Both the position numbers and the translations under genes were made by a program. The notes below the pieces were generated by a model. It worked only from the letters and a program-made list of their open reading frames with translations, ran no database searches and had not been told where the DNA came from. From Desulfovibrionales bacterium (GTDB lineage: Bacteria; Desulfobacterota; QYQD01), in assembly GCA_028715605.1 (NCBI GenBank), contig JAQURM010000004.1:1-64000 (forward strand): a stretch of DNA of 64,000 bases. Reading direction: 5' to 3'. Below, in pieces: positions 1 to 64,000 of the stretch. Numbering within the stretch: position 1 is the first letter of the stretch; each line of letters begins with the position of its first letter.

Positions 1-100
1 GCAAATACTCTTCACATCCGATACAAAAATAGCTCAGGCTGCCCTGTATGACAATTCAAGTTGATACTTTCCTCCACCGAAAAGATAACTTAAAATAGGG

Positions 101-128
101 ACTAAACTGTTACCACTAAACTGTTACT
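101..128. repeat. Tandem 14-bp direct repeat at recQ stub junction
   Basis: Two adjacent copies of ACTAAACTGTTAC followed by C or T (101-114 and 115-128). The RecQ-like reading frame begins at the very next base, so the duplication marks the point where recQ homology is lost. It may be a scar of a deletion or of a departed insertion. Confidence 0.75.
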
Positions 129-695
129 GTGCGGAAGGGCATTGCCGAAGACGAGCACGTTCCGCCCTTTATCGTATTCTCAGACAAGACCCTCCGTGAG
201 ATGGCCAGGATCTCCCCGGTGACCCCGTCCGATATGAGCAGAATCAGTGGGGTTGGCGCTGCCAAGCTCGAACGGTACGGAGAGGCCTTTGTGCGTGCCA
301 TAAGAAGATACCTGGATGATAACCCCGGCATTTCCACGCGAGCCGGACAATATAGCGCTTTCGATGACGGGCCCGGCCCGAAAAAGAAAAAGGGCGAAAC
401 AGTGGAGGAGACGTATGGACTCTTCAGGAAAGGATTATCACTGGAGGAAATCGCAAGGCTGCGTGGACTTGCGCCGTCCACTATTGCCGCGCACATGGAA
501 CGGCTTATCCACGACGGCCGCGATGTCGATATAGACCGTCTTATTGATCCCGGAAAGCGGCAGCAAATCGAAGCCCTGTTCCTGACGCTCCAGCAGTGGA
601 ATCTCAACCCCATAGTAGAGCATTCGGAGGGGATGGTAACCTATGAGGAGGCCAGACTGGTAAGGGCCTGCCTGTTGTCCAAGTCTCCGGCATAG
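129..695 (+). pseudogene. recQ: C-terminal stub of RecQ DNA helicase (HRDC plus helix-turn-helix)
   Basis: The frame encodes about 188 residues matching only the end of RecQ. An HRDC domain (residues 1-65, with VPPFIVFSDKTLREMA and the helical SRISGVGAAKLERYG) is followed by a charged linker and the helix-turn-helix tail found in many bacterial RecQ proteins (GLSLEEIARLRGLAPSTIAAH, about residues 103-123). Full RecQ is about 600 residues or more; the helicase core with Walker A and DEAH motifs and the zinc domain are missing. The first possible start is GTG at 129, and an in-frame stop lies just upstream (117-119), with no convincing ribosome site. I infer a decapitated remnant. HRDC-only proteins exist, so expression of the stub cannot be excluded. 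Confidence 0.8.
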
Positions 696-803
696 ACGGG
701 AGTTAATATAGGATGTGCCCCCGTCCCGTATTATTACATCACCAAATTTTGATAAGACAGAGGCTTGTTCACATGTGGGGCTACTACAATGTCTTCAAGC
801 TTC

Positions 804-833
804 TTGACAAATTGTATATTTCTGAGATATACA
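804..833 (+). promoter_or_regulatory. Promoter and possible autoregulatory operator of brnTA
   Basis: TTGACA at 804-809 is followed after 18 bases by TATACA (828-833). An imperfect palindrome, TATATTTCTGAGATATA, overlaps the -10 region and is a natural site for repression by the CopG-type antitoxin. A transcript from here would start almost on the brnT ATG at 840. Confidence 0.5.
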
Positions 834-839
834 TAATTT

Positions 840-1142
840 ATGGGTATAATAGATCAACTGGTCAAATGCGTTGGATTTGAATGGGACGAAGGGAACCTCC
901 TGAAGAATTGGGAAAAACATGGCGTGTCGGCTGCAGAATGTGAGCAGGTTTTTTTCAATCGGCCTTTGATTACAGCCCAGGATGAAAAACATTCGAAAGG
1001 GGAAAGGCGATTTTACGCCTTGGGGCATACAGACGCCCAAAGGTATTTATTTGTAGTTTTTACGATCAGGAGTAATCGTATCCGGGTCATCTCGGCCAGG
1101 GATATGAACAAGAAAGAGAGAAAGGAGTACGAATTATTATGA
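840..1142 (+). CDS. brnT: BrnT family toxin (RelE-fold ribonuclease)
   Basis: BrnT toxins are small RelE-like ribonucleases that stop translation by cutting mRNA and are held in check by BrnA. The 100-residue product has the family pattern: FEWDEGN near the N-terminus (residues 13-19), HGVSAAECEQVF, the strand RRFYALGHTDAQRYLFVVFT and the terminal RIRVISAR followed by a basic helix. The last codons overlap brnA by four bases (ATGA), the usual toxin-first order of this module. The ATG at 840 lies so close to the predicted -10 box that the message may be leaderless. Family assignment is secure; activity is inferred. Confidence 0.88.
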   Translation: MGIIDQLVKCVGFEWDEGNLLKNWEKHGVSAAECEQVFFNRPLITAQDEKHSKGERRFYALGHTDAQRYLFVVFTIRSNRIRVISARDMNKKERKEYELL

Positions 1143-1411
1143 AAAAGAAGATCCCCAAATTTACATCGGAAGATGAAGAGCGTAAATTTTGGGCCACTGC
1201 GGATTCAACTGAATACGTCGATTGGAAAAAGGCCGGGAGGGTAGTTTTACCCAATCTCAAACCTTCACTTAAGACGATCTCGTTGCGTCTCCCGGAATTC
1301 ATGATAGAAGAACTTAAACTTTTGGCAAACAAACGTGACATTCCTTATCAGTCCTTGCTTAAAATGTTTCTAAGCGAACGTATAGAGCAAGAATTGAAAT
1401 CGGAAACATGA
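1139..1411 (+). CDS. brnA: BrnA-type antitoxin, CopG family
   Basis: The 90-residue product is the antitoxin of the preceding BrnT. Its N-terminal half (IPKFTSEDEERKFWATAD) is the toxin-binding region typical of this COG5304/CopG group, and its C-terminal half (LKTISLRLPEFMIEELKLLA, then YQSLLKMFLSERI) is a ribbon-helix-helix DNA-binding fold that should repress the operon. It starts inside the brnT stop codon region (ATGA), so translation is probably coupled. About 160 bases of apparently empty sequence separate it from the convergent DUF4062 gene. Confidence 0.85.
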   Translation: MKKKIPKFTSEDEERKFWATADSTEYVDWKKAGRVVLPNLKPSLKTISLRLPEFMIEELKLLANKRDIPYQSLLKMFLSERIEQELKSET

Positions 1412-1571
1412 CGAAAAAGACCGAAGATTGTCCCGGTCGATGGTAATGGGTTGCAATTAATCGAATAAGGTTTTGTTACTTTTTTACCAGCGTCCCAACA
1501 TCCCAGACTTAAGATAACTAGAAGACATGACAGGATTTCTGGTTCCAAAAGTTACAAAGGCATTTCACGGT

Positions 1572-3311
1572 TTAGTGATTCCCTTGTCCGTTCGTCTGTT
1601 TCTGTGACTTGCTACGCTCAAACTGTACCAACGCCTTGACGATACTCTCGAAAGACTCTATGTTCCTTATCCCAGCATTTACGAATGATTGGTTTATCAT
1701 TTCTTCAATTTCTGAGGCTGGCATTTCCCGGCCAAATAGCCTTGTGAGTTCGCGGATTGCGAAACTGGCAGCCTGGCGGATATCTCCAGAAAAAAATAGA
1801 AACTTAGCCCTATTCATTATCACGCCGGTATCACCAGGGAAGTAGTTCAGCGCCCGATCGGAAACCAGAAGTCCCTCCTCAACTTCCTTCAATTCTCCCA
1901 ACACGCACTGAAGGTTCTTCCATGCTGCAAGAATCGTAGGATCTCCTTCAACCGCCCTCCTTAGAAGTCGCGCCGCGTATTGCAACTCAAGTTTTCTCTC
2001 GTAAAGCGTCCAACCAATATTGTTGTAGTCGGAAGGATACAGGTAATGCTTTTCCTCAAGTTCAGTTAGCCAGGCGATAACCCCCTTAATGTCATTCATA
2101 TGGATTAGGCAATAGACTCTTTTTATGGAAAGATCATAGTCAAAGCCCCATAATTGAAAGAATTTGTCTATCTCTACCATGCACTTGCCCCACTCCTCTG
2201 AAGAGTAAAAAATGTAGGCTCTAATCTTCTCATGGTATTTGGTATCTCTTAGGCCCTCAGTCTTGGTAAGTGCTTCTTCCTTTATTCCCACCAAGGCGAG
2301 TGCTATGCAAAGATTTGACAAGTTAATATGGTTTTTTTCGAATGAGCACGCTTTCTCCGCATATTCCAGAGCTTTCGTGTACTCCTTTCTTGAGAAGTAA
2401 ATCCCCACCAAATGCCCCAATGCAGACGCCTTGTCTGGCTTTATAGCCAATGCTTTCAGATAGTACTCAATTGCCTCATCGTATCGGCCCTTGTCTCGAT
2501 AATAGATTCCGATGTTATATAACGTGGCATCAGCTTCGCTATTCAATTCCAAGGCTTTCTTGTAACTGAAAAGAGCATCATCCAGATGCCCCATTTCGTA
2601 CAAGACAAGACCTCTGTTATTGTATGCTTGCCAATTGTATGGGTCTCTCAGGAGAATGATCTCGTAGATCAAAAGAGCTTCCTTCAAATTCCCAGTTTCT
2701 TCCGCCCTTAATGTTGCAAGAACAACCAACTGATCTGCGTCCATGTCTCTGAACGTGTCGCTTTCAGAGATGCGCATTAGAAGGTCGTGGTCATAGTATC
2801 GTAGGCTACTCCCGAAGTATTCTCTGGTCGATGAAACGGCCACATAATCTTGGTCTAGTTTCTCAACCCTTATTGTCTCGGAATACTTACGTGTCAGGTC
2901 AGATAGGATGTCGTTTCTGATCTTGGAGCACAGGTCCATGGGGTCATTGAATGATCCGCAATGAACCCGGTACGCCTGTTGCCCGATGAATTCTGCTAAC
3001 CTTTCGTCTCGTTTACCTGTGTTCCGAATGTAAACGAATATTCTCAGATTTGAATTACTGGCCTCCAAAAACTCTTTTTCGACCGCATCGCGTAATTGTT
3101 CGTCCAACAAGAGGATAAGCAAATCTGAGTGCCTCACTTCGTCGATATAGGCCTTTTCAATAGGTCGCGGGCTAGCGTGTTCCTCAATGGCATAAAGTTC
3201 AAAGAACTCTTTGAGAACTGCGTCAGTCCCAAAGAGAATCCTGATCCCGCCCCTTTCGCTGTCGAGCTCGCCAGCCATTGCCGAACTTAGAAAAACGATT
3301 AATCGTTTCAT
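1572..3311 (-). CDS. DUF4062-like N-terminal domain fused to TPR repeats
   Basis: A 579-residue cytoplasmic protein. Residues 1-150 resemble DUF4062, a TIR/nucleoside-deoxyribosyltransferase-like Rossmann fold: RLIVFLSSAM at the start, then HSDLLILLLDEQLRDAVEKE with a conserved acidic residue, then a strand RIFVYIRNT. From about residue 195 the rest is helical and contains tetratricopeptide repeats; three adjacent units are clear (NWQAYNNRGLVLYEMGHLDD, DATLYNIGIYYRDKGRYDEA, KASALGHLVGIYFSRKEYTK). Known DUF4062 domains often sit in front of STAND or TPR sensor regions in conflict-system proteins, so an infection-sensing role is possible. No nuclease, protease or ATPase module is visible, and no partner gene is adjacent. 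Function is inference; architecture is well supported. Confidence 0.7.
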   Translation of the reverse strand: MKRLIVFLSSAMAGELDSERGGIRILFGTDAVLKEFFELYAIEEHASPRPIEKAYIDEVRHSDLLILLLDEQLRDAVEKEFLEASNSNLRIFVYIRNTGKRDERLAEFIGQQAYRVHCGSFNDPMDLCSKIRNDILSDLTRKYSETIRVEKLDQDYVAVSSTREYFGSSLRYYDHDLLMRISESDTFRDMDADQLVVLATLRAEETGNLKEALLIYEIILLRDPYNWQAYNNRGLVLYEMGHLDDALFSYKKALELNSEADATLYNIGIYYRDKGRYDEAIEYYLKALAIKPDKASALGHLVGIYFSRKEYTKALEYAEKACSFEKNHINLSNLCIALALVGIKEEALTKTEGLRDTKYHEKIRAYIFYSSEEWGKCMVEIDKFFQLWGFDYDLSIKRVYCLIHMNDIKGVIAWLTELEEKHYLYPSDYNNIGWTLYERKLELQYAARLLRRAVEGDPTILAAWKNLQCVLGELKEVEEGLLVSDRALNYFPGDTGVIMNRAKFLFFSGDIRQAASFAIRELTRLFGREMPASEIEEMINQSFVNAGIRNIESFESIVKALVQFERSKSQKQTNGQGNH

Positions 3312-3565
3312 TGTCTTATCCTTAACATCGCCCCGTGCTGGATCAATTCTTCATCTCACGCCTTCGAATAAGAGTTTTTACGGCGCGAAGCCGCCCTTAA
3401 AAAGTATAGTTAAACTGAACCGCGCACGCCACGTTGTTATTTGGAAATTTATCGGCTCAGTATAGCTGTATTGTTTGATTTTATAGCAGGAATTGATCGA
3501 TATTCCAAGATGAAACGTTGTAGGTATGTTGTGGGTATGTAATTTAGGATGTCCCCCATGCCCTG

Positions 3566-3739
3566 CAATACCTTATCTATTTTCCCTTAAACGTATTACA
3601 CGAAGGTCCGTGGGAGTTAACGTAGTTTGAACGGTTCTGCCGGTATCCTTTCCGAAATAATCAAATGCTGCCACCAACAGATAATCCATCACGCTTCTAA
3701 GGTCGCGGCTCTCTCCCTCGCTCACAGTGTCGCCCGCCC
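3566..3739 (-). pseudogene. Duplicated 3' end of the DUF4136 lipoprotein gene
   Basis: These 174 bases align without gaps to 4543-4716, the last ~55 codons and stop of the lipoprotein gene at 4550-5191, with 13 mismatches by eye (about 92.5% identity), all but one of them transitions. Homology stops abruptly at 3739, where group II intron sequence begins, so this copy lacks a start, signal peptide and most of the domain. The stretch 3312-3565 before it shows nothing recognisable. Confidence 0.88.
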
Positions 3740-3858
3740 GTAGGTGAACATCTATTATCCAGCTACGGCCCGATAGGCTTCATGAACCGCCTAGTCCGCC
3801 GCAGGCGGATGCCAGGTGGTGTGGGGACCAGGGGAGAGAAGCCCCCGGGTACCCCGAT
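3740..3858 (+). mobile_element. Group II intron remnant: domains V-VI and 3' end
   Basis: Domain V is visible at 3786-3820: a lower stem ACCGCCT/AGGTGGT, an upper stem TCCGCC/GGCGGA around GCA, and a short bulge on the 3' side. Domain VI follows (3823-3855): GGGG and CCCC close a hairpin with an unpaired A at 3851. That A lies eight bases from the end of the element, which finishes in GAT at 3858; a bulged A seven or eight bases from a terminal AY is the hallmark of a group II 3' end. Domains I-IV and the reverse transcriptase are missing. The upstream bases 3740-3785 are probably the end of domain IV. Confidence 0.78.
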
Positions 3859-4139
3859 TAAGGCTTCTTTTTTGGGTCTTGTCTATTGTCAAATACAGAA
3901 TGTATTATAATTGCATTATGTTCAATCGTATAAAATATAGAAAAAGGGAATCTTCTTATCGGGCACCCACGAAAACACGAATATCGAATTTGGTATATCT
4001 CCGGATAATGAATAATGTTTTGCAAGGCGGCCTCTACACAATTCAGAAACTCAAAGCCAAGTCCCCTCCGTTGTCTTTCATACCAAGCAAAAGCTAATTC
4101 GACATCATCTTTTGACCTGTCAGTATAACGAAGCTTCAT
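3858..4139 (-). CDS. RelE/ParE family toxin
   Basis: The 93-residue product has the RelE/ParE plasmid-stabilisation pattern: YTDRSKDDVELAFAWYE with an N-terminal helix pair, GLGFEFLNCVEAALQNI, then a strand series ending RRFPFSIFYTIEHNAIIIHSVFDNRQDP. Such toxins act on ribosome-bound mRNA or on gyrase; the subgroup cannot be told from sequence alone. It overlaps the upstream antitoxin gene by four bases. Its stop codon (3858-3860) touches the last base of the group II intron remnant, so the last few residues may have been altered by that junction. Confidence 0.85.
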   Translation of the reverse strand: MKLRYTDRSKDDVELAFAWYERQRRGLGFEFLNCVEAALQNIIHYPEIYQIRYSCFRGCPIRRFPFSIFYTIEHNAIIIHSVFDNRQDPKKKP

Positions 4140-4363
4140 TTGTATTTATTCCTTATTCCCTCGTGAACTGACTGCCAATCATGAAGATTTTGTTCGCCGG
4201 CTTTGTATTGGCTATATCTTTTATCAAGTTCTCGTTTTTGCCATTCAGGCATCGGGAGCTCTGAGTTACTTTGGGCGATAGAATCCCAGATATCTTCTAT
4301 CAGCAATAATTTTTCCGAAAGATTTAATTTTTTTATTTCTTGCTTAATTTCGTCGGGTCTCAT
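4136..4363 (-). CDS. Addiction module antitoxin (unstable antitoxin family, PF09720-like)
   Basis: The 75-residue product fits the short antitoxins that pair with RelE/ParE toxins: an N-terminal helix LSEKLLLIEDIWDSIA, the LPMPEWQKRELDKR block (about residues 36-49), and a charged C-terminal helix. The gene precedes the toxin with ATGA overlap, the usual order for this family. A palindrome at 4413-4427 lies about 50 bases upstream. The pair sits between a broken copy and the intact copy of the DUF4136 lipoprotein gene, so it was probably brought in by rearrangement. Confidence 0.85.
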   Translation of the reverse strand: MRPDEIKQEIKKLNLSEKLLLIEDIWDSIAQSNSELPMPEWQKRELDKRYSQYKAGEQNLHDWQSVHEGIRNKYK

Positions 4364-4412
4364 TTTGAAATCTCCCTATGTCTTTTATGTTATTCATATC
4401 ACCATTAAGTCT

Positions 4413-4427
4413 TAACATTGCATGTTA
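4413..4427. promoter_or_regulatory. Palindrome upstream of RelE-type module
   Basis: TAACAT-TGC-ATGTTA is a perfect 6+3+6 inverted repeat about 50 bases before the antitoxin start. It could be the operator used for autoregulation. This rests on position only. Confidence 0.35.
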
Positions 4428-4494
4428 GCTGTCGACTGCCTTTTTTCATAGTCATAGAGAAAAAAGAGGGTGGCGTCAAGCACAAAAGGGGGGA

Positions 4495-4520
4495 GAAATG
4501 CGCTCGCTATGCATGTTCAA
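4495..4520. repeat. Dispersed repeat with core ATGCGCTCGCTATGCATG
   Basis: The same ~25-bp unit recurs at 7447-7473 (with two changes) and, as an inverted pair, inside 21947-22275. Here it lies just after the end of the DUF4136 lipoprotein gene. Confidence 0.75.
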
Positions 4521-4549
4521 CGCAGTCAATACGTGTCCCGCACAACACC

Positions 4550-5191
4550 TTATCTGTTTTCCCTTAAACGTATTACGCGAGGGTCCGTGGGAGCTAACGT
4601 AGTTTGAACAGTTCTGCCGGTATCCTTTCCGAAATAATCAAATGTTGTCACCAGTAGATAATCTATCACGATTCTAAGGTCACGGCTCTCTCCCTCGCTC
4701 ACAGTGTCGCCCGCCCAGACTACCTCCGTTTGACCGGATTCACGTAGTTTATGGGCATCTATCACTCTTATTGATAATGACCGGGTAAGATACTGAATGG
4801 AATAAGGTTCATACCTGTATACAGTTTCATAATACCACGTCTTTGAATAAGGATCATAGGCTCTGATGTCTTGAGGTCTCGAAATAAATCCTGTATACAA
4901 AGGGCCTCGACCTATCCCATACCGAAAGACAAGGTGAAAGTCCGCATCCTCAGCCGGGGAAAGTGGATAACCCTTTTTTTTGAGCAGCCGGGCTATTTTT
5001 GACGCCACCTCTCTTTCAAGGAGAGGGTTGTCGGCTTCCGGGCTCTGTACTACAAATATTGTCTTGCCGGGGACCAGAGATGGAGGGCGTGCCGGATCCA
5101 AATAGCCGGTTACATCGATGCGGTAGGTAGCGCAGCTTGTGGCCCCAAGAATCAGACCAACGAAAAGGAAAAATTTAAGTAGAAATCTCAT
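4550..5191 (-). CDS. DUF4136-type outer-membrane lipoprotein
   Basis: Starting at the ATG at 5191, the product is 213 residues with a lipoprotein signal (MRFLLKFFLFVGLILGATSC, lipid-acceptor Cys20). A purine-rich ribosome site (AGAGGGA) stands just upstream, so the longer frame to 5233 is unlikely. The mature part resembles DUF4136: an early strand (TIFVVQSPEADNP), a helix over REVASKIARLLKKKGY, and a long strand pair containing DADFHLVFRYGIG. Members are anchored envelope proteins of unknown function. It closes a minus-strand run that includes two other lipoproteins and the glycyl radical enzyme genes. Its last 55 codons are duplicated at 3566-3739. Confidence 0.7.
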   Translation of the reverse strand: MRFLLKFFLFVGLILGATSCATYRIDVTGYLDPARPPSLVPGKTIFVVQSPEADNPLLEREVASKIARLLKKKGYPLSPAEDADFHLVFRYGIGRGPLYTGFISRPQDIRAYDPYSKTWYYETVYRYEPYSIQYLTRSLSIRVIDAHKLRESGQTEVVWAGDTVSEGESRDLRIVIDYLLVTTFDYFGKDTGRTVQTTLAPTDPRVIRLRENR

Positions 5192-5295
5192 AGGGAATCC
5201 CTCTGCCCGGACTAAGTCCTCATGCCTCGTCAAACCGGATCAGATGCCCCCAGGGACCCTTCGCCAACAAACCCCTGAAGAACCCTTTTTCATCT

Positions 5296-5372
5296 GAAAA
5301 TCCCCCTGTATCCCCCTTTCCCAAAGGGGGATTTAACGGATGTTCCCTTTACTAGGGGGGTGAGGGGGATTA
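5296..5372. repeat. Palindromic CCCCCTTT/AAAGGGGG repeat
   Basis: A C-rich arm followed by its G-rich complement, then a second inverted set. The same family occurs at 21536-21672, 30535-30582 (inside a gene) and 42937-43018. It occupies most of the 219-base gap between two lipoprotein genes. Confidence 0.75.
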
Positions 5373-5410
5373 TTTTCATTGTCCTTGTGTCATCATACGG
5401 CATGTGTGTT

Positions 5411-6376
5411 TCATCTTACTACATCGAATCCGATCTCAACCCTCATCTTTTCCCAGTCCTCATCCAGGAGTAGAAAATAACCGAAATTCCTGTACCGGTA
5501 CAGGTCTGGATCAAGACCTGGATTGTATGCCCTGGAGATATCCGTAGCATAGAGAAGCTGGCCCATATAGAGGCCTTCGGCTATCTGTACTATCTCATCG
5601 ATACAGTAGTTATCCGGCGGAAAGGTCTTGAGCTTGGGCCAGCGATAGTTAAACTGATAGACCATGCGTCCCTTATTATCCGGGTTAACCGATCGGCCCT
5701 CCCGGCCAATAAAAAAGAAGCCTTTCACATCATAGTCACGGGTTCTTATCTCTTCGGCTGTAGCCGGCTCCAATTCTATCTGGAGGGCTTCCATGGCGTC
5801 CACGGCCGCTTTCTGGCGGGATGTCCGGGCGCTGTAGGTATTGGAACCCCAGGTCGTTGGGACTTGGCCGGTCTCAAAGCCATCGGTTATATCTTTAAGC
5901 CTTTCCACTTTACATTCTTCAAAGGTCTTGCCGGTCCAGGGCGAAAAGACCCTGACCAGGGGCCAGGGGATGTTGAGGAGGTTGATATTCAGGCATTTAA
6001 CCAGTTCCTGACTCTGAAAGGCCACCACTGCGCCGTGTACGTAACCCTGCATGTCCTGAGGCGCAATGCTACAGTTAAATATCTTTTGGAGTTTGTCAAA
6101 ATACGGTGATTTTGTGCCTATGTCCTTTTGTAGCTCATCCGAATAAAATTTCATCAGGGCTAAAACTGTCCCTCTTTCTTTCAGATCCCTTTCTATTTCC
6201 GCCAGCAACCGGTCTTTTGGGCCTTCCATACATTCTTTTTTAAAAGTAAACCGGGTAAACTTTTCCGGTTGAGGCCCCAGGCCTTCTCCCTGCCTGCCGG
6301 CGACGGCGCAGGAAGAAAGAAAAATAGCCACAAGGCATAGGATAAAGCATCTGAGGTTGTTACTTTGAGCCTTCAT
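5411..6376 (-). CDS. Lipoprotein of unknown function, paralogue of the upstream gene
   Basis: The 321-residue product has a lipoprotein signal ending LSSC (Cys23), so it is probably anchored on the outer membrane facing the periplasm. I do not recognise the family. It shares several blocks with the protein encoded at 6430-7398: SPWTGKTFE (against SPWDGKIFE), FNYRWPKLK (against LNYRWRNLK), IDEIVQIAEGLYMGQLLYATD (against IDELVEIADGLYLGQLLFATD) and the ending FGYFLLLDEDWEK (against FGYFLLMDDDWNR). The two are therefore tandem duplicates that have diverged widely. A 53-base spacer suggests co-transcription. The conserved GLYLGQLL block is the likely functional core. Confidence 0.7.
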   Translation of the reverse strand: MKAQSNNLRCFILCLVAIFLSSCAVAGRQGEGLGPQPEKFTRFTFKKECMEGPKDRLLAEIERDLKERGTVLALMKFYSDELQKDIGTKSPYFDKLQKIFNCSIAPQDMQGYVHGAVVAFQSQELVKCLNINLLNIPWPLVRVFSPWTGKTFEECKVERLKDITDGFETGQVPTTWGSNTYSARTSRQKAAVDAMEALQIELEPATAEEIRTRDYDVKGFFFIGREGRSVNPDNKGRMVYQFNYRWPKLKTFPPDNYCIDEIVQIAEGLYMGQLLYATDISRAYNPGLDPDLYRYRNFGYFLLLDEDWEKMRVEIGFDVVR

Positions 6377-6429
6377 ATTAATCCTCCTTTAGGTTACAGA
6401 ATAAAAATACAGAATACAGAAGTTAGGAG

Positions 6430-7398
6430 TCAGGAGCCGGGAGTCATAAGATAGACCTTTTCTCGGTTCCAGTCGTCATCCATCAACAGGAAATAGCCAA
6501 AATGTTCGTACTGGTACGCGGCTGCCGGACAACCGGGATCATAATCTTTGAGAATGTTGTCGGTGGCAAAAAGCAGTTGCCCGAGATAAAGTCCGTCGGC
6601 TATCTCTACTAACTCATCTATAAGATAGCGTAGGGGCGGAGAATTTTTAAGGTTACGCCACCGATAATTGAGCTGGAGAACCTGCTTGCCCGGATTGCCG
6701 GGATATACTGATTCTGCCCTATGCGCTATAAAGAGTCCGCCTTTTTTATCATACCCATATTTCTCTTTCTCTGCCGGCGGCGCGTCCTTCAGGCCGAGCC
6801 AAAAGGTAAGCACCTCCGTACTCAGGACATTCCAGACCGATCCCCAGACCTCTTTGAAACAGTTTATGCCCATAAAGGTAGGGACGGCGCCTTTTTCCCA
6901 GCCTTCTGTATATTCCGCAAGCTCGGCATTGATAGCGGGTTCAAATATCTTGCCGTCCCATGGTGAGGCCTCGCTTAAGGTTGCGCTCCAGAGGCGATTA
7001 AGGAAACCGCCATAGCGGTGTTCTCCCTTTTTTAAGACCAGCGTCAGGCCATAGTGATGACCCCGGAGATCGACCGGACGCCCCTTGGCAAAAAGCCAGG
7101 CCAGTCGCCCGAGATAGGGAGAATCCGGAGAGGCATCTTTTTCCAGTTCTTTCATGTAAAAATGCATAAGTTCAAGGATAGACGCCTTCCCTTCCAAATC
7201 CTTCCCGATGGCCAGAAACACGGGATCGTCCCGGATGTCAGTGGTGTCGAATTTAAATTCTGTAAACTTCGGCGTGAGCTGTGGTCTTTCCGGCCTGGGC
7301 TGAGGAGTGGTGGCGCAGGAGGTAATAATTAATAACGTAAAGAACGATACCAAAACAGGCAGCCATTTTATTTTCACGCCCCGGCGTATCTGCGACAT
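6430..7398 (-). CDS. Lipoprotein of unknown function, tandem paralogue
   Basis: With the ATG at 7398 the product is 322 residues, with a basic N-terminus, a hydrophobic stretch and a lipobox ending TSC (Cys28). The upstream AGGAGG seven bases away supports this start; a longer frame to 7473 merely runs through a dispersed repeat. The first eight codons (MSQIRRGV) are themselves encoded by a copy of the 19-bp microrepeat described in the findings. The rest aligns in blocks with the next gene (5411-6376), including the SPW(D/T)GK.FE and GLYLGQLL segments. Periplasmic, lipid-anchored; function unknown. Confidence 0.7.
   Translation of the reverse strand: MSQIRRGVKIKWLPVLVSFFTLLIITSCATTPQPRPERPQLTPKFTEFKFDTTDIRDDPVFLAIGKDLEGKASILELMHFYMKELEKDASPDSPYLGRLAWLFAKGRPVDLRGHHYGLTLVLKKGEHRYGGFLNRLWSATLSEASPWDGKIFEPAINAELAEYTEGWEKGAVPTFMGINCFKEVWGSVWNVLSTEVLTFWLGLKDAPPAEKEKYGYDKKGGLFIAHRAESVYPGNPGKQVLQLNYRWRNLKNSPPLRYLIDELVEIADGLYLGQLLFATDNILKDYDPGCPAAAYQYEHFGYFLLMDDDWNREKVYLMTPGS
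7375..7395. repeat. 19-bp microrepeat copy 1
   Basis: Two mismatches to the consensus CGCCCCGGCGCATCTTCGA. It encodes residues 2-8 of the lipoprotein ending at 7398. Confidence 0.7.
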
Positions 7399-7446
7399 GT
7401 GCGGCCCTCCTTTAAGGCTATAAGTCTGAATTTGAAGCAAGGTGCG

Positions 7447-7473
7447 GAAAATGCGCTCGTTACGCATGTTCAA
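7447..7473. repeat. Dispersed repeat with core ATGCGCTCGTTACGCATG
   Basis: Second copy of the unit at 4495-4520, differing at two positions. It lies in the leader of the lipoprotein gene and accounts for the spurious N-terminal extension of that frame. Confidence 0.7.
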
Positions 7474-7494
7474 ATGACAGAATCCAACTAGCGA

Positions 7495-7582
7495 ATGTCA
7501 TTAGTCAATAGTCATTTGTCACTGGTAAAATTGATCCATTTTCCCAACTTAACTAATGACTAATGACCAGTGACGAGTGACA
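7495..7582. repeat. Inverted-repeat element, GTCATTAGTC/GACTAATGAC family
   Basis: About 88 bases with mutually complementary ends built from GTCATTAGTCAATAGTCA and TGACTAATGACCAGTGAC around a less conserved centre. Related copies are at 17460-17556, 49250-49335 and 57248-57325. It fills the gap between the activase gene and the first lipoprotein gene. Confidence 0.75.
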
Positions 7583-7598
7583 GCTTGAACTTCACCAA

Positions 7599-8573
7599 CT
7601 AAAACCTGACCAACTCCGCCCAGGCAAATATATCCTGATATGTCTTAAATTCCCCTGGTGTGAGCAGATGCCTGGAGATCCTGGGATCAACCTTCTTCCC
7701 GATACTCTCGGCCTTGGAAATCCAGGTCGGGTTATAAGGAAGCAAAGAACATTTTTTTACACCCAACCCTTCCAGCAAGTCTGATATGGATCGCAGGTTT
7801 TCCACCGTGGTCGTAAATCCCGGGATAAGCGGGATGCGCGGCAAGACCGCCTCCGCCCGTTCGTCCCCGCCCCGGCGTATCTTCGACAGGAGATTCTTAA
7901 GGTTGGTCAGTATCGGTTCGTTGCTCCGGCCGGTATATTCCCGGTGTTTGTCTGCATCCGCCAATTTGACATCAAACATGATCAAATCCACATAGGGAAG
8001 TATCTTTTCCTCAAACTCCCTCCAGGCGAAAAATCCGTTGGTCTGGATGGCCGTATGGATGCCTGAATCCTTCAACACCTTTAAAACAGCCAAGGCATAG
8101 TCCATAAAAACGGTCGGCTCACCGCCTGAAAGGGTCACCCCGCCGCCGGAGACCTCATAGAAGGTCTTATCCCTAAGGAGAATCTCCACCAGTTCATCAA
8201 CCGGATAAAAGCGGCCGATCAACCTCAGGGCGCGTCCGGGGCAGGCCTCCACACAGTCACCGCACCTGGTACACCTTTCCCGGTCGATCAGAAAAGGGTT
8301 TTCGAGCGCACAGGCTTTTGCCGGGCAGGCGGAGACACAATCGCCGCATCTTATACAGTCCCGGGGATAAAACCCGATCTCCGGGCCAAGGTCAATGGAT
8401 TCAGGGTTCTGACACCATAAACAAGTTAACGGGCATCCCTTAAAGAAGACCGTGCTACGAATACCAGGCCCGTCTTCCAGGGCGTGTCTCTTAATATCAA
8501 AAACCAGGGGCCGCGCTGTCGTCAGATCCGCCGAAGGCGTGGTTGTTAGATTCGCCGTTGGAGAAGCGGTCAT
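7599..8573 (-). CDS. Glycyl radical enzyme activase (radical SAM, two extra 4Fe-4S clusters)
   Basis: This 324-residue protein uses S-adenosylmethionine and an iron-sulfur cluster to place the radical on its partner enzyme encoded two genes upstream. The radical-SAM triad is C47-x3-C51-x2-C54 (KGCPLTCLWC), preceded by EDGPGIRSTVFFKGC. Two ferredoxin-type clusters follow (CIRCGDCVSACP and CTRCGDCVEACP, about residues 70-115), the insert typical of activases for non-PFL glycyl radical enzymes, then SGGGVTLSGGEP. The start overlaps the SCP2-like gene by one base (TAATG). The first 20 residues are an odd Thr/Ala/Pro stretch with two imperfect repeats. One microrepeat copy encodes the SKIRRG segment. 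Confidence 0.9.
   Translation of the reverse strand: MTASPTANLTTTPSADLTTARPLVFDIKRHALEDGPGIRSTVFFKGCPLTCLWCQNPESIDLGPEIGFYPRDCIRCGDCVSACPAKACALENPFLIDRERCTRCGDCVEACPGRALRLIGRFYPVDELVEILLRDKTFYEVSGGGVTLSGGEPTVFMDYALAVLKVLKDSGIHTAIQTNGFFAWREFEEKILPYVDLIMFDVKLADADKHREYTGRSNEPILTNLKNLLSKIRRGGDERAEAVLPRIPLIPGFTTTVENLRSISDLLEGLGVKKCSLLPYNPTWISKAESIGKKVDPRISRHLLTPGEFKTYQDIFAWAELVRF
7868..7886. repeat. 19-bp microrepeat copy 2
   Basis: One mismatch to CGCCCCGGCGCATCTTCGA. It lies within the activase gene and encodes the IRRG part of a surface-like loop (SKIRRGGDERAE). Confidence 0.7.
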
Positions 8574-9040
8574 TAAGGCAGATTACCGGTCAACTCCAGT
8601 TGGAGATGGTTGGCCATAAAGCCAAACTTGTACATATAGTTAAGATTGCCGGTCACAACCACTTCGTTATTGAGAAGTCCTTTTAAAATATCCCGGTTGG
8701 CCGAGAGCAAAAAGTTCATTAAGGCCCGGCCATCTTTAAAGGATACTATGACGTTAACGTCGTCAGAGGCCTTCTCCCTTATTTTCATATCACCATCTTC
8801 AAATTTAACCAGCACGGCCACACCGCCATCCCTGCTCCTGAACTGATAACGCCCCCTAAAGCCTTCGATGTTCTTGCGATAGGCCGGGTCTAACATAAAT
8901 TTGATCCTCATAAAGGCCAGCAGGGCCTCTAAAAACGTCTCGGCCGTCTCGTCCTCAAGGCTTTTTAAAAACTTCTCGCCGAGCCGGTCCAGGGCCTTAT
9001 CCACGGATAACCCGCTTATAAATTTTTCGATATCAAACAT
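8573..9040 (-). CDS. SCP2-like sterol/lipid-carrier domain protein
   Basis: A 155-residue soluble protein beginning MFDIEKFISGL. The ATG at 9040 is seven bases from AGGGAG; the ATG two codons earlier is too close. Residues 60-150 fit the SCP2 fold, a hydrophobic cavity that binds lipids or acyl-CoA-like ligands: YQFRSRDGGVAVLVKFEDGD, then VNVIVSFKDGRALMNFLLS, and the C-terminal helix-strand ILKGLLNNEVVVTGNLNYMYKFG. It is wedged between the glycyl radical enzyme (23-base gap) and its activase (one-base overlap), so it is very likely co-translated with them. I infer a role in presenting a hydrophobic substrate or in protecting the enzyme. Confidence 0.65.
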   Translation of the reverse strand: MFDIEKFISGLSVDKALDRLGEKFLKSLEDETAETFLEALLAFMRIKFMLDPAYRKNIEGFRGRYQFRSRDGGVAVLVKFEDGDMKIREKASDDVNVIVSFKDGRALMNFLLSANRDILKGLLNNEVVVTGNLNYMYKFGFMANHLQLELTGNLP

Positions 9041-9063
9041 GGCCATGCTCCCTATCGCCTATT

Positions 9064-11481
9064 TCAAATCTCCGTGCCGGTAGCCAGGTCATACTCCGCA
9101 CGGGTGATTATCTCCTGCTGCATGTGAGGGTTGAGGTCCCTGAAATAGGCCGTATATCCGGACACCCTCACAAAAAGGTCCGGATACTTCTCCGGATACT
9201 TTCTCGCGTCCTCCAAGGTCTTGCGGTCAATGATATTGAACTGCACCTGCAGGCCGCCCATCTTAAAAAAGGCCTCGATGGTGTTGGCAAACCCGGGCAG
9301 CGTCGTGGTAGAGGGGGTGTACTTAAGGTTCAGGGCATGGCCATCCGCGATTTTGGTGTGGTCCATGCGGGCCACAAAATTAAGGCAGGAGGTCAGAACC
9401 GGCGCGGAACCGGAGACCGGTGTAATGCCGCTGGCAAATGGCTCACTCTTCATCCGGCCGTTGGGCAGCGCGCCGGTGAGCGCCCCGAATCCGGCATGGT
9501 TGGTCATGGTCCAGTAACCGACCGTATATCTGCCGCCCCGGTAATTTTCCTTGCTCTGGAAAGTATCATGCAGGAAACCTATCAACCAATCGGCATTAGC
9601 CCTGGCCATCCGGCTATCCGTGCCGAACTTTTCCTGTGAGGCCTTAACCATAACCTGAAGCCTTTTATAAGGTCCGCTCCAGTCGGCGTTTATGGCCGAA
9701 ATCATCTCGGCCATAGTGAACTTTTTCTTATCAAAAACGAATTCCTGAATGGCCGTTACTGAATCCACCACATCGGCCAGCCCGATCATGGCCGCGCCGG
9801 ATGAGTTATAGGTAGCGCCGCCATAGATGACATCTTTGCCTTTCTCTATGCAGCCTTCCATCAGGGCGGAAAGCATGGGTGTGGGGTGTATCTCCTGGTG
9901 GGCCCGGCCTAAGTTGTTATTCAAAGTTACGACTTGATTAATCAGCCAGCCAAGCTGTGTTTCCATGGCCTTTTTAAATTCCGCGAAAGAAGTCATGTCC
10001 ACGGCCGGTTTTGTCTTTGGCCCGACCTCTTCATCTTCGGTCAGGCGGTGTTTGCCTCCCCAAAGGGCCATTTCCAGGGCCGAGGTAAGATTCATTAATA
10101 TACAGCCGGTGTGACCGTAGGCCCGGCCACTACTTGACGGCTCCACACAACCCACTGATGAATAATCCCTGGCATGCTCAAGGGATACGCCCTGCCCGAT
10201 CAAGGTCTCAACAGCGGAGACATCGTTATGGAAACATGGGGTGGCCCCGGTATTGATATTGACCGCGCAGAGCCGATCCAGGTATTCCTTTTTGTTTACC
10301 TCCGGATAGTAGCGGGCATTGACATTGGGATCGCGGAGCCGCAGAAGTTCCGTGGCCTTAAGCATGACGTAGGTAAGATCATTTACGGCGTCTTCACCCT
10401 TCATATCTACTCCGCCTAATGTAACGGCCTGATTAGAGCCGCTCCCTCCGAAGAGTTCTTCGCCGGTTTCCGGGCTTAAAGGCACATGGTCGGCAATCTT
10501 GAGCCAGAAGCAGCCCACCAGTTCTACGGCCTCAGCCGGAGTCATACCCCGTTTTATATCCTCAGCATAAAATGGATAGAGTACCTGATCTAATCGTCCC
10601 AGGCTCAAGGCCACATTGGCATTTTCCTGGTGCAGGGCGATCTTACAGATCCATATAGCATTTAATGCCTCGCGGAATGTCCGCGGCCTTTCGGCCGGCA
10701 CCCTTTTGCAGACCTCGGCCATCTCAAGGAGCCCCTGACGGCGTTTGGTATCCACCTCTTTTGCCGCCAGCCGCTCCGCCTCCCGGCTGAGATTGGCGGC
10801 ATAGCTTATGACCCCGCTAAGCGAGAGTTGCACGGCCTGATAAAAGTCCTTTTTCGCCCTGTCCTCTTTAGAGCCGCCGAGCGAAAGCCCCCTTTCCCTG
10901 GCCTCTCTTATGATATCGAGAAGCCCCCGCTCCACTACCATGGCGTAATTAGGGACGGTATGGGATATGCAATAGACCTTGGTGGCTATGTAAAAGACAA
11001 TCCGCTCCATGATCCTTTGACAGAGGGGATTGCCGTTATCCTTCCTGGCCACCTCCTGGATGGTGCGATCCGGCCAGTAAGGGAATATGTCGAAGTTTAA
11101 TTCATCTATCTCTGCCCTGGTAATGCCAAAGGGATTTTTCTTCCGGCGGCTAACGGTCTCCAGTTCGGGCCAGATAGAAAGGGCCATAAAGTCCGGATAG
11201 AGGACAACGCCGATGGTCCTGGCGGTAGTCGTCCCGGCCAGGAGATTTTCATCGGCAATCACCGGCCGTTTATTCTCCATCACGTACTTATAGAGCCTCC
11301 CGGCCCGCAGTTCCGGAGAATCAGCCGGATTATCCGGATGCCTCATATAACGGGTTATATTCCGCGGAAGCTCCACGCATATCTCCGGCCGGGTAGCAAA
11401 ATGAAGTTCCCGTAGCCGTTTCAGCCGGGGCAGCCTGTCCAGTGTAACGTCTTTTAGACTCAAATCATCAATAGTACCCAT
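9064..11481 (-). CDS. Glycyl radical enzyme of unknown substrate (not pyruvate formate-lyase)
   Basis: The 805-residue protein has the ten-strand barrel and radical domain of the PFL/glycerol dehydratase superfamily. The thiyl radical cysteine is Cys445 in GCVEP (with Glu447), the motif of the dehydratase, decarboxylase and C-N or C-S lyase branches; true PFL carries two adjacent cysteines instead. The radical glycine is Gly775 in RVSGYTAYF near the C-terminus. Another family block is NVALSLGRLDQVLYPFY. AAGGAG precedes the ATG at 11481. Its operon with an SCP2-like protein and an activase suggests a hydrophobic substrate. Choline, glycerol, hydroxyproline or isethionate as substrate cannot be confirmed by eye. 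Cytoplasmic and oxygen-sensitive. Confidence 0.9.
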   Translation of the reverse strand: MGTIDDLSLKDVTLDRLPRLKRLRELHFATRPEICVELPRNITRYMRHPDNPADSPELRAGRLYKYVMENKRPVIADENLLAGTTTARTIGVVLYPDFMALSIWPELETVSRRKKNPFGITRAEIDELNFDIFPYWPDRTIQEVARKDNGNPLCQRIMERIVFYIATKVYCISHTVPNYAMVVERGLLDIIREARERGLSLGGSKEDRAKKDFYQAVQLSLSGVISYAANLSREAERLAAKEVDTKRRQGLLEMAEVCKRVPAERPRTFREALNAIWICKIALHQENANVALSLGRLDQVLYPFYAEDIKRGMTPAEAVELVGCFWLKIADHVPLSPETGEELFGGSGSNQAVTLGGVDMKGEDAVNDLTYVMLKATELLRLRDPNVNARYYPEVNKKEYLDRLCAVNINTGATPCFHNDVSAVETLIGQGVSLEHARDYSSVGCVEPSSSGRAYGHTGCILMNLTSALEMALWGGKHRLTEDEEVGPKTKPAVDMTSFAEFKKAMETQLGWLINQVVTLNNNLGRAHQEIHPTPMLSALMEGCIEKGKDVIYGGATYNSSGAAMIGLADVVDSVTAIQEFVFDKKKFTMAEMISAINADWSGPYKRLQVMVKASQEKFGTDSRMARANADWLIGFLHDTFQSKENYRGGRYTVGYWTMTNHAGFGALTGALPNGRMKSEPFASGITPVSGSAPVLTSCLNFVARMDHTKIADGHALNLKYTPSTTTLPGFANTIEAFFKMGGLQVQFNIIDRKTLEDARKYPEKYPDLFVRVSGYTAYFRDLNPHMQQEIITRAEYDLATGTEI

Positions 11482-11519
11482 TGCCGCTCCTTAAAGCTTT
11501 CAGCCTTCAGCTTCCTATC

Positions 11520-12815
11520 TTATCTCCCGTAACCCAGAGAGGCGGACCAGACCTCGTAGTTCCTATCCCTTTCCTTCTCTTCCTCAAGATAAAAGACGAT
11601 AAAGGTCATGACATGCCAGCCGATGAACTCGCAGTTTTCCTGGTCAAAAGTCGTGTGCTCAAATACCTTACGCCAGGTGCCGGTGTTGAAATAGATCTTT
11701 TCTATGACGTCGTTCTGGGGAATGGGCACGATATCCAGGGGAATCTGCTCGGTATGATGCGTATGTCCGTACACCACATAACGGACGAGGTTGTTCTTAA
11801 GGGCGGCCTCATTATAAGCAAATCTCCGGTAATCATCGGATTTGCGGTACAAACTGCGGACAACCCAATGGCCCAGGATTTCCTGAAGCTTATTAAAGGA
11901 AAAGCCAGAGGAAAGGCGCAAGGCCATCTCTAAAAAGTCCACCGTGTCCGGGCCAAGCCGGTCGTGATCCTTCACAAATTTTATTTTAAAGAATTCATTG
12001 ACCAGGTCGTTCCATATGGCATGCATCCTCTGTTCGATGCCAGGGGTATAATTACAAACGCCCTGGATCCAGGCCGGGATCTCCAGGAGAGGCCTTACGT
12101 TGTCAATTTCTTTTAGTCGGTTGTACAGGTCGGTATGCGGGGCCAAAACAGGGTCTTTTCTTACGGCCTCCGGGAAACGATTTAACAGGTCAATGACGAT
12201 GGCATCCCCCAGGGAGGAGGCATCTCTGTCCCCGTCATAGTTGAACTGGTCATAGTAGTCACCGTGACGCGCCATAACTCTATAACTTTCAAAAACCCGG
12301 TCATAGGGAAAGCGATTTTGGGCGTAAAACTGGGGGTCCGGCATTCCCAGAAATTGGGCTATCTTCTGGCGGGTGGAGGCATATCTGTTAATGAGCCAGT
12401 CGTGATTGCCTGTCAGGTAGGATAGTTCAACATTAACACCTAACTTGGCGCAGTGTTCCTGAAACTCTCTTATATACCCTATGGCCTTAATATTCCGCGG
12501 CTGGTTGATAATTTTGTCCACAATTTCTTCGGCATATCTTTGCAGATTCCACCCGCTTCGATCAGTGTCTGTAGCTGTTGACCATGGTCTTACAGGCTTT
12601 TGGGGGGCGTCGTTTTCTTTACGCAGCCACAGGTCAGAACGGATGACATCAAATATATCTCCCAGGAGCGCTATCTCCAGGTTCTTGATGTTGGATTCCC
12701 CGGGGTCTCCTACGACATCCTCCAATATCCGGCAGAACTTGCTAAAGGCCCTGGGATCAATCGTTGTGCCTGATGATCCGTCCGTGAGATGTACATCGCT
12801 TAGAAAGACTAACAT
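11520..12815 (-). CDS. Calcineurin-like metallophosphoesterase
   Basis: The 431-residue protein carries the full set of metal-binding motifs: SDVHLTDG (residues 6-13), LGDIFDV (about 52), GNHD (about 138), an inner ARHGD and a terminal VVYGHTHH (about 353). This fold hydrolyses phosphomonoesters or diesters with two metal ions. At 431 residues it is longer than UDP-2,3-diacylglucosamine hydrolase (about 240); the extra helical segment lies between the GNHD and HGD blocks and beyond. No signal peptide is seen. GGAGGG precedes the start. It ends 38 bases before the glycyl radical enzyme gene on the same strand, so the two may share a transcript. Substrate unknown. Confidence 0.85.
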   Translation of the reverse strand: MLVFLSDVHLTDGSSGTTIDPRAFSKFCRILEDVVGDPGESNIKNLEIALLGDIFDVIRSDLWLRKENDAPQKPVRPWSTATDTDRSGWNLQRYAEEIVDKIINQPRNIKAIGYIREFQEHCAKLGVNVELSYLTGNHDWLINRYASTRQKIAQFLGMPDPQFYAQNRFPYDRVFESYRVMARHGDYYDQFNYDGDRDASSLGDAIVIDLLNRFPEAVRKDPVLAPHTDLYNRLKEIDNVRPLLEIPAWIQGVCNYTPGIEQRMHAIWNDLVNEFFKIKFVKDHDRLGPDTVDFLEMALRLSSGFSFNKLQEILGHWVVRSLYRKSDDYRRFAYNEAALKNNLVRYVVYGHTHHTEQIPLDIVPIPQNDVIEKIYFNTGTWRKVFEHTTFDQENCEFIGWHVMTFIVFYLEEEKERDRNYEVWSASLGYGR

Positions 12816-13134
12816 GGCCGATCCCTCCTTTCGGACATTTTACGCCTAAAAGTTTCGCGTGTCTATTAACTTTTTCTTCTACCTCACGTTCGCTCCCGTA
12901 CCCCGAGATAGAAAAAATTTTTTCGCTTAAGTAAGTCCTCCCATTAGCCGAAAAGCCATAATAAAGCATTAGAAATGTAAGACTGCTGGATAGGCAGGAA
13001 CATGCACATGCATAAGGCATTATGAAGTTGCGTGGCGAAATAGGCGTCCACCATCTTGACGAACTATATGAGCGCCTGTCGAAGATGCGCTGGGGCGTGA
13101 AGGATGGGTTTGGGGGGGTGTTATTGGTCCGGGC
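12816..13134. other. Gap of about 300 bases without a supported gene
   Basis: The stretch holds a 38-codon open frame (13022-13138, plus strand, starting MKLRGEIGVHHLDELYERL) that could be a small gene or a gene remnant, and one copy of the 19-bp microrepeat within that frame. No other structure is evident. Confidence 0.4.
13079..13097. repeat. 19-bp microrepeat copy 3 (inverted)
   Basis: Reverse complement of CGCCCCGGCGCATCTTCGA with one mismatch; lies in the gap before the small gene at 13203. Confidence 0.7.
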
Positions 13135-13163
13135 TTGACAGAAAACAGATCGGCACTTATGGT
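13135..13163 (+). promoter_or_regulatory. Sigma-70 type promoter
   Basis: TTGACA at 13135-13140, a 17-base spacer and TATGGT at 13158-13163, about 40 bases before the ATG at 13203. Confidence 0.6.
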
Positions 13164-13202
13164 TAATAACAAAAGGGCCTGAAATAAATACGGACTTTGA
13201 AT

Positions 13203-13469
13203 ATGGATGACCAGGAATACAACCTGTATGAGATTATTCGGGATCCGGGGCTGTGGATTTACGAAAACTTTGACCTATCAACCGCCGGTCATTTTTATCT
13301 ATATCGTTATGATGCAGGCGAAGAGACTTTCTATCGAGCTACTGTTCCGGCAGGAGCAACCGCTCCGCATTTTGGTCCACTCGATCCCTCGGAAAAAGTC
13401 CCCATCGGGGGGTGGTATGTGGTGGAAAAAAAGTCGCGCGTCCCATTCCGTCTACGATTGGTCAGCTAA
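13203..13469 (+). CDS. Small hypothetical protein
   Basis: An 88-residue acidic product starting MDDQEYNLYEIIRDPG at the ATG at 13203 (a TTG two codons earlier is possible). It has alternating polar and aromatic strands (GHFYLYRYDAGEETFYRATV, then GGWYVVEKKSRVPFRLRLV) that suggest a small beta-rich domain. No family is recognised. A good promoter stands 40 bases upstream, and the amino-acid make-up is far more protein-like than the overlapping frame at 13207-13497, which is why I keep this one. The neighbouring genes on the other strand are cold-shock related, but no link is shown. Confidence 0.5.
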   Translation: MDDQEYNLYEIIRDPGLWIYENFDLSTAGHFYLYRYDAGEETFYRATVPAGATAPHFGPLDPSEKVPIGGWYVVEKKSRVPFRLRLVS

Positions 13470-13525
13470 AATTTGTAAAGAGGCTACGACCGTATAGGGA
13501 CTCGCGTTACGTTCGGGCTACGGGG

Positions 13526-13744
13526 TTATTCATCATCGTTGCTGTTTTCACCCCATTGCTCCGGCAGAGGCTGAGGGCCGGGTCGAATACCGGCAATATC
13601 CGGGTCTTGATCGCCGGGCTTCAGTTCTACATTGGCTTTGTGCTGCTTGGTCTCGAGTCGGCGGGATCTCTTAGCTTCTTGTTTCTGCTGCCGCTCTTTC
13701 TCCTTTTGACGTTTCTCGAAGGTACCCCTTGATTTTTTTGCCAA
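13526..13744 (-). CDS. Small highly charged protein (KRQKEKERQQKQ type)
   Basis: A 72-residue product beginning MAKKSRGTFEKRQKEKERQQ. Its N-terminal 45 residues are a basic, helix-prone block and its C-terminus is acidic (ENSNDDE). Short proteins of this look, with the RGTFEKRQKEK start, are widespread in deltaproteobacteria near RNA-binding genes; I know of no assigned function. The start is TTG at 13744, with GGAG seven bases upstream. It lies downstream of the RRM and cold-shock genes on the same strand, so an RNA- or ribosome-associated role is plausible but inferred. Confidence 0.65.
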   Translation of the reverse strand: MAKKSRGTFEKRQKEKERQQKQEAKRSRRLETKQHKANVELKPGDQDPDIAGIRPGPQPLPEQWGENSNDDE

Positions 13745-13864
13745 GTCTTTACTCCAAATTATCCCGGTTGTGGTTCGTTCGACAGATTACCGGATGGGCA
13801 GCGAGGGTGCCGGTAACCTGCTCCCCGGCTCCGGATTTGTCTTATGCCAGAAATATGACGGCTA

Positions 13865-13883
13865 CGCCCCGGCGCATCTTCGA
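13865..13883. repeat. 19-bp microrepeat copy 4 (exact consensus)
   Basis: Perfect CGCCCCGGCGCATCTTCGA, between the RRM gene and the small charged-protein gene. Confidence 0.75.
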
Positions 13884-13901
13884 TCGGAAGGGCTTCTGTT
13901 G

Positions 13902-14261
13902 TTATCTTCTGCCTCTATTCCCTCCGAAACCTGACCCTTTTCCGCTTCCGCCTCTGCCGCTACCGCCACGGCCACCCGAATAGCCTCCACCTCCACCATA
14001 TCCGCCAGTGGTCCTCGCGGGCCGGGGGCGCGCCTCGTTCACGCTCAGGTTGCGTCCTTTAAGCTCCTTGTTGTTCAGGGCATCAATCGCAGACTGGGCT
14101 TCCTTAGCGTCTGACATCTCGACAAATGCAAAGCCCCGGGACTGACCGGAGTATTTATCTTTAACGATCTCTACGGATGTAGTCTCGCCAAAGGCGCTAA
14201 ATTCCTCCCGTAAATCATTTTCACTTGTCTCGTAGGACAAGTTGCCGACATATATTTTCAT
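13902..14261 (-). CDS. RRM-type RNA-binding protein with Gly/Arg-rich tail
   Basis: A 119-residue RNA chaperone of the kind induced by cold. One RNA recognition motif spans residues 1-80: RNP2 is IYVGNL (residues 3-8) and RNP1 is RGFAFVEM, both with the expected aromatic residues. The tail from about residue 85 is almost entirely Gly, Arg and Ser, giving nonspecific RNA binding. ATG at 14261 is preferred over a TTG two codons earlier because AGGAG lies nine bases upstream. The gene follows the cold-shock protein gene on the same strand, with an 88-base spacer that holds a strong hairpin. Confidence 0.9.
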   Translation of the reverse strand: MKIYVGNLSYETSENDLREEFSAFGETTSVEIVKDKYSGQSRGFAFVEMSDAKEAQSAIDALNNKELKGRNLSVNEARPRPARTTGGYGGGGGYSGGRGGSGRGGSGKGSGFGGNRGRR

Positions 14262-14285
14262 TTCCAATCGCTCCTTTTATATCCA

Positions 14286-14327
14286 AACGGAGAATAACCG
14301 GTACTCATAAGAGCGGCTTTCTCCGTT
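14286..14327 (-). other. Intercistronic hairpin between csp and the RRM gene
   Basis: AACGGAGAA and TTCTCCGTT form a perfect 9-bp stem, with a further AGCCG/CGGTT inner pairing. No T-run follows, so it is more likely an RNA processing or stability element than a terminator. Confidence 0.5.
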
Positions 14328-14348
14328 CGAATATTCCTTGTGTCTCGT

Positions 14349-14552
14349 TTATTCCGTTACGGAAACGTTCACCGCCTGAAGGCCTTTTTTGCCTTCGGCC
14401 AGATCGAAGGTCACCTGCTCGCCTTCCCTTAAGGACTTAAACCCGTCGCCCGAGATAGCTGAAAAGTGCACAAATACATCTGTACCGTCTTCCTGGGAGA
14501 TAAAGCCGAAGCCTTTACTGTCATTGAACCACTTTACTGATCCTTTAGCCAT
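14349..14552 (-). CDS. Cold shock protein, CspA family
   Basis: A 67-residue single cold-shock domain, the usual length. RNP1 is KGFGFI (with Trp and Phe in [12 protein letters not shown]) and RNP2 is DVFVHFSAI. It binds single-stranded RNA and DNA, melts secondary structure and can act as an antiterminator. A strong ribosome site (AAAGGAGGTG) lies eight bases before the ATG. The message appears to have a leader of about 135 bases containing a terminator-like hairpin, in keeping with the long regulated leaders of csp genes. Confidence 0.95.
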
Positions 14553-14601
14553 TTATTCCACCTCCTTTCAATAATGACTTCGAGTAGGTATCTATCCGGG
14601 C

Positions 14602-14645
14602 AAAAAAAAACTGCATCGGCCATGATAGCCTTTGCAGTAAGGCAA
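14602..14645 (-). terminator. Intrinsic terminator-like hairpin in the csp leader
   Basis: Read on the minus strand, ACTGCA pairs with TGCAGT, with an inner GGC/GCC pair, and nine T residues follow directly. It stands about 50 bases before the csp start codon and downstream of the proposed promoter, so it would act as an attenuator or as the end of a short leader RNA. Confidence 0.55.
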
Positions 14646-14694
14646 ATCCGGACAAAACAAACTCTTGTTGGCATTAAACATTATTCTGGAGGGA

Positions 14695-14723
14695 AATGCA
14701 ACAAAAAACTGCGGAAATGTCAA
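14695..14723 (-). promoter_or_regulatory. Possible csp promoter
   Basis: TTGACA on the minus strand (14718-14723), a 17-base spacer and TGCATT at 14695-14700. The -35 is perfect and the -10 is weak. Confidence 0.4.
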
Positions 14724-14868
14724 GCCGAAACAGGAACGTCCGGTTGTAATGTCGGAGACCCGCCTTTTTCCCTTGCAAAACATTTATTCAGTTAGTATTT
14801 AAGGTATCGTAAGCATTACAGGATTTATACTTAATCGCCGTCCGGAAAAAATCATACGGAATTGGACT

Positions 14869-15501
14869 ATGATTGCCATTATCGACTACAAGGCAGGGAA
14901 TCTGACCAGCGTGGAGAGGGCGGTCAGGAAGTTGGAATATTCTTGTAAGGTGACTAATAAGGCCGGGGATATTAAGAACGCGGAGCGGATTATTTTTCCC
15001 GGCGTAGGCGCGGCCGGGCAGGCCATGGCTGATTTAAAGGCCCTGGGTCTGGATAACCTTATACGAGAGGCCTTCCTGTGTGGGAAGCCCATCCTGGGCA
15101 TCTGCCTGGGGACTCAGATTATCTTTGAGTACAGCGAGGAGAATGACACGACCTGCCTGGGGCTTGTCCCCGGCCGGGTGAGGTTGTTCCCCCAGCCGCT
15201 TATGGAAGGTGACACCCGCCTCAAGATACCGCACATGGGCTGGAATGGGATGAAGATCGTCCGGCCGCACCCGGTATTTTCGGGTGTGGAGGCCGGGAGC
15301 GAATTCTATTTTGTCCACTCTTATTATCCGGTCCCGACGGATGATAATTATATCGCCGGCCTGACCGGTTATGGGCTGGAATTTGCCTCGGCCGTGGCTT
15401 ATAAGAACCTGGTGGCCTTGCAGTGTCACCCGGAGAAGAGCGGCCGGGTGGGCCTTAAGGTATTGGATAATTTCTGTCGGTGGGATGGTTATGCTCAGTA
15501 A
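14869..15501 (+). CDS. hisH: Imidazole glycerol phosphate synthase, glutaminase subunit HisH
   Basis: HisH releases ammonia from glutamine and passes it to HisF in the fifth step of histidine synthesis. The 210-residue class I amidotransferase has the nucleophile Cys79 in GICLGTQ, the oxyanion segment [10 protein letters not shown], and the His-Glu pair in QCHPEKSG near the C-terminus. The length is normal. The stop overlaps hisF by 11 bases, so the two subunits are translationally coupled. The other his genes are not in this window. It is the first gene of a hisH-hisF-namZ run. Confidence 0.93.
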
Positions 15502-16270
15502 ACGTATTATTCCCTGCCTGGATGTGCGGGCCGGCCGGACGACTAAGGGCATTAAATTTAAAGACAACATAGACATCGGCGACCCGGTGGAGATGGCCAG
15601 GCACTATTATGAAGAGGGCGCGGATGAGATCGTCTTCTACGACATCACGGCCTCCAGTGATAAACGCGACATCATGATCGACGTGGTGCGCCGGGTGGCC
15701 GAAGAGATATTCATACCCTTTTCAGTAGGGGGCGGGATACGGACGGTAGAGGATATGCGGGCCGTCCTCCTGGCCGGTGCGGAGAAGGTGAGCGTTAACA
15801 CGGCGGCCATACAGAACCCCAAGATCATCCCGGAAGGGGCAAAGGCCTTCGGCAGCCAGTGTATCGTCCTGGGCATGGATGTGAAGAAGGTGGGAAAATC
15901 GGCTAAAATACCCTCCGGCTACGAAATGGTCATCCATGGCGGGCGCACTTACATGGGTATTGATGCCCTTGGGTGGGCAAAAGAGGCCGAAAACTTGGGC
16001 GCGGGCGAGATCTGCCTCAACTCCATAGACGCGGACGGCACACAGGAGGGCTATGAACTGACCCTGACCAGCCTCATCTCCGAAGCGGTAAATATTCCGG
16101 TCATCGCCTCGGGCGGGGCCGGGAAACCGGAACATCTTTATGATGTCCTCAGCGCAGGCAATGCCGATGCGGCCCTGATTGCCTCCATGGTCCATTATGG
16201 GTACTACCGCATCAGGGACATCAAGTCCTACCTCAGCGAAAAGGGCGTCAAGGTCCGCCTTAACTGGTGA
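15491..16270 (+). CDS. hisF: Imidazole glycerol phosphate synthase, cyclase subunit HisF
   Basis: HisF uses ammonia from HisH to close the imidazole ring, giving imidazole glycerol phosphate and AICAR. The 259-residue TIM barrel begins [12 protein letters not shown] with catalytic Asp11, and has [15 protein letters not shown], the phosphate loops, and [15 protein letters not shown] with a second catalytic Asp in [12 protein letters not shown]. The ATG at 15491 is chosen because the family always starts at this point; the frame itself runs upstream within hisH. The KGIKFKDN segment, in place of the more common KGVNF, is typical of deltaproteobacterial HisF. Confidence 0.93.
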
Positions 16271-17451
16271 ATGCCGTGCCGGGAGTTGAGCTGGGCATAG
16301 AACGCTTTGTAAGGAATCCACCCCAATGGATCAAAGGGGCGCGGTTAGGTCTCCTCGCCAATCAGGCCTCGGTCGATAGCCGCCTTGAACATGCCTCTAC
16401 ACTGCTGGCCTGTGCCTTCCCGGGACAGCTTGCGGCCTTTTTCAATCCCCAGCATGGTTTTCGCGGCGAAAAGCAGGATAACATGGTCGAGTCAGACCAT
16501 AGCCGCGATCCGCTCTTAAAGGTGCCTATTTTCAGCCTGTACGGCGAGGGCCGGACACCATCCCGGGAGATGTTTGACCATATCGATGTCCTCCTGGTTG
16601 ACGTGCAGGACGTGGGTACGCGGGTCTATACCTTTATTTATACCTTGGCCTACTGCATGGAGGCCGCCGGAAAGTGGGATAAGAAAGTTGTAGTCCTGGA
16701 CCGGCCTAATCCGATAGGCGGCCTTTTGACCGAAGGGAACCTTTTGAAGGAGGATTTACGCTCCTTTGTCGGCCTCTTTTCCATCCCGATGCGCCATGGA
16801 CTGACCATAGGCGAGATAGCCAGGCTCTGGAAGGGGGCGTTTGGTATGGACTGCGACTTAGAGGTCGTGCCGCTCGGCGGCTGGCGGCGGGACATGCTAT
16901 TTGCCGATACCGGCCTTCCCTGGGTCATACCCTCGCCCAATATGCCTACGCCGGATACCGCCCTGGTCTATCCCGGGCAGGTTATCTGGGAGGGCACGAA
17001 TGTCTCTGAAGGCAGGGGTACTACCCGGCCTTTTGAGTTGTTCGGCGCGCCCTTTATCGAACCGACCCGGCTTAAAGAGAGAATTGCCAAAAGGCGCGTT
17101 GATGGAGCTATCTTTCGCGAGGCCTGGTTCCAGCCGACCTTCCATAAGTGGGCCGGCGAGGTCTGCGGTGGCCTTCAGCTCCACGTCACCGATCCGCGGG
17201 TCTATAGACCTTACCACACCACCCTTTGTCTGCTTCAGGATATCCTGGACCTTTACCCGGATAATTTTGCCTGGAGACAGCCGCCTTACGAATATGAGTA
17301 TGAAAAACTGCCTATTGATCTCATCCTGGGGGATGATGCCGTCCGATGTGCCTTGGAGGAAGGGGCCGACCTCATTGACTTGACGGCCTCCTGGGAGGAT
17401 GATCTGGCCTCATTTGAAGAACTGCGCCGGAGATTTTTTCTGTACGAGTGA
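16267..17451 (+). CDS. namZ: NamZ-like exo-beta-N-acetylmuramidase (DUF1343)
   Basis: Proteins of this family (DUF1343) include NamZ, which removes terminal N-acetylmuramic acid from peptidoglycan fragments. The 394-residue product shows the family signature: [12 protein letters not shown], then [42 protein letters not shown] and the conserved [19 protein letters not shown], then [16 protein letters not shown]. There is no signal peptide, so the enzyme is probably cytoplasmic and would act on imported muropeptides. It starts at GTG overlapping the hisF stop by four bases (GTGA), an unusual partner for histidine genes. Function by family; specificity untested. Confidence 0.85.
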
Positions 17452-17459
17452 TGTTATAG

Positions 17460-17556
17460 TGAATGTCATTAGTCAGTAGTCATTTGTCACCGGTAAAAAT
17501 GAAATCTTCCACACTTAACCAATGACTGATGACTAATGACCAGTGACCAGTGACGT
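17460..17556. repeat. Inverted-repeat element, GTCATTAGTC/GACTAATGAC family
   Basis: Second of four copies (see 7495-7582). The outer arms are well conserved and the centre differs. It lies directly after namZ, ahead of the convergent RDD gene. Confidence 0.75.
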
Positions 17557-17638
17557 TGCCTATAGTAAGAAAGGCGAAGGCTCAAGGCTCAGACGAGTGC
17601 GCTTTTATTGCCCACTATCCTGCCATTCCAAGTCACTG

Positions 17639-18811
17639 CTACAGTGTACGTATCACGTAAGTGTCCGTTATTTTGTCATGCCACCCTTGTTTATTTTTGT
17701 CGATGGCCACCCAGAGGAACCCCAGATTCAGAGGCGCTGAGGAGAGAATATAGCCGACCCAGCGCAAAAAGGCCTGGCCAAAGGTAAGGGGAAGCCCGGA
17801 GGTGTGGACCACCTTCAGGCCAAAGAGTTGTTTGCCCGGCGTCTGTCCGGTGTATCCATGGAAAAAGGTAAAATAAGTTATTACCGTAAGAAGCATGGCA
17901 AGTTGAAAAGGCAAAAACAACGTACCCAGCAGTTGTAAGGCCGATGGCCATGAGAAACCGGAACCACAGTCCAGACTGGTTTTAACGGCGATGGCCGTCC
18001 CTAATAAGAAGAACAGCATTATCAGGTGGATGAGACAGCAGTCGAAGGAGAAGGCCAGTAGTCTCTGCCAGAAACCGGCCCGTTGGAGGTAAAGGTTGGC
18101 GCCGGAAAATTCCAGGCCGGACTTAGAGCCTCCGCCTTTAGCGCCCCTTTTGCCCCTTTTTTTTGGTGTCTCTTCGGCGCCGGATGAAGAGGGTGGGGGA
18201 AGATCACTGTCGTCATCCGTGTCCTTATCTTCTTCCGGGCTTTTCTCGTCGCTCAGTATTTCCTCAAATTGTATCTCTGACTCTCCGGCTTCGAGTAATC
18301 CATCAAGACTGATCTCATCTGTTACGGCGGGAGGGGTTACTGTCTTTCCTGCGGACACGACTTCTTCTGATGTGGAAGATTCCAGTTCCAGATTGGATAG
18401 ATCAATCTCCGGGAGCCCCAGGTCTGTTTCGGCCATGGTTATTCCCGCGCTTTTTGATGTCGCTTCCTCTGCTGTTGGTTCCGGTTCCGGCGTGACCTCA
18501 TCTTCCAGGTCTGAAAAATCAATCTGGGAGAGATCAATAGGCGGAGACTGTGGAGATTCTTCGGCCGACTCAACAGAACTCAGGGATATCTCCTCTTCCG
18601 AAGGCGGGGATATCTTGGGAGCGGCGGCAGGAACCTTTTGTTCTTCGCGTGATCCGGTTGCCGGACGCATAAGTTGTGATAAAAAAGATTCCTGGCCGGG
18701 CTTACTCAGTGCAACACCAAACAACTTCCTGACCTCTGTCAGATCATAATTGCATTTCTTGCACAAGTCTGCGTAATCCGGGCCGGTAAAACCACATTTA
18801 GGACATTTCAT
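17639..18811 (-). CDS. RDD family membrane protein with N-terminal zinc ribbon
   Basis: The 390-residue product starts with a zinc-ribbon knuckle (Cys3, Cys6, Cys17, Cys20). Then comes a long, low-complexity acidic linker rich in Ser, Glu and Pro (about residues 45-230), and a C-terminal RDD domain (about 235-385) with three or so membrane segments (for example CLIHLIMLFFLLGTAIAV). The RDD name comes from an Arg-Asp-Asp pattern; here GYTGQTPGKQLFGLKVV is the recognisable block. RDD proteins are inner-membrane proteins, some linked to sodium or small-molecule transport. The zinc-ribbon fusion suggests regulation of a membrane domain. It follows rsmE with a 17-base gap. Confidence 0.8.
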   Translation of the reverse strand: MKCPKCGFTGPDYADLCKKCNYDLTEVRKLFGVALSKPGQESFLSQLMRPATGSREEQKVPAAAPKISPPSEEEISLSSVESAEESPQSPPIDLSQIDFSDLEDEVTPEPEPTAEEATSKSAGITMAETDLGLPEIDLSNLELESSTSEEVVSAGKTVTPPAVTDEISLDGLLEAGESEIQFEEILSDEKSPEEDKDTDDDSDLPPPSSSGAEETPKKRGKRGAKGGGSKSGLEFSGANLYLQRAGFWQRLLAFSFDCCLIHLIMLFFLLGTAIAVKTSLDCGSGFSWPSALQLLGTLFLPFQLAMLLTVITYFTFFHGYTGQTPGKQLFGLKVVHTSGLPLTFGQAFLRWVGYILSSAPLNLGFLWVAIDKNKQGWHDKITDTYVIRTL

Positions 18812-18828
18812 GGTCTTTTCCTCTTATG

Positions 18829-19566
18829 TTAGATACAGCCGAGTTCATACTGAATTATACTTATGATGGCCAGCGTTGCCGTCTCGGCCCGTAAGACACG
18901 CCGACCCAGGCCCACGGGGATAAAACCGGCCCGGACAGCTTCTTCTGCCTCATAAGCCGAAAAACCCCCCTCCGGGCCGATGAGGGCGCATACCCTCTCA
19001 GTTGCCGGCGCCTGAGTTAAAACCCTTTTTAAGTTATTATCGGAAACTTTTTCCCATAGCATAATCTTCAGGTCGTTTTTCCGGCAATCAGCCAATGTAG
19101 ATGTCAGATGTTGTACCTCATGAATAACAGGCAGTATATGCCGGTTGCATTGTTTGGCGGCCTCAACAGCTATCTTCTCCCATCTCTCTTTTTTGTGAGA
19201 AATTTTCCCCATGTCTCCGGTGGGGATGGTCCTCTCACACGTAAACGGATATAGGGCGAAGACCCCTAACTCTGTCATCTTCTGGACAATGAAGTCCATC
19301 TTCCGGGCCTTTAATAGGGCCTGTCCGATAGAGAGGCGGAGGGGGCTTTCTTCTACAGAACTTATTTTTTCTCCAAGCCTTAATTCCACACTGGCATCGG
19401 TCATGGCGGATATGGTGGCTATATATTCCAGGCCGCTGCCGTCAAAGACCCTGATACGGTCGCCGCACTTGAGTCTGAGAACGTTTCGTATATGATGGGC
19501 GTCAGAGCCGGTAATTACGGCAGTCTCTTTCGAAAATACCTCGCGTGGTACGAAAAATCGTCTCAT
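18829..19566 (-). CDS. rsmE: 16S rRNA (uracil-1498-N3)-methyltransferase RsmE
   Basis: RsmE methylates U1498 of 16S rRNA in the decoding centre, using S-adenosylmethionine. The SPOUT-fold protein (245 residues from the ATG at 19566) starts MRRFFVPREVF and ends with the knotted SAM site: LIGPEGGFSAYEAEEA and LGRRVLRAETATLAII. An N-terminal PUA-like region contains HHIRNVLRLKCGDRIRVFDGSG. A GTG two codons earlier overlaps the prmA stop (GTGA) and could be the true start. The gene follows prmA immediately, a pairing seen in many bacteria. Confidence 0.93.
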   Translation of the reverse strand: MRRFFVPREVFSKETAVITGSDAHHIRNVLRLKCGDRIRVFDGSGLEYIATISAMTDASVELRLGEKISSVEESPLRLSIGQALLKARKMDFIVQKMTELGVFALYPFTCERTIPTGDMGKISHKKERWEKIAVEAAKQCNRHILPVIHEVQHLTSTLADCRKNDLKIMLWEKVSDNNLKRVLTQAPATERVCALIGPEGGFSAYEAEEAVRAGFIPVGLGRRVLRAETATLAIISIIQYELGCI

Positions 19567-19568
19567 GG

Positions 19569-20486
19569 TCACCGGTTAACCTTGGTTAGCACGGCACAGA
19601 CCCATTCCCCCTCGCGGGATGTAGATAACACGCTGAATCCGTGCCTTTGATATACGTTGAACAGGTCCCGGATCTGGTCCGCGAGTATGCCCGAGAGGAT
19701 GAGGACGCCTTCTTTTTCCAACCGGGCAAAGAGTAAGGGACAGAGCCTGACAAGTTCGAGATATGTGATGTTGGCCAGGATAATGGAAAATTTTTCCGTT
19801 ATCTCTGTTAAATCCCGGCCGATAACGGTCATCTTATCACCCAGGGCATTGTTCCGTACATTTTCAGATGCTGCCTTAATCGCTTCCTGGTCTATATCTA
19901 TGCCCAGGACGCGATGTGCTCCAAGTTTCGCTGTCGCCATTCCCAGTATGCCTGTACCTGTGCCTACATCCAGTGCCTTAATTTTGGAGAATTTCTTACG
20001 GAATGCATCGGTCAGGATTATTTCCTCCAGGGCGCGCAGGGAAAGATGGGTACTGGCATGCGACCCCGTGCCGAAGGCCATCCCGGGGTCTATCTCCAGG
20101 ACAATGTCTTCTTTTTTTGCGGTGAAGTCCTCCCACGAGGGCTTGACTACAATCCTTTCGGTAAGGCGCATGGGCTTAAAAAAGCTCTTCCAGGCATGTG
20201 CCCAATCTTCTCCCGTTATTATTTCAGATGTAATAGAGACTGGGCCGCTGTCTGGAAAGATTTTTTTCAGGCTTTCTATATAATTATTGAGAGAAGCCAT
20301 CTTACTTTCGTAGGATTCATCGAGGGGAAGATAGGCCTTAATACGTTGAGCGGCGGGCGCAGTCCGGCTTGAAGAGGCGGGGAGGTCTTCCAGACATATC
20401 CCTCTTCCTGTAAGATCGATTAAGAAATCAGACAGGGCCTCAGTCAGGTCGGCATCAGAGATTATTATTATTTCTTGCCATGCCAT
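19569..20486 (-). CDS. prmA: Ribosomal protein L11 methyltransferase PrmA
   Basis: PrmA trimethylates ribosomal protein L11. The 305-residue product has the N-terminal substrate-recognition domain (residues 1-100), the linker EDWAHAWKSFFKPMRL, and a Rossmann methyltransferase domain with motif I LDVGTGTGILGMA, the acidic residue at GIDIDQEA, and the NITYLELV motif (usually N-I-x-x-x). GMAFGTGSHAST is the family's signature. The start codon directly abuts the stop of the thioredoxin-HEAT gene (TAAATG), and rsmE follows with no gap, so this is a tight ribosome-modification operon. Confidence 0.93.
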   Translation of the reverse strand: MAWQEIIIISDADLTEALSDFLIDLTGRGICLEDLPASSSRTAPAAQRIKAYLPLDESYESKMASLNNYIESLKKIFPDSGPVSITSEIITGEDWAHAWKSFFKPMRLTERIVVKPSWEDFTAKKEDIVLEIDPGMAFGTGSHASTHLSLRALEEIILTDAFRKKFSKIKALDVGTGTGILGMATAKLGAHRVLGIDIDQEAIKAASENVRNNALGDKMTVIGRDLTEITEKFSIILANITYLELVRLCPLLFARLEKEGVLILSGILADQIRDLFNVYQRHGFSVLSTSREGEWVCAVLTKVNR

Positions 20487-21470
20487 TTATACATCCTCTT
20501 GGCCCTGGAGACTGCCGAGGGCTTCCTTTGCAATCTCCAGGAGGTCTGGATTCTGTTCTCCGGGCACCAGACGTCTTAAGGGTTCTATGGCGCGTGGATC
20601 GCCGATCTTGCCCAGCATAAAGGCTGCGTCCCCGCGGATGTTCACCATATCCGAGTCCAGCAATTTTATAAGACCAGGGACAAGCCGGGGGATCCTCTCC
20701 GGGGCAGTCTGTTGCAGGGACTCGATGACTACCATAGCCCCCAGTCTCACTGTGAACTCCGGTCTGCCCATTAAATCGATGAGGAGGTCGGGTCTATTCT
20801 CTTCAGTGATAATCTCCAGCGCTTTTCCGCTATTGCCTATGGTTAAAAGTGAGGCTACCACGTCCGGCAAGCCTTCTTCAGAAAGGGCCTTGTATATCCA
20901 GTTTAATAGTTCTTTTTCATTTACAGCGCCGACGATTTGCACCCGGTCGTTGATTACCGTGGTGGGGGCTGAGGCGGCGCGATGTTTTTCCCGGATATGC
21001 GGGAAATAATCCACATCGACTATCCACACCTTAATCTTATGAGAACACAGCGCGAGCTGATTGACCAGCTCAACCATTCTGGGGCAGACCGGGCAGAATT
21101 GAGTAATTAAAACCTCGATAGTTACGTCCTGGTTGAGGCCGAGCAAATAGTGCACGGTGTCTTCTTTAAGGGAATTTGTGCCGTTTCCCATGTGGACCAG
21201 GGTTCTTAAAAAGGGGGCGAGTTCGCCTCCATCGGGGAGGGCGGCATAGCAGATATTTCCCCGGGATGAATTGGCCAGGTTAATGGCCGGAGAGATAGGG
21301 CCGTTTTTAGCCAACGATTCTTCTATCGTTATTAAATCTGAAAGACCGGATAGTTGATGCGCAAATACTTTTAATTTAGTAAAGAGTCCACCCCCCCCAT
21401 TTTTAAGGAGAACGAAAGCCACTTTTCCGTTTAAACTTTTCAGAATACTTTTAGCCTGTTCCTGATCCAT
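20487..21470 (-). CDS. Tandem thioredoxin-fold protein with C-terminal HEAT repeats
   Basis: A 327-residue fusion. Residues 1-110 form a first thioredoxin-like fold without cysteines in the active position. Residues 111-200 form a second fold with a CPVC redox motif (ITQFCPVCPRMVELV) and a cis-Pro equivalent in SAPTTVIN, as in the glutaredoxin-like domains of AhpF and protein disulfide oxidoreductases. From about residue 230 there are HEAT-type repeats (VRLGAMVVIESL, VNIRGDAAFMLGKIGDPRAIEPL). The enzyme part probably handles disulfides; the HEAT part would bind a partner. The combination ahead of prmA and rsmE is uncommon. The start has GAGG upstream. Confidence 0.75.
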   Translation of the reverse strand: MDQEQAKSILKSLNGKVAFVLLKNGGGGLFTKLKVFAHQLSGLSDLITIEESLAKNGPISPAINLANSSRGNICYAALPDGGELAPFLRTLVHMGNGTNSLKEDTVHYLLGLNQDVTIEVLITQFCPVCPRMVELVNQLALCSHKIKVWIVDVDYFPHIREKHRAASAPTTVINDRVQIVGAVNEKELLNWIYKALSEEGLPDVVASLLTIGNSGKALEIITEENRPDLLIDLMGRPEFTVRLGAMVVIESLQQTAPERIPRLVPGLIKLLDSDMVNIRGDAAFMLGKIGDPRAIEPLRRLVPGEQNPDLLEIAKEALGSLQGQEDV

Positions 21471-21535
21471 CAGGGCCTCAATTTCTTTTTTGGGTCTTCG
21501 CGTAATCGAGTAGGTAATTTTTTACTCTTCTCTAT

Positions 21536-21672
21536 TCCCCTTTTTAGTAAAGGGGGTCAGGGGAGATTTTATAAATCATAACTGTTTCAGGCTGTTATTA
21601 TACGAAAGCATAGTTACTACCAGGAGTTTTCAAATCCCCCCTCGCCCCCCTTTACTAAAGGGGGGGATAATA
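21536..21672. repeat. CCCCCTTT/AAAGGGGG repeat pair
   Basis: Two inverted G/C-rich arms (21536-21572 and 21633-21672) related to 5296-5372. They fill the gap between ywbE and the thioredoxin-HEAT gene. Confidence 0.7.
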
Positions 21673-21712
21673 AGAACATGCCTTATTTTAAGAGAAAATT
21701 ACCCACACTCTT

Positions 21713-21916
21713 TCACGATGAGCCACTTAATATTTCTTTCACTCGTCCAATTTCACCACTTTCTAATCGGACTTTGATGCCATGGTGATGAGTAGGAGAT
21801 TTGGTCAAAATGTCTTGCACAATACCTTTCGTTAGTTTTCCAGATCGCTGGTCTTTCTTTAATACTATCAAAACCTGTATGCCTGGTTTTATATTTACAC
21901 GATTTGTGCCGTTCAA
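21713..21916 (-). CDS. ywbE: YwbE family protein (DUF2196)
   Basis: A 67-residue protein with the full family pattern: INVKPG-like VNIKPGIQVLIVLKKDQRSG, then LTKGIVQDILTKSPTHHHGI and KVRLESGEIGRVKEI. YwbE proteins are short beta-rich proteins of unknown role, present in many firmicutes and proteobacteria. The start is TTG at 21916, with AAAGGT six bases upstream; family members begin at exactly this point (NGxNR). It stands alone between repeat-filled gaps. Confidence 0.85.
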   Translation of the reverse strand: MNGTNRVNIKPGIQVLIVLKKDQRSGKLTKGIVQDILTKSPTHHHGIKVRLESGEIGRVKEILSGSS

Positions 21917-21946
21917 CTAAGACCTTTCTGCTCTAAATTTTGTCCG

Positions 21947-22275
21947 AATTGAAGCTTCCCGCAGTCCGCCTTGGGCGGATGGGGAATCTCCGTATGTAAG
22001 GTAAAAAGCATAGTATTCGCTCGCTAACCCCGCCGCCCGCCAGGGTCGGACCTGGATGGCAAGCAGCGGGGAATGCGCTCGCTATGCATGTTCAATTGAA
22101 GCATTATATATCAAGTACGACTTTCATTTCCGGTTTCGAACTTTCTTGACCGCAGCGCTGATATACGATTTTTTCATCCCAGCTTTCCGGGCACCGTAGC
22201 TTTTTATGGGATGATTCACCCTTGAACATGCATAGCGAGCGCATTCCCCGGTGCTTGTAGCGGGGAGCTTCAATA
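21947..22275. repeat. Nested inverted-repeat element (MITE-like)
   Basis: Outer ends ATTGAAGCTTCCCGC (21948-21962) and GCGGGGAGCTTCAAT (22259-22274) are complementary except at one base. An inner inverted pair, ATGCGCTCGCTATGCATG with flanks, lies at 22068-22095 and 22222-22249. A further 8-bp pair (TCATCCCA/TGGGATGA) lies inside. No gene is present in this 370-base gap. Half-copies occur at 4495-4520 and 7447-7473. Confidence 0.75.
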
Positions 22276-22285
22276 GGTTATGCCT

Positions 22286-22627
22286 TTAACACGTCAGGTG
22301 AAGGGCGGCTACGACTTTTTTACCGGACTGGCTGAGGCGGTTGAATTCCTTACAGGCCTCTTCCGTCTTCCGGACAATAAGTTCTATGCCCTTTTCAGCA
22401 GCGAGGTCACAAACTTTTTTGGAAACCTTGAGTACGCCATAGGCCCCTGTCCCAACGATTAATACCTCCGGATTCTGGGCTATGATCTCTTTTATATCTG
22501 CCAGGTAGAGGGCGTGGCCTTCTTTGCGCCACCAATCCGCGTCCACTTTATCCGGGTAGATAATGACGTCAGAGTTATAGGTCCGGTCGTTTATGGTTAT
22601 GGAGCCAAAATGGTAATCGTTTATCAT
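22286..22627 (-). CDS. Mth938-like domain protein (DUF498)
   Basis: A 113-residue protein of the Mth938/DUF498 family, a small alpha-beta fold found from archaea to mammals (AAMDC). Recognisable blocks are FGSITINDRTY, WWRKEGHALYLADIKEII, and EVLIVGTGAYGVLKVSKKV. The GTGxxG loop suggests ligand binding, but no activity is firmly known for bacterial members. It is cytoplasmic, a single gene, with AAGGAG somewhat far upstream (about 14 bases). Confidence 0.85.
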   Translation of the reverse strand: MINDYHFGSITINDRTYNSDVIIYPDKVDADWWRKEGHALYLADIKEIIAQNPEVLIVGTGAYGVLKVSKKVCDLAAEKGIELIVRKTEEACKEFNRLSQSGKKVVAALHLTC

Positions 22628-22831
22628 GGGCGAAGTTTTCGCTCCTTATCCTTTAAATTAGGACGCAAATTTTCGCCGATATCCGCAGAAAATGGTTTTT
22701 TATATTCGAGGTCTTATCAATCTGCATTTATCTGCGTTCCAAAAAGGAAATTCCTGAGCTATCAAGTTGGATGATTATAGAACGTTATAGGACAAAGGTC
22801 AAAACTTTGTCACAAAACTGACAAAAAACTC

Positions 22832-22860
22832 TTGACAAGATTTTTTGCCTGGTGTATGGA
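22832..22860 (+). promoter_or_regulatory. Sigma-70 type promoter
   Basis: TTGACA at 22832-22837, 17 bases, then TATGGA at 22855-22860. It places the transcription start near 22867, which rules out the GTG at 22852 as start of the next gene. Confidence 0.65.
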
Positions 22861-22896
22861 ATAAATCGTTTTGTCAACGGTGTCGGTGTACGCACG

Positions 22897-23055
22897 ATGA
22901 GTGAAGAAGAAATCAAAGGCTTTTTGCGGTTAAGTCCAATCTATGACCGGCTATCTGATGCCGAGAAAGAAGCCCTTCTGGAAGATATAAAGTCACGCTA
23001 TTTTCAGGCCTACCGGCCTCAGACTAATTCCTCTGAAAATAAGCCCGCGCACTAA
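22897..23055 (+). CDS. Small hypothetical protein, 52 residues
   Basis: From the ATG at 22897 the product is MSEEEIKGFLRLSPIYDRLS followed by a charged helix (EKEALLEDIKSRYFQAY) and a polar tail. No family is recognised; the composition (acidic, helical, no membrane segment) suggests a small regulatory or adaptor protein. The upstream promoter and the position 250 bases before ftsH on the same strand support it as a real gene. It could be part of the ftsH leader, but the gap contains an inverted repeat. Confidence 0.5.
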   Translation: MSEEEIKGFLRLSPIYDRLSDAEKEALLEDIKSRYFQAYRPQTNSSENKPAH

Positions 23056-23174
23056 ATCTTACCTTTTTATCCCCTTTATTAGCCCGTCCGTATATTCTTA
23101 ACGGTATGGTATTTCTTGCATATTTGAGATATCTTTTGATATATTATTTTTGATGAGCTCGTAAAAAGTAAAAT

Positions 23175-23244
23175 TTCACCGCAGAGATCGCTGAGATAAC
23201 ATAGTGAATAGTTTATAGTTTTTCTCTGCGCACTCTGCGGTGAA
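23175..23244. repeat. Inverted repeat TTCACCGCAGAG/CTCTGCGGTGAA
   Basis: A perfect 12-bp pair (23175-23186 and 23233-23244) with a 46-base centre, in the ftsH leader. Similar degenerate 'CACAGAG' type words are found at 37480-37507 and 52829-52855. Confidence 0.65.
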
Positions 23245-23301
23245 AAGGCTTTTTTACTAATTGATCGTTTTTAATTAGCCTATTAAACTTAGGGTGCGCG
23301 A

Positions 23302-25155
23302 ATGAAACAAAAGAAAATTCATTTTTCGATCTGGTACTTTATCGTGGCCATGGGGGTATTGATGCTGTTCCAGTATTTCTTCCTGGCACAGCAACAGGCA
23401 ACCATATCTTATAGTGAATTTAAGGTGTTAGTTCGGGAAGGCCGGGTTGAAGACCTGCTTATTGCCAAAGATTCCATCCGCGGCAAGTTGGGACCGGGGG
23501 CGGCAGAAACCCTTGCCAAGATGCGGGCCGGTGAAAAGGACAAGACAGCGGTTGCCCAGTTGGCCAAGGAGAAGACTTTTTATTCTGTGCGTATGGAGGA
23601 CCCGGATCTCATAAAAGAACTGGAGGCCAATCGTATCAAATTCACCGCCCAGCCGGAAATGACCTGGTTGACCACATTACTTTCGTGGGTTGTGCCGATA
23701 TTCATATTTGTTGCCATCTGGGGATATTTTCTCAGGCGGATGCGCACCGGCGCAGAAGGCGGTTTTATGGCTATCGGCAAGAGCAAGGCCAAGGTCTATG
23801 TTGAGGACGAGACCAAGATCACTTTTGAAGACGTGGCCGGCGTTGACGAGGCGGAGGAGGAGCTGAAAGAAGTTATCGAATTTCTGAGGAATCCCGGTCG
23901 GTTTCAGAGTCTGGGAGGGAAGATACCCAAAGGAGTCCTGCTGGTCGGCCCGCCCGGCACCGGTAAGACTCTTCTGGCCAAGGCCGTGGCCGGAGAGGCA
24001 AAGGTCCCTTTTCTGAGTCTGAGCGGATCTTCTTTTGTGGAGATGTTTGTGGGTGTAGGAGCGGCGCGCGTCCGTGACCTGTTTGCCCAGGCCGAGGAAA
24101 AGGCTCCGTGTATAATCTTTATCGATGAGATCGACGCCCTGGGGAAGGCGCGGGGTATCAGCCCGGTCTCCGGGGTTGATGAACGCGAGCAGACATTGAC
24201 CCAGCTCCTCTCTGAACTGGATGGGTTCGATACCAAAAAGGGCGTAATAATTATGGCGGCTACAAACCGGCCGGAGATTTTAGATCAGGCCCTACTGCGA
24301 GCCGGTCGTTTTGATCGTCATGTTCTTGTGGATCGACCTGATCTCAAAGGACGGGAGGCTATATTAAAGGTCCATGTCCGGAAGGTAAAGATAGCCCCTG
24401 ATGTGGATGTAAAGGTCATTGCGGCGCGTACCGTGGGAATGGTGGGGGCCGATCTAGCCAATGTAGTTAACGAATCCGCACTGCTGGCGGCCCGGAATAA
24501 CAAATCTCAGGTTGAAATGGCAGATTTTGAGGAGGCGATTGACCGTGTCCTGGCCGGCCTGGAGAAGAAGAGCAGACTGATTACCAGGAAGGAAAAGGAG
24601 ATCGTGGCCTACCATGAGGCCGGACATGCCCTCGTGGCTATGTCCCTGCCGCAAGCCGATCCGGTCCACCGTGTTTCTATTATTCCCCGTGGTATCGCCG
24701 CCCTTGGTTATACGCTGCAACTCCCCACAGAAGACCGGTACCTGATGACTAAGTCGGAACTGATGGACAAGATTACTGTTCTCCTGGGAGGCCGGGGCTC
24801 CGAAGAAATAAACTTTAAAGAGGTTTCTACCGGTGCGCAGAATGATCTCTTAAAGGCCGCGGACATAGCCCGGAGTATGGTTACCGAGTACGGCATGAGC
24901 GAGGCGCTCGGGCCGTTAACTTTCGGCCGCGAGAGGAGACCCCTGTTTCTCGATGTTATGCTTCCACAGTCGAAAGAGTACAGTGAGGAAACAGCCCGTC
25001 AGATTGACGATGAGGTCAGAAAACTGATCAATTCGTGTTATGAAAGGGCGAAAGAGATACTGACCGGGAAAAAGGAAAAACTGGATATGCTTTCCAAGCT
25101 CTTACTGGAGAAAGAGGTTGTAGAGGGAGAAGAGCTTAAGAAGTTGTTCGCCTGA
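23302..25155 (+). CDS. ftsH: ATP-dependent zinc metalloprotease FtsH
   Basis: FtsH extracts and degrades membrane and regulatory proteins as a hexamer in the inner membrane. The 617-residue product has a membrane helix at residues 8-28, a periplasmic domain to about 110, and a second helix (about 118-140). The AAA module follows, with Walker A GPPGTGKT (216-223), Walker B IIFIDEID and the second region of homology [20 protein letters not shown]. The M41 protease site is HEAGH (about 438-442). The length is typical. It stands as a single gene behind a repeat-containing leader; the CBS-ACT gene downstream has its own promoter. Confidence 0.96.
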
Positions 25156-25228
25156 GGCGTACTCCAGCAAATTTTGCTCAGGAACATCGGATTCCATAAA
25201 AGATGTGGAATTTTCAGCGAAAAAGGGC

Positions 25229-25257
25229 TTGACAAAATATGGTGATATTGTCATGAT
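25229..25257 (+). promoter_or_regulatory. Sigma-70 type promoter of the CBS-ACT gene
   Basis: TTGACA at 25229-25234, 17 bases, CATGAT at 25252-25257, followed by GAGAGGAG before the ATG at 25303. Confidence 0.6.
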
Positions 25258-25302
25258 TTCTAACGCTTTTAAATAGTTACCAGCCGTGAGAGGAGTTTCG
25301 CC

Positions 25303-25998
25303 ATGTTAGTAAAAGGGTGGATGGCCAGCGAGGTTATAGCCATAGATGAGAACACATCTATGATGAAGGCTACACAGATAATGAAAGAACACAACGTCCG
25401 CAGGCTGCCGGTCTTACGCAAGGGGAAGCTGGTCGGGATTATCACTGATCGGGATTTAAAGGACGCCGCTCCTTCCAAGGCTACTTCTCTGGATGTACAT
25501 GAGTTGTATTATCTCTTGTCTGAAATAAAAGTTAAAGATCTCATGGCCAAAGACCCTATCACCATTAATGGGGATGATACGGTAGAAAAGGCGGCTGTTA
25601 TCATGCTCGAAAACCGTATTTCCGGCCTTCCGGTAGTGAACAATAAGGGCGACCTTATCGGTGTGGTTACGCTGACCGATGTCCTCAAGGTACTGGTGAG
25701 TATTACGGGTATATATCAAGGCGGAATCCAGTTTGCGTTCAGCATTGAAGACCGGGCGGGCTCCATAAAAGAAGTAGCCGATACCATCCGGGCCCATGGG
25801 GGACGGATGGTAAGCATACTCACCTCATGGGACTCATGTGAGAAGGAATGCCGCCACGTCTTCATCCGGATTATGGATATGGAAAAGGAGAAACTGGTAA
25901 AGCTGAACAAAGAGCTGGAAAAGCGTTTTATCGTCCTTTATACCACAAGGGACGACCTGTCAAACATCCCCCACCGCCAACTTGAAAAGGCCAAATAG
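25303..25998 (+). CDS. Tandem CBS domain protein with ACT domain (AcuB-like)
   Basis: A 231-residue cytoplasmic protein with two CBS motifs that form one Bateman module (residues 5-60 and 76-132: VRRLPVLRKGKLVGIITDRDL and ISGLPVVNNKGDLIGVVTLTDV). An ACT-like domain follows (about 140-215: FSIEDRAGSIKEVADTIRAHGG). CBS pairs bind adenosine nucleotides and ACT domains bind small ligands such as amino acids, so this is a metabolic sensor. The layout matches AcuB-type proteins, whose partner is not visible here. It has its own promoter and ribosome site (AGGAG). Confidence 0.85.
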   Translation: MLVKGWMASEVIAIDENTSMMKATQIMKEHNVRRLPVLRKGKLVGIITDRDLKDAAPSKATSLDVHELYYLLSEIKVKDLMAKDPITINGDDTVEKAAVIMLENRISGLPVVNNKGDLIGVVTLTDVLKVLVSITGIYQGGIQFAFSIEDRAGSIKEVADTIRAHGGRMVSILTSWDSCEKECRHVFIRIMDMEKEKLVKLNKELEKRFIVLYTTRDDLSNIPHRQLEKAK

Positions 25999-26009
25999 CA
26001 AACAGTCAT

Positions 26010-26077
26010 GTAGGGTGGGCTCAGCCCACCAAACCTACGCTACGCTGCCAAAGATGGTGGGCAAAGCCCACCCTACG
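26010..26077. repeat. GTAGGGTGGG/CCCACCCTAC hairpin repeat
   Basis: Two arms of GTAGGGTGGGC...GCCCACC, the second inverted, around a short centre. Copies at 37413-37465 and 42858-42924. Widespread REP-like family; here between two convergent genes, where it may serve as a transcription end. Confidence 0.75.
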
Positions 26078-26102
26078 TCTGAAAGCTTAGAATTTTGAAC
26101 TC

Positions 26103-26780
26103 TTAGCGAAGTCGTATCATATTTTTAAAGCCCAGGCGATACCTTATTATGTGGCCGGCCAGGTCAAAGACCATGGCCGCGTCTTCAATAATTGCTGAAT
26201 CACTGGTGGCCACTGCCCCGGGAAAACCGGACAATATCTTTTCAGGCACAGGTATAGCCTGAACCCTCCCCTTCAAACCGTATTCCGACAAAAAGCGCCG
26301 GGCCGTGGCCGCCAGTTCTCCGCTCTTGGAGACGGGAGAATCCAGGAGAAAGATAATATCTGCCGGCCGATGCCGTCTGAGCGTATCGCAGATCAGATTT
26401 AGGGCCTCCATAGTAAAAGCGCCGGGGACATATCCCCTGCCGGCCCGGGCAATATCCCTGATAAATCCATCATCCGCCAGGATCAGGGGCAGCCCCCTTA
26501 AAGCGCTTTCCAGGGTTATGAGAACGTTATGACCATCGATAGCCAGGGAGGCCTGATATAAGGCAGAGATGGGGATTTTTTTGTTTTTCCGCTCAGAGTT
26601 TTTCCGGGCAAAGACACCCCGATGGAGAAGGTCTCGTTCAGCCACGGTGAGTTGATATCGGTTGCCTACCAGGGTGAGGGCGGCACGCCGGGGATAATTG
26701 CGATTCAAGAGATAGCGAAAATCATGGGCCGCCAGTTTTAGCGCAGCAATGTCTATTAAGGCATGTAGCCTTTTCCCCAT
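26103..26780 (-). CDS. DUF434-family protein
   Basis: The 225-residue product begins MGKRLHALIDIAALKLAAHDFRYLLNRNY at the ATG at 26780 (a TTG 15 codons earlier is also open). The first ~60 residues match the DUF434 domain, and the rest (LAIDGHNVLITLESALRGLPLILADDGFIRDIA, then IIFLLDSPVSKSGELA) is the conserved partner region that follows it in bacteria and archaea. The acidic residues in LAIDGHNV and LADDG recall a PIN/NYN-type nuclease fold, but that is my inference. No function is established. Monocistronic, facing the CBS-ACT gene. Confidence 0.7.
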   Translation of the reverse strand: MGKRLHALIDIAALKLAAHDFRYLLNRNYPRRAALTLVGNRYQLTVAERDLLHRGVFARKNSERKNKKIPISALYQASLAIDGHNVLITLESALRGLPLILADDGFIRDIARAGRGYVPGAFTMEALNLICDTLRRHRPADIIFLLDSPVSKSGELAATARRFLSEYGLKGRVQAIPVPEKILSGFPGAVATSDSAIIEDAAMVFDLAGHIIRYRLGFKNMIRLR

Positions 26781-26896
26781 TCGATCTCTTTTAACCCGGA
26801 GTCCGCGAAATTTCCTACATGCCAAGGAGAACAGGGCAGGTGCCGTATGGCTTCAGTGGAAGACCATGTGTCTTTATATCATCGATACAAACGCCT

Positions 26897-27538
26897 TCAT
26901 TCAGTCATTACTTCATCAGGCAGTTCGTCTAGATCTCCAGGTGTTATCGGAAAATGTTGTGCTAACAATGCCCCTGCCTCTTTAATAGCCTCGCAGAGGG
27001 CATCGCAGGCGCGACTATCTTTTATCCCCAGAGAAACAATCTTTGCGAATTTATTCAGGGTCTCCTGTTCAATCTTTTCATATATTCCTTTGTCCGCAAG
27101 AACCCAGACTTTCCTTTCGAGCAGGGAAAGGAAAAATAAAACCCCTGTATTCTTTTTAGTTTTATAAAGCCCTTTTTCATAGAATGCCCTGACTGTCCGT
27201 TGCATCACCGCATGTTCTTTTCGCCGCACCTCTATGAGCGCAGCTTTCATGACAGGGATTTTTTTAACGATATATTTCGCAGGAAAGAAGAATGAAAAAC
27301 TGAATAATATGTACCACGGAAGAGATGATTGAAAAAACAAAGTAACTAAGATCAGGGCTAGAAAACTTCCGAAGAATATCCCTCCGATTACCTCGGTCTC
27401 AAGATACCGGTCACTGCTATCAACCACCATAACAGCGATCTCCCCGATAGTCCGGGATTCTATTTCATGGGTAGTATCCGCTATCCGTTTTTTCTCATCC
27501 TCATTAAAAAACCTGTCTGACTTTCTAAGATGTTTCAT
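26897..27538 (-). CDS. TPM-domain membrane protein (cytoplasmic-type)
   Basis: The 213-residue product (ATG at 27538) has a TPM (Psb32/YgcG) domain split around two membrane helices. The N-terminus has SDRFFNEDEKKRIADTTHEIE and RTIGEIAVMVV. Then come two hydrophobic segments (about residues 50-95), then GVLFFLSLLERKVWVLADKGI, a block typical of this family. It overlaps the preceding TPM gene by one base (TGATG), giving tight coupling. LemA, TPM and TPM genes in a row are a recurring bacterial set of unknown envelope function. Confidence 0.8.
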   Translation of the reverse strand: MKHLRKSDRFFNEDEKKRIADTTHEIESRTIGEIAVMVVDSSDRYLETEVIGGIFFGSFLALILVTLFFQSSLPWYILFSFSFFFPAKYIVKKIPVMKAALIEVRRKEHAVMQRTVRAFYEKGLYKTKKNTGVLFFLSLLERKVWVLADKGIYEKIEQETLNKFAKIVSLGIKDSRACDALCEAIKEAGALLAQHFPITPGDLDELPDEVMTE

Positions 27539-28299
27539 CACCAATCTCCCGATGCCCCGCCACCTCCAAAATCTCCTCCACCGCCTCCACCAAAACCTCC
27601 CCCGCTGCTAAAGCCTCCTCCTCCAAATCCACTGCCTATTCCGCCATAGCCACCACCTGGCCAGGGCACACCTCTTCTAATACGACTTCTTAAGGCAATA
27701 ATGGCAGGGAAGATTAAAAAAGGAATAAGAGGGAAAAGAATCGAAAAAATATCTCCCTCCGGAGAGCGGCGCTTTTCATCAATCTTAAACTCTCCCCGTG
27801 TCGCATCAATCAAGGCGTGGACACCCGCAATAAAACCTTCGTTAAGGTCCCCTCTCTTAAATTTCGGTTTTATGACAAGGTCTATGATCCTTCCTGCTAT
27901 CAGATCGGTTAACTTGCCTTCGAGACCTCGTCCTACCTCGATCCTCATCTTCCTTTCCTGTTTTGCGACTGTAAGTATTACGCCGTTGTCCTTGCCCTTC
28001 TGCCCGATCTTCCATGCCTCTGCAACCTTGATGCTGAAGTCCTCGATCACCTCTCCTTCAAGTGATGGGATTGTTAAAATGACTATCTGGGTTGAGTCTG
28101 TTTGTTCGAAGGTTTTCAGTTCATTCTCAAGTTCAGCTTTTACTGAGGGAGAAATCATATTGGCATAATCGTTGACATATCCCTGAAGTTTAGGGATATT
28201 AAGCGCATGAACAGTTGATATCGTCTTACTCCAAGAAAGACACAGAAGTAAGAAAATAAAAAGCAGGATATTTAATATTTTTTTATTCGCACTATTCAT
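27538..28299 (-). CDS. TPM-domain protein with Gly-rich C-terminus (YgcG family)
   Basis: A 253-residue protein with a signal or anchor sequence (residues 8-28), a periplasmic TPM domain (about 38-165: VNDYANMISPSVKAELENEL, QIVILTIPSLEGEVIEDFS, DNGVILTVAKQERKMRIEVG), a membrane helix (FSILFPLIPFLIFPAIIAL) and a cytoplasmic or flexible tail that is almost all Gly, Ser and Phe. TPM domains form a phosphatase-like fold in plants; bacterial roles are unclear. It lies downstream of lemA, with 129 bases between. Confidence 0.85.
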   Translation of the reverse strand: MNSANKKILNILLFIFLLLCLSWSKTISTVHALNIPKLQGYVNDYANMISPSVKAELENELKTFEQTDSTQIVILTIPSLEGEVIEDFSIKVAEAWKIGQKGKDNGVILTVAKQERKMRIEVGRGLEGKLTDLIAGRIIDLVIKPKFKRGDLNEGFIAGVHALIDATRGEFKIDEKRRSPEGDIFSILFPLIPFLIFPAIIALRSRIRRGVPWPGGGYGGIGSGFGGGGFSSGGGFGGGGGGDFGGGGASGDW

Positions 28300-28428
28300 A
28301 GTTCAAACAAAAACAGGCAGGACACAGTATTTTAGCAGTTTTTAATTCCGTCGAAGACAGGATTAACCTCGGAGGTCGATACGACGGAGAATGAGCGAAA
28401 ATGCTATGCCCTGCCTGTCTATACATAG

Positions 28429-29013
28429 TTAGAATTTTACCTTAGGAGCCTTCTCTGCCCCTGCCTCAGCCTTGAATGATTCTTTAAGTTTCAGATGCAG
28501 CAGCAGGCTATTTGTTACGCTGTTTGGAAATACCCTTATCGAGGTATTGAATGTCTCCACTGCCTTATTATACCGTGTTCGTGCAACATTTATCCTATTC
28601 TCTGTGCCTTCAAGCTGATTCTGAAGGTCCTGGAAGTTTTGGTTGGCCTTAAGGTCAGGGTATCTTTCTACTACGACCATAAGCCTTGAAAGCGCGCTAC
28701 TCATTGCAGACTGTGCCTCCTGAAACTGAGTAAACGTTTTTGGATCATCAAGCATATTCTTTGACATCTGTATAGTGCCGACCTTTGCCCTTGCCTCTGT
28801 CACTGCGGTAAGGGTCTCCCTCTCATGTTTTGCATATGTCTTTACAACTTCTACGAGATTCGGGATGAGGTCATTTCTTCTCTGATATGTTGCCTCTACA
28901 TCGCCCCATGCTGCCTTCATAGCCTCTTCATTTTTCTGCATCGTGTTATACCCGCAACCTGAGACAGTTAACAGCATACATATAAATACAATATACATTA
29001 TCCGTTTTTTCAC
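28429..29013 (-). CDS. LemA family protein
   Basis: A 194-residue protein with an N-terminal lipoprotein-like signal ending SGC (Cys20), then a long helical bundle: [99 protein letters not shown]. All are LemA hallmarks. The start is GTG at 29013, five bases behind AGGAGG. Most LemA proteins have a plain membrane anchor; a lipid anchor here would put it outside the membrane. First gene of lemA-TPM-TPM. Confidence 0.9.
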
Positions 29014-29051
29014 TCTTGCCTCCTTGTTCTTCTTTACAATTCTTTACATCA

Positions 29052-29201
29052 GAGCCTCTTGCAAAACTCCATTTTTTATCATTCCCGCAACGCTTTTGAG
29101 CGAGAATCTGGTTTTATTCAAGTAAAAACCATATCCGTCCCCGAATGCCTGTATCCCCGATAGAATCATTCGGGGATGACAGACAATTTTGCAAGAGGCT
29201 C
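29052..29201. mobile_element. MITE-like element, 15-bp terminal inverted repeats
   Basis: The ends GAGCCTCTTGCAAAA (29052-29066) and TTTTGCAAGAGGCTC (29187-29201) are perfectly complementary across a 120-base non-coding centre that also holds a short CCCCGAATG/CATTCGGGG pair. No transposase is nearby. It fits a miniature inverted-repeat element mobilised in trans. Confidence 0.65.
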
Positions 29202-29210
29202 ATCAGTTCC

Positions 29211-30149
29211 CTATAATCCGGCGGCGGCAAGTTCTTCCATTAAGTGTTTTTGCTTGTTGTTCAGCTTGCCCGGGATTTTCACCGTAATACGTACATACAA
29301 ATCCCCCCGTCCCGAACCATCCGGGAGCGGGAGCCCGAACCCCTTAACCCGCAGCCTGGTGTTACTCTGGGTGCCGGCCGGCACACGTACGCTCAAGTTT
29401 TTGCCATCCAGGGTCGGGACATCCACCTGTGAACCGAGGACAACGCTGCTGAAGGGTATTTCCCTGTCCAGTACCAGATTGAACCCTTCACGCTTGAATT
29501 GCGGATGTTCCAGCGCCTTGATCTTTAAATAAAGATTGCCCGGCGGTCCCCCGTGTAATCCGGGCCCGCCTTTACCCGGGATACGCAACTTTTTCCCGTC
29601 TTCTATCCCTGCCGGTATCTTAACGGAGACCCTTTCCGTATGCCCGCCGCGCTGGAAAGAGACGACCTTTTCCGCTCCATTAAATGCTTCTACCAGGCTG
29701 ACCGGTAGTTCTAAAACGATATCTTCACCCTTCTGCCTTACATCCTGATGAAACCGGAAGTCGCGGCCGGGTTGCGGTCCCCCAAAGTTATAGTAGGATT
29801 GACGGGAGCTTCCCTTTTTGCCTTGCGAGAAGGCCTGGCCCAGGATGTCGCCAAAGCTGAACCCAAATTCCTTAAAGATGCCGGAATAATCAAAACCACG
29901 AAAGATGTCTTCCTGCGAAAACCGCTGATGGAACTCTGTTGATCCAACAGTGTCGTATTGCCTTCTTTTTTCCGGATCACTCAAGACGGCGTAGGCCTCG
30001 CTAATCTGTTTAAACTTTTCCTCGGCGGCCTTATCCCCTTTATTACGGTCAGGGTGGTACGTTAACGCCAGTTTCCGGTAGGCCTTCTTGATCTCCTCAG
30101 CGGAGGCGCTTTTAGGAACTCCCAGGATTTTATAATAGTCTTTGGGCAT
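29211..30149 (-). CDS. cbpA: DnaJ-type co-chaperone, CbpA-like (no zinc fingers)
   Basis: A 312-residue J-domain protein that would stimulate DnaK. The J domain is at residues 1-66 ([20 protein letters not shown], with HPD in [10 protein letters not shown]). A Gly/Phe linker ([19 protein letters not shown]) follows, then two C-terminal beta domains ([38 protein letters not shown]-like), with no CxxCxGxG zinc fingers; the layout is that of CbpA. The ATG at 30149 ([10 protein letters not shown]) is chosen over a longer frame that runs into repeat sequence. Single gene. Confidence 0.9.
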
Positions 30150-30240
30150 AATGCAGAATACAGAATACAGGAGACACAATACAGAATACAGAATTATTCT
30201 GACTTCGAATTCTTTCTGACTTCTGACTCCTCTATTCTGT
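30150..30240. repeat. CAGAATACAGGAGACA type repeat with inverted copy
   Basis: A degenerate array of ACAGAATAC words followed by their complement (TCTGACTCCTCTATTCTG). The same family is at 31474-31572, 36926-37002, and on both sides of the four-helix-bundle gene (37911-37936 and 38288-38322). Confidence 0.65.
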
Positions 30241-30281
30241 GGCGGATTTAAGCACTAATATAGTTTTTTAAACGGGCGATG

Positions 30282-31460
30282 TCAAGCTGACGGCTGATGG
30301 CTGATAGTTTCTGCAAAAGGTAGGTAAACGGTAAAGGTTGAACCTGCTCCTGGTGCACTTTCAAACTCTATGGAACCCCCCATCAACTCAACAAATTTTT
30401 TACATATGGCAAGACCGAGACCTGATCCCTGTTCCCCGCCTTCTTTCCCGGTTATTTTGGGAAACGGGGTAAATATCTTGTCGTTGTCTTCCGGCTTTAT
30501 GCCTTGACCGGTGTCGGTTATAGCTATGGCCACCAAGTCCCCCCTTATCCCCCCTTTATCAAAGGGGGGTGAGGGGGGACTTGGGTCTTGTTGCAGCCGG
30601 CAACTCACGTTGATTTGTCCGCCCGCCTGGCTAAACTTTATGGCATTATCAAGGAGGTTTCGTAGAATAGTCTGCAGGAACTTTTTGTCTGCAGTGATGC
30701 GGTCCGCTTCCGGCGGCACTTCCCGCCGGTAGGAGATACGCTTATTGTAGGCCATATTTTGCAGATCCATCCAGACCGTATCGATCAGGCCGGTTAGAGA
30801 GAGGGTCTCCGGGCGGGGCGTAACACCCCCGGTCTCCAGCCTGGCCAGGAACGAGATGTCATCAATCAGGGCCAGAAGTTGCCGCCCATTCCTGTCGATC
30901 ACGGAGAGGAATTCGCGCTGGTTGCTGTTTAACGGCCCGTAGTATTCGTTGGCCAGCAGCTCAGCAAAACCGAGGATGCCGTTAAGGGGGCTGCGCAGTT
31001 CGTGGGAAATCTTTGAGAGAAAGGCAAACTTTTGTTGCTCTACTCTTTGCAACTCATGGCCGGCCCGACGCAGCTCGTCATACAGCGACTTTATGCGCAA
31101 CATGACCTTGACCCGGGTTACCAAAATCAGGTTGTCAACCGGTTGCACTATGTAATCGTCGGCCCCTAGATCCATGCCTTTTATCTTGGAATCTAAGTCG
31201 TCATAAGCGCCTGTGAGAAACGCGATGGGGATATGCCTCATCTCAGGATCGCCCTTGAGTATCCGGCAGGCCTCGAATCCATCCATAGTCGGCATCTGGA
31301 TATCAAGGAGCACCACATCCGGGTGTTTTTCGCGGGCCAGCCGTACGGCCTCCAGTCCATCCTTGGCGGTAATTATTGCACAGTCAATATTAGCGCGTAA
31401 TATCTCACTCACCATAAAGCGGACATTGGGATTGTCATCGGCGAGCAGTATGGCGTACAT
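30282..31460 (-). CDS. Response regulator-histidine kinase hybrid carrying a repeat-encoded loop
   Basis: The 392-residue cytoplasmic protein has a receiver domain first (residues 1-120; Asp in VVLLDIQMPTMDG, Lys replaced at QPVDN by a Val-Asp segment), then a HisKA domain (FLSKISHELRSPLNGILGFAELL, His phospho-acceptor) and an HATPase domain (N box LLDNAIKFS, DTGQGI, GSGLGLAI). Within the HATPase domain a 16-codon stretch, DPSPPSPPFDKGGIRG, is encoded by a dispersed palindromic DNA repeat (30535-30582) and lies in a loop between two strands. The protein lacks an output domain and probably passes phosphate to others. ATG with AAAGGAG upstream. Confidence 0.88.
   Translation of the reverse strand: MYAILLADDNPNVRFMVSEILRANIDCAIITAKDGLEAVRLAREKHPDVVLLDIQMPTMDGFEACRILKGDPEMRHIPIAFLTGAYDDLDSKIKGMDLGADDYIVQPVDNLILVTRVKVMLRIKSLYDELRRAGHELQRVEQQKFAFLSKISHELRSPLNGILGFAELLANEYYGPLNSNQREFLSVIDRNGRQLLALIDDISFLARLETGGVTPRPETLSLTGLIDTVWMDLQNMAYNKRISYRREVPPEADRITADKKFLQTILRNLLDNAIKFSQAGGQINVSCRLQQDPSPPSPPFDKGGIRGDLVAIAITDTGQGIKPEDNDKIFTPFPKITGKEGGEQGSGLGLAICKKFVELMGGSIEFESAPGAGSTFTVYLPFAETISHQPSA
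30535..30582. repeat. 48-bp palindromic repeat inserted in frame in the kinase gene
   Basis: AAGTCC...GGACTT ends with C-rich and G-rich arms of the CCCCCTTT family (see 5296-5372, 21536-21672, 42937-43018). Its length is a multiple of three, so it adds 16 codons without breaking the frame. Confidence 0.82.
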
Positions 31461-31473
31461 GTAAACTCCTTTC

Positions 31474-31572
31474 AGAATATAGAATACAGGAGACAGAGGT
31501 CAGAAGACAGGAGTCAGGAGACAAAATGTTAAAGTTCCTTTTTATTCTGAATTCTATCTCCTATATTCTATC
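31474..31572. repeat. CAGGAGACAGA family repeat
   Basis: About 99 bases of GAATACAGGAGACAGAGG-type words, a centre AATGTTAAAGTTCC, and the inverted complement (TCTGAATTCTATCTCC). The centre matches that of the copy at 36926-37002. Confidence 0.7.
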
Positions 31573-31714
31573 TCTTAAGCCATTCTTCCACCTTGTTAAG
31601 AACTTCGGCCGGTGGAGCAGGTTTGGCTACGCGCCGGAAGCCGCGAGAATCATATTCGGTCTTCTGCCAGACGTTGACAAGGAATTCCTGCAAGTAGCCT
31701 TTGTCTTTATCCAC
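31568..31714 (-). pseudogene. Possible remnant of a receiver-domain C-terminus
   Basis: Read on the minus strand, a 48-codon frame from a GTG at 31714 encodes VDKDKGYLQEFLVNVWQ..., ending KPAPPAEVLNKVEEWLKR. The last part resembles the conserved Lys-Pro and final helix of receiver domains. It has no good ribosome site and lies just downstream of the HTH-receiver gene, behind a repeat word. It could be a shard of a duplicated regulator. Confidence 0.4.
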
Positions 31715-31740
31715 TTTCTTCGGCTATCAGCTTTCAACAA

Positions 31741-32307
31741 TCACGAGAACTCAATGATTTTTTTGATTAGAGCGGTCAAATCCAGGGGCTTGGCAAAGAA
31801 GGCGTCTGCGCCGCATTTCAGCGCTTTTTTTCTGTGCCCTTCCTCAGCATGGGCTGTAGTAACTATTACTTTGATATGTTTGGTAGATTCATTGGATTTA
31901 ATCCTGGTACAGACTTCAAACCCATCCATCTTAGGCATCATCAGGTCCAGGATCACAATTTTTGGTTTGACCTCGCCAATTTTATAAATGGCCTCAAATC
32001 CGTCGCCGGCGGTATGAACCTGGTATCTATCTCTGGCTACCAGGAAGGCAGCCTCAAGGAGTTTAACGTCATAAGGATTGTCATCAACTACCAGGATATG
32101 ATTCTTACCGGGATTAACGGCCTCCGGCGGAACTGCATCTTTGCCGGCCAGAAAGTTGATTAACTCCCCTCTTCTTATCTTACGATGGCCGCCCGGGGTT
32201 ACAAAGGCATTGAGGATGCCTTCATCTATCCATCGGGTGATGGTTGTACGGGTTACCCCGCAAATTTTGCCAGCTTCTGAGGTTGTAAGATATTCTGCTC
32301 TATTCAT
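31741..32307 (-). CDS. HTH (excisionase/MerR-type) and receiver domain regulator
   Basis: The 188-residue product from the ATG at 32307 starts MNRAEYLTTSEAGKICGVTR. A helix-turn-helix of the excisionase/MerR type follows (residues 6-50, ending GGHRKIRRGELINFL). A receiver domain occupies residues 68-185 (phospho-acceptor Asp in IVILDLMMPKMDGFEV, conserved Lys in FFAKPLDL). The DNA-binding domain comes before the receiver, the reverse of most response regulators. AAAGGTG precedes the start. It is close to the hybrid kinase gene on the same strand and is its natural partner; upstream, the chemosensory cluster is divergent. Confidence 0.88.
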   Translation of the reverse strand: MNRAEYLTTSEAGKICGVTRTTITRWIDEGILNAFVTPGGHRKIRRGELINFLAGKDAVPPEAVNPGKNHILVVDDNPYDVKLLEAAFLVARDRYQVHTAGDGFEAIYKIGEVKPKIVILDLMMPKMDGFEVCTRIKSNESTKHIKVIVTTAHAEEGHRKKALKCGADAFFAKPLDLTALIKKIIEFS

Positions 32308-32610
32308 CTGAAGACACCTTTCTCTAGCAGACCATAAGTCTATAGATTTTTGCTTATATACTACTTTTCGGACATTGTTACAATAAGTTAACACAAAGTT
32401 TTCTGCAGCTTTAAAAACTCGTTATATAGACTCCTTACGGCCCTGTCCCGTGGGTTCCATTAAAAGCAAAATATATAATTTAGGGCGATATGTATAATAA
32501 AAGTTGTATTATTCGTTTTATTCTTAATGTTTTTTTAAGTATGCCGATAAACAAGAAGCGAGAGATGGAGATATATCTCAAAATCATACTCTTCAAGAGG
32601 AGGTAAGAAG

Positions 32611-34608
32611 ATGAACCTGTTTAAACGAGAAGAAAGCAAGTCAAAGGATTATGAGAGTGAGTTGCAGGAGGCCCGGGCGGAGGCCAGGCGCTGCGAAAAC
32701 ATCTTGAAGTCTATAGCCGCGCCCATGTTTGTGACCGATAAAGACCTGGTGATCACCTCTATAAATGATGTGGCGCTGAAGGCCATGGGCTACAGCCGGG
32801 ACGAGGTGGTGGGCAAGATGACCTGCGCCCAGTTTTCCCGGACACCGCTCTGCGGCACGGCCCAGTGCACCATAAAGAACTGCATGCGCACGGGCGAGGT
32901 AATCAACGGCGAGACGGTGGCCGAGACCAGGGACGGCAGGAAGGTGCCCATCCAGGCGGCCTGTTCGGCCTTCTTTGACGAACAGGGCAAGCCCTACGGC
33001 GGCATGGAGGTCATCCTGGACCGGACCGAGGCAGTCAAGGCCAAGTGGGAGGTAGACAATATCCTCAAATCCGCCGCTGCGCCCATGTTTGTGACCGATA
33101 AGGACCTGGTGATCACCTCTATAAATGATGTGGCGCTGAAGGCCATGGGCTACAGCCGGGACGAGGTGGTGGGCAAGATGACCTGCGCCCAGTTTTCCCG
33201 GACACCGCTCTGCGGCACGGCCCAGTGCACCATAAAGAACTGCATGCGCACGGGCGAGGTGATCAACGGCGAGACGGTGGCGGAGACCAGGGACGGCAGG
33301 AAGGTGCCCATCCAGGCGGCCTGTTCGGCCCTCTTTGACGAACAGGGCAAGCCCTACGGCGGCATGGAGGTCATCATAGACATAACCGAGGTCAAACGTC
33401 TCCAGAGAGAGGCCGATGAACAGCGGGAATACCTGGAAAGACAGGTGGCCATGCTGGTAAAAGAATTACATACCCTGAGCCTCGGAGACCTGTCGGTGAA
33501 CATTGTCGCTGAACGACAGGATGAGATTGCCAGGGTCATAGAAAGTTTAAATAAGGTTATTGAAAGTCTCCGGGAGACCGCCCGGGTAGCGGAAGCTGTT
33601 GCCCGGGGAGACTTGACAGTAGAAATCACACTCAAGTCAGAAAAGGATGTCCTTGGAAATGCCTTTAAGAGGATGATTAACGACTTGAGGAATATCGTCG
33701 GCAATATAAAAACTGCTTCTGACAATGTGGCCTCCGGCAGTCAGCAAACCAGCAGTACGGCCACGCAACTCTCACAGGGTTCTACCGAACAGGCGTCCAG
33801 CATCGAAGAGGTGTCCAGCTCCATGGAGGAGATGAACAGTACGGTAAATCAGAATGCCGACAATGCCAGGCAGACCACCTCCATTGCCGAGAAGGCGGCC
33901 GGCAATGCCCTGGAAAGCGGTAAGGCCGTGGCGGAGTCGGTTGGAGCCATGAAGCAGATTGCGGAAAAAATATCCATCATTGAAGAAATCGCCCGTCAGA
34001 CCAATCTGTTAGCCTTAAATGCGGCTATTGAGGCGGCCCGGGCCGGGGAACATGGGCGGGGGTTTGCCGTCGTGGCGGCCGAGGTACGGAAGCTGGCCGA
34101 GCGCAGCCAGACTGCGGCCCAGGAGATTGCCAACCTATCCGGCAGCAGTGTTCAGGTGGCCGAACATGCCGGCGCTCTGGTGGCCGAACTGGTTCCCAAT
34201 ATCCAGAAGACCGCCGAGCTGGTGCAGGAGATAAATGCCTCCAGCACTGAGCAGGCCAGCGGTATTCAGCAGGTGACCCAGTCTATCCAGCAGCTCGACC
34301 AGGTGGTGCAGCAGAATGCCAGCGCTGCCGAAGAGATGTCCGCAACCGCTGAGGAACTTACGTCCCAGGCCGAGCGGCTGCGTGAGTCCGTTAATTTTTT
34401 CAAGCTGGATGACCAAGGTGGTCAGGGGATGAAACAATTGGGAGGTGGGCGTAGTCCCCGTGCCGACATCCCTAAGGCGCCTGCCCGCAAACCGGCGCGC
34501 CCCGGCGCATCTACGAGCGGCAGTGTGCCTAAGCCGCAGATAACAACCGGGGTTGATATAGTCCTGGGTAAGAATGATATAGACGACCGGGAGTTTGAAA
34601 GAATTTAA
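32611..34608 (+). CDS. Soluble methyl-accepting chemotaxis protein with duplicated PAS domains
   Basis: A 665-residue receptor without membrane segments. Two PAS domains (about residues 30-145 and 150-265) are nearly identical: 32719-33016 and 33079-33376 match at all but four positions, offset by 360 bases. Each has the cysteine set [21 protein letters not shown], as in a known deltaproteobacterial PAS group, which may bind a metal or cofactor (inference). HAMP-like segments ([19 protein letters not shown] and GDLTVEI) and a signalling domain (from about 390) follow, with the hairpin tip [20 protein letters not shown]. The tail ends REFERI, close to a CheR/CheB-docking pentapeptide. It opens the chemosensory cluster, with AAGAGGAGG before the ATG. 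Confidence 0.92.
32719..33376 (+). repeat. Tandem 360-bp PAS-encoding duplication
   Basis: Copies 32719-33016 and 33079-33376 differ at four positions in 298 by eye (about 98.7% identity), while flanking bases on either side diverge. This shows a recent internal duplication or active gene conversion inside the receptor gene. Confidence 0.9.
34498..34516. repeat. 19-bp microrepeat copy 5
   Basis: One mismatch to the consensus; encodes the ARPGAST segment in the receptor's C-terminal tail. Confidence 0.7.
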
Positions 34609-34651
34609 ATAGCATCCAACCGAAAACTTTTGATTTCCGGTTGGGGCATTC

Positions 34652-34734
34652 AGCATGAAGCCGGTCTCCCGTTCACAGTTGACCGTTTACCGGAAGAAAA
34701 TGTCGGACAACGGTTAACGGTTAACAAACATGCT
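34652..34734. repeat. AGCATG...CATGCT dispersed element, copy 1
   Basis: About 83 bases bounded by AGCATGAAGC and AACATGCT, with internal GTTGACCGTTTACCGG and GGTTAACGGTTAAC complementing each other. Nearly identical to 34907-34996 and, inverted, to 42176-42265. The 420-base gap to the next gene holds only these elements and shorter repeat words. Confidence 0.8.
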
Positions 34735-34906
34735 GATAGCTGAAAGCCAGTATCCGGCATTAGGCCGACCGTAGGCCGAAAACGGTAGTTTCCAGATGAA
34801 ATGTGTTCATCCGAATTCTTTTGTTCGGTTAAGTTATTTATTTTTTTCCTTAATATTTTTTTTTGCTTACCGATAAATGATTATAAGCTATCAGCCTTCA
34901 GCTCTG

Positions 34907-34996
34907 AGCATGAAGCCGGTCTCCCGTTCACAGTTGACCGTTTACCGGAAGAAAATGTCGGAAAACGGTTAACGGATAACGGATAACAAACATGCT
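34907..34996. repeat. AGCATG...CATGCT dispersed element, copy 2
   Basis: Direct copy of 34652-34734 with one extra GGATAAC unit; both lie in the same intergenic space. Confidence 0.8.
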
Positions 34997-35027
34997 GACG
35001 ACTGATAATTGAAGGGATTTCCCTCCA

Positions 35028-36920
35028 TTGGATGAGAAGCGGGATCTAATAAAGGAATTGGATGAATGTCAGAGATATCTGACGCAGTTATGTGCCGACG
35101 TTGAGCCGGAATTTTTGCAGCTTGGCCGGGGGCTGGAGTCTATTTACCACCAGGCGCAGGACCTTTCGGAACAGGCCAGGGGGGCGGTCTATCTGCACGC
35201 TACGGCGCATCTTCGAGAAGAGGGACAGACATCCGCCTCAGGCGGACATCTTCGAAAGGTTACAGACCTGTTTCTGGATGTGAGGGATATTTTTAATACG
35301 TCGCTTGACGCCTTGCGTACTACGATTGAGGAATCTGCAAAGGCTGCCAGGCATATTTCCACTATAGGGAAAGAACTGGAAAGCCTGAAGAGCGGGCACA
35401 ATGCCCTGGAGAGGCTGGCCGTTATAACCAGAATACTGGGTATTTCTACCCGCATTGAGTGCGGCCGTCTTGGAGATATGGGCAGCGGGTTTATTTTTTT
35501 ATCGGATCAAATAAGTAATTTTTCCGGTGCGCTTTCCAAGTATGCATCTGACTTTGAGACCGAGGTAAAACAGGTATTGGCAAATATTGAGGAGGCAGAG
35601 ACATCCGTGGCTGCCCGTCTAAAAATTCAACGTAAAGAGTCTGACCGGATTTCACAACAAATTATGGGCGCTTTAGATATTGTAGATATGGCATCCGCAC
35701 AGATGACCCGGCTTTCCGAACAGATTGATCACTTTTCCGAAAGAGTACTCCGGGAGGTCGGAGAGATTGTATCTGCCTTGCAGTTTCAGGATATAACCAG
35801 GCAGCAGGTTGAACACGTACAGGCTGCTCTGGCAGAGCCGGGTAATTCTCTGCATGGAAAAACCCTGAAAAAATGTAGTTCAAAAGAGTTGAGCGCTGTT
35901 TATGGGAACTTAGCCGTACAGCTTTCACAACTTCGTAACGTGAGGAGCGAAATTACTGCTGCCGGCCAAAACATAATGACTGCCCTTGAAGGGATCGGCC
36001 GGGAAATCGAGGGACATGTGAGGCATGTCGCCGAGGCCATAGGTGAGACGAGCGGGGGCGCGCGCCCCAGCGCATCTACGAAGGGTGATAATGCATTGGC
36101 TATGCTTGAGCCCCAGATGGAGGCGCTGGGACAGCAACTGAAAAACAGCTTTTTGCTCAGCGAAATATTGTTTAAGACCATCAGTAATGTGTCAGGCCTG
36201 GTAGAGCGGATCGGAAGCAATCAAACCAAAATCAATAAGACACGCCTGGATATGAAGATCCTGGCCCTTAATGCCCAGGTACAGGCGGCGAGGCTTGGAG
36301 GGGATGGGCGCGCGCTTTCTGTACTGGCTGAAGATATGCAGCATCTTTCGGATTCTTGGAGCGCGGTGGCCGAAGAGACGGCCTCCCTGCTCCAGAGTGC
36401 CGTTAATGTGGCGGCTGACCTGAAAGACAAGTTGGAAGGTGTATTGGAACATTGCCGGAGCCAGACCGCAAAAGGCCAGGAACGGGCCTCTAATGCCGTG
36501 CTCCTCTTGCAGACTGCCAGCGACAAGACAGGGAGCGCTGTTGAGGCCATTAACCAGGCCAGTCATTTATTGGGTGAGGATGTTACGGCGCTTGTGAACA
36601 CTATAAAATTTCCGCAAATTGCCGAGGCCGGCCTGGAGAGGGTTATATCTCACTTAGAACATCTGCAGGATGAAATCGGCAAGAGATTATCGCCGGAGGA
36701 GAAACGGCTTATTACCGTGACACCGGTGCTGGATACAACAGCCGAACGCTATACCATGGAGAGTGAACGCAGGATGCACACTCATGCCCTGCAGCAAATT
36801 AAGCCGGTCGCAGATGCGCCGGGGCGTACTGATGCCCGTACTGTCGAACTTCTTGAAAAGGATACGCAGATAAAAGCGACAGGTACAGATGACATGGGAG
36901 ACAATGTGGAGTTGTTTTGA
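35028..36920 (+). CDS. Soluble receptor-like coiled-coil protein of the chemosensory cluster
   Basis: A 630-residue helical protein with no membrane segment. Two regions resemble MCP hairpin tips: ITRILGISTRIECGRLGDMG (about residue 145) and KINKTRLDMKILALNAQVQA, then ARLGGDGRALSVLAEDMQHLS (about 400-440). Between them stands SALQFQDITRQQVEHV, a motif common in chemotaxis-associated coiled-coil proteins. Family is not certain; it is probably a cytoplasmic receptor or adaptor for CheA. It starts at TTG (35028), as no in-frame ATG is near; AAGGGA lies upstream. Three 19-bp microrepeats are inside the gene, and TAHLREEGQTSASGGHLRK is repeat-encoded. Confidence 0.75.
   Translation: MDEKRDLIKELDECQRYLTQLCADVEPEFLQLGRGLESIYHQAQDLSEQARGAVYLHATAHLREEGQTSASGGHLRKVTDLFLDVRDIFNTSLDALRTTIEESAKAARHISTIGKELESLKSGHNALERLAVITRILGISTRIECGRLGDMGSGFIFLSDQISNFSGALSKYASDFETEVKQVLANIEEAETSVAARLKIQRKESDRISQQIMGALDIVDMASAQMTRLSEQIDHFSERVLREVGEIVSALQFQDITRQQVEHVQAALAEPGNSLHGKTLKKCSSKELSAVYGNLAVQLSQLRNVRSEITAAGQNIMTALEGIGREIEGHVRHVAEAIGETSGGARPSASTKGDNALAMLEPQMEALGQQLKNSFLLSEILFKTISNVSGLVERIGSNQTKINKTRLDMKILALNAQVQAARLGGDGRALSVLAEDMQHLSDSWSAVAEETASLLQSAVNVAADLKDKLEGVLEHCRSQTAKGQERASNAVLLLQTASDKTGSAVEAINQASHLLGEDVTALVNTIKFPQIAEAGLERVISHLEHLQDEIGKRLSPEEKRLITVTPVLDTTAERYTMESERRMHTHALQQIKPVADAPGRTDARTVELLEKDTQIKATGTDDMGDNVELF
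35198..35216. repeat. 19-bp microrepeat copy 6, followed by TCCGCC/GGCGGA palindrome
   Basis: Two mismatches to the consensus. A palindrome TCCGCCTCAGGCGGA and a second CATCTTCGA half-copy follow within 50 bases, all inside coding sequence. Confidence 0.65.
36063..36081. repeat. 19-bp microrepeat copy 7
   Basis: Two mismatches; encodes ARPSAST in a linker of the coiled-coil protein. Confidence 0.65.
36808..36826. repeat. 19-bp microrepeat copy 8 (inverted)
   Basis: One mismatch; encodes ADAPGRT in the C-terminal tail of the coiled-coil protein. Confidence 0.65.
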
Positions 36921-36925
36921 GGGAT

Positions 36926-37002
36926 AGGGCAGGAGACAGAAGACAGAATGTTAGGGTTTCCTTTTATTCTGAATTCTGACTCCTAAATTCTGTCTCCTGA
37001 GG
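36926..37002. repeat. CAGGAGACAGA family repeat
   Basis: CAGGAGACAGAAGACAGAA at one end and CTGACTCC...TCTGTCTCCTG at the other; the centre AATGTTAGGGTTTCC matches the copy at 31474-31572. Confidence 0.7.
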
Positions 37003-37022
37003 CAGGTAAAGGAGGAATCAAC

Positions 37023-37322
37023 ATGGCTTGCATGCTTAGCGACGTTGACGGAAAGCCGGTGTTAAAGCTGACGGGTGCGGTCGGTATCGCCGAAGGCGCG
37101 GAATTAAAAGAGGCCCTGCTAAGGCTTATTGAATCTACAGAAAATCCTACGGTAGCCATGGATGGAGTCACTGAGGTCGATGTCTGCACATTGCAACTTT
37201 TGGTTGCAGCTCAGAAGAGCGCCGCCAAAGCCGGTAAGTCGCTTAATTTGGCGGACATTTCCGAGCCGTTTCAGCAGGCAGCAGAATTGGCGGGGCTAGA
37301 AAGTTCAAAGTTTAAAGTTTAA
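37023..37322 (+). CDS. STAS-domain protein
   Basis: A 99-residue single STAS domain, the fold of anti-sigma factor antagonists. It contains KLTGAVGIAEGAELKEALL, TVAMDGVTEVDVCTLQLLVA (the usual phospho-Ser or Thr position is occupied by a Cys-Thr pair) and LNLADISEPFQQAAELAGL. In chemosensory clusters such proteins often accompany alternative pathways (for example pilus- or development-related). A good ribosome site, AAAGGAGG, precedes the ATG. The last six residues (SKFKV and stop) are read from repeat-like DNA (AAAGTTTAAAGTTTAAAG). Confidence 0.85.
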   Translation: MACMLSDVDGKPVLKLTGAVGIAEGAELKEALLRLIESTENPTVAMDGVTEVDVCTLQLLVAAQKSAAKAGKSLNLADISEPFQQAAELAGLESSKFKV

Positions 37323-37412
37323 AGTTCGGGGTTAAAAGACCGTGAACGTGGAACTCGGAACCCTGAACTTCTTTGGTTGCGACTATGCCGCGCTGTGGTT
37401 CCCCTTAGCAAT

Positions 37413-37465
37413 GTAGGGTGGGCTTTGCCCACCAAGGGAATGATGGTGGGTAAAACCCACCCTAC
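37413..37465. repeat. GTAGGGTGGG/CCCACCCTAC hairpin repeat
   Basis: Second copy of the family at 26010-26077, in the 222-base gap between the STAS and cheY genes. Confidence 0.75.
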
Positions 37466-37544
37466 GGGTCTGATACCTCTGTGTTCTCTGTGCTCTCTGT
37501 GGCAAAAGTTTTGACAATACTCAGGTAAAAACGGGGGGTATTTT

Positions 37545-37910
37545 ATGGCTAAGACAATTATGACCGCCGATGATTCAGCCAGCGTCCGGCAGATGGTAAG
37601 TTTCACCCTTAAACAGGCCGGTTACGAGGTCATCGAAGCGGCAGACGGTAAGGATGCCCTGACCAAGTTGAACGGCGCTCAGATAGACATGCTGATTACC
37701 GACCTTAATATGCCCAACCTGGATGGCATCGGCCTGATCAAGGGGGTGCGCGGGATGCCTAACCATAAGTTCATCCCGATCATTATGCTGACTACAGAGT
37801 CGCAGGAGGGCAAGAAGGCTGAAGGCAGAACAGCCGGGGCCTCGGGGTGGATTGTCAAGCCGTTTAAGCCGGATCAGCTCCTGGCGGTAGTTAAAAAAGT
37901 GCTTAGATAG
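37545..37910 (+). CDS. cheY: Chemotaxis response regulator CheY
   Basis: A 121-residue stand-alone receiver, the length of CheY. The acidic pocket is Asp9/Asp10 in TADDS, the phospho-acceptor is Asp53 (LITDLNMPN), the conserved Thr lies in MLTTES and the Lys in WIVKPFKPDQLL. When phosphorylated by CheA it would act on a motor or other output. It precedes cheA, but a four-helix-bundle gene separates them. A TTGACA stands upstream (37511-37516) without a convincing -10. Confidence 0.93.
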   Translation: MAKTIMTADDSASVRQMVSFTLKQAGYEVIEAADGKDALTKLNGAQIDMLITDLNMPNLDGIGLIKGVRGMPNHKFIPIIMLTTESQEGKKAEGRTAGASGWIVKPFKPDQLLAVVKKVLR

Positions 37911-37936
37911 AAGTCAGAATTCAGGAGTCAGAAGTC
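37911..37936. repeat. GTCAGAATTCAGGAGTCAG repeat, left border
   Basis: A copy of the CAGGAGACAGA family word directly before the four-helix-bundle gene. Its complement lies at 38288-38322, directly after it. Confidence 0.65.
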
Positions 37937-37939
37937 GGA

Positions 37940-38323
37940 ATGGAAAGAAAACCGGCAAAGAATTTTCAGGATCTGATCGTCTGGCAAAAGGCGCATCAAT
38001 TCGTTTTGTCTATTTACCGTTTCAGCGACGGCTTTCTGGGGAGAGAGCTATATGGCCTGACTTCTCAGTTCAGGCGAGCCGCTGTTTCTGTGCCGGCCAA
38101 TATAGCGGAAGGTTTCAAGAAAAAAACGAAAGCCGATAAAGCCCGATTTATGAATATTTCCCAAGGCTCTATCGAAGAATGCCGGTACTATTTAATCTTA
38201 GCAAAAGATTTGGGATATGGGGATAATCCGGAATTAATAAATCAGCTCGAAGAAGTCAGTAAGTTGCTGCAGGGGTACTACTCATCTATTCTAAATTCTG
38301 ACTCCTGTCTCCTGACTTCTTAA
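37940..38323 (+). CDS. Four-helix-bundle protein (S23/23S rRNA intervening-sequence type)
   Basis: A 127-residue helical protein. The family signature is FQDLIVWQKAHQFVLSIYRF near the start, then LTSQFRRAAVSVPANIAEGF and FMNISQGSIEECRYYLILAKDLGY. Related proteins are encoded by intervening sequences in 23S rRNA, and the Avd protein of diversity-generating retroelements shares the fold; roles are unclear. It lies in the middle of a chemosensory operon and is bordered by inverted repeat words (37911-37936, 38288-38322), which also encode its last residues (SDSCLLTS). I infer a mobile passenger. Confidence 0.85.
   Translation: MERKPAKNFQDLIVWQKAHQFVLSIYRFSDGFLGRELYGLTSQFRRAAVSVPANIAEGFKKKTKADKARFMNISQGSIEECRYYLILAKDLGYGDNPELINQLEEVSKLLQGYYSSILNSDSCLLTS
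38288..38322. repeat. CTGACTCCTGTCTCCTGAC repeat, right border
   Basis: Inverted with respect to 37911-37936; overlaps the end of the four-helix-bundle gene, 20 bases before cheA. Confidence 0.65.
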
Positions 38324-38341
38324 CCCGAAAGGAGTTTTATC

Positions 38342-40453
38342 ATGAACCCTGAAGATAAACACGCCCAGACCTACCTGGAAGAAGCCAGGGAACTGCTGGC
38401 CGAACTGGAAGAGGCCGTGCTTGAGTTGGAAAACAACATGGCCGACATGGAGCTTGTGAACCGTATTTTTCGGGCCATGCATACAATTAAAGGTTCCGGG
38501 GCTATGTTCGGTTTTGATGCCGTTGCCGGGTTTACCCACCACGTGGAGACCGTTATGGATCAGGTGCGAAACGGCGTCATCCCGATTACGAATGACCTCA
38601 TCGGCCTGATCCTGGCGGCGCGGGACGAGATCTCATCTATGCTGTTCGGTACATCTGAGACGGATTCGGGTGGCCGGGAGGAGATTATCGCCGCATTGCG
38701 TTCGCTTTTACCCGGAGAGACGAATGAGGGAGAGGCAGCAGGCCCAAGGACAAAAGAGGCAGATCCTGATTCGGGGGCCGAAGTTCAACCGGTAAGCAGT
38801 AGGGGCATGAGAGCTACATATCGTATCCGATTTATCCCCGGGAGCGATACGCTTCGCTATGGGAACGATCCTATCGCCTTACTTAACGAGATGGGCAACC
38901 TCGGAGAGCTGCGGGTCACTGCTCTTTCCGACCGCATCCCCTGCCTGGAAGAAATCAATTATGATGAGTGTTATCTCGGATGGGACATGACTCTTATATC
39001 TGAGGCCGATATCAACGCTATCCGCGATGTCTTTATCTTTGTGGAAGACAGCAGTGAGGTGGCCATTGAAAAGATAGCAAATGAGACCACGATTGGTGAT
39101 GCGGTGACTGAGAAGGTTGGTGAGATACTGGTTGCCCGCGGAGATGTCCCTGCCGAAGCGGTGGAAAGGGCCGCGAAGGATCAAAAAAAGATCGGGGAGA
39201 TACTGGTCGAGGCCGGTACGGTGTCTAAGGAGAAGGTTAATTCAGCCTTGGTCGAGCAGCATATTATCCGGCAGCAGGCGGAAAAACATAGCGCTACCAG
39301 CATCCGCGTGGCAGCCGAAAAACTTGACCAGCTCATCAATATAGTGGGTGAGTTGGTCACTACGCAGGCCCAGCTCACCCAGGCGTCCGGGTCTAACGGG
39401 AACTCGGAACTGCTGACGGCTGTAGAGAGTGTCGAGCGTCTTACCGGTGAATTGCGCGATTGTGTCCTGGGAGTGCGTATGCTGCCTATTGGTTCTACTT
39501 TTGCCAAGTTTAAAAGATTGGTGCGCGATCTTTCCGCGGGACTGGGCAAGGAAGTTGATTTTATCACAGAGGGAGACGAAACGGAACTCGATAAAACGGT
39601 TATCGAGAAGATCGGCGATCCCCTGGTTCATCTTATCCGAAATAGTTTAGACCACGGTATTGAGATCCCGGAGAAAAGAGAGACCTCCGGTAAACCTCGT
39701 CGCGGCATAATTCGTTTGACAGCGTCTCATGCCGGAGGGGAGGTGGTTATATCGGTTGAGGATGACGGCAAGGGGCTTGATACAGAGGCCATCGTCCGTA
39801 AGGCTATGGAAAAAGGCCTGATTGATGACGCAAAGAGCCTCTCTGATTCCCAGATATTTAATCTCATTTTTCAGCCGGGATTTTCTACCGCTGAAGTGGT
39901 CACCGATGTCTCCGGCCGCGGGGTAGGCATGGACGTGGTAAGGCGGGAGATAGAGGCCCTGCGCGGTTCGTTTGATATCCAGAGTAAAAAAGGGCGAGGC
40001 GCCACGGTTACGGTCAGACTGCCCCTGACCCTGGCCATAATCGACGGCCTCCTGGTGGAGTCAGGCCGGGAGCGGTTTGTGATCCCGCTGCATCATGTGC
40101 AGGAGTGTGTGGAATTGACCGGGCGTGATATTAATAATACACACGGACGCCATGTGATGAATGTCCGGGATAGACTTGTTCCTTATGTCCGGTTAAGTGA
40201 ATTCTTTGTTACGGCGGATAGAGAAGCGCTATCTATAGAACAGGTCATCGTGGTGCAGGCCGAGGATTTCGTTACGGGCCTGGTTGTGGACAGGATTGTG
40301 GGTGAGAAACAGGCGGTGATTAAACCTCTGGGCAAGATGTTCAGACAGGCCGACGGCGTATCCGGGGCCACCATACTGGGTGACGGCACGGTGGCCTTAA
40401 TTTTGGACGTACCCCAGATCACGCGGTGCGCACAGCGTGAGGAGGCGGCATGA
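38342..40453 (+). CDS. cheA: Chemotaxis histidine kinase CheA
   Basis: A 703-residue kinase with an Hpt domain first (phospho-acceptor His47 in MHTIKGSGAMFGF). A second region (about residues 160-250) includes RIRFIPGSDTLRYGNDP. Next is an unusual pair of short repeats (VGEILVARGDVPAEAVERA and IGEILVEAGTVSKEKVNSAL), which resemble an MshEN-like fold. The dimerisation helices (DQLINIVGELVTTQAQL), the HATPase (IRNSLDHGIE, EDDGKGLD, GRGVGMDVV) and a CheW-like domain follow. It phosphorylates CheY and CheB in response to receptors. The length is typical. Confidence 0.94.
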   Translation: MNPEDKHAQTYLEEARELLAELEEAVLELENNMADMELVNRIFRAMHTIKGSGAMFGFDAVAGFTHHVETVMDQVRNGVIPITNDLIGLILAARDEISSMLFGTSETDSGGREEIIAALRSLLPGETNEGEAAGPRTKEADPDSGAEVQPVSSRGMRATYRIRFIPGSDTLRYGNDPIALLNEMGNLGELRVTALSDRIPCLEEINYDECYLGWDMTLISEADINAIRDVFIFVEDSSEVAIEKIANETTIGDAVTEKVGEILVARGDVPAEAVERAAKDQKKIGEILVEAGTVSKEKVNSALVEQHIIRQQAEKHSATSIRVAAEKLDQLINIVGELVTTQAQLTQASGSNGNSELLTAVESVERLTGELRDCVLGVRMLPIGSTFAKFKRLVRDLSAGLGKEVDFITEGDETELDKTVIEKIGDPLVHLIRNSLDHGIEIPEKRETSGKPRRGIIRLTASHAGGEVVISVEDDGKGLDTEAIVRKAMEKGLIDDAKSLSDSQIFNLIFQPGFSTAEVVTDVSGRGVGMDVVRREIEALRGSFDIQSKKGRGATVTVRLPLTLAIIDGLLVESGRERFVIPLHHVQECVELTGRDINNTHGRHVMNVRDRLVPYVRLSEFFVTADREALSIEQVIVVQAEDFVTGLVVDRIVGEKQAVIKPLGKMFRQADGVSGATILGDGTVALILDVPQITRCAQREEAA

Positions 40454-40471
40454 GTTCGCCGCAAAGGATAA

Positions 40472-40528
40472 GAAGCTGAAGGCTCAAAGCTCAAAGCTGA
40501 GGGCTGAAAGCTGAATGCTGACAGCTAT
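40472..40528. repeat. AGCTGAAAGCTGA type degenerate repeat
   Basis: Short words GCTGAAGGCTCAAAGCTCA in series, ending 20 bases before the next gene's ribosome site. Similar runs at 45258-45305, 52905-52945 and 57370-57415; related words at 11490-11515. Confidence 0.6.
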
Positions 40529-40550
40529 TATATTACAAGGAGGTAGAAAG

Positions 40551-42159
40551 ATGAAAGTATCAGTCGGACCAAAACTTATCGGGGCGTTTGTTTTTCTTGT
40601 AATCGCCCTGGGTGTAGTCAGTTTTACCGGCATCAGGCAGATGGAGGCCATAGACGGGCATCTGATGAACATCTCGGATGTCATAATGAAGCGCGCCATC
40701 GTAGCTAAAGAACTACAACTGCATCTTGCCAATGCCGGCTGGGGGGGTTATGGAGTTCCTGACCGCGGAGACCACGGCCGAGAGGGATGAATTGGCCGGC
40801 GTAATCAAGAAGGAAATGGCCGAGGTCAGCGAGCATATGGGCGAGTTGGACGGGATTGCTTCTGCCGAGGTCAAGACACATCTGGCAGAATTTCGTAATT
40901 CCTTTGGTGCGGTGGAAAAGATTATTAACCAGATATTAACCCAGGGCCGGGGCGGCATAAACAAAGAAGTCCAGATGCTCGATACCCAGCTGGATACGGT
41001 TATTGATAAAACCATAGCCGGTACAGAGAAGATCGTGGCCGTGGTGGACAGGGAGGTGGAGGCGGCCAAGCTGGTGTCGGATAAGGATGTGGAATACGGA
41101 CGGAACCTGCTGATGGCAGTGGCCGGGGCAGCCCTGGTGGTAGCCGTGATTATAAATATCTTTATCATTCTTGGCATAAGGAGCTTCAGGCAGACGGCAT
41201 TGAGCATAGGGGACGCGGTAGAAAACGTGGCGGCAGGCGCGGAGCAGCTTTCCGCTACGGCCCAGGGGCTTTCCCAGGGCACTACGGAACAGGCCGCTTC
41301 TATTGAAGAGATATCTTCATCTATGGAGGAGATGAACGCGTCTATTTCACAGAATGCGGACAGCGCCGGCCAGACTTCGGCTATGGCTACCAAGGCGGCC
41401 GGTAACGCCGGGGAAGGCGGCCAGGCGGTGACACAGGCGGTCGGCGCCATGAAGCAGATTGCCGAGAAGACGAGCGTAATCGAAGAAATCTCCAGACAGA
41501 CCAATCTCCTGGCCCTGAATGCCGCGATTGAGGCGGCCCGGGCCGGTGAACATGGGAAAGGGTTTGCCGTGGTCGCTTCCGAAGTGAGGAAGCTGGCGGA
41601 ACGGAGCCAGATCGCGGCCCAGGAAATTGCCAACCTTTTAGGCGGCAGCCTCCAGGTGGCCGAACATGCCGGCAAACTGGTGGAAGAATTAGTACCCGCT
41701 ATCCAGAAGACGTCTGAACTCGTCCAGGAAATAAATGCGGCCAGCCGGGAGCAGGCCAGCGGTATCGGGCAGGTCACCCAGGCCATCCAGCAGCTCGACC
41801 AGGTGGTACAGCAGAATGCGGCCGCTTCTGAAGAACTGGCCTCCACCAGTGAAGAGACGTCCTCGCAGGTGATTGAGATGCAGCGTAACGTGGATATGTT
41901 TATCGAGCGGCTGGGAGGGCGGAAGAGAGGCGATAAAAAGATGTCGGCGCGAAAAGTGAACGTTGGGAATTTCGTTGGCCTGACCGGCAAGCTCAAGGGG
42001 AAACCCAGTACAGAATCGGTTAAGGACTTAACCGTCGCCTCGGTCGTAGATGTGCCTGGGCGTGCGGAAGTGGGGCAGACGGCCGCGAGGAGCCAGGATG
42101 CTACAGGTGTTATTCTTAATCTGGATAGACAGAACGACCAGAATTTTGAAAGATTTTGA
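40551..42159 (+). pseudogene. Transmembrane methyl-accepting chemotaxis protein, frameshifted at a run of seven G
   Basis: The ATG at 40551 (AAGGAGGTAG upstream) opens a receptor with a membrane helix (KLIGAFVFLVIALGVVSFTG), but the frame breaks at G7 (40741-40747). The +1 frame then continues with [20 protein letters not shown], a second membrane helix ([20 protein letters not shown]) and a full signalling domain ([20 protein letters not shown]). Removing one G restores a single protein of about 535 residues. The C-terminus, QNFERF, resembles the NWETF pentapeptide that tethers CheR and CheB. A sequencing error, a true mutation or a phase-variable switch are all possible. Confidence 0.85.
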
Positions 42160-42175
42160 GTAGCCATCAGCCATC

Positions 42176-42265
42176 AGCATGTTTGTTATCCGTTATCCGT
42201 TAACCGTTGTCCGATATTTTCTTTCGGTAAACGGTTAACAGTGAACGGTGGACCAGCTTCATGCT
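42176..42265. repeat. AGCATG...CATGCT dispersed element, inverted copy
   Basis: Reverse complement of the elements at 34652-34734 and 34907-34996, between the frameshifted receptor gene and cheW. Confidence 0.8.
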
Positions 42266-42311
42266 GATAGCTAAAAGCTGAGAGCTATTAAATCAAGGGA
42301 GGTTTAGAACT

Positions 42312-42848
42312 ATGGACGAGATCAGGCAGTATCTTACCTTTGTCTTAAACGGAGAGGATTTTGCCCTGGAGACCTCGAGGGTAAAAGAGGTGCTGGAGTA
42401 CACTACCATTACCCGGATACCGCGTATGCCGGATTTTCTCTGCGGCGTGATAAATTTAAGAGGCAACGTAGTCCCGGTTATGGATATGCGTTTAAAACTG
42501 GGGATGCTGACGGCAGAGCGAACCGTCGATACCTGCATTGTGATTGTGGAAGTGGAGCTTGATGGGGAGACAGTCACGATAGGATGCCTTGTGGATTCAG
42601 TCAAAGAAGTCCTGGAGATACCGGCCGGTGAGATCGAACCGGCGCCCAAGATGGGGATGCGCCTCAGGGCTGACTTTATCCAGGGCATGGCCAGGCAGAA
42701 CGAAGGATTTATCATCATTCTGGATATCAACTGCATCCTTTCCATCGATGAAATAACGCTCATGTCCGCCGCCAGCGGACCGGCGATTGAGGCGGATGCG
42801 ATGGGCAAAGCGACCTCTGAGAATGTTTATACGGAGCAGGCGATTTAG
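42312..42848 (+). CDS. cheW: Chemotaxis coupling protein CheW
   Basis: A 178-residue CheW domain that links receptors to CheA. It begins IRQYLTFVLNGEDFALETSR, with the first beta barrel, then IPRMPDFLCGVINLRGNVVPVMD, the signature of the family, then GCLVDSVKEVLEIP. A good ribosome site (GGGAGG) is upstream. About 15 residues longer at the C-terminus than the usual CheW (about 160), with a polar tail. Followed by two repeat elements before cheR. Confidence 0.93.
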   Translation: MDEIRQYLTFVLNGEDFALETSRVKEVLEYTTITRIPRMPDFLCGVINLRGNVVPVMDMRLKLGMLTAERTVDTCIVIVEVELDGETVTIGCLVDSVKEVLEIPAGEIEPAPKMGMRLRADFIQGMARQNEGFIIILDINCILSIDEITLMSAASGPAIEADAMGKATSENVYTEQAI

Positions 42849-42857
42849 AAGGCAGAC

Positions 42858-42924
42858 GTAGGGTGGGCTTTGCCCACCATCATTGGCAGCGTAGCGTAGT
42901 TTTGGTGGGCTGATCCCACCCTAC
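42858..42924. repeat. GTAGGGTGGG/CCCACCCTAC hairpin repeat
   Basis: Third copy (see 26010-26077), directly after cheW. Confidence 0.75.
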
Positions 42925-42936
42925 ATGACTGCCAAA

Positions 42937-43018
42937 TTCCCCCCATCCCCCCCTTTGCTAAAGGGGGGGAAAATTTTAAAATCCCCCTTTGGGAAAGGGG
43001 GATACAGGGGGATTTTCG
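42937..43018. repeat. CCCCCTTT/AAAGGGGG repeat pair
   Basis: Two inverted arms, as at 5296-5372; adjacent to the GTAGGGTGGG repeat in the cheW-cheR gap. Confidence 0.75.
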
Positions 43019-43100
43019 GATGGAAACGAGTTTAAAAAACTCGCGACTGGAAATCCGGCCGCTGATAGCTGACTGCTGATAGCCGAAAAAGACAAAAATT

Positions 43101-43982
43101 ATGGCGGACATAACCCCCGGCTTACATGCGAATATTCCCATTTTTAATCCTCCTGACATGTCTGACCAGGAGTTTGCCCTGTTCAGCGATCTTGTGTACC
43201 GCCATGCCGGGATAACCCTTCCCCTTGCTAAAAGGAACATGCTTGTTTCACGATTGCTAAAACGCCTCAGAGCCCTTGAGCTGCATTCTTTTTTTGATTA
43301 TTACAATTACATAACCAGTCCGGAGGGCCGGCAGGCCGAATTCCCACATACTATCGATATGATCAGCACCAACAAGACCGAGTTTTTCCGGGAGGCAGGC
43401 CATTTTAAGTTCTTAAAAGAGGTGGTCTTGCCGGAGTTGGCGACCCGGGTACGCTGCGTAGGCGAGGGGAAAATCACGGCTTGGAGCGCAGGTTGTTCCT
43501 CGGGAGAAGAACCTTATACCTTAGCTATGGTCATGATAGAGTATCTTAAGGCTTACGGGGGCGGTGAATTTTCTATCCTGGCTACGGATATATCACACCG
43601 CATGTTGGATAAGGGCCGGCGCGCAGTTTATGCCGGGCCGGAAATTCAAGGTATTCCCGAGGATTATCTGAGGAAGTATTTCCTGCGCGGGACAAAGGGA
43701 CAGGAGGGTTATTATCGTGTGGCGCCGGAGTTGCGCAACCGGGTGGGGTTTCAGCATTATAATTTTATGGACGACTCCGTTCCTTTCCACGGGTCTATGG
43801 ATTTTATTTTTTGCCGCAATGTCATGATATATTTCGACCAGGGGACCAGAACCAGGTTGATAAAGAAGTTTTATAAGCATCTCGTTGACGGAGGGTATCT
43901 GTTCATCGGCCATTCGGAGACCCTGCACGGGATGGAGACGGATTTTAAACTGGCCAGCCCGACGGTTTATAGGAAGATGTAA
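43101..43982 (+). CDS. cheR: Chemoreceptor methyltransferase CheR
   Basis: CheR methylates glutamates on receptors with S-adenosylmethionine. The 293-residue product has the N-terminal helical domain (LFSDLVYRHAGITLPLAKRN) and the SAM-binding fold: TNKTEFFREAGHF, WSAGCSSGEEPYTLAM, ILATDISHRMLDKGRRAVY, and FIFCRNVMIYFDQGTR near the C-terminus. All are canonical. The ATG at 43101 has no strong ribosome site. It lies between cheW and cheB in the same direction. Confidence 0.94.
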   Translation: MADITPGLHANIPIFNPPDMSDQEFALFSDLVYRHAGITLPLAKRNMLVSRLLKRLRALELHSFFDYYNYITSPEGRQAEFPHTIDMISTNKTEFFREAGHFKFLKEVVLPELATRVRCVGEGKITAWSAGCSSGEEPYTLAMVMIEYLKAYGGGEFSILATDISHRMLDKGRRAVYAGPEIQGIPEDYLRKYFLRGTKGQEGYYRVAPELRNRVGFQHYNFMDDSVPFHGSMDFIFCRNVMIYFDQGTRTRLIKKFYKHLVDGGYLFIGHSETLHGMETDFKLASPTVYRKM

Positions 43983-44071
43983 AAAAGTTCAAATGTCAAA
44001 TGCCCAAGTTTATCCACATAGGCATTTTTGTCATTTGAACTTTGGGCTTCATTTGGCATTTGAGCTTTTTT
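43980..44071. repeat. AAAGTTCAAATG inverted repeat, possible terminator
   Basis: GTTCAAATGTCAAATGCCC pairs with the later TTGGCATTTGAGC region, ending in seven T residues on the plus strand. It may terminate cheR transcription. Similar words at 37306-37325 and 49196-49235. Confidence 0.5.
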
Positions 44072-44195
44072 TATCCGTCTAAGGCGGATGGATTTTGTCA
44101 TTTGGAATTCGCGCAAAGCGCTTTTGATTGCGGTTATGCCGCGCTGTATTCACTGTGGTTAATTTTGACAATATACAGTTAGACACGGGGATAAA

Positions 44196-45260
44196 ATGAG
44201 CGAGAAAATCAAGGTGCTGGTCGTCGATGACTCTGCTGTAGTGCGGCAGACGCTGAACGAGATATTAGACTCTGATCCGGATATCGAGGTAATCGCTACC
44301 GCGCAGGATCCTTATGTAGCGGCGGAGCGCCTGAAAAAGGCTGTGCCGGATGTTATTACCCTGGATGTAGAGATGCCGCGCATGGATGGTATCACCTTCC
44401 TGCGCAAGCTTATGGCTCAGCATCCCATACCCGTGGTTATCTGCTCGACACTGACTACACAGGGCGCCCAGACAACCCTTCAGGCCCTGGAATATGGCGC
44501 AGTGGAGATCATCGAGAAGCCCAAGATGGGGACAAAGCAGTTTCTGGAGGAGTCCAGGATACGCATCTGCGACGCTGTTAAGGCGGCGGCTCAGGTCACA
44601 TTACGTCCCAGAAAAATCAGAAAAGTTGAAGAAAAGCTGACGGCGGATGTAATCATGGCCAAACCAAAGACTAAGGCCATGGCCGAAACCACGGAGAAGG
44701 TAGTCCTGATCGGGGCTTCCACCGGCGGTACAGAGGCGTTAAGAGCGTTCCTCGAGGCCCTGCCGCACGACACCCCGGGCATGGTGATTGTCCAGCACAT
44801 GCCTGAGAAATTTACCTCAGCCTTTGCCGCGCGGCTGAACGGCCTTTGCCGGGTGGAGGTTAAAGAGGCTGAAAATGGCGATGGAGTAGTAACCGGACGG
44901 GCCTTGATTGCCCCAGGCAACAAGCATACCTTGCTTAAGCGGAGTGGCGCCCGGTATTATGTGGAGATTAAGGACGGGCCTTTAGTCTCCCGTCATCGCC
45001 CGTCTGTGGATGTGCTCTTTCGCTCCGGGGCCCGCTATGCCGGGACCAATGCTGTCGGTGTCATCATGACCGGCATGGGCGACGATGGCGCTCAGGGGCT
45101 GCTGGAAATGAAGGAGGCCGGGGCCTTTACCATTGCCCAGGACGAGGCCACCTGTGTGGTTTTTGGCATGCCCAAAGAGGCCATAAAGCGTGGCGCCGTA
45201 GATAAGATATTGCCGCTGCCCGCTATTCCGAGAGAGGTTATCAAGATATGTTCGGGATGA
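44196..45260 (+). CDS. cheB: Chemotaxis methylesterase CheB
   Basis: CheB removes methyl groups from receptors once phosphorylated by CheA. The 354-residue protein has a receiver domain (Asp57 in [12 protein letters not shown], then [12 protein letters not shown]) and, from about residue 165, the methylesterase with Ser in LIGASTGG, His in VQHMPEKF and Asp in GMGDDGA. The length is standard. Upstream is a TTGACA that resembles the one before cheY (both inside AATTTTGACAATA-like context). It ends the chemosensory cluster. Confidence 0.94.
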
Positions 45261-45305
45261 AGGGCTGAAAGCTGAAAGCTCAAGGCTCAAAGCTGAAGGC
45301 GGCTG
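45258..45305. repeat. AGCTGAAAGCTGA type degenerate repeat
   Basis: Series of GGCTGAAAGCTGAAAGC words overlapping the end of cheB; compare 40472-40528. Confidence 0.6.
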
Positions 45306-45393
45306 CTATTTTTTGTTGTAACTTTCTATAAAATTTTGCTACTATGCAGGAAGTTTTAGAAATTAGAACGCAATCATAGAAGGGGGCGTGTTT

Positions 45394-47850
<2,457 letters not shown>

Positions 47851-47863
47851 TCTGCAATAGCTG

Positions 47864-47914
47864 AAAGCAAGAGAGCTGAAAGCTTTGAGCCTTAAGCTCT
47901 CTTGCTTTATTTTT
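47864..47914 (+). terminator. Intrinsic terminator of ppsA
   Basis: AAAGCAAGAGAGC (47864-47876) and GCTCTCTTGCTTT (47896-47908) form a perfect 13-bp stem with a 19-base loop, followed by ATTTTT. The left arm is part of an AGCTGAAAGC-type repeat, so the terminator seems to be built from repeat sequence. Confidence 0.8.
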
Positions 47915-47921
47915 CTGTCTC

Positions 47922-49178
47922 TTACGTTCCCATTTCCCATGAACTAAGGTATTTTTCCTGTTCTGCCGTCAGCTTATCTATGTGTATTCCCATAGACCGG
48001 AGTTTCATTAAGGCGATCCGGCGGTCGATCTCTTCCGGAACCGGGTAAACCTCTTTTCTCATCTGACCATGGTGTTTTGCTATGTATTCGGCGGACAGGG
48101 CCTGATTGGCAAAACTCATGTCCATGACGCTCGATGGATGCCCTTCGGCCGCAGCCAGGTTAATGAGCCGTCCTTCTCCTAATACGTAAACCCGTTTGCC
48201 GTTGGCCAGTGTATATTCTTCTACATATTCCCGGATCATGCGCCTTTTTTCGGTTACCTCCGCCAGGCCGTCAAGGTCCAGCTCGACGTTAAAGTGGCCG
48301 GAGTTGGAGACGATGGCCCCATCTTTCATTTTAAGAAAGTGTTCCTTGCGTATGACATGGATATTACCGGTAAGTGTGCAATAAATATCCCCGATCCGGG
48401 TGGCTTCTTCCATGGGCATGACGGCATAGCCATCCATGACCGCTTCCAGCGACTTCAGAGGATCAACCTCGGTAATAATAACCCGCGCTCCCATGCCCCG
48501 GGCCCGGCTAGCTAATCCCCGGCCGCACCAACCATAACCGCAGACCACAAAGACGCTTCCGGCCAGGAGACGATTGGTGGCCCTGATGATGCCGTCGATG
48601 GTGCTCTGACCGGTTCCGTAGCGATTATCAAAGAAGTGTTTGGTCTTGGCGTCATTTACGGCGATTATAGGATAACCAAGGACCTTATCCATGGCCATAC
48701 TGCGTAGCCGGATGACTCCGGTGGTTGTCTCTTCTGTGCCGGCCAGGATAGAGGGGATAAGGTCTTTTTTCTCTGAATGGAGCGTCGATACCAGGTCGGC
48801 GCCGTCATCCATAGTTATCATAGGTTTTATTTTCAGCACAGAGCGGATGTGGCTGTAGTAGGTATCATGGTCTTCACCTTTAATGGCAAAGACAGGGATG
48901 CCGCTATTCTTAACCAAAGAGGCGGCTACATCGTCCTGTGTGCTGAGGGGATTAGAAGCGCAGATGGCCACATCCGCGCCCCCGGCCTTTAGTGTCTCCA
49001 TCAGGGCCGCTGTTTCCGTGGTCACATGGAGACAGGCGGCAATGCGCATACCTTTGAGCGGCTTTTCCTTTTCAAAGCGATCCCGGATAATATTGAGCAC
49101 GGGCATACTCTGGCCGGCCCATTCTATCCGGAGTTTTCCTTTATCAGCGAGTTTTTCGTCTTTAATGTGGTGTTTCAT
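47922..49178 (-). CDS. ahcY: S-adenosylhomocysteine hydrolase
   Basis: AhcY splits S-adenosylhomocysteine, the product of methyltransferases, into adenosine and homocysteine. The 418-residue protein is the short form common in archaea and deltaproteobacteria. It shows [19 protein letters not shown], then [19 protein letters not shown], the NAD-binding loop [30 protein letters not shown] and, near the end, [21 protein letters not shown] lies ahead of the ATG. It is followed upstream by metK on the same strand with a repeat-filled 226-base gap; both belong to the SAM cycle. Confidence 0.95.
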
Positions 49179-49249
49179 GCTGACTCCTTACTAAAAAGTT
49201 CAAAGTTCAAATAAATGCCAAAGCCCAAAGCTTAAAACGTCTAGCGTAG

Positions 49250-49335
49250 AAGTCAATAGTCATCTGTCAATGGTAAGAGGTGTGTATCTTTCTCCCAAAC
49301 TTGACCAATGACTAATGACCATTGACCAGTGACGT
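49250..49335. repeat. Inverted-repeat element, GTCATTAGTC/GACTAATGAC family
   Basis: Third copy (see 7495-7582), between ahcY and metK. Confidence 0.7.
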
Positions 49336-49404
49336 TTTGAGCTTTGGTTTTTTAAATTTGAACTTAACTCATCACTCAGTACTCATTACTCGTCACTTTT
49401 ATGA

Positions 49405-50571
49405 TTATAGCCCGGCTTTGTCTTTCAATAATTCCACCTTATCCAGCTTTTCCCACGTGAACTCCGGCTCCGGCCGGCCGAAGTGTCCGTAAGCCGCTGT
49501 TTTCTTGAATATGGGGCGCCTTAAATCCAAATAGCTAATAACGTCGGCCGGCTTGAAGCTGAAATTCTCTGTAATGATCTTAACAATCCGGTCGTTAGGG
49601 ATGGCCTCTGTGCTATAGGTATTTAGGTTGATGGAAAGCGGCCTGGCCAGACCGATACTATAAGCCACCTGAACCTCACATTCCCGCGCCAGACCGGCGG
49701 CCACTACATTCTTGGCCACATATCTGGCCATATAGGAGGGACTGCGATCCACCTTAGAGGGGTCTTTTCCGGAAAAGGCCCCGCCGCCGTGGTGTCCACG
49801 GCCCCCATAGGTATCGACAATGATTTTTCGCCCGGTGACGCCACAATCGGCCAGCGGCCCGCCCACGACAAAACGGCCGGTCGTATTGATCAGGTATTCG
49901 GTATCGTCGGTCATGAGGTGCGCCGGGATGACCTTCCTGATAACTTCCTCAACAATGGCCTCTTTAATCTCTTTATAGGATACCTCCGGGGTATGTTGGG
50001 CGGCAATAACCACGGTTGGTATGGATACCGGCTCTCCATTGACATAACGGACCGTAACCTGGGTCTTGCCGTCCGGTCTCAAAAAGGTAAGTATTCCCTT
50101 CTTTCGCACCTCAGCCAGGCGCATAGCCAGCTTGTGGGCATACCAGATAGGCATGGGCATGAAATCCGGGGTTTCGTCAGAGGCATAGCCGAACATGAGG
50201 CCCTGATCGCCGGCTCCCATTTCATGGTAGAGGCCGGTGCCGTTTACGCCCTGTGCAATATCCGGAGACTGTTTATCGATGCTGGAAAGAACAGCACAGG
50301 TCTGCCAGTCAAAACCCATGGATGAATCTGTATAGCCGATTTCTTTTATGGCGCCGCGTACAATTTGCGGCATATCTACATAGCAATCCGTAGTGATCTC
50401 GCCGGCTAACAGGACCATGCCGGTAGTCACCAATGTCTCACAGGCCACCCGGCCCATTTTATCCTTTTCCAGTATAGCGTCAAGGATAGCATCAGAGATC
50501 TGGTCAGCTACTTTATCCGGATGTCCCTCGGTAACCGATTCTGAGGTAAAAAGGCAATTTTTCATGAACAT
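49405..50571 (-). CDS. metK: S-adenosylmethionine synthase
   Basis: MetK makes S-adenosylmethionine from methionine and ATP. The 388-residue product has all family motifs: [20 protein letters not shown] at the N-terminus (ATP site), the hexapeptide GAGDQG in [14 protein letters not shown], and [16 protein letters not shown] (pyrophosphate loop). A textbook ribosome site (GAGGAGG, seven bases) sets the ATG at 50571, although a second ATG follows two codons later. No SAM-type riboswitch was recognised in the 160 bases upstream. It supplies the methyl donor for CheR and for the rRNA methylases of this window. Confidence 0.95.
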
Positions 50572-50644
50572 AGTGCGTCCTCCTCTTGCAAACTTGCGGT
50601 ATATAAACAGATGACTCTATCCTTGTCAAGCTATTAAGGCTCAT

Positions 50645-50841
50645 AATATTGATGATCTCGCAAAAGGTCCAAAATATCACGCAAAGCCGCCAAGGATGTA
50701 AAAAGAATAAGATTTGGAACTCAGGAACTCATGAAAAAATACCGTTCTATTCCTGATTTCTTGATTTCCAGATTTTCATTTTTCTTTGAGGTCGTTACGC
50801 CTTGCGTGAGAAAACGACTTTTTACAAGACCATCAATATTA
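50645..50841. mobile_element. MITE-like element with imperfect 26-bp terminal inverted repeats
   Basis: The ends share TAATATTGATG and AAAA, in inverted orientation, with about 22 of 26 bases matching. The 145-base centre is non-coding. It fills most of the 336-base gap upstream of metK. The end words resemble those in 29052-29201 only loosely. Confidence 0.5.
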
Positions 50842-50907
50842 GTATCAAGAAATTATTTAGCTCTACTTAACGCGGGGTTCGTCTTAGGAAGTGATGTCGC
50901 CGGGGGT

Positions 50908-51516
50908 TTAGCTTGGACTAACCATACCACCCGAAAGGATAAGCTTAAAGGCATCTTCGATAGAGATATCCACATTAATAATATCTTCTTCCGGTACTAT
51001 AAGATAGAATCCAGAGGTGGGGTTAGGGGTTGTGGGTACAAAAACACCGACCATGTGAGGACGGGTGCTTGCGGACAGTTTATCGCCGGCCTTTCCGGTG
51101 ATAAAACCAAGACTATAAATACCCCGGCGGGGATATTCAATCAATACTACCTTTTTAAACTGGGTATCGCCCTTGACAAATATGGCCTCCGAGACCTGCC
51201 TGAGGGCGCCGTAGAGCACCCTGACCAAGGGGATTTTATTTACGACCATTTCCCAGTAGCCCAGGGCCTTTTTGCCGATATAGTTGCGGACCAGAAGCCC
51301 GGCAATCAGGGCTACAATTACGGTGTATATGATGCCCAGGCCCGGGATATGGAAAGGTAGATAGGTCTCAGGATTGAGTTTCTTCGGGAGGATGTCCCCG
51401 ATTGAATCAATAAAATTTATCATCCCTGTTGCGACGTATATCGTCACGAAGATGGGGATGAGAATTAAAAGCCCGGTCAAAAATAGATTTTTTATCTTGC
51501 TTATGAATCGCTTCAT
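50908..51516 (-). CDS. DUF502 family membrane protein
   Basis: The 202-residue product starts MKRFISKIKNLFLTGLLILI (ATG at 51516; a TTG three codons earlier overlaps the panD stop). There are two membrane helices (about residues 12-34 and 58-82), then the family's conserved region (IPLVRVLYGALRQVSEAIF, then KVVLIEYPRRGIYSLGFITG and VGVFVPTTPNPTSGFYLIV). DUF502 proteins occur in many bacteria and in plant chloroplasts (LCV/COV) and their function is unknown. It directly follows panD on the same strand. Confidence 0.85.
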   Translation of the reverse strand: MKRFISKIKNLFLTGLLILIPIFVTIYVATGMINFIDSIGDILPKKLNPETYLPFHIPGLGIIYTVIVALIAGLLVRNYIGKKALGYWEMVVNKIPLVRVLYGALRQVSEAIFVKGDTQFKKVVLIEYPRRGIYSLGFITGKAGDKLSASTRPHMVGVFVPTTPNPTSGFYLIVPEEDIINVDISIEDAFKLILSGGMVSPS

Positions 51517-51521
51517 AGGGG

Positions 51522-51869
51522 TCAAACGATGCGGTTGTCTTTATCTACGTGTACAAGGCGCGGTCTGTAGCCTGCCAATTCATCTTCGCTGTAAAGGGCG
51601 TAAGTGGCTACTATGAGCAGATCGCCGACCACTCCCTTGCGGGCCGCTGCGCCATTAAGACAGATAACGCCGGAATCAGGCAGGCCCTCAATAGCGTAAG
51701 TCTCAAAACGTTCGCCGTTGTTTATATTATAGACCCGGACCATTTCGAAAGGTAAGATGCCTGCGGCCTTCATAAGAGAGGCGTCTATGGTCAGGCTGCC
51801 TTCGTAATTCAGATCGGCCTCCGTTACCCTTACGCGGTGCAGTTTCGATTTCAGCATAAGCCTCTGCAT
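51522..51869 (-). CDS. panD: Aspartate 1-decarboxylase proenzyme
   Basis: PanD makes beta-alanine for pantothenate. With the ATG at 51869 the proenzyme is 115 residues, and self-cleavage falls between Gly24 and Ser25 (ADLNYEGSLTID), exactly the canonical position, which is why I prefer this start over a longer frame; AGGAG is ten bases upstream. Further motifs are KLHRVRVT at residues 9-16 and GVICLNGAAARKG. The Ser becomes the pyruvoyl group. It follows panC with a five-base gap, so panC-panD-DUF502 is one operon. Confidence 0.95.
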   Translation of the reverse strand: MQRLMLKSKLHRVRVTEADLNYEGSLTIDASLMKAAGILPFEMVRVYNINNGERFETYAIEGLPDSGVICLNGAAARKGVVGDLLIVATYALYSEDELAGYRPRLVHVDKDNRIV

Positions 51870-51874
51870 TTTGT

Positions 51875-52732
51875 TTATTCTCCTGGCGATAAAAGACAAT
51901 TGTCGATAAGACGTGTTTTTCCTACCCGGGCGGCTATGGCCAGCAAGGTCTTATCGTTGATTATATCTCGTTCATCTAATGTCTCCGGATGACAAAAACT
52001 GATATATTCTATTTCTATCTTAGCGCTATTATATGAAGTTATCAGTTCTTTTATAGCCTTCTTTATCCGCTCAGGGCCTTTTTCTCCTTTACGGACCAGA
52101 TCCTTAGCCACGGAAATGGCCTGTTGAAGGCTGAGCGCCGCCTTTCTCTCTGCCGGGGATAAGCAGGTGTTGCGCGAACTCATGGCCAGGCCGTCTTTTT
52201 CACGGACGATGGGCCGGCCTGTAACCTTGACTGCCATGTTTAAATCACCGGCCATACGGCGGATGGTCAGCCATTGCTGGTAATCTTTCAGCCCGAATAT
52301 GGCTTCATGAGGTTGTACGATATTAAAAAGTTTAGTTACTACCGTGGTTACCCCGCGAAAGTGTCCCGGTCGGCGACGGCCACAGAGCGGTTGGGTTAGT
52401 TGTTCCACCTCCACGTACGTCTGAAATCCCCGTGGGTACATGTCTTGTGCGGACGGACAGAAGAGGACATCCGCTCCGGCCTTTTCAGCCATTACTCGGT
52501 CGCGTTTAAGGTCACGCGGATAGCGTTCAAGGTCCTCTGAAGGGCCGAATTGCATGGGGTTTACAAAGATGCTCACCACCAGGAGGTCACATCTTTTACG
52601 GGCATAGGTCATGAGGCTTATATGTCCCGCATGGAAGAACCCCATGGTAGGGACAAGGGCAATCCGTTTGCCTTCAGTCCTTTTTTGCATGGCCAGGGAT
52701 TGCATCCTGGCCACGGATTTTATTATCTTCAT
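51875..52732 (-). CDS. panC: Pantothenate synthetase
   Basis: PanC joins pantoate and beta-alanine with ATP to give pantothenate. The 285-residue protein has the nucleotidyl-transferase HxGH motif (PTMGFFHAGHISLM), VSIFVNPMQFGPSEDLERYP, and YQQWLTIRRMAGDLN, then IVREKDGLAMSSRNTCLS (KMSKS-like loop). It ends just before panD; panB is not in this window. The ATG at 52732 is the only plausible start. Confidence 0.95.
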   Translation of the reverse strand: MKIIKSVARMQSLAMQKRTEGKRIALVPTMGFFHAGHISLMTYARKRCDLLVVSIFVNPMQFGPSEDLERYPRDLKRDRVMAEKAGADVLFCPSAQDMYPRGFQTYVEVEQLTQPLCGRRRPGHFRGVTTVVTKLFNIVQPHEAIFGLKDYQQWLTIRRMAGDLNMAVKVTGRPIVREKDGLAMSSRNTCLSPAERKAALSLQQAISVAKDLVRKGEKGPERIKKAIKELITSYNSAKIEIEYISFCHPETLDERDIINDKTLLAIAARVGKTRLIDNCLLSPGE

Positions 52733-52904
52733 AGTTCACAGTATTAAATCGCTGTCTTGATGCGGGCGCAATTTAACAACTGCCCTTTCTTTTTGTCAAG
52801 TTTTGTTAGTTAGCAACTATTTACCGCGGAGCACACAGAGGACACAGAGCCAAGCCATTTAACACCTGAGGACAGGCGGGTCGCCATAAGCCGGCCGCCA
52901 GTCC

Positions 52905-52945
52905 TCCTGATAGCTGATGGCTGAAAGCTAACATCTGATAGCCGC
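52905..52945. repeat. AGCTGATGGCTGAAAGC type degenerate repeat
   Basis: Series of short words overlapping the 3' end of rsmA; the last residues of the encoded protein may be repeat-derived. Confidence 0.5.
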
Positions 52946-53767
52946 TTTTCTCAGCAGATTGCTTATCCGCACAAAATCATTAACCCCCAGGGTTTCAGCC
53001 CTTCTCTGTCCATCAATGTTCAGGGTTCCCAGGACGCTTCTAATCAGTTCAGGAGAAAAGTCAACTCCAGAGAGGGCATTTTGCAGGGTCTTGCGCCGTT
53101 TCTGGAAGGCGCTTTTGACTATTTTTTTAAAGAGGGATTCATCCTCAGCGATTACCTCCGGGGGGCGTAGGTGAAACCCCAGGACCGTAGAATCCACTTC
53201 CGGTCTTGGATAGAATTGAGCGGCAGGCACTTTCAAGACCTTTTCGATGGCGGCGCAATAATTGAAGAACACGGCAAGGATGCCATATGTTTTACCGCCG
53301 GGCGGGGCGACGATCCTTTCGGCCACTTCCTTTTGGAGCATGACAAAGGCATTTTTAAACAAAGACCGACATTCCCATATCTTAAAAAGTATAGGGCTGG
53401 AAATATAGTAAGGCAGGTTCCCTATTATCTTTAGTTTTTGTCCATGTTCTCTTCCCAATGCCTGAAAGTCAACTTTCAGTATGTCCTGGTGTACTATTTC
53501 CAGCGTGGAAGGGAGGGTATATTCTTCCTTCACGATAGCAATCAGGCGCGGGTCAACTTCGAAGCTGATGAGTTTTTTGACCCTGGCGGCCAGAGGAACG
53601 GTGAGAATGCCCAGGCCCATGCCCACTTCAATGACTATGTCCTCTGCCCCAAATCCCGCCTTTTTAATTATGGCCCTAGCAATATCCGGGTTTATAAGGA
53701 AATTTTGCCCCCGGCTCTTTGAGGGCCGTATTTCGTACTTTTTTAGTAATCCTTGCGGGCTGGTCAT
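52928..53767 (-). CDS. rsmA: 16S rRNA dimethyladenosine transferase
   Basis: RsmA (KsgA) dimethylates two adjacent adenosines near the 3' end of 16S rRNA. The 279-residue product has motif X SKSRGQNFLINPDIA, motif I VIEVGMGLGILT, motif IV NLPYYISSPI and the C-terminal RNA-binding domain (QKRRKTLQNAL). The length is typical. The stop lies inside a repeat word. It stands next to the DUF2062 and tsaD genes on the same strand, 43 bases away. Confidence 0.95.
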   Translation of the reverse strand: MTSPQGLLKKYEIRPSKSRGQNFLINPDIARAIIKKAGFGAEDIVIEVGMGLGILTVPLAARVKKLISFEVDPRLIAIVKEEYTLPSTLEIVHQDILKVDFQALGREHGQKLKIIGNLPYYISSPILFKIWECRSLFKNAFVMLQKEVAERIVAPPGGKTYGILAVFFNYCAAIEKVLKVPAAQFYPRPEVDSTVLGFHLRPPEVIAEDESLFKKIVKSAFQKRRKTLQNALSGVDFSPELIRSVLGTLNIDGQRRAETLGVNDFVRISNLLRKAAIRC

Positions 53768-53810
53768 TGGGCGCTTAGTTCAAAGTTTAAATAGTGTCCG
53801 GGTTATATGT

Positions 53811-54266
53811 TTATATGGACCGTCTGGCCCGGCGCTTTGTCCTGAGGCGCTTAAAGATGTAAAGTGTAAGGAAATAGGTAATAACCGCTGGTATAATGCC
53901 GAGGATCACTCCACCAATGAGCATAGTGAGCGCTAACTCCCAGCCGGCGCGGGCTATATCGATAATAGAATAGGTATGTGGCAGTTTCATTTCAAAAGAG
54001 GTGACCCATTTCCCGAGGTAATAGGCCAGGTAATAGTAGATGGGTATGGTGACGGGATTACTGATTACAATGGCCCCGATAAGCCCAGCTATGCGGCTGC
54101 TGCTCAATAGAGAGGTTATCAGGAGGATCATCACCGTGTGGAATGGTATGGTTGGGGTAAGGCCGATAAAGACACCAATGGCCATGCCGGAGGCAATCGA
54201 CCGGGGATTGCCCTTGAGGTTCTTTATGCGGAAATAATAGTATCTTAATGTCCTTTTTAAAGTCAT
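53811..54266 (-). CDS. DUF2062 membrane protein
   Basis: A 151-residue protein with an N-terminal amphipathic RRYYFRIKNLKGNP-like segment and three or so membrane helices. The family signature is SIASGMAIGVFIGLTPTIPFH, then ISNPVTIPIYYYLAYYLGKW. DUF2062 domains are found alone or fused to glycosyltransferases; no activity is known. It overlaps the tsaD stop by four bases (ATGA), so translation is coupled. Confidence 0.85.
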   Translation of the reverse strand: MTLKRTLRYYYFRIKNLKGNPRSIASGMAIGVFIGLTPTIPFHTVMILLITSLLSSSRIAGLIGAIVISNPVTIPIYYYLAYYLGKWVTSFEMKLPHTYSIIDIARAGWELALTMLIGGVILGIIPAVITYFLTLYIFKRLRTKRRARRSI

Positions 54267-55264
54267 AGTCTATTTTTGGAATAGGCATCGAGGTCCAGGC
54301 CGGAAACCTCTCCTTTACGGAAACGATGGTATCCGGCCACCGCAATCATAGCGGCATTATCCGTGCAAAGGGACGGATCCGGGATAAAGACCTTAATCCC
54401 GGCCTGTTTTGCGGCCGCGCCGAGGGCTTCCCTTAAACGGCGATTAGAAGCTACCCCGCCTGCCGCGACAATATTTTTGACCTTATATTGCAGGGCAGCC
54501 TTCATGGTCTTGTTAACCAGGACATCAACTACGGCCTCCTGAAAGGCGGCTGCCATATCTTCGTAGGGCATTGGTAGCCGGTTTTCCCGGCAACGGCGTA
54601 TATAATTGGCTACTGCGGTCTTAAGACCGCTGAAGCTGAAGTCGAAGGAATCCTTGCTGATAACGGCCCGGGGGAGATTGATTTTTTTAGGGTTCCCTTG
54701 TTCGGCCAGCCGGCTGATTACCTCTCCTCCTGGATAACCAAGCCCAAGCATTTTTGCCACCTTATCGAAGGCCTCGCCGGCGGCGTCATCCCGCGTCTGG
54801 CCCAGAAGGCGATAACCTGTAAAGTCAGAGACGTAGTACAGAGCGGTATGCCCGCCTGAGGCCATAAGGGCTACATAGGGGAAAGAAGGGGGATCTTCTT
54901 CCAGATAAATAGATAAAAGGTGTCCTTCAATGTGGCTCACGCCAATGAGGGGGAGTTCCCGCCCATAAGAAAGGGCCTTGGCAAAGGAGAGGCCGATCAG
55001 TAGTGACCCTACCAGCCCCGGCCCCTGGGTGGCGGCTATGGCATCAATGCCATTTAAAGATATCCCGGCTTGTTCTAAGGCCTCTTCCACGACAGGATAG
55101 ATGGCTTCGATGTGTTTGCGGGAGGCCAGTTCCGGTACGACGCCGCCGTAACGGCGATGCACGTCCATCTGGGAGGCTACCACACTGGATAATATGATCT
55201 TTCCGTCCCGGACGACAGCCGCGGCCGTCTCATCACAGGAGCTTTCGATACCCAGGATGAGCAC
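54263..55264 (-). CDS. tsaD: tRNA N6-threonylcarbamoyladenosine transferase TsaD
   Basis: TsaD transfers threonylcarbamoyl to A37 of ANN-decoding tRNAs. The 333-residue protein is an ASKHA-fold metalloenzyme: LGIESSCDETAAAVV at the start, GLVGSLLIGLSFAKALSYG, the iron-binding HIEGH (SHIEGHLLSIYLE), MASGGHTALYYV, and VAAGGVASNRRLREAL with DPSLCTDNAAMIA. It precedes the DUF2062 gene and follows fba with a two-base gap. Confidence 0.96.
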   Translation of the reverse strand: MLILGIESSCDETAAAVVRDGKIILSSVVASQMDVHRRYGGVVPELASRKHIEAIYPVVEEALEQAGISLNGIDAIAATQGPGLVGSLLIGLSFAKALSYGRELPLIGVSHIEGHLLSIYLEEDPPSFPYVALMASGGHTALYYVSDFTGYRLLGQTRDDAAGEAFDKVAKMLGLGYPGGEVISRLAEQGNPKKINLPRAVISKDSFDFSFSGLKTAVANYIRRCRENRLPMPYEDMAAAFQEAVVDVLVNKTMKAALQYKVKNIVAAGGVASNRRLREALGAAAKQAGIKVFIPDPSLCTDNAAMIAVAGYHRFRKGEVSGLDLDAYSKNRL

Positions 55265-55266
55265 GT

Positions 55267-56190
55267 TCAGACCCTGTTGGCACAGCCCAAGGCCTGTATC
55301 CTGCCTGCAATGATTTGTGCTACTTTTTCCCGGGCCGGCCCCAGGATTTTTCTCAGGTCGAAAGTCTCCGGCTTTTCCGCCAGGATGCGGCGCATGGCAC
55401 TGACGAAACCAAGCCGGAGGTCCGTATCGATGTTAACCTTGGCTACGCCTAGCTTGATAGCCTTTTGCACCTCTTCCAGGGGTACGCCCTTGGCCTCCCC
55501 AACCGGGATGCCGGAATCAATGGCCTCTTGAAGAAGGTCAGCCGGGATAGAAGACGCGCCGTGCAGGACGAGGGGTATCCCCGTCTTTTCTTTAACCTTT
55601 TTTAGTCGTTCCAGGTCGAGGCGGGCAGCGCCTTTATATTTGAAGGCCCCGTGCGATGTCCCTACGGCCGGAGCCAGAGAGTCAACATTTGTCTCCTGAA
55701 CAAAACGGCTGGCCTCTTCAGGATCGACGAATATGGCGTCTCTTTCCGCTACGGATACGGTATCCTCTACACCCATGAGGCGGCCCAGTTCGGCTTCTAC
55801 CGAGACCCCGGATTGGTGGGCTATTTCTACGACCTGTCCGGTCAGGGCCGCGTTTTCAGTATAAGGCAGGTGAGAGGCGTCGATCATGACCGAGGTAAAT
55901 CCGGCCTGAATACAGGCCCTGATCGTTTCCAGCTTGTGCCCATGATCCAGATGCAGGGCTACGGGGATATCTACCTCTCCGGCCAGTGTTCTGGCCATGG
56001 ATACGATGGTCGATAGTCCGGCATAACTGATGGCTCCTTCTGAAGCCTGGATAATGACCGGGGCGCGCAGGTTATTGGCCGTCTGTAAAATGGCCTGTAA
56101 CATCTCCATATTAACAAAATTAAAGGCCCCGATGGCGTAGCCTTCCCGGTAAGCTTTAAGCAATATGTCTTTGGCAGGTACAAGCGGCAT
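55267..56190 (-). CDS. fba: Class II fructose-bisphosphate aldolase
   Basis: This zinc aldolase splits or forms fructose 1,6-bisphosphate. The 307-residue protein has AIGAFNFVNMEMLQAIL at the N-terminus, the zinc site HLDHGHKLE, the second His region TSHGAFKYKG and VLHGASSIP, and NIDTDLRLGF near the end. The size and motifs are those of the short class II (KbaY/GatY-like) type. The start overlaps the fbp stop by one base (TGATG). With fbp and ppsA it supports gluconeogenesis. Confidence 0.93.
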   Translation of the reverse strand: MPLVPAKDILLKAYREGYAIGAFNFVNMEMLQAILQTANNLRAPVIIQASEGAISYAGLSTIVSMARTLAGEVDIPVALHLDHGHKLETIRACIQAGFTSVMIDASHLPYTENAALTGQVVEIAHQSGVSVEAELGRLMGVEDTVSVAERDAIFVDPEEASRFVQETNVDSLAPAVGTSHGAFKYKGAARLDLERLKKVKEKTGIPLVLHGASSIPADLLQEAIDSGIPVGEAKGVPLEEVQKAIKLGVAKVNIDTDLRLGFVSAMRRILAEKPETFDLRKILGPAREKVAQIIAGRIQALGCANRV

Positions 56191-57215
56191 CAGGATCTCC
56201 TTTCTCCTTTTATGAACTGTTCGGCAATAAGTACATCTTCTTTGCTTCCTATGTAAAGCGGCACACGCTGATGCAATTCCTTGGGCTCGAGATCAAGTAT
56301 GCCCTGGAAGCCGGTGCTGGCATAGCCGCCGGCCTGCTCCACGACAAAGGACAGCGGGTTGCACTCACACATGAGGCGCAGTTTGCCAAGGGGCTTTTTG
56401 GGGTCTTTTTTGTCCGGAGGGTACATAAATATACCGCCATGCAGGAGATTGCGATGGAAATCCGCCACCAGAGAACCAATATAGCGCCCCGTGTACGGCC
56501 TTTTTGTTTCCCTGTCCGGCGTTTTAAAATAGCTCACAAGTTTTTTAACTTCATCCGACCAATAGCTATAGTTGCCTTCGTTAACGCTAAAGGCCCTTCC
56601 CCGCTCCGGTATCCTGATATTCTCATGGGATAACAAGAACTCGCCTATGCTCGGAAGGAGTGTAAATCCGTGTACGCCGCTGCCTGACGTATAGACCATC
56701 ATGCTGCTGGAGCCATAGACAAAGTAGCCGGCTGCGACCTGTTTGCTTCCTTTCTGGAGGATATCTTCCAGGGTTGGGTCGGCAGGCATCGGGGTTACGC
56801 GGCGGTAAATGGAGAAGATAGTGCCTATGCTGACGTTTACGTCGATATTGGATGAACCGTCCAGGGGGTCGAAGATCAGGACATAATTGCCTTTGGTAAA
56901 TCTCTCAGGGACGGGTATTATATCCGGGTCTTCTTCTGAGGCCATAGCGCACAATTCTCCGGTGTGGGCCATACGCTCAACGATGGTCCTATGGGCGAAT
57001 TCATCCAGCTTCTGTACCTGCTCTCCCTGGATGTTTTCTCGTCCGGCATATCCCAGTATGTCCACCAGGCCGGCCTTGTTTACCTCGCGAGAGATGATTT
57101 TGGCGGCCACAATGAGTTCGGATAACAAACGCGTGAATGCACCGGTAGCCTCGGGGTGGGCCTTCTGGGTGGTCAGCAGGTGTTCTATGACCGTTGTTCC
57201 TAATAGAGATGGCAT
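56190..57215 (-). CDS. fbp: Fructose-1,6-bisphosphatase class I
   Basis: Fbp makes fructose 6-phosphate, an irreversible step of gluconeogenesis. The 341-residue product has the class I motifs: [10 protein letters not shown], the metal-binding [55 protein letters not shown] and [19 protein letters not shown]. It is directly coupled to fba. Its leader holds a repeat element but no promoter that I trust. Confidence 0.95.
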
Positions 57216-57247
57216 GGCTTATCTCCTCAATAACCGTACGATAGGCA

Positions 57248-57325
57248 ACGTCACCGGTCATGTTAAGTGTGGAAGATTGATCAAATTCTACCAGTGACAA
57301 ATGACTATTGACTAATGACATTCAC
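57248..57325. repeat. Inverted-repeat element, GTCATTAGTC/GACTAATGAC family
   Basis: Fourth copy (see 7495-7582), in the fbp leader; here in the opposite orientation and with one arm shortened. Confidence 0.7.
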
Positions 57326-57369
57326 TTTGTTTGTTTTTTACCACAAAGTCACTGAAAAAGCCAAGGCCT

Positions 57370-57415
57370 AAAACAGCCAAAAGCTGAAAGCTGAAGGCTG
57401 ATAGCTGATGGCTAT
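57370..57415. repeat. AGCTGAAAGCTGA type degenerate repeat
   Basis: Series of AGCTGAAAGCTGAAGGCTGA words directly after the TetR-type gene. Confidence 0.6.
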
Positions 57416-57418
57416 TTT

Positions 57419-58003
57419 TCAGGATACAGCAATTCCGCGAATAAAGAAATCGCTGATCTGTTTGGCTGCAGTATGCGTGCTGTATTTTTTTTGAGGGGAG
57501 AGTATCCAGAAACGGGACATTTCATCTAAGGCTCCGAAAAAAGCCCGCTTGGCTATGCCCGGCATGACGTCTTTGCGGATGAGGCCTTGTTCCTGGCCCT
57601 TTTTTATAATGGAAGAGATTATATTTACATACTCAGCAAATTTTTTATTGCGATATTCCTTCATGAATTTACTGCTCTGCCGGATTTCGACCTGGAGCAC
57701 CTCGGCCATTTCTCTGTTTTCTTCTACAATTTTCAGGTGAACCCGGGAAAAAATCTCCAATTGTTTGAGCGGGTTTTCTTCTTTGGCCAGTTCTTCCCGC
57801 ATGTTGGTTATAATTTCCCCCATCTCTTCCTCAAAGAGGGAGATGAGTATGTCATATTTATTGTTAAAATAAAGATATATCGTGCCGTCTGCCACATTTG
57901 CTTCTTTGGCGATTTCTGAGATACGCGAGTTAAAAAAACCGTTCCGGGCAAAAATTTTAACGGCGGCCTGGATAATCTTCTGATGTTTGTCGGTGGCTTT
58001 CAC
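57419..58003 (-). CDS. TetR/AcrR family regulator
   Basis: A 194-residue repressor-type protein with an N-terminal helix-turn-helix (residues 8-55: IIQAAVKIFARNGFFNSRIS, EIAKEANVADGTIYLYFNNK) and a helical ligand-binding domain. The C-terminal part (EQGLIRKDVMPGIAKRAFFGALDEMSRFW) recalls regulators of fatty-acid degradation such as FadR of Bacillus, but the ligand is not clear. The start is GTG at 58003. A palindrome about 40 bases upstream is the likely operator. It is divergent from mreB. Confidence 0.88.
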   Translation of the reverse strand: MKATDKHQKIIQAAVKIFARNGFFNSRISEIAKEANVADGTIYLYFNNKYDILISLFEEEMGEIITNMREELAKEENPLKQLEIFSRVHLKIVEENREMAEVLQVEIRQSSKFMKEYRNKKFAEYVNIISSIIKKGQEQGLIRKDVMPGIAKRAFFGALDEMSRFWILSPQKKYSTHTAAKQISDFFIRGIAVS

Positions 58004-58040
58004 AGAGTTATAGGCTTATTTGGCTCAGAAAAAATCCCTT

Positions 58041-58060
58041 ATGAATGGTTGCTCATTCAT
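58041..58060. promoter_or_regulatory. Likely TetR-family operator
   Basis: ATGAATG-GTTGCT-CATTCAT, a perfect 7+6+7 palindrome upstream of the regulator gene. It resembles FadR-type sites (TGAATGA...TCATTCA), so autoregulation is likely. Confidence 0.6.
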
Positions 58061-58215
58061 AATATATGTATGAAATAAGATTCCATGGATTTTGTCAAGA
58101 TAATTTTCATCGGATTTTCATTAAAATCTCAAAATGAGTGAATTATTTTATTGAATTGAACGATATAGATATTTAGGTAAAAAGGTAAGTATGCATATTA
58201 TGCATAAAAAAGATA

Positions 58216-58244
58216 TTGACCCTTGTTATTACACGGGTTATTGT
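58216..58244 (+). promoter_or_regulatory. Sigma-70 type promoter of the mre operon
   Basis: TTGACC at 58216-58221, 17 bases, TATTGT at 58239-58244, about 80 bases before the mreB start. The rest of the 320-base gap between the regulator and mreB is AT-rich, without other clear features. Confidence 0.6.
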
Positions 58245-58312
58245 GAAAGGCTAGAAAATAAGAAAAGCGGGAGAACCGGTTAAAATTTAAGGGTTTTTTC
58301 CATTAAAATTAA

Positions 58313-59359
<1,047 letters not shown>

Positions 59360-59372
59360 TACGGATGTCTTG

Positions 59373-60212
59373 ATGCGAAAAAAGGAAAGACCTCTTAATC
59401 GTCTGAAAATTTTTATCTTAACCGGTCTGTTGGCTGTTATCCTTTTCGTACTCCTTGTTTCCAGTATAGGGAAAAACAGAGATTTTGGCCCCTGGCAGAA
59501 GGTTGGTGTAGAGTTGTTTGCTCCCATCCAGAAAGGGATCCTCTTCATTCAGAGGGGAATTGCTGCTTTTGGGCATGATTATATCTACTTGGTTGGCGTG
59601 CAAAAGGAAAATAGATTGTTGAGAAAGGAAATCGAACGGCTGCGCAGTAAAAACAATGAGTATCGTGAAGCCATTATTGCCAATATCCGGTTCAAGAAAC
59701 TGTTAAATTTTAAAGAGACGGTGCCCCTGCCCCTTTTGTCGGCAGAGGTTGTTGGGTACGACCCCACGGTCTGGTTTAATACCATGATTATTAACCGTGG
59801 CTCTGACGATGGACTTCAAAGAGGGATGGCGGTTATAGCTGCCGATGGCGTTGTTGGCCAGATTATAAGTGTCTCCCTGCACTATGCAAAGGTTTTACTG
59901 ATTACAGACCGGAACAGCGCTGTCGATGCCATTGTGCAGAGAAGCAGGGTAAGGGGAGTGCTCAAGGGAGAATCCGGTGGAGTCTGTTATTTAGATTACG
60001 TCGGCATTCGTGACGATGTTAACCCCGGGGATATAGTAATTTCTTCCGGGGTGGGGGGTATATTCCCGAAGGGGTTGCCTGTCGGGAGGGTTATTAAGGC
60101 CAGGAGTTCTCGTCCGGGATTATTTCAACATATCGAAGTGGTCCCCTGTGTTAATATTTCTGATATAGAGGAAGCATTGGTTGTTTTAGAAAAAAGCTCT
60201 ATAATGGAATAG
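59373..60212 (+). CDS. mreC: Rod shape-determining protein MreC
   Basis: MreC links MreB to the periplasmic synthases. The 279-residue product has one N-terminal membrane helix (IFILTGLLAVILFVLLVSSI), a coiled coil (QKENRLLRKEIERLRSKN) and the two beta-barrel domains (AEVVGYDPTVWFNTMIINRG, then GDIVISSGVGGIFPKGLPVG). It starts 13 bases after mreB (ATG at 59373; a TTG one codon earlier is possible). The length is typical. Confidence 0.95.
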   Translation: MRKKERPLNRLKIFILTGLLAVILFVLLVSSIGKNRDFGPWQKVGVELFAPIQKGILFIQRGIAAFGHDYIYLVGVQKENRLLRKEIERLRSKNNEYREAIIANIRFKKLLNFKETVPLPLLSAEVVGYDPTVWFNTMIINRGSDDGLQRGMAVIAADGVVGQIISVSLHYAKVLLITDRNSAVDAIVQRSRVRGVLKGESGGVCYLDYVGIRDDVNPGDIVISSGVGGIFPKGLPVGRVIKARSSRPGLFQHIEVVPCVNISDIEEALVVLEKSSIME

Positions 60213-60322
60213 GATCTGGCGCCACAAAGTCACCGAGACACGAAGGCTAAGTGAGGATTAAGAGGATTATCTATCTTGGCGCCCTAGTGGCTAAATAGTT
60301 GCATGGGATAAAGTGACCGAAT

Positions 60323-60823
60323 ATGTTTTTTTTATTTTTACTGGGTTGCGTATTATTGATCCTGGAAACGACTCTATTCTATCATCTGCCTTTATGGAAA
60401 CTTAAAATTGACGGGTTGCCCCTCTTAATTATATATGTCTCACTTTACCTAAATGGGATCCAGAGCGGTTTGTTGGTTTTTTCTTTAGGTATATTGGTGG
60501 ATACATTTGCAGGCAGCGCCTTGGGCATGCATGTACTCGTTTATGCCATACTTTTTTTATTAGTAAAGGTTATCTCACATAATCTGATCGTAAAAAATAT
60601 CTATTATCAAATGGCTATTATTTTTTCCGTAAGTTTTTTGGCTAACTTAGGCCTGCTGGTTTTGGATTTGGTATTCATGGATGGAGTAATTTGGTGGCAT
60701 CACGTTTGGATGGTATTTCTTCAAAGTCTCCTGACATCTCTGTTAAGCCCTATCTTTTTCATTTGTTACGATTATTTTGACCGGTTGTTTGGGTTACGGG
60801 AAGCACGTGAGGTCTCGCGCTAG
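60323..60823 (+). CDS. mreD: Rod shape-determining protein MreD
   Basis: A 166-residue inner-membrane protein with about five helices (FFLFLLGCVLLILETTLFYH, GLLVFSLGILVDTFAGSALG, HVLVYAILFLLVKVI, and two more). Sequence conservation in this family is low, but the order after mreC and the LxxGxLxD-like segment support it. It works with MreC in the elongation complex. The 110-base gap to mreC contains a GGCGCC inverted pair around a CACAAAGTCACCGAGACACG-type repeat word. Confidence 0.88.
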   Translation: MFFLFLLGCVLLILETTLFYHLPLWKLKIDGLPLLIIYVSLYLNGIQSGLLVFSLGILVDTFAGSALGMHVLVYAILFLLVKVISHNLIVKNIYYQMAIIFSVSFLANLGLLVLDLVFMDGVIWWHHVWMVFLQSLLTSLLSPIFFICYDYFDRLFGLREAREVSR

Positions 60824-60874
60824 GATTTATTAAGTGGTTATGATTTTTGAGTCTTACCGGATAAGTGGTCTATT

Positions 60875-62773
60875 GTGAGGCAGACAGGTTCAAAAAGAGA
60901 TCTACGCATAAGGGCATTTGATCCGGCAGAAATCGAGGAATACCACAGGAGATTTGACCGGATTACAGTATTCGTCATAGTCGTTTTTGCCGTTTTTTTT
61001 GCCCGCCTCTGGTATCTCCAGATCATAAAAGGTGACGAATACCTCAAACGCTCGGAGAGAAATTGCCTCCGTATCCAATACATGCCGGGTCCACGGGGAG
61101 ATATCCTGGATCGGCATGGGCAGGTGCTGGTGCAAAGTCGGCCGTCTTTCAGCATATCCCTGGTTCGTGAAGACGTAAAAGACATAAATAAGCTGCTTAA
61201 CCGGTTGAGCTCCCTTTTGAAGAAAAGTCCGGCCTCACTATGGGAAAAGGTGGTGGCGGCGAAGAATATGCCCCGTTATATGCCTATACGCTTATGTGAA
61301 GATGTGGATGCAGATACCGTGGCCTTGGTAGAGATGCACAGGTTTGAGATGCCCGGCGTAACCATAGAGATTGAACCTAAGAGAAACTATGTTTATGGGA
61401 ATATGGCCGCACACTTGTTTGGTTACCTGGGAGAAATAAATGAAAAGGAATTGAAGGGCGAATTATTTAAGAACGTCAGGTTGGGTGAATTCGTTGGGCG
61501 ATGCGGCCTGGAGAAGGTTTATCAGGCGGATTTGGCGGGTATAGGCGGCGGCAGGCAGGTAGAGGTCGATGCCGCCGGCCGGGTGATAAGTGTTTATGGA
61601 GATATCCCACCCGTTTCCGGGAATAATATCCATCTCACCCTGGACGCCGACCTGCAAAGGGTGGCTGAAGATGCTATGGCTGGTCGCTCAGGGGCAGTCG
61701 TAGCCATGGATCCCAGAAATGGAAAGATACTGACTTGGGCGAGCTGTCCTAATATTGATTTGGAAGCCTTTCTCCACGGATTAAGTCGGAAAGAGTGGTC
61801 AGGTCTGGTAAATGATCCTTTGCGGCCCTTGCCGGATAAGGTTATTCAAGGGCAATATCCCCCGGGTTCTACTTATAAGATTATAACCATGGCGGCCGCG
61901 CTGGAAGAGAAGGTCATTGATCCTACCGCTCCACTATATTGCAGCGGCTATTATCCTTTTGGCAACCGGGTCTATAGGTGTTGGGAGGAAAAAGGACATG
62001 GCAGCGTGGCTATGCATAAAGGTATTGTGCGGTCATGCGACTTTTATTTCTATGAAATGGGGAGAAGACTGGGAGTAAAACGTCTGGCACGCTACGCGCA
62101 AGGTTTTGGTCTGGGATCACCTGCCAAGGTAGAATTGGAGCATGAAAAGTCAGGACTGGTGCCTACTCCCGAATGGAAATTAAAACGATTTAAGGTGCCC
62201 TGGCAGGAGGGGGAGACGATTTCTATAGCCATCGGCCAGGGTTTTGATCTGGTCACTCCTCTCCAGATGCTGCGTGTGATCTCTGCTGTGGCCAATGGGG
62301 GAGTGCTTTATCGTCCCCAGTTTGTGGAAAAAATCGTTAGTCTTGACGGCAAGATAATAAAACAGTTTAAGCCCATAATAGATAGTAAGGTCCCGGTTTC
62401 CCAACGTAACCTGGAAATAATACGGGATGGCCTGGCCGGGGTGGTAAATGAGCCGCACGGTACGGGGGGGGCGTGCCGGCTCAGCACAGTTATGGTCGGA
62501 GGCAAGACCGGGACGGCCCAAGTGGTTCGTTTGCCCGCCTACCGTGAGAAGAACGTAAACGCCATACCTTATAAGTATCGGGACCATGCCTGGTTTGTGG
62601 CCTTTGCCCCGGTGGAGGACCCTGAGATAGCAATCGCGGTTTTAGTTGAACATAGCGGGCATGGTGGTTCAATAGCTGCTCCCGTAGCCAGAGCGGTTTT
62701 GGAAGAATATTTTAGCAAAAAGTCCAGCCCGGAGGCGACCTTGGTTCGCACAGGGGGTGCAAATGATAGATAG
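60875..62773 (+). CDS. mrdA: Penicillin-binding protein 2 (elongasome transpeptidase)
   Basis: PBP2 crosslinks new peptidoglycan during side-wall growth. The 632-residue product has an N-terminal membrane helix (ITVFVIVVFAVFFARLWYL), the dimerisation domain (GPRGDILDRHGQVL) and the transpeptidase: SxxK in PPGSTYKI (about 330), SCDF, the SxN equivalent, and KTG in GGKTGTAQVV (about 543). It starts at GTG (60875) with a weak ribosome site. The 3' end overlaps rodA by about 11 bases, so the two partners are coupled. Confidence 0.95.
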   Translation: MRQTGSKRDLRIRAFDPAEIEEYHRRFDRITVFVIVVFAVFFARLWYLQIIKGDEYLKRSERNCLRIQYMPGPRGDILDRHGQVLVQSRPSFSISLVREDVKDINKLLNRLSSLLKKSPASLWEKVVAAKNMPRYMPIRLCEDVDADTVALVEMHRFEMPGVTIEIEPKRNYVYGNMAAHLFGYLGEINEKELKGELFKNVRLGEFVGRCGLEKVYQADLAGIGGGRQVEVDAAGRVISVYGDIPPVSGNNIHLTLDADLQRVAEDAMAGRSGAVVAMDPRNGKILTWASCPNIDLEAFLHGLSRKEWSGLVNDPLRPLPDKVIQGQYPPGSTYKIITMAAALEEKVIDPTAPLYCSGYYPFGNRVYRCWEEKGHGSVAMHKGIVRSCDFYFYEMGRRLGVKRLARYAQGFGLGSPAKVELEHEKSGLVPTPEWKLKRFKVPWQEGETISIAIGQGFDLVTPLQMLRVISAVANGGVLYRPQFVEKIVSLDGKIIKQFKPIIDSKVPVSQRNLEIIRDGLAGVVNEPHGTGGACRLSTVMVGGKTGTAQVVRLPAYREKNVNAIPYKYRDHAWFVAFAPVEDPEIAIAVLVEHSGHGGSIAAPVARAVLEEYFSKKSSPEATLVRTGGANDR

Positions 62774-63872
62774 GAGGTATATAACCAACTTTGATTGGCC
62801 ATTACTTGGGGTAGTGCTACTTTTATCAATGTTAGGAGTTTTGAATCTTTATAGCGCCGGTTATTCTGCTACTGGTTCTGCAACTACAGTTTATCTAAGG
62901 CAGCTTTATTGGCTGGGCCTGTCCGGGGTCATTATGATTGTCGTTCTATCTTTTGATTACCGGCGGATAGCTGAGTGGGCTCCTTACATATATGCGGGTT
63001 CTATAATAACCTTGGTGGCCGTATTGTTTGTTGGGAAGACAGTTTCCGGCTCTCAAAGGTGGCTAGGTTTCGGCTCCCTGGTTTTTCAACCATCAGAGCT
63101 GGCCAAGTTGGCGACGGTTATTGCGCTGGCCAGTTATTTTTATCACAAGGATGTTAAAAAGGGCTATGGACTAAGTGACCTCCTGGCGCCGGCGGGTATT
63201 GTTTTGCTCCCCTTTATTCTTATCGTTAAGGAGCCGGATTTAGGGACGAGCCTTTTACTCCTGTTTATACTGGCGTCAATGGTCCTTTTTGTAGGTATAA
63301 AATGGGGCGCATTTTTGACCTTGCTGGGTTTTGGGCTGACCTCTGTGCCGTTCATCTGGTCTTTATTAAAGGATTATCAAAAAAAGAGGGTGGAATCTTT
63401 TCTCTGGCCGGAAAGAGACCCCCTGGGATCTGGTTATCATGCCCTTCAGTCTAAGATAGCGGTGGGGTCCGGCAAGATATTGGGAAAGGGTTATTTAGCG
63501 GGATCACAAAGCAAACTCGATTTTCTTCCCGAGCAGCATACTGATTTTGCCTTTTCCGTCTTTGCGGAAGAGTGGGGTTTCATGGGATCGATTCTGCTGA
63601 TTATTCTTTATTTTTTGCTTATCCTGTTGGCCTTGCAGGTCGCTATCCGTTCAAAGGAAAAGTTCGGCACCTTTTTGGCGTTTGGTATATTGGCCATGAT
63701 ATTCTGGCATTTAGTGGTAAATGTGGGCATGGTTCTTGGCCTGATGCCTGTGGTCGGAGTCCCTCTTCCCTTGATCAGTTATGGTGGTTCTTCAGCCATC
63801 ACTACCCTGACCGGTATCGGCCTGCTTCTTAACATCCGTATGCGGCGGTTTATGTTGCAAAAAGGCCCGTAA
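62763..63872 (+). CDS. rodA: Peptidoglycan glycosyltransferase RodA (SEDS family)
   Basis: RodA polymerises lipid II into glycan strands together with PBP2. The 369-residue membrane protein (ATG at 62763; AGGGGG upstream) has about ten helices and the SEDS motifs: LRQLYWLGLSGVIMIV, FQPSELAKLATVIALASYFY, KEPDLGTSLLLLFI with its catalytic Asp, LPEQHTDFAFSVFAEEWGF, and VGVPLPLISYGGSSAITTL. It ends the operon; the remaining 128 bases to the window end hold no gene. Confidence 0.96.
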   Translation: MIDRRYITNFDWPLLGVVLLLSMLGVLNLYSAGYSATGSATTVYLRQLYWLGLSGVIMIVVLSFDYRRIAEWAPYIYAGSIITLVAVLFVGKTVSGSQRWLGFGSLVFQPSELAKLATVIALASYFYHKDVKKGYGLSDLLAPAGIVLLPFILIVKEPDLGTSLLLLFILASMVLFVGIKWGAFLTLLGFGLTSVPFIWSLLKDYQKKRVESFLWPERDPLGSGYHALQSKIAVGSGKILGKGYLAGSQSKLDFLPEQHTDFAFSVFAEEWGFMGSILLIILYFLLILLALQVAIRSKEKFGTFLAFGILAMIFWHLVVNVGMVLGLMPVVGVPLPLISYGGSSAITTLTGIGLLLNIRMRRFMLQKGP

Positions 63873-63985
63873 TCCGAGCCTTGATGTCCGGAGATTATTT
63901 AAAAAACCCGCTTCAGATTTTGACTTGCCTCGTTTGTCCCATAATTATGCCCAAATAGTTTTTAAAAACATAGTAAAAAAACATT

Positions 63986-63991
63986 GACACG
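63986..63991 (+). promoter_or_regulatory. Possible -35 box at window end
   Basis: TTGACA close to the window edge could belong to a promoter for a gene outside the window. No -10 can be judged. Confidence 0.25.
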
Positions 63992-64000
63992 GGGTGTTAA

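Follow-up and report, generated by a model that had tools for sequence, protein, structure and literature searches.

Why does the stop codon of a toxin gene touch the last base of a group II intron, and how did this intron come to be fused to a second copy of the end of a neighbouring host gene? The question is raised by a locus in the window, i.e. the whole stretch of 64,000 nucleotides analysed here (contig JAQURM010000004.1 of the Desulfovibrionales assembly GCA_028715605.1). The reading that we favour, with a probability of about 0.82, is that positions 3740–3858 are a dead, 5'-truncated intron of the IIC-attC type, which abuts the stop codon of a ParE/Unstab_antitox cassette standing singly behind a DUF4136 gene. 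Directly shown are the identity and the orientation of the intron, a placement rule that holds across the genus and, within this genus, both an integron integrase and one clear attC target.

The toxin gene (3858–4139, minus strand) encodes a ParE-type protein (ParE_toxin, PF05016, 31.2 bits) and overlaps the gene of the antitoxin (Unstab_antitox, TIGR02574; 4136–4363, minus strand; PF09720, 55.3 bits). Both matches are above the cut-off, and the two genes are predicted to form a type II toxin-antitoxin pair of the ParE/Unstab_antitox kind. The intron tail ends at about position 3858 (CCCGAT/T) and the toxin stop codon occupies 3858–3860, so that the third base of the TAA is supplied by the last base of the intron. 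The contact between a RelE/ParE-type toxin stop codon and an intron 3' end, described in an earlier note on this DNA, is therefore real.

The tail (3740–3858, plus strand) is recognizable from several features. It begins with a remnant of the C-terminus of an IEP (3744–3776, plus strand), which reads VNIYYPATAR followed by a stop codon; relatives have a longer IEP end, WLKEQGLVSIKKLWVNIHYPATAR, before domain V, and the remnant is homologous, by eye, to the C-terminal end of the intact IEP of a Klebsiella class 1 integron intron (L129). Next comes a domain V-like helix (3786–3820, plus strand), the apex of which is replaced by TCCGCCGCAGGCGGA, and then a helix resembling domain VI, which has a bulged A and carries the intron 3' end CCCGAT (3822–3858, plus strand), the boundary being the same as that given by RF00029 on the relative L017. 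The expected features of domains V and VI are present in the window copy, with one A.C mismatch and the altered apex. The 5' end and domains I–IV, which relatives carry, are missing as a result of the truncation at 3740.

The covariance-model check proposed in the earlier note gave a divided answer. No Rfam group II model matches the window, even at E-values up to 10. On the other hand, a lineage model (R1, 26 pairs), built from 11 relatives with the window copy left out, finds 3784–3859 at 62 bits (E = 1.4e-12), which is its sole significant match in the window, the second-best scoring 8.2 bits. Five of the R1 pairs, three of them in the lower stem of domain V, show changes on both sides that preserve pairing, and the triad-like G.U pair is kept. 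Judged by its sequence and repetition in the genome and the genus, 3740–3858 is thus a 5'-truncated group II intron end. Since the copy itself has no Rfam match while L017 passes three models (RF01998, RF02001 and RF00029, i.e. D1D4-1, D1D4-3 and Intron_gpII), it is a decayed relic rather than a working intron, and no present function is expected of it.

The own assembly has no match to the GIIM maturase model, and the class was therefore assigned from the tail, the boundaries, the target and the IEP remnants; on these, the intron resembles IIC-attC introns. The GIIM matches found in three other genomes of the genus (G001–G003) are not accompanied by this intron tail in a motif search. The short IEP remnant of the window was matched by no Pfam or NCBIfam model. 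The IEPs of this intron family, which are present in the genus as remnants only, are matched in tblastn by the IEPs encoded on Methylocalor and Thiothrix plasmids; the window tail alone has no plasmid match, and the plasmid kinship comes from L017.

In many decayed copies, a palindrome of the form TCCGCC(2–3 nt)GGCGGA stands in place of the domain V apex or of a nearby intron stem (3795–3809 in the window; also L004, L006, L007, L016, L035, L040 and L050), a pattern that would be expected had the apex or stem been invaded or converted by a short palindromic repeat.

The earlier note had suggested a search for full-length introns. In the own genome, a search with 3740–3880 finds seven other places, three of which span the whole element, and the near-full-length relative is L017, in the sister genome G004: it measures about 814 nt, with its IEP gene reduced to two ends. 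G004 holds L017 (G004:C6) and a second near-full-length intron, L028 (G004:C1), which is 97.7% identical to it, sits at a different site and has an IEP gene likewise reduced to its two ends; these two introns probably moved in trans. Two insertion sites (L107 in G002:C3, L108 in G000:C3 and L116 in G004:C13; L074, L117 and L118) are each common to three species, so these insertions are older than the species splits. A common 5' breakpoint of the window copy, L002 and L003 at GTAGG was considered and rejected as an artefact of the query start.

The comparison set consists of five genomes of the genus, and searches at the level of the genus, the family, the order and the class returned the same five. 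R1 locates 29 tails in them. For each, the opposite strand was examined for an ORF (85 aa or longer) with the intron 3' end lying −5 to +45 bp from its stop codon. This arrangement is found for 22 of the 29 tails (18 of 25 when orthologous sites are merged), compared to 4.9% of control positions in the same loci; for the other seven tails, no antisense stop codon falls within this range. The window copy follows the rule, being opposite to the cassette gene and at its 3' end. The tail-bearing genes are diverse, and three of them, including that of the window, are ParE toxins according to Pfam. The contact between intron and stop codon is thus the normal insertion rule of this kind of intron, which agrees with one proposal of the earlier note, that the 3' end of the toxin gene was the target. 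Its other proposal, that intron and toxin module arrived together, is not supported: many unrelated genes have a member of this intron family in antisense at their 3' ends, and at two further ParE modules a tail lies at the stop codon with no duplicated gene end.

What does the intron recognize? IIC-attC introns target the bottom strand of attC sites at TTGT/T, in the orientation opposite to the cassette gene (PMC7923331). Seven copies of the family retain their 5' end, and all seven are preceded by a foldable sequence, a few bases before the junction. When compared to 60-nt shuffles, four of the seven 5' exons are more stable than 97% of the shuffled sequences and two are at about 91–92%, while that of L102 is no better than chance. 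Several exon junctions read TTGT/T. When the flanks of L017 are joined, the empty site consists of GAAGCCCAAC, GAATA, a stem and GTTAGGCTTC, which is a textbook attC with its R and L boxes. It is the sole textbook attC among the seven 5' exons, the other six being attC-like or terminator-like hairpins. The placement rule is a measured one, and the attC target is demonstrated here for one copy and otherwise taken from the literature on this kind of intron.

Insertion behind intrinsic terminators is also known for group IIC introns (PMC4424553), and the family could be a plain group IIC one that targets ordinary terminator hairpins, in which case the toxin-antitoxin pair would be a chromosomal module that was never an integron cassette. 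The six 5' exons that are not textbook attC sites would fit this explanation, as would the surroundings of the window pair, which is not embedded in an attC array: an attC scan of the window found nothing above shuffles, and nothing around the pair. In the window copy, the hairpin side and the TTGT/T junction were lost by truncation. We consider the terminator explanation unlikely, since L017 lies in a textbook attC, several junctions have the TTGT/T form, and the tails are antisense to the gene, as are IIC-attC introns. The host also has an integron integrase. The gene is complete (G000:C4:185504–186439, 376.8 bits for a cut-off of 265) and lies on the same contig as the window pair, about 181 kb away, with attC candidates behind neighbouring genes. 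Similarly, on G001:C112, an integrase remnant stands beside an antitoxin-ParE pair, which is followed by the same intron tail.

The integron itself (L086, 7499–13003, i.e. G000:C4:185.5–191 kb) comprises the integrase gene and cassette-like genes, and in one of its attC candidates (12915–13003) all seven R-box pairs are present.

The favoured explanation, a cassette bearing an intron relic, would proceed as follows. The ParE/Unstab_antitox pair would have arrived as a cassette, and what remained of its attC is now gone. The intron would have reverse-spliced into the bottom strand of the attC hairpin at TTGT/T, opposite to the cassette gene; because the attC directly follows the stop codon of that gene, the intron 3' end would abut it. 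The cassette attC, split by the intron, would then have lost its far side. A further illegitimate event, distinct from the insertion, would have linked the 174-bp gene fragment to the truncated intron; an exchange with a cassette-free allele is one example. Our best reading of the pair is an integron-type cassette that stands alone and whose attC contains the relic of an intron.

The gene fragment is one half of a direct repeat of 174 nt (3566–3739 and 4543–4716, 977 bp apart), whose similarity far exceeds the chance level. The identity of 92.5% (13 differences) given by the earlier note was confirmed, as was the exact succession of the copy, up to 3739, and the sequence derived from the intron, from 3740 on. 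Copy b (4543–4716, minus strand) belongs to the intact DUF4136 lipoprotein gene (4550–5233, minus strand, with a start possibly at 5194), of which it forms the 3' end; the orthologue of this gene in G004 is 95% identical; a search of named genomes with the DUF4136 protein found no match. Copy a (3566–3739, minus strand) is the duplicated 3' end, fused to the truncated intron. The repeated segment corresponds to the last 167 bases of the gene, stop codon included, and seven bases beyond; these seven bases, GGTRTTG, are common to the two copies, which then diverge.

Copy a differs from copy b by 12 transitions and 1 transversion. The count in the earlier note was correct, and the bias that it called odd is not: between the orthologous flanks of G000 and G004 there are 85 transitions and 25 transversions, and at least 12 transitions among 13 differences are expected with p = 0.17, which is not significant. 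A special transition bias was thus rejected, the pattern being ordinary for the lineage.

Among the intron tails of the five genomes, a duplicated gene end is seen at no other locus, and it is absent from the two further ParE modules whose stop codon adjoins a tail. The layout and the duplication are therefore separable, which goes part of the way to the refutation that the earlier note had named, the same layout in relatives with no duplication. The duplication is an event distinct from the intron-toxin arrangement. Over 168 aligned bases, copies a and b differ at 12 positions, copy a and the G004 orthologue at 10, and copy b and the G004 orthologue at 8. Since the three are about equally distant, either the copies separated at about the time of the species split, the duplication then being old, or one of them was imported.

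Three origins can be envisaged. An illegitimate exchange may have joined a cassette-bearing chromosome, broken in the intron at 3740, to a somewhat divergent, cassette-free allele, broken at 4716, which would have brought in the native gene end together with the native downstream sequence. This single step would account for the exact abutment of copy a and the intron as well as for the different sequences that follow GGTRTTG in each copy, and the distance between a and b is of the same size as those to G004. A heptamer, CCAGACT, is found near both breakpoints (the intron-side sequence being taken from L017), a weak hint at end joining. However, a cassette-free allele with the flank seen at 3565 was not found: on the orthologous G004 contig (G004:C17), 290 bp follow the gene before the contig ends, and this downstream sequence differs from that of the window. 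We rate this exchange somewhat below an even chance.

The equal distances would also suit a local duplication of the gene end that is about as old as the G000/G004 split, the cassette and the intron having been inserted, or truncated, between the two copies at a later time. The changes in copy a (four that alter an amino acid and three silent) are those of a decaying copy. Such a history needs the truncation point to coincide by chance with the end of the copy, and G004 shows no trace of the duplication within its contig; it seems possible, if rather doubtful. Finally, the reverse transcription of the intron may have halted early and the cDNA end been extended on the neighbouring gene as template, so that the intron itself made the duplication. 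The truncation point is indeed the exact junction with the gene copy, and 5'-truncated copies are frequent in this family, but no other tail locus has a duplicated gene end, and copy a is as far from b as from another species, with no sign of recent copying. We regard this origin as quite improbable. The same low likelihood applies to the idea that an incompletely inserting attC-targeting intron joined a piece of the neighbouring host gene to the cassette end, as a natural trace of the cassette-making role proposed for such introns. The duplicated fragment may be a trace of a gene rearrangement linked to the intron.

At the corresponding spot behind the DUF4136 orthologue of G004 (L013, 6187–6473, G004:C17), one can read a DUF2283-like gene and the truncated end of a DUF4258-like one, a toxin-antitoxin-like content unlike that of the window.

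Three dispersed repeats lie in the surroundings. A repeat of about 80 nt (4414–4493, minus strand) lies upstream of the antitoxin gene and is a candidate promoter; its copies (L021, L024, L025, L029, L033, L034, L038 and L039) are 85–93% identical, occur in several genomes of the genus and are often directly upstream of start codons on the minus strand of the repeat. They share an invariant TTGACG, 17 nt and TATGAC, and an inverted repeat made of a T-run and an A-run. A consensus promoter scan did not score it; from its sequence, this repeat is a candidate mobile promoter or regulatory element. A 24-nt repeat, ATGCGCTCGCTATGCATGTTCAAC (4497–4520, plus strand), has many near-exact copies in every genome of the genus. 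Beyond copy a, where the flank at 3565 and below reads TTGCAGGGCATGG, a repeat of about 164 nt (3365–3528, plus strand) has copies at L073, L121, L122 and L124–L127, several within about 1 kb of intron tails; it has a sharp left boundary, often AAC followed by GAATAAGAG, and a hairpin formed by TTTTTACGG and CCGTAAAAA.

IIC-attC introns and their proposed role in cassette formation have already been described (PMC7923331, PMC4424553), and the locus is ordinary in kind, as the relic of an attC-targeting intron on a probable toxin-antitoxin cassette. What is new is the host and the copy number: some thirty attC-targeting introns, most of them decayed, are found outside clinical integrons, in a bacterial lineage that has been little sampled. 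Where the attC of a lone, former integron cassette has decayed, the antisense position at a stop codon offers an inexpensive sequence marker for it.

The closest likeness is to the IIC-attC introns of the S.ma.I2 type, such as that of the Klebsiella integron (L129), which has the ends GTACGCCC and CCCGAT and an intact IEP and lies in the same orientation behind a cassette gene. The window family shares with them the boundaries (GTACGCCC to CCCGAT/T), TTGT/T-type exons at several junctions, a similar IEP C-terminus, the antisense position at the 3' end of a cassette gene and domains V–VI, which in L017 are about 87% identical over the last 73 nt. In contrast, the window copy is 5'-truncated, has no IEP and has a palindrome at the apex of domain V, and the copies in the genus are scattered singly, in a host class represented by five genomes in the collection. 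Similarly truncated ends (domains V–VI) have been reported in toxin-antitoxin operon cassettes of a CALIN of Halorhodospira halochloris, H.ha.F1 and H.ha.F2, next to attC-like hairpins (PMC7923331); these were described as group IIB with class E proteins, whereas the window family resembles IIC-attC introns. Compared to lone integron cassettes and CALINs, the window pair lacks an intact attC alongside; like them, it is a single toxin-antitoxin pair behind a host gene, with an attC-targeting intron.

Follow-up and report, generated by a model that had tools for sequence, protein, structure and literature searches.

A probable undescribed subfamily of glycyl radical enzymes, paired with an SCP2-like protein

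The window analysed here is a 64,000-nucleotide stretch of a Desulfovibrionales contig (JAQURM010000004.1, positions 1 to 64,000). On its minus strand, four ORFs in a row in the ORF list encode a metallophosphoesterase, a glycyl radical enzyme (GRE), an SCP2-like protein and a GRE activase, and three lipoprotein genes (LP1, LP2 and DUF4136) lie downstream of the activase gene on the same strand (Table 1). The gene order given in the initial annotation was borne out, as were the 38-base gap between the phosphoesterase and GRE genes and the one-base overlap (TAATG) between the SCP2-like and activase genes. The 23-base gap given between the GRE and SCP2-like genes agrees with the second ATG of the latter (position 9040), and the first ATG (9046) gives 17 bases. 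All four of the other genomes searched within the genus share this order of the four genes; in this comparison, the match in G002 spans one in-frame TGA. Given this conservation and the recurrence of the GRE-SCP2 pairing in many lineages (see below), the arrangement is more than chance, and the operon from phosphoesterase to activase is confirmed as real. Promoter-like sites numbered 8 (10.2 expected) and terminator-like sites 17 (11.0 expected, sd 3.4), and Rfam gave no match within the window.

Table 1. Coordinates of the genes and selected codons of the GRE-SCP2 locus.
Feature	Position	Strand	Remarks
Metallophosphoesterase (calcineurin-like), 431 aa	11520..12815	-	Pfam Metallophos 26.8 bits; first in run
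GRE, 805 aa	9064..11481	-	Pfam PFL-like 546 bits, Gly_radical 72 bits
Cys445 codon, catalytic, CXE motif C445-V446-E447	10147..10149	-	C and E in 88/88 clade rows
His174 codon	10960..10962	-	H in 88/88 clade rows; aligned with His164 of glycerol dehydratase (1r8w)
Lys168 codon	10978..10980	-	K in 88/88 clade rows, 2/11 other GREs
Gly775 codon, presumed radical-bearing	9157..9159	-	G in 85 clade rows, gap in 3
SCP2-like protein, 157 aa (155 aa from second ATG, 9040)	8573..9046	-	Pfam SCP2 19.9 bits, below gathering
GRE activase, radical SAM and extra 4Fe-4S ferredoxin-type region	7599..8573	-	TIGR02494; Radical_SAM, Fer4
LP1, lipoprotein, unnamed family	6430..7473	-	Lipobox suits start at Met at 7401
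LP2, lipoprotein, LP1 relative	5411..6376	-	33% to LP1 over 83 residues, E 2.9e-8
DUF4136 lipoprotein, operon link uncertain	4550..5233	-	Pfam DUF4136 35.5 bits

The GRE has the features of its superfamily, namely PFL-like and Gly_radical Pfam domains, a Cys loop and a C-terminal Gly loop, and both residues singled out earlier, Cys445 in GCVEP and Gly775 in RVSGY, were found at those positions. It is not a pyruvate formate-lyase, as the initial annotation had also held, since its score with the NCBIfam model pyr_form_ly_1 was 112.8 bits, where the cut-off is 994. The protein matched 12 NCBIfam models, in each case below the curated threshold, and reached none of the equivalog cut-offs of CutC (447 bits against 1050), HypD (450 against 1100), HpsG/HpfG, IAD, HPAD and PFL. 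Among solved structures, Archaeoglobus fulgidus PFL2 (2f3o) was the second-best sequence match (429 bits). A dedicated activase adjoins the GRE, with 288 bits against a cut-off of 174 for TIGR02494, an NCBIfam GRE-activase subfamily, and an activase ORF was present in 68 of 80 related loci (the best 80 of at least 579 matches), four of the 12 misses being at contig ends. In a "quick" tree, in which the outgroup branches are long (94 of 96 rows distinct; L052 and L094, with fewer than 700 residues, excluded), the GRE and its relatives formed one clade (SH-aLRT 100) apart from 11 other GREs, of which one is a bona fide CutC and none a HypD or diol dehydratase. The 88 clade rows contain a few duplicates because the surveys from which they come overlap and two loci, L058 and L060, are near-identical.

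Within the clade, the Cys and Glu of the CXE motif and His174 were kept in all 88 rows of the alignment, and K168, W657, E378 and N388 (87/88) were also retained. An excerpt of PMC7077986 states that CXE is conserved among GRE eliminases, a pattern found in 88 of 88 clade rows. Alignment to glycerol dehydratase (1r8w) placed H281, S282 and D447 of that enzyme, which we take to be substrate-pocket residues, opposite V290, A291 and G459 of the GRE, so that these residues of glycerol/propanediol dehydratase are absent from the aligned positions. Of the 88 clade rows, 84 have M, V, I or A in column 290; an A or G in column 291 is shared by 5 of the 11 GREs outside the clade. Judged by a model of the L066 relative, the fold is like that of the GRE eliminases CutC, glycerol/propanediol dehydratase, HypD and IslA (TM by target ~0.87-0.95), with the CXE motif and Gly loop in common and an activase adjoining the GRE in the window; identity, however, is ~30%, and it is the clade that has an SCP2 partner.

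These likenesses allow the GRE to be read as a conventional enzyme, be it a diol dehydratase, a choline lyase or a hydroxyproline dehydratase, whose operon includes the SCP2-like gene by coincidence, as the L066 model matches all of these enzymes (~30% identity, TM 0.88-0.95 by target). We consider this very unlikely given how widely the NCBIfam cut-offs for CutC and HypD were missed, the absence of the glycerol dehydratase pocket residues from the aligned positions, the separate clade (though in a tree with one bona fide CutC and without HypD or diol dehydratase), and the SCP2 pairing and fusions across many lineages. Sulfate reducers also employ X-succinate synthases, and an enzyme of this type, adding fumarate to hydrocarbons with the SCP2-like protein as hydrocarbon carrier, would have the hydrophobic substrate that fits SCP2. 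The retained CXE glutamate is eliminase-like, however, matches to the solved alkylsuccinate and benzylsuccinate synthases (E 4e-72 and 7e-57) rank among the weaker ones to GREs, behind that to CutC (E 1e-128), and the activase falls short of the BssD type (204 bits against a cut-off of 496), leaving fumarate addition with only a slight probability.

The initial annotation had ascribed a lipid-carrier fold to the SCP2-like protein. Its Pfam SCP2 (PF02036) score of 19.9 bits lies just below the gathering score of 21.3, and its AlphaFold2 model (pLDDT 85) matched the SCP2 alpha/beta fold (Foldseek probability 1.00, best E 1.6e-5, TM by target 0.66), in agreement with that assignment. The C-terminal SCP2-like domains of the alkylsulfatases SdsA1 and Pisa1, which are part of the enzyme chain, also resembled the model; in these proteins an SCP2-type domain is joined to an alkyl-processing enzyme, although they are hydrolases whose catalytic domain is unrelated. 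The best Foldseek match was the SCP2 domain of UbiJ (6h6o, E 1.6e-5), a protein of ubiquinone synthesis that is described in an excerpt of PMC9499169 as accessory to cytosolic enzymes, with an SCP2 domain proposed to bind polyisoprenoid tails. Identity to UbiJ is 12-15%, and the partner here is a GRE whereas there it is the Ubi enzymes. Of the 17 SCP2 positions that vary little or not at all in a 78-row alignment, 13 are hydrophobic. In the structure alignment (A4), rows holding SCP2 alone had ~16 residues at their N-terminus placed in GRE columns. The SCP2-like protein had no match in the plasmid collection, and a PDB sequence search with one relative gave nothing significant. The weaker SCP2-profile matches that were inspected proved to be other things, a molybdopterin oxidoreductase fusion and a protein beside a split transketolase.

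Absence of the SCP2-like gene beside close homologues, which the initial annotation had named as a refuting result, was looked for and not found: 78 of the 80 nearest named relatives of the GRE (the best 80 of at least 579 confirmed matches) have an SCP2-like domain with them, and the two without it, L053 and L068, are cut short by the end of their contigs. Because the 80 loci are the best of at least 579 confirmed matches, this count speaks for the nearest relatives only. Among these best 80, the SCP2 domain is encoded by a separate gene in 66, always downstream on the same strand and in 63 of the 66 at most 250 bases from the GRE stop, and is fused to the GRE C-terminus in six and to the N-terminus in six. 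The C-terminal fusion requires four parsimony changes on the tree; counting starred branches alone, a single origin is possible. A survey of 297 genomes of the phylum, with at most three GRE candidates scored per genome, gave at least 38 GRE rows at 787 bits or more (next listed row, 650), and among the matches listed SCP2 was in the same frame or adjacent in 35 of the 38, the other three being contig-end pieces. Some genomes are in both surveys, and at least L031, L033, L093, L056 and L108 are stretches of the same contigs in G002, G003, G007, G260 and G087. The clade occurs under many phylum names. SCP2-like genes without an adjoining intact GRE exist in G008, G072 and G172.

Since the nearest relatives are almost always paired with, and sometimes fused to, a lipid-carrier-type protein, these data suggest that the GRE, an oxygen-sensitive enzyme of an anaerobic bacterium, belongs to a branch of its family that has yet to be described. 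A search for literature pairing GREs with SCP2 or sterol found nothing relevant, and to our knowledge the characterised GREs work alone or together with small subunits that bear no relation to lipid carriers. The initial annotation had offered a hydrophobic substrate or an accessory role for the SCP2-like protein; the fusions at either end of the GRE make the accessory role stronger than that annotation could know, and the hydrophobic substrate is likely only.

Small subunits are present in some GREs, and PDB titles name benzylsuccinate synthase alpha-beta-gamma complexes. Like the subunits of that enzyme or of 4-hydroxyphenylacetate decarboxylase, the SCP2-like protein might be structural or regulatory, shielding the radical or gating the substrate and binding no lipid, and the GRE might then act on a small, polar molecule. 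A subunit would account for the constant pairing and for the fusions at both ends as well as a carrier would, and the alcohol dehydrogenase and transketolase genes at L125 also speak for this reading. The fold of the protein is, however, the lipid-binding SCP2 fold, its conserved positions are mostly hydrophobic (13/17), its closest solved matches include lipid- and alkyl-handling proteins, and GRE column 290 is hydrophobic, and we therefore hold a subunit that binds no lipid to be possible, though on the unlikely side.

We rather favour an undescribed subfamily of GRE eliminases in which the SCP2 part presents a hydrophobic substrate, which is probably fatty or otherwise water-insoluble. By analogy with the family, the neighbouring radical SAM protein would activate the GRE, with the glycyl radical on Gly775 and a thiyl radical on Cys445. 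The CXE glutamate and His174 may then serve an eliminase-type reaction, in which a hydrogen atom would be abstracted beside an OH or similar group and the neighbouring group lost, the predicted product being an aldehyde or ketone. The SCP2-like protein, a constant partner of the GRE presumably through complex formation or fusion, would hold the hydrophobic part of the substrate and pass it to the active site, compare UbiJ. With the SCP2-tied clade, the idea that anaerobes use GRE chemistry on water-insoluble substrates gains a concrete example open to testing, and a confirmed lipid substrate would add an oxygen-free attack on lipids.

The phosphoesterase and lipoprotein genes are inconstant partners of the GRE. 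Among the best 80 of at least 579 loci, the family of the window's phosphoesterase is near the GRE in eight and the LP1 cluster (single linkage) is present in 24. By eye, LP1, LP2 and the DUF4136 protein of the window have lipobox-like N-termini, and most LP1 relatives start without a lipobox, those with a lipobox-like start, besides the window, being from L031, L034, L035, L065 and L070. The initial annotation's suggestion of lipoproteins finishing an uptake or export step is thus not supported, and a module of this kind is rejected as a general feature, given the occurrence in 24 of 80 loci, mostly without lipobox. LP1 and LP2 had no Pfam match (LP1 up to E 10), five LP1-cluster members compared with Pfam up to E 10 gave one chance-level match only, and a suspected resemblance of LP1 to GXWXG/DUF4334 was not borne out. 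DUF6765 is present in 26 of the same best 80 loci and also in 32 of 198 genomes of the phylum, and is not exclusive, as only five of these 32 have a clade GRE among the matches listed. It was rejected as a key to function on account of this wide occurrence beyond genomes with a clade GRE; the literature examined made no mention of it.

We took 29 loci with the N-terminal fusion, of which L142 gave no GRE ORF and L108 and L118 are one contig. Among the resulting 28 (27 distinct), a TetR regulator was found in 11, a fatty-acid-type CoA ligase in six and the aldehyde:ferredoxin oxidoreductase family in five, and four of the five oxidoreductase loci and four of the six ligase loci are not independent because they belong to one family, f32. 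A more far-reaching proposal, which we regard as doubtful, is that the GRE and its SCP2 carrier cleave a lipid backbone or head group without oxygen (e.g. 1-O-alkylglycerol or a long-chain diol), yielding a fatty or alkoxy aldehyde that would pass through aldehyde:ferredoxin oxidoreductase and acyl-CoA ligase to beta-oxidation, with SCP2 as a general device adapting the radical, molybdenum and thiamine enzymes of anaerobes to lipids. Such a system would parallel alkylglycerol monooxygenase (AGMO) without depending on oxygen; a review (PMC7911779) calls AGMO the only known alkylglycerol-degrading enzyme. At L125, the neighbouring genes encode a pair of zinc alcohol dehydrogenases and a split transketolase and have no obvious link to lipids. 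As neighbours differ between branches, the substrates may differ as well. No ligase or aldehyde oxidoreductase gene is part of the window's operon; three matches to AFOR_C and two to AMP-binding lie elsewhere in the genome.

In the window, the glycyl radical enzyme (GRE) is encoded in a minus-strand operon (coordinates in the table) in which the phosphoesterase and GRE genes are separated by 38 bases and the GRE and SCP2-like genes by 17 bases (or 23 if the SCP2-like gene starts at its second ATG), while the SCP2-like and activase genes overlap by one base. The same four genes were found in the same order in four other genomes of the genus. The operon GRE is the only pyruvate formate-lyase-like match in the window's genome, and this protein matched 12 NCBIfam models, reaching the curated cut-off of none. 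Elsewhere in the window we noted toxin genes and a TPR protein whose N-terminal 150 residues resemble a DUF4062-type domain by eye; Pfam gave TPRs only for this protein and no DUF4062-type domain.

Coordinates of the operon and of other features in the window and in related loci (L) or genomes (G)
Feature	Location	Strand	Evidence
Metallophosphoesterase	window:12815-11520	minus	Pfam, modest match
GRE, 805 aa	window:11481-9064	minus	Pfam, clear match
SCP2-like protein	window:9046-8573	minus	Pfam SCP2 19.9 vs gathering score 21.3
GRE activase	window:8573-7599	minus	Pfam, clear match
Three lipoprotein genes	after activase	minus	ORFs of the same run
TPR protein	window:1572-3311		Pfam
BrnT toxin and CopG antitoxin	window:840-1411		Pfam
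ParE-type toxin gene	window:3858-4139		Pfam
SCP2-like gene and activase, no GRE beside	L113:1-3612 (G008)		SCP2-profile match, E ≤1.3e-11
SCP2-like gene and ~77 front residues of GRE	L111:3815-4517 (G072)		SCP2-profile match, E ≤1.3e-11
SCP2-like gene and last 63 residues of GRE	L112:3265-4591 (G172)		SCP2-profile match, E ≤1.3e-11
SCP2-like N-terminus on molybdopterin oxidoreductase	L148:1694-4672 (G292)
SCP2-like N-terminus on molybdopterin oxidoreductase	L149:2046-5129 (G259)
SCP2-like and split transketolase	L152:998-2826
SCP2-like and split transketolase	L115:1939-4974
SCP2-like and split transketolase	L116:1742-4447
SCP2-like and split transketolase	L117:42-2777
Transketolase halves near fused SCP2-GRE	L125:11052-12969

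Using an alignment of seven relatives as query, public genomes were scanned, giving 579 confirmed loci of which the best 80, mostly metagenome bins, were kept; their records are labelled as Desulfobacterota lineages, Nitrospirota, Nitrospinota, groups of Acidobacteriota, Gemmatimonadota, Latescibacterota, Bacillota and Bilophila, among others. A profile built up from the SCP2-like protein of the window detected an SCP2-like domain in 78 of these best 80 loci; in the two misses the contig stops ~130 bases past the GRE (L053) or inside it (L068). A separate SCP2-like gene, present in 66 of the best 80, was always downstream and on the same strand as the GRE (66/66), with the domain starting at most 250 bases from the GRE stop in 63. 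The exceptions have a GRE broken into pieces (L052 and L094) or a small membrane-protein-like gene between GRE and SCP2 (L057). The best 80 also hold 12 fusions, six at the GRE C-terminus and six at the N-terminus, and the first genome search added four further N-terminal fusions, one split over contigs.

The limits of the clade were examined in 297 genomes of the phylum with a GRE profile, scoring at most three candidates per genome; this survey and the 80 loci are not independent, as some genomes supply some loci. Among the matches listed, 38 GRE rows in 30 genomes scored at least 787 bits, and the next row scored 650. For 35 of these 38 listed rows, an SCP2-profile match was found either next to the gene or within its own open frame, including weak matches in G056 (E 1e-4), G195 (1.6e-4) and the second GRE of G033 (1.4e-7), each in the same frame as the GRE (>1000 codons); three pieces lacking the N-terminal part (G069:C84, G015:C116 and G271:C23) make up the rest. 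The one listed row below 650 bits with SCP2 in frame, G271:C8 (507 bits), spans only the first 385 positions and resembles the front of a clade GRE that has been split; none of the other listed rows scoring 650 bits or less shared a contig with a listed SCP2 match. In the reverse direction, 35 of 38 SCP2-profile matches (E ≤1.3e-11) were fused or adjacent to a GRE of the clade or to the N-terminal piece of one, a count that takes in the N-terminal pieces of G015 and G069. The remaining three matches, in G008, G072 and G172, have a reduced or absent GRE, which may reflect decay of the gene or errors in assembly.

We built a tree of 96 rows (IQ-TREE quick search, SH-aLRT; outgroup branches long), in which 85 clade GREs split with support of 100 from 11 others, namely YbiW and PflD of E. 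coli, a CutC that exceeds its cut-off and eight more. The nine N-terminal fusions in the tree form a single group, also with support of 100. Among clade rows without N-terminal fusion, the C-terminal fusion required four parsimony changes, and the starred branches of the tree taken alone are compatible with one origin. The occurrence of fusions at both ends suggests that the GRE and the SCP2-like protein touch each other.

The AlphaFold2 model of the SCP2-like protein (78 sequences; pLDDT 85, pTM 0.81) had as its best solved Foldseek matches UbiJ-SCP2, alkylsulfatases and SCP2 proteins of animals, yeast and archaea. The model of a C-terminal fusion, L066 (pLDDT 88.8, pTM 0.90), in which the placement of the domains is predicted, resembles overall choline lyase, propanediol dehydratase, glycerol dehydratase and HypD at ~30% identity.

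Cys445, Glu447 and His174 (window numbering) are invariant in all 88 clade rows; His174 aligns with His164 of glycerol dehydratase and is probably the counterpart of HypD His160. H281, S282 and D447 have roles in the glycerol dehydratase pocket, whereas the window GRE has V290, A291 and G459 at the aligned positions. At column 290, 84/88 clade rows have M, V, I or A, but 11/11 other GREs have a polar residue or Tyr; at column 291, A or G occurs in 86/88 clade rows, but also in 5/11 others. Further marks of the clade are K168 and E378 (each 88/88, and each found in 2/11 other GREs), W657 (86/86), N388 (87/88) and N521 (87/87). From the alignment, we read the clade GREs as probable eliminases with a less polar pocket.

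With the clade, the GRE-SCP2 pairing, the fusions, the SCP2 fold and the active-site residues established, a mechanism can be proposed. The activase would install the radical on the GRE, and the radical would pass from Gly775 to Cys445; a hydrogen atom would be abstracted from the substrate, followed by elimination with Glu447 and His174. The SCP2 part would carry the substrate, an idea based on the fold and on the precedent of UbiJ, whose SCP2 domain is proposed to hold intermediates of ubiquinone synthesis by their hydrophobic tail (PMC9499169). The main alternative to such a carrier is that the SCP2-like protein is a purely structural small subunit. In the open-access literature searched, nothing relevant linking GREs or pyruvate formate-lyase with SCP2 or sterol was found; one fungal genome paper appeared unrelated from its title and the start of its abstract. 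Wider questions put to the same literature likewise gave, among the papers listed, no description of a GRE subfamily with an SCP2 partner, and a word search of PMC11528403, which deals with a new class of aminoacyl radical, found none of 'lipid', 'sterol' and 'fusion'. We therefore regard the clade as a new subfamily within the known GREs, one whose partner is of the lipid-carrier type.

Neighbouring genes in the best 80 loci included DUF6765 (26/80), the cluster of LP1, the first lipoprotein after the activase (24/80), the window's phosphoesterase cluster (8/80), a second phosphoesterase cluster (5/80) and a small membrane-protein cluster (8/80), none of them constant. The LP1 cluster is an unnamed family whose window members (5411-7473) are lipoproteins of ~320 aa; members elsewhere (examples in L044, L046, L050, L056 and L072) reach ~826 aa, mostly without a visible lipobox, and the five cluster members that were scanned matched no Pfam family. 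An odd set of hydrolases also surrounds the GRE module (L039, L046, L049, L050, L070, L074, L094, L096, L112 and L113): a papain-like protease in 5/80 loci plus L112 and L113, alpha-amylase (three loci), XendoU (two loci) and, by eye, a nuclease-like frame in L113.

Of 28 loci with an N-terminal fusion (27 distinct), 17 have an activase nearby, 11 a TetR, six an AMP-binding ligase, five an aldehyde:ferredoxin oxidoreductase family protein and three an SDR, with one family, f32, supplying four of the ligase and four of the oxidoreductase loci. The ligase that was scanned came nearest to a subfamily of fatty acid CoA ligases (737 bits vs cut-off 832), and the L107 oxidoreductase scored 227 against an NCBIfam cut-off of 868 but well above both Pfam AFOR cut-offs; the unfused Bilophila locus L081 also has an oxidoreductase of this family. 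The adjoining ligase and oxidoreductase genes suggest that the GRE product is an aldehyde, which is then oxidised and activated to acyl-CoA. The neighbours in L125 are of another kind, two zinc alcohol dehydrogenases and a split transketolase, and GRE branches may therefore differ in substrate.

SCP2-like domains were also seen on or beside other enzymes. In L148 and L149, one forms the N-terminus of a molybdopterin oxidoreductase of ~1000 residues (in L148 with Pfam pyrogallol hydroxytransferase-like and Molybdopterin domains), followed by an iron-sulfur protein gene by eye; L148 has a 3-hydroxyacyl-CoA dehydrogenase upstream. Could this be the same device on another class of anaerobic enzyme? 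Finally, a distant SCP2-like protein, which in L152 scores 29.2 bits with Pfam SCP2, above the cut-off, adjoins split transketolase genes in four genomes, and related transketolase halves lie near the fused SCP2-GRE of L125.
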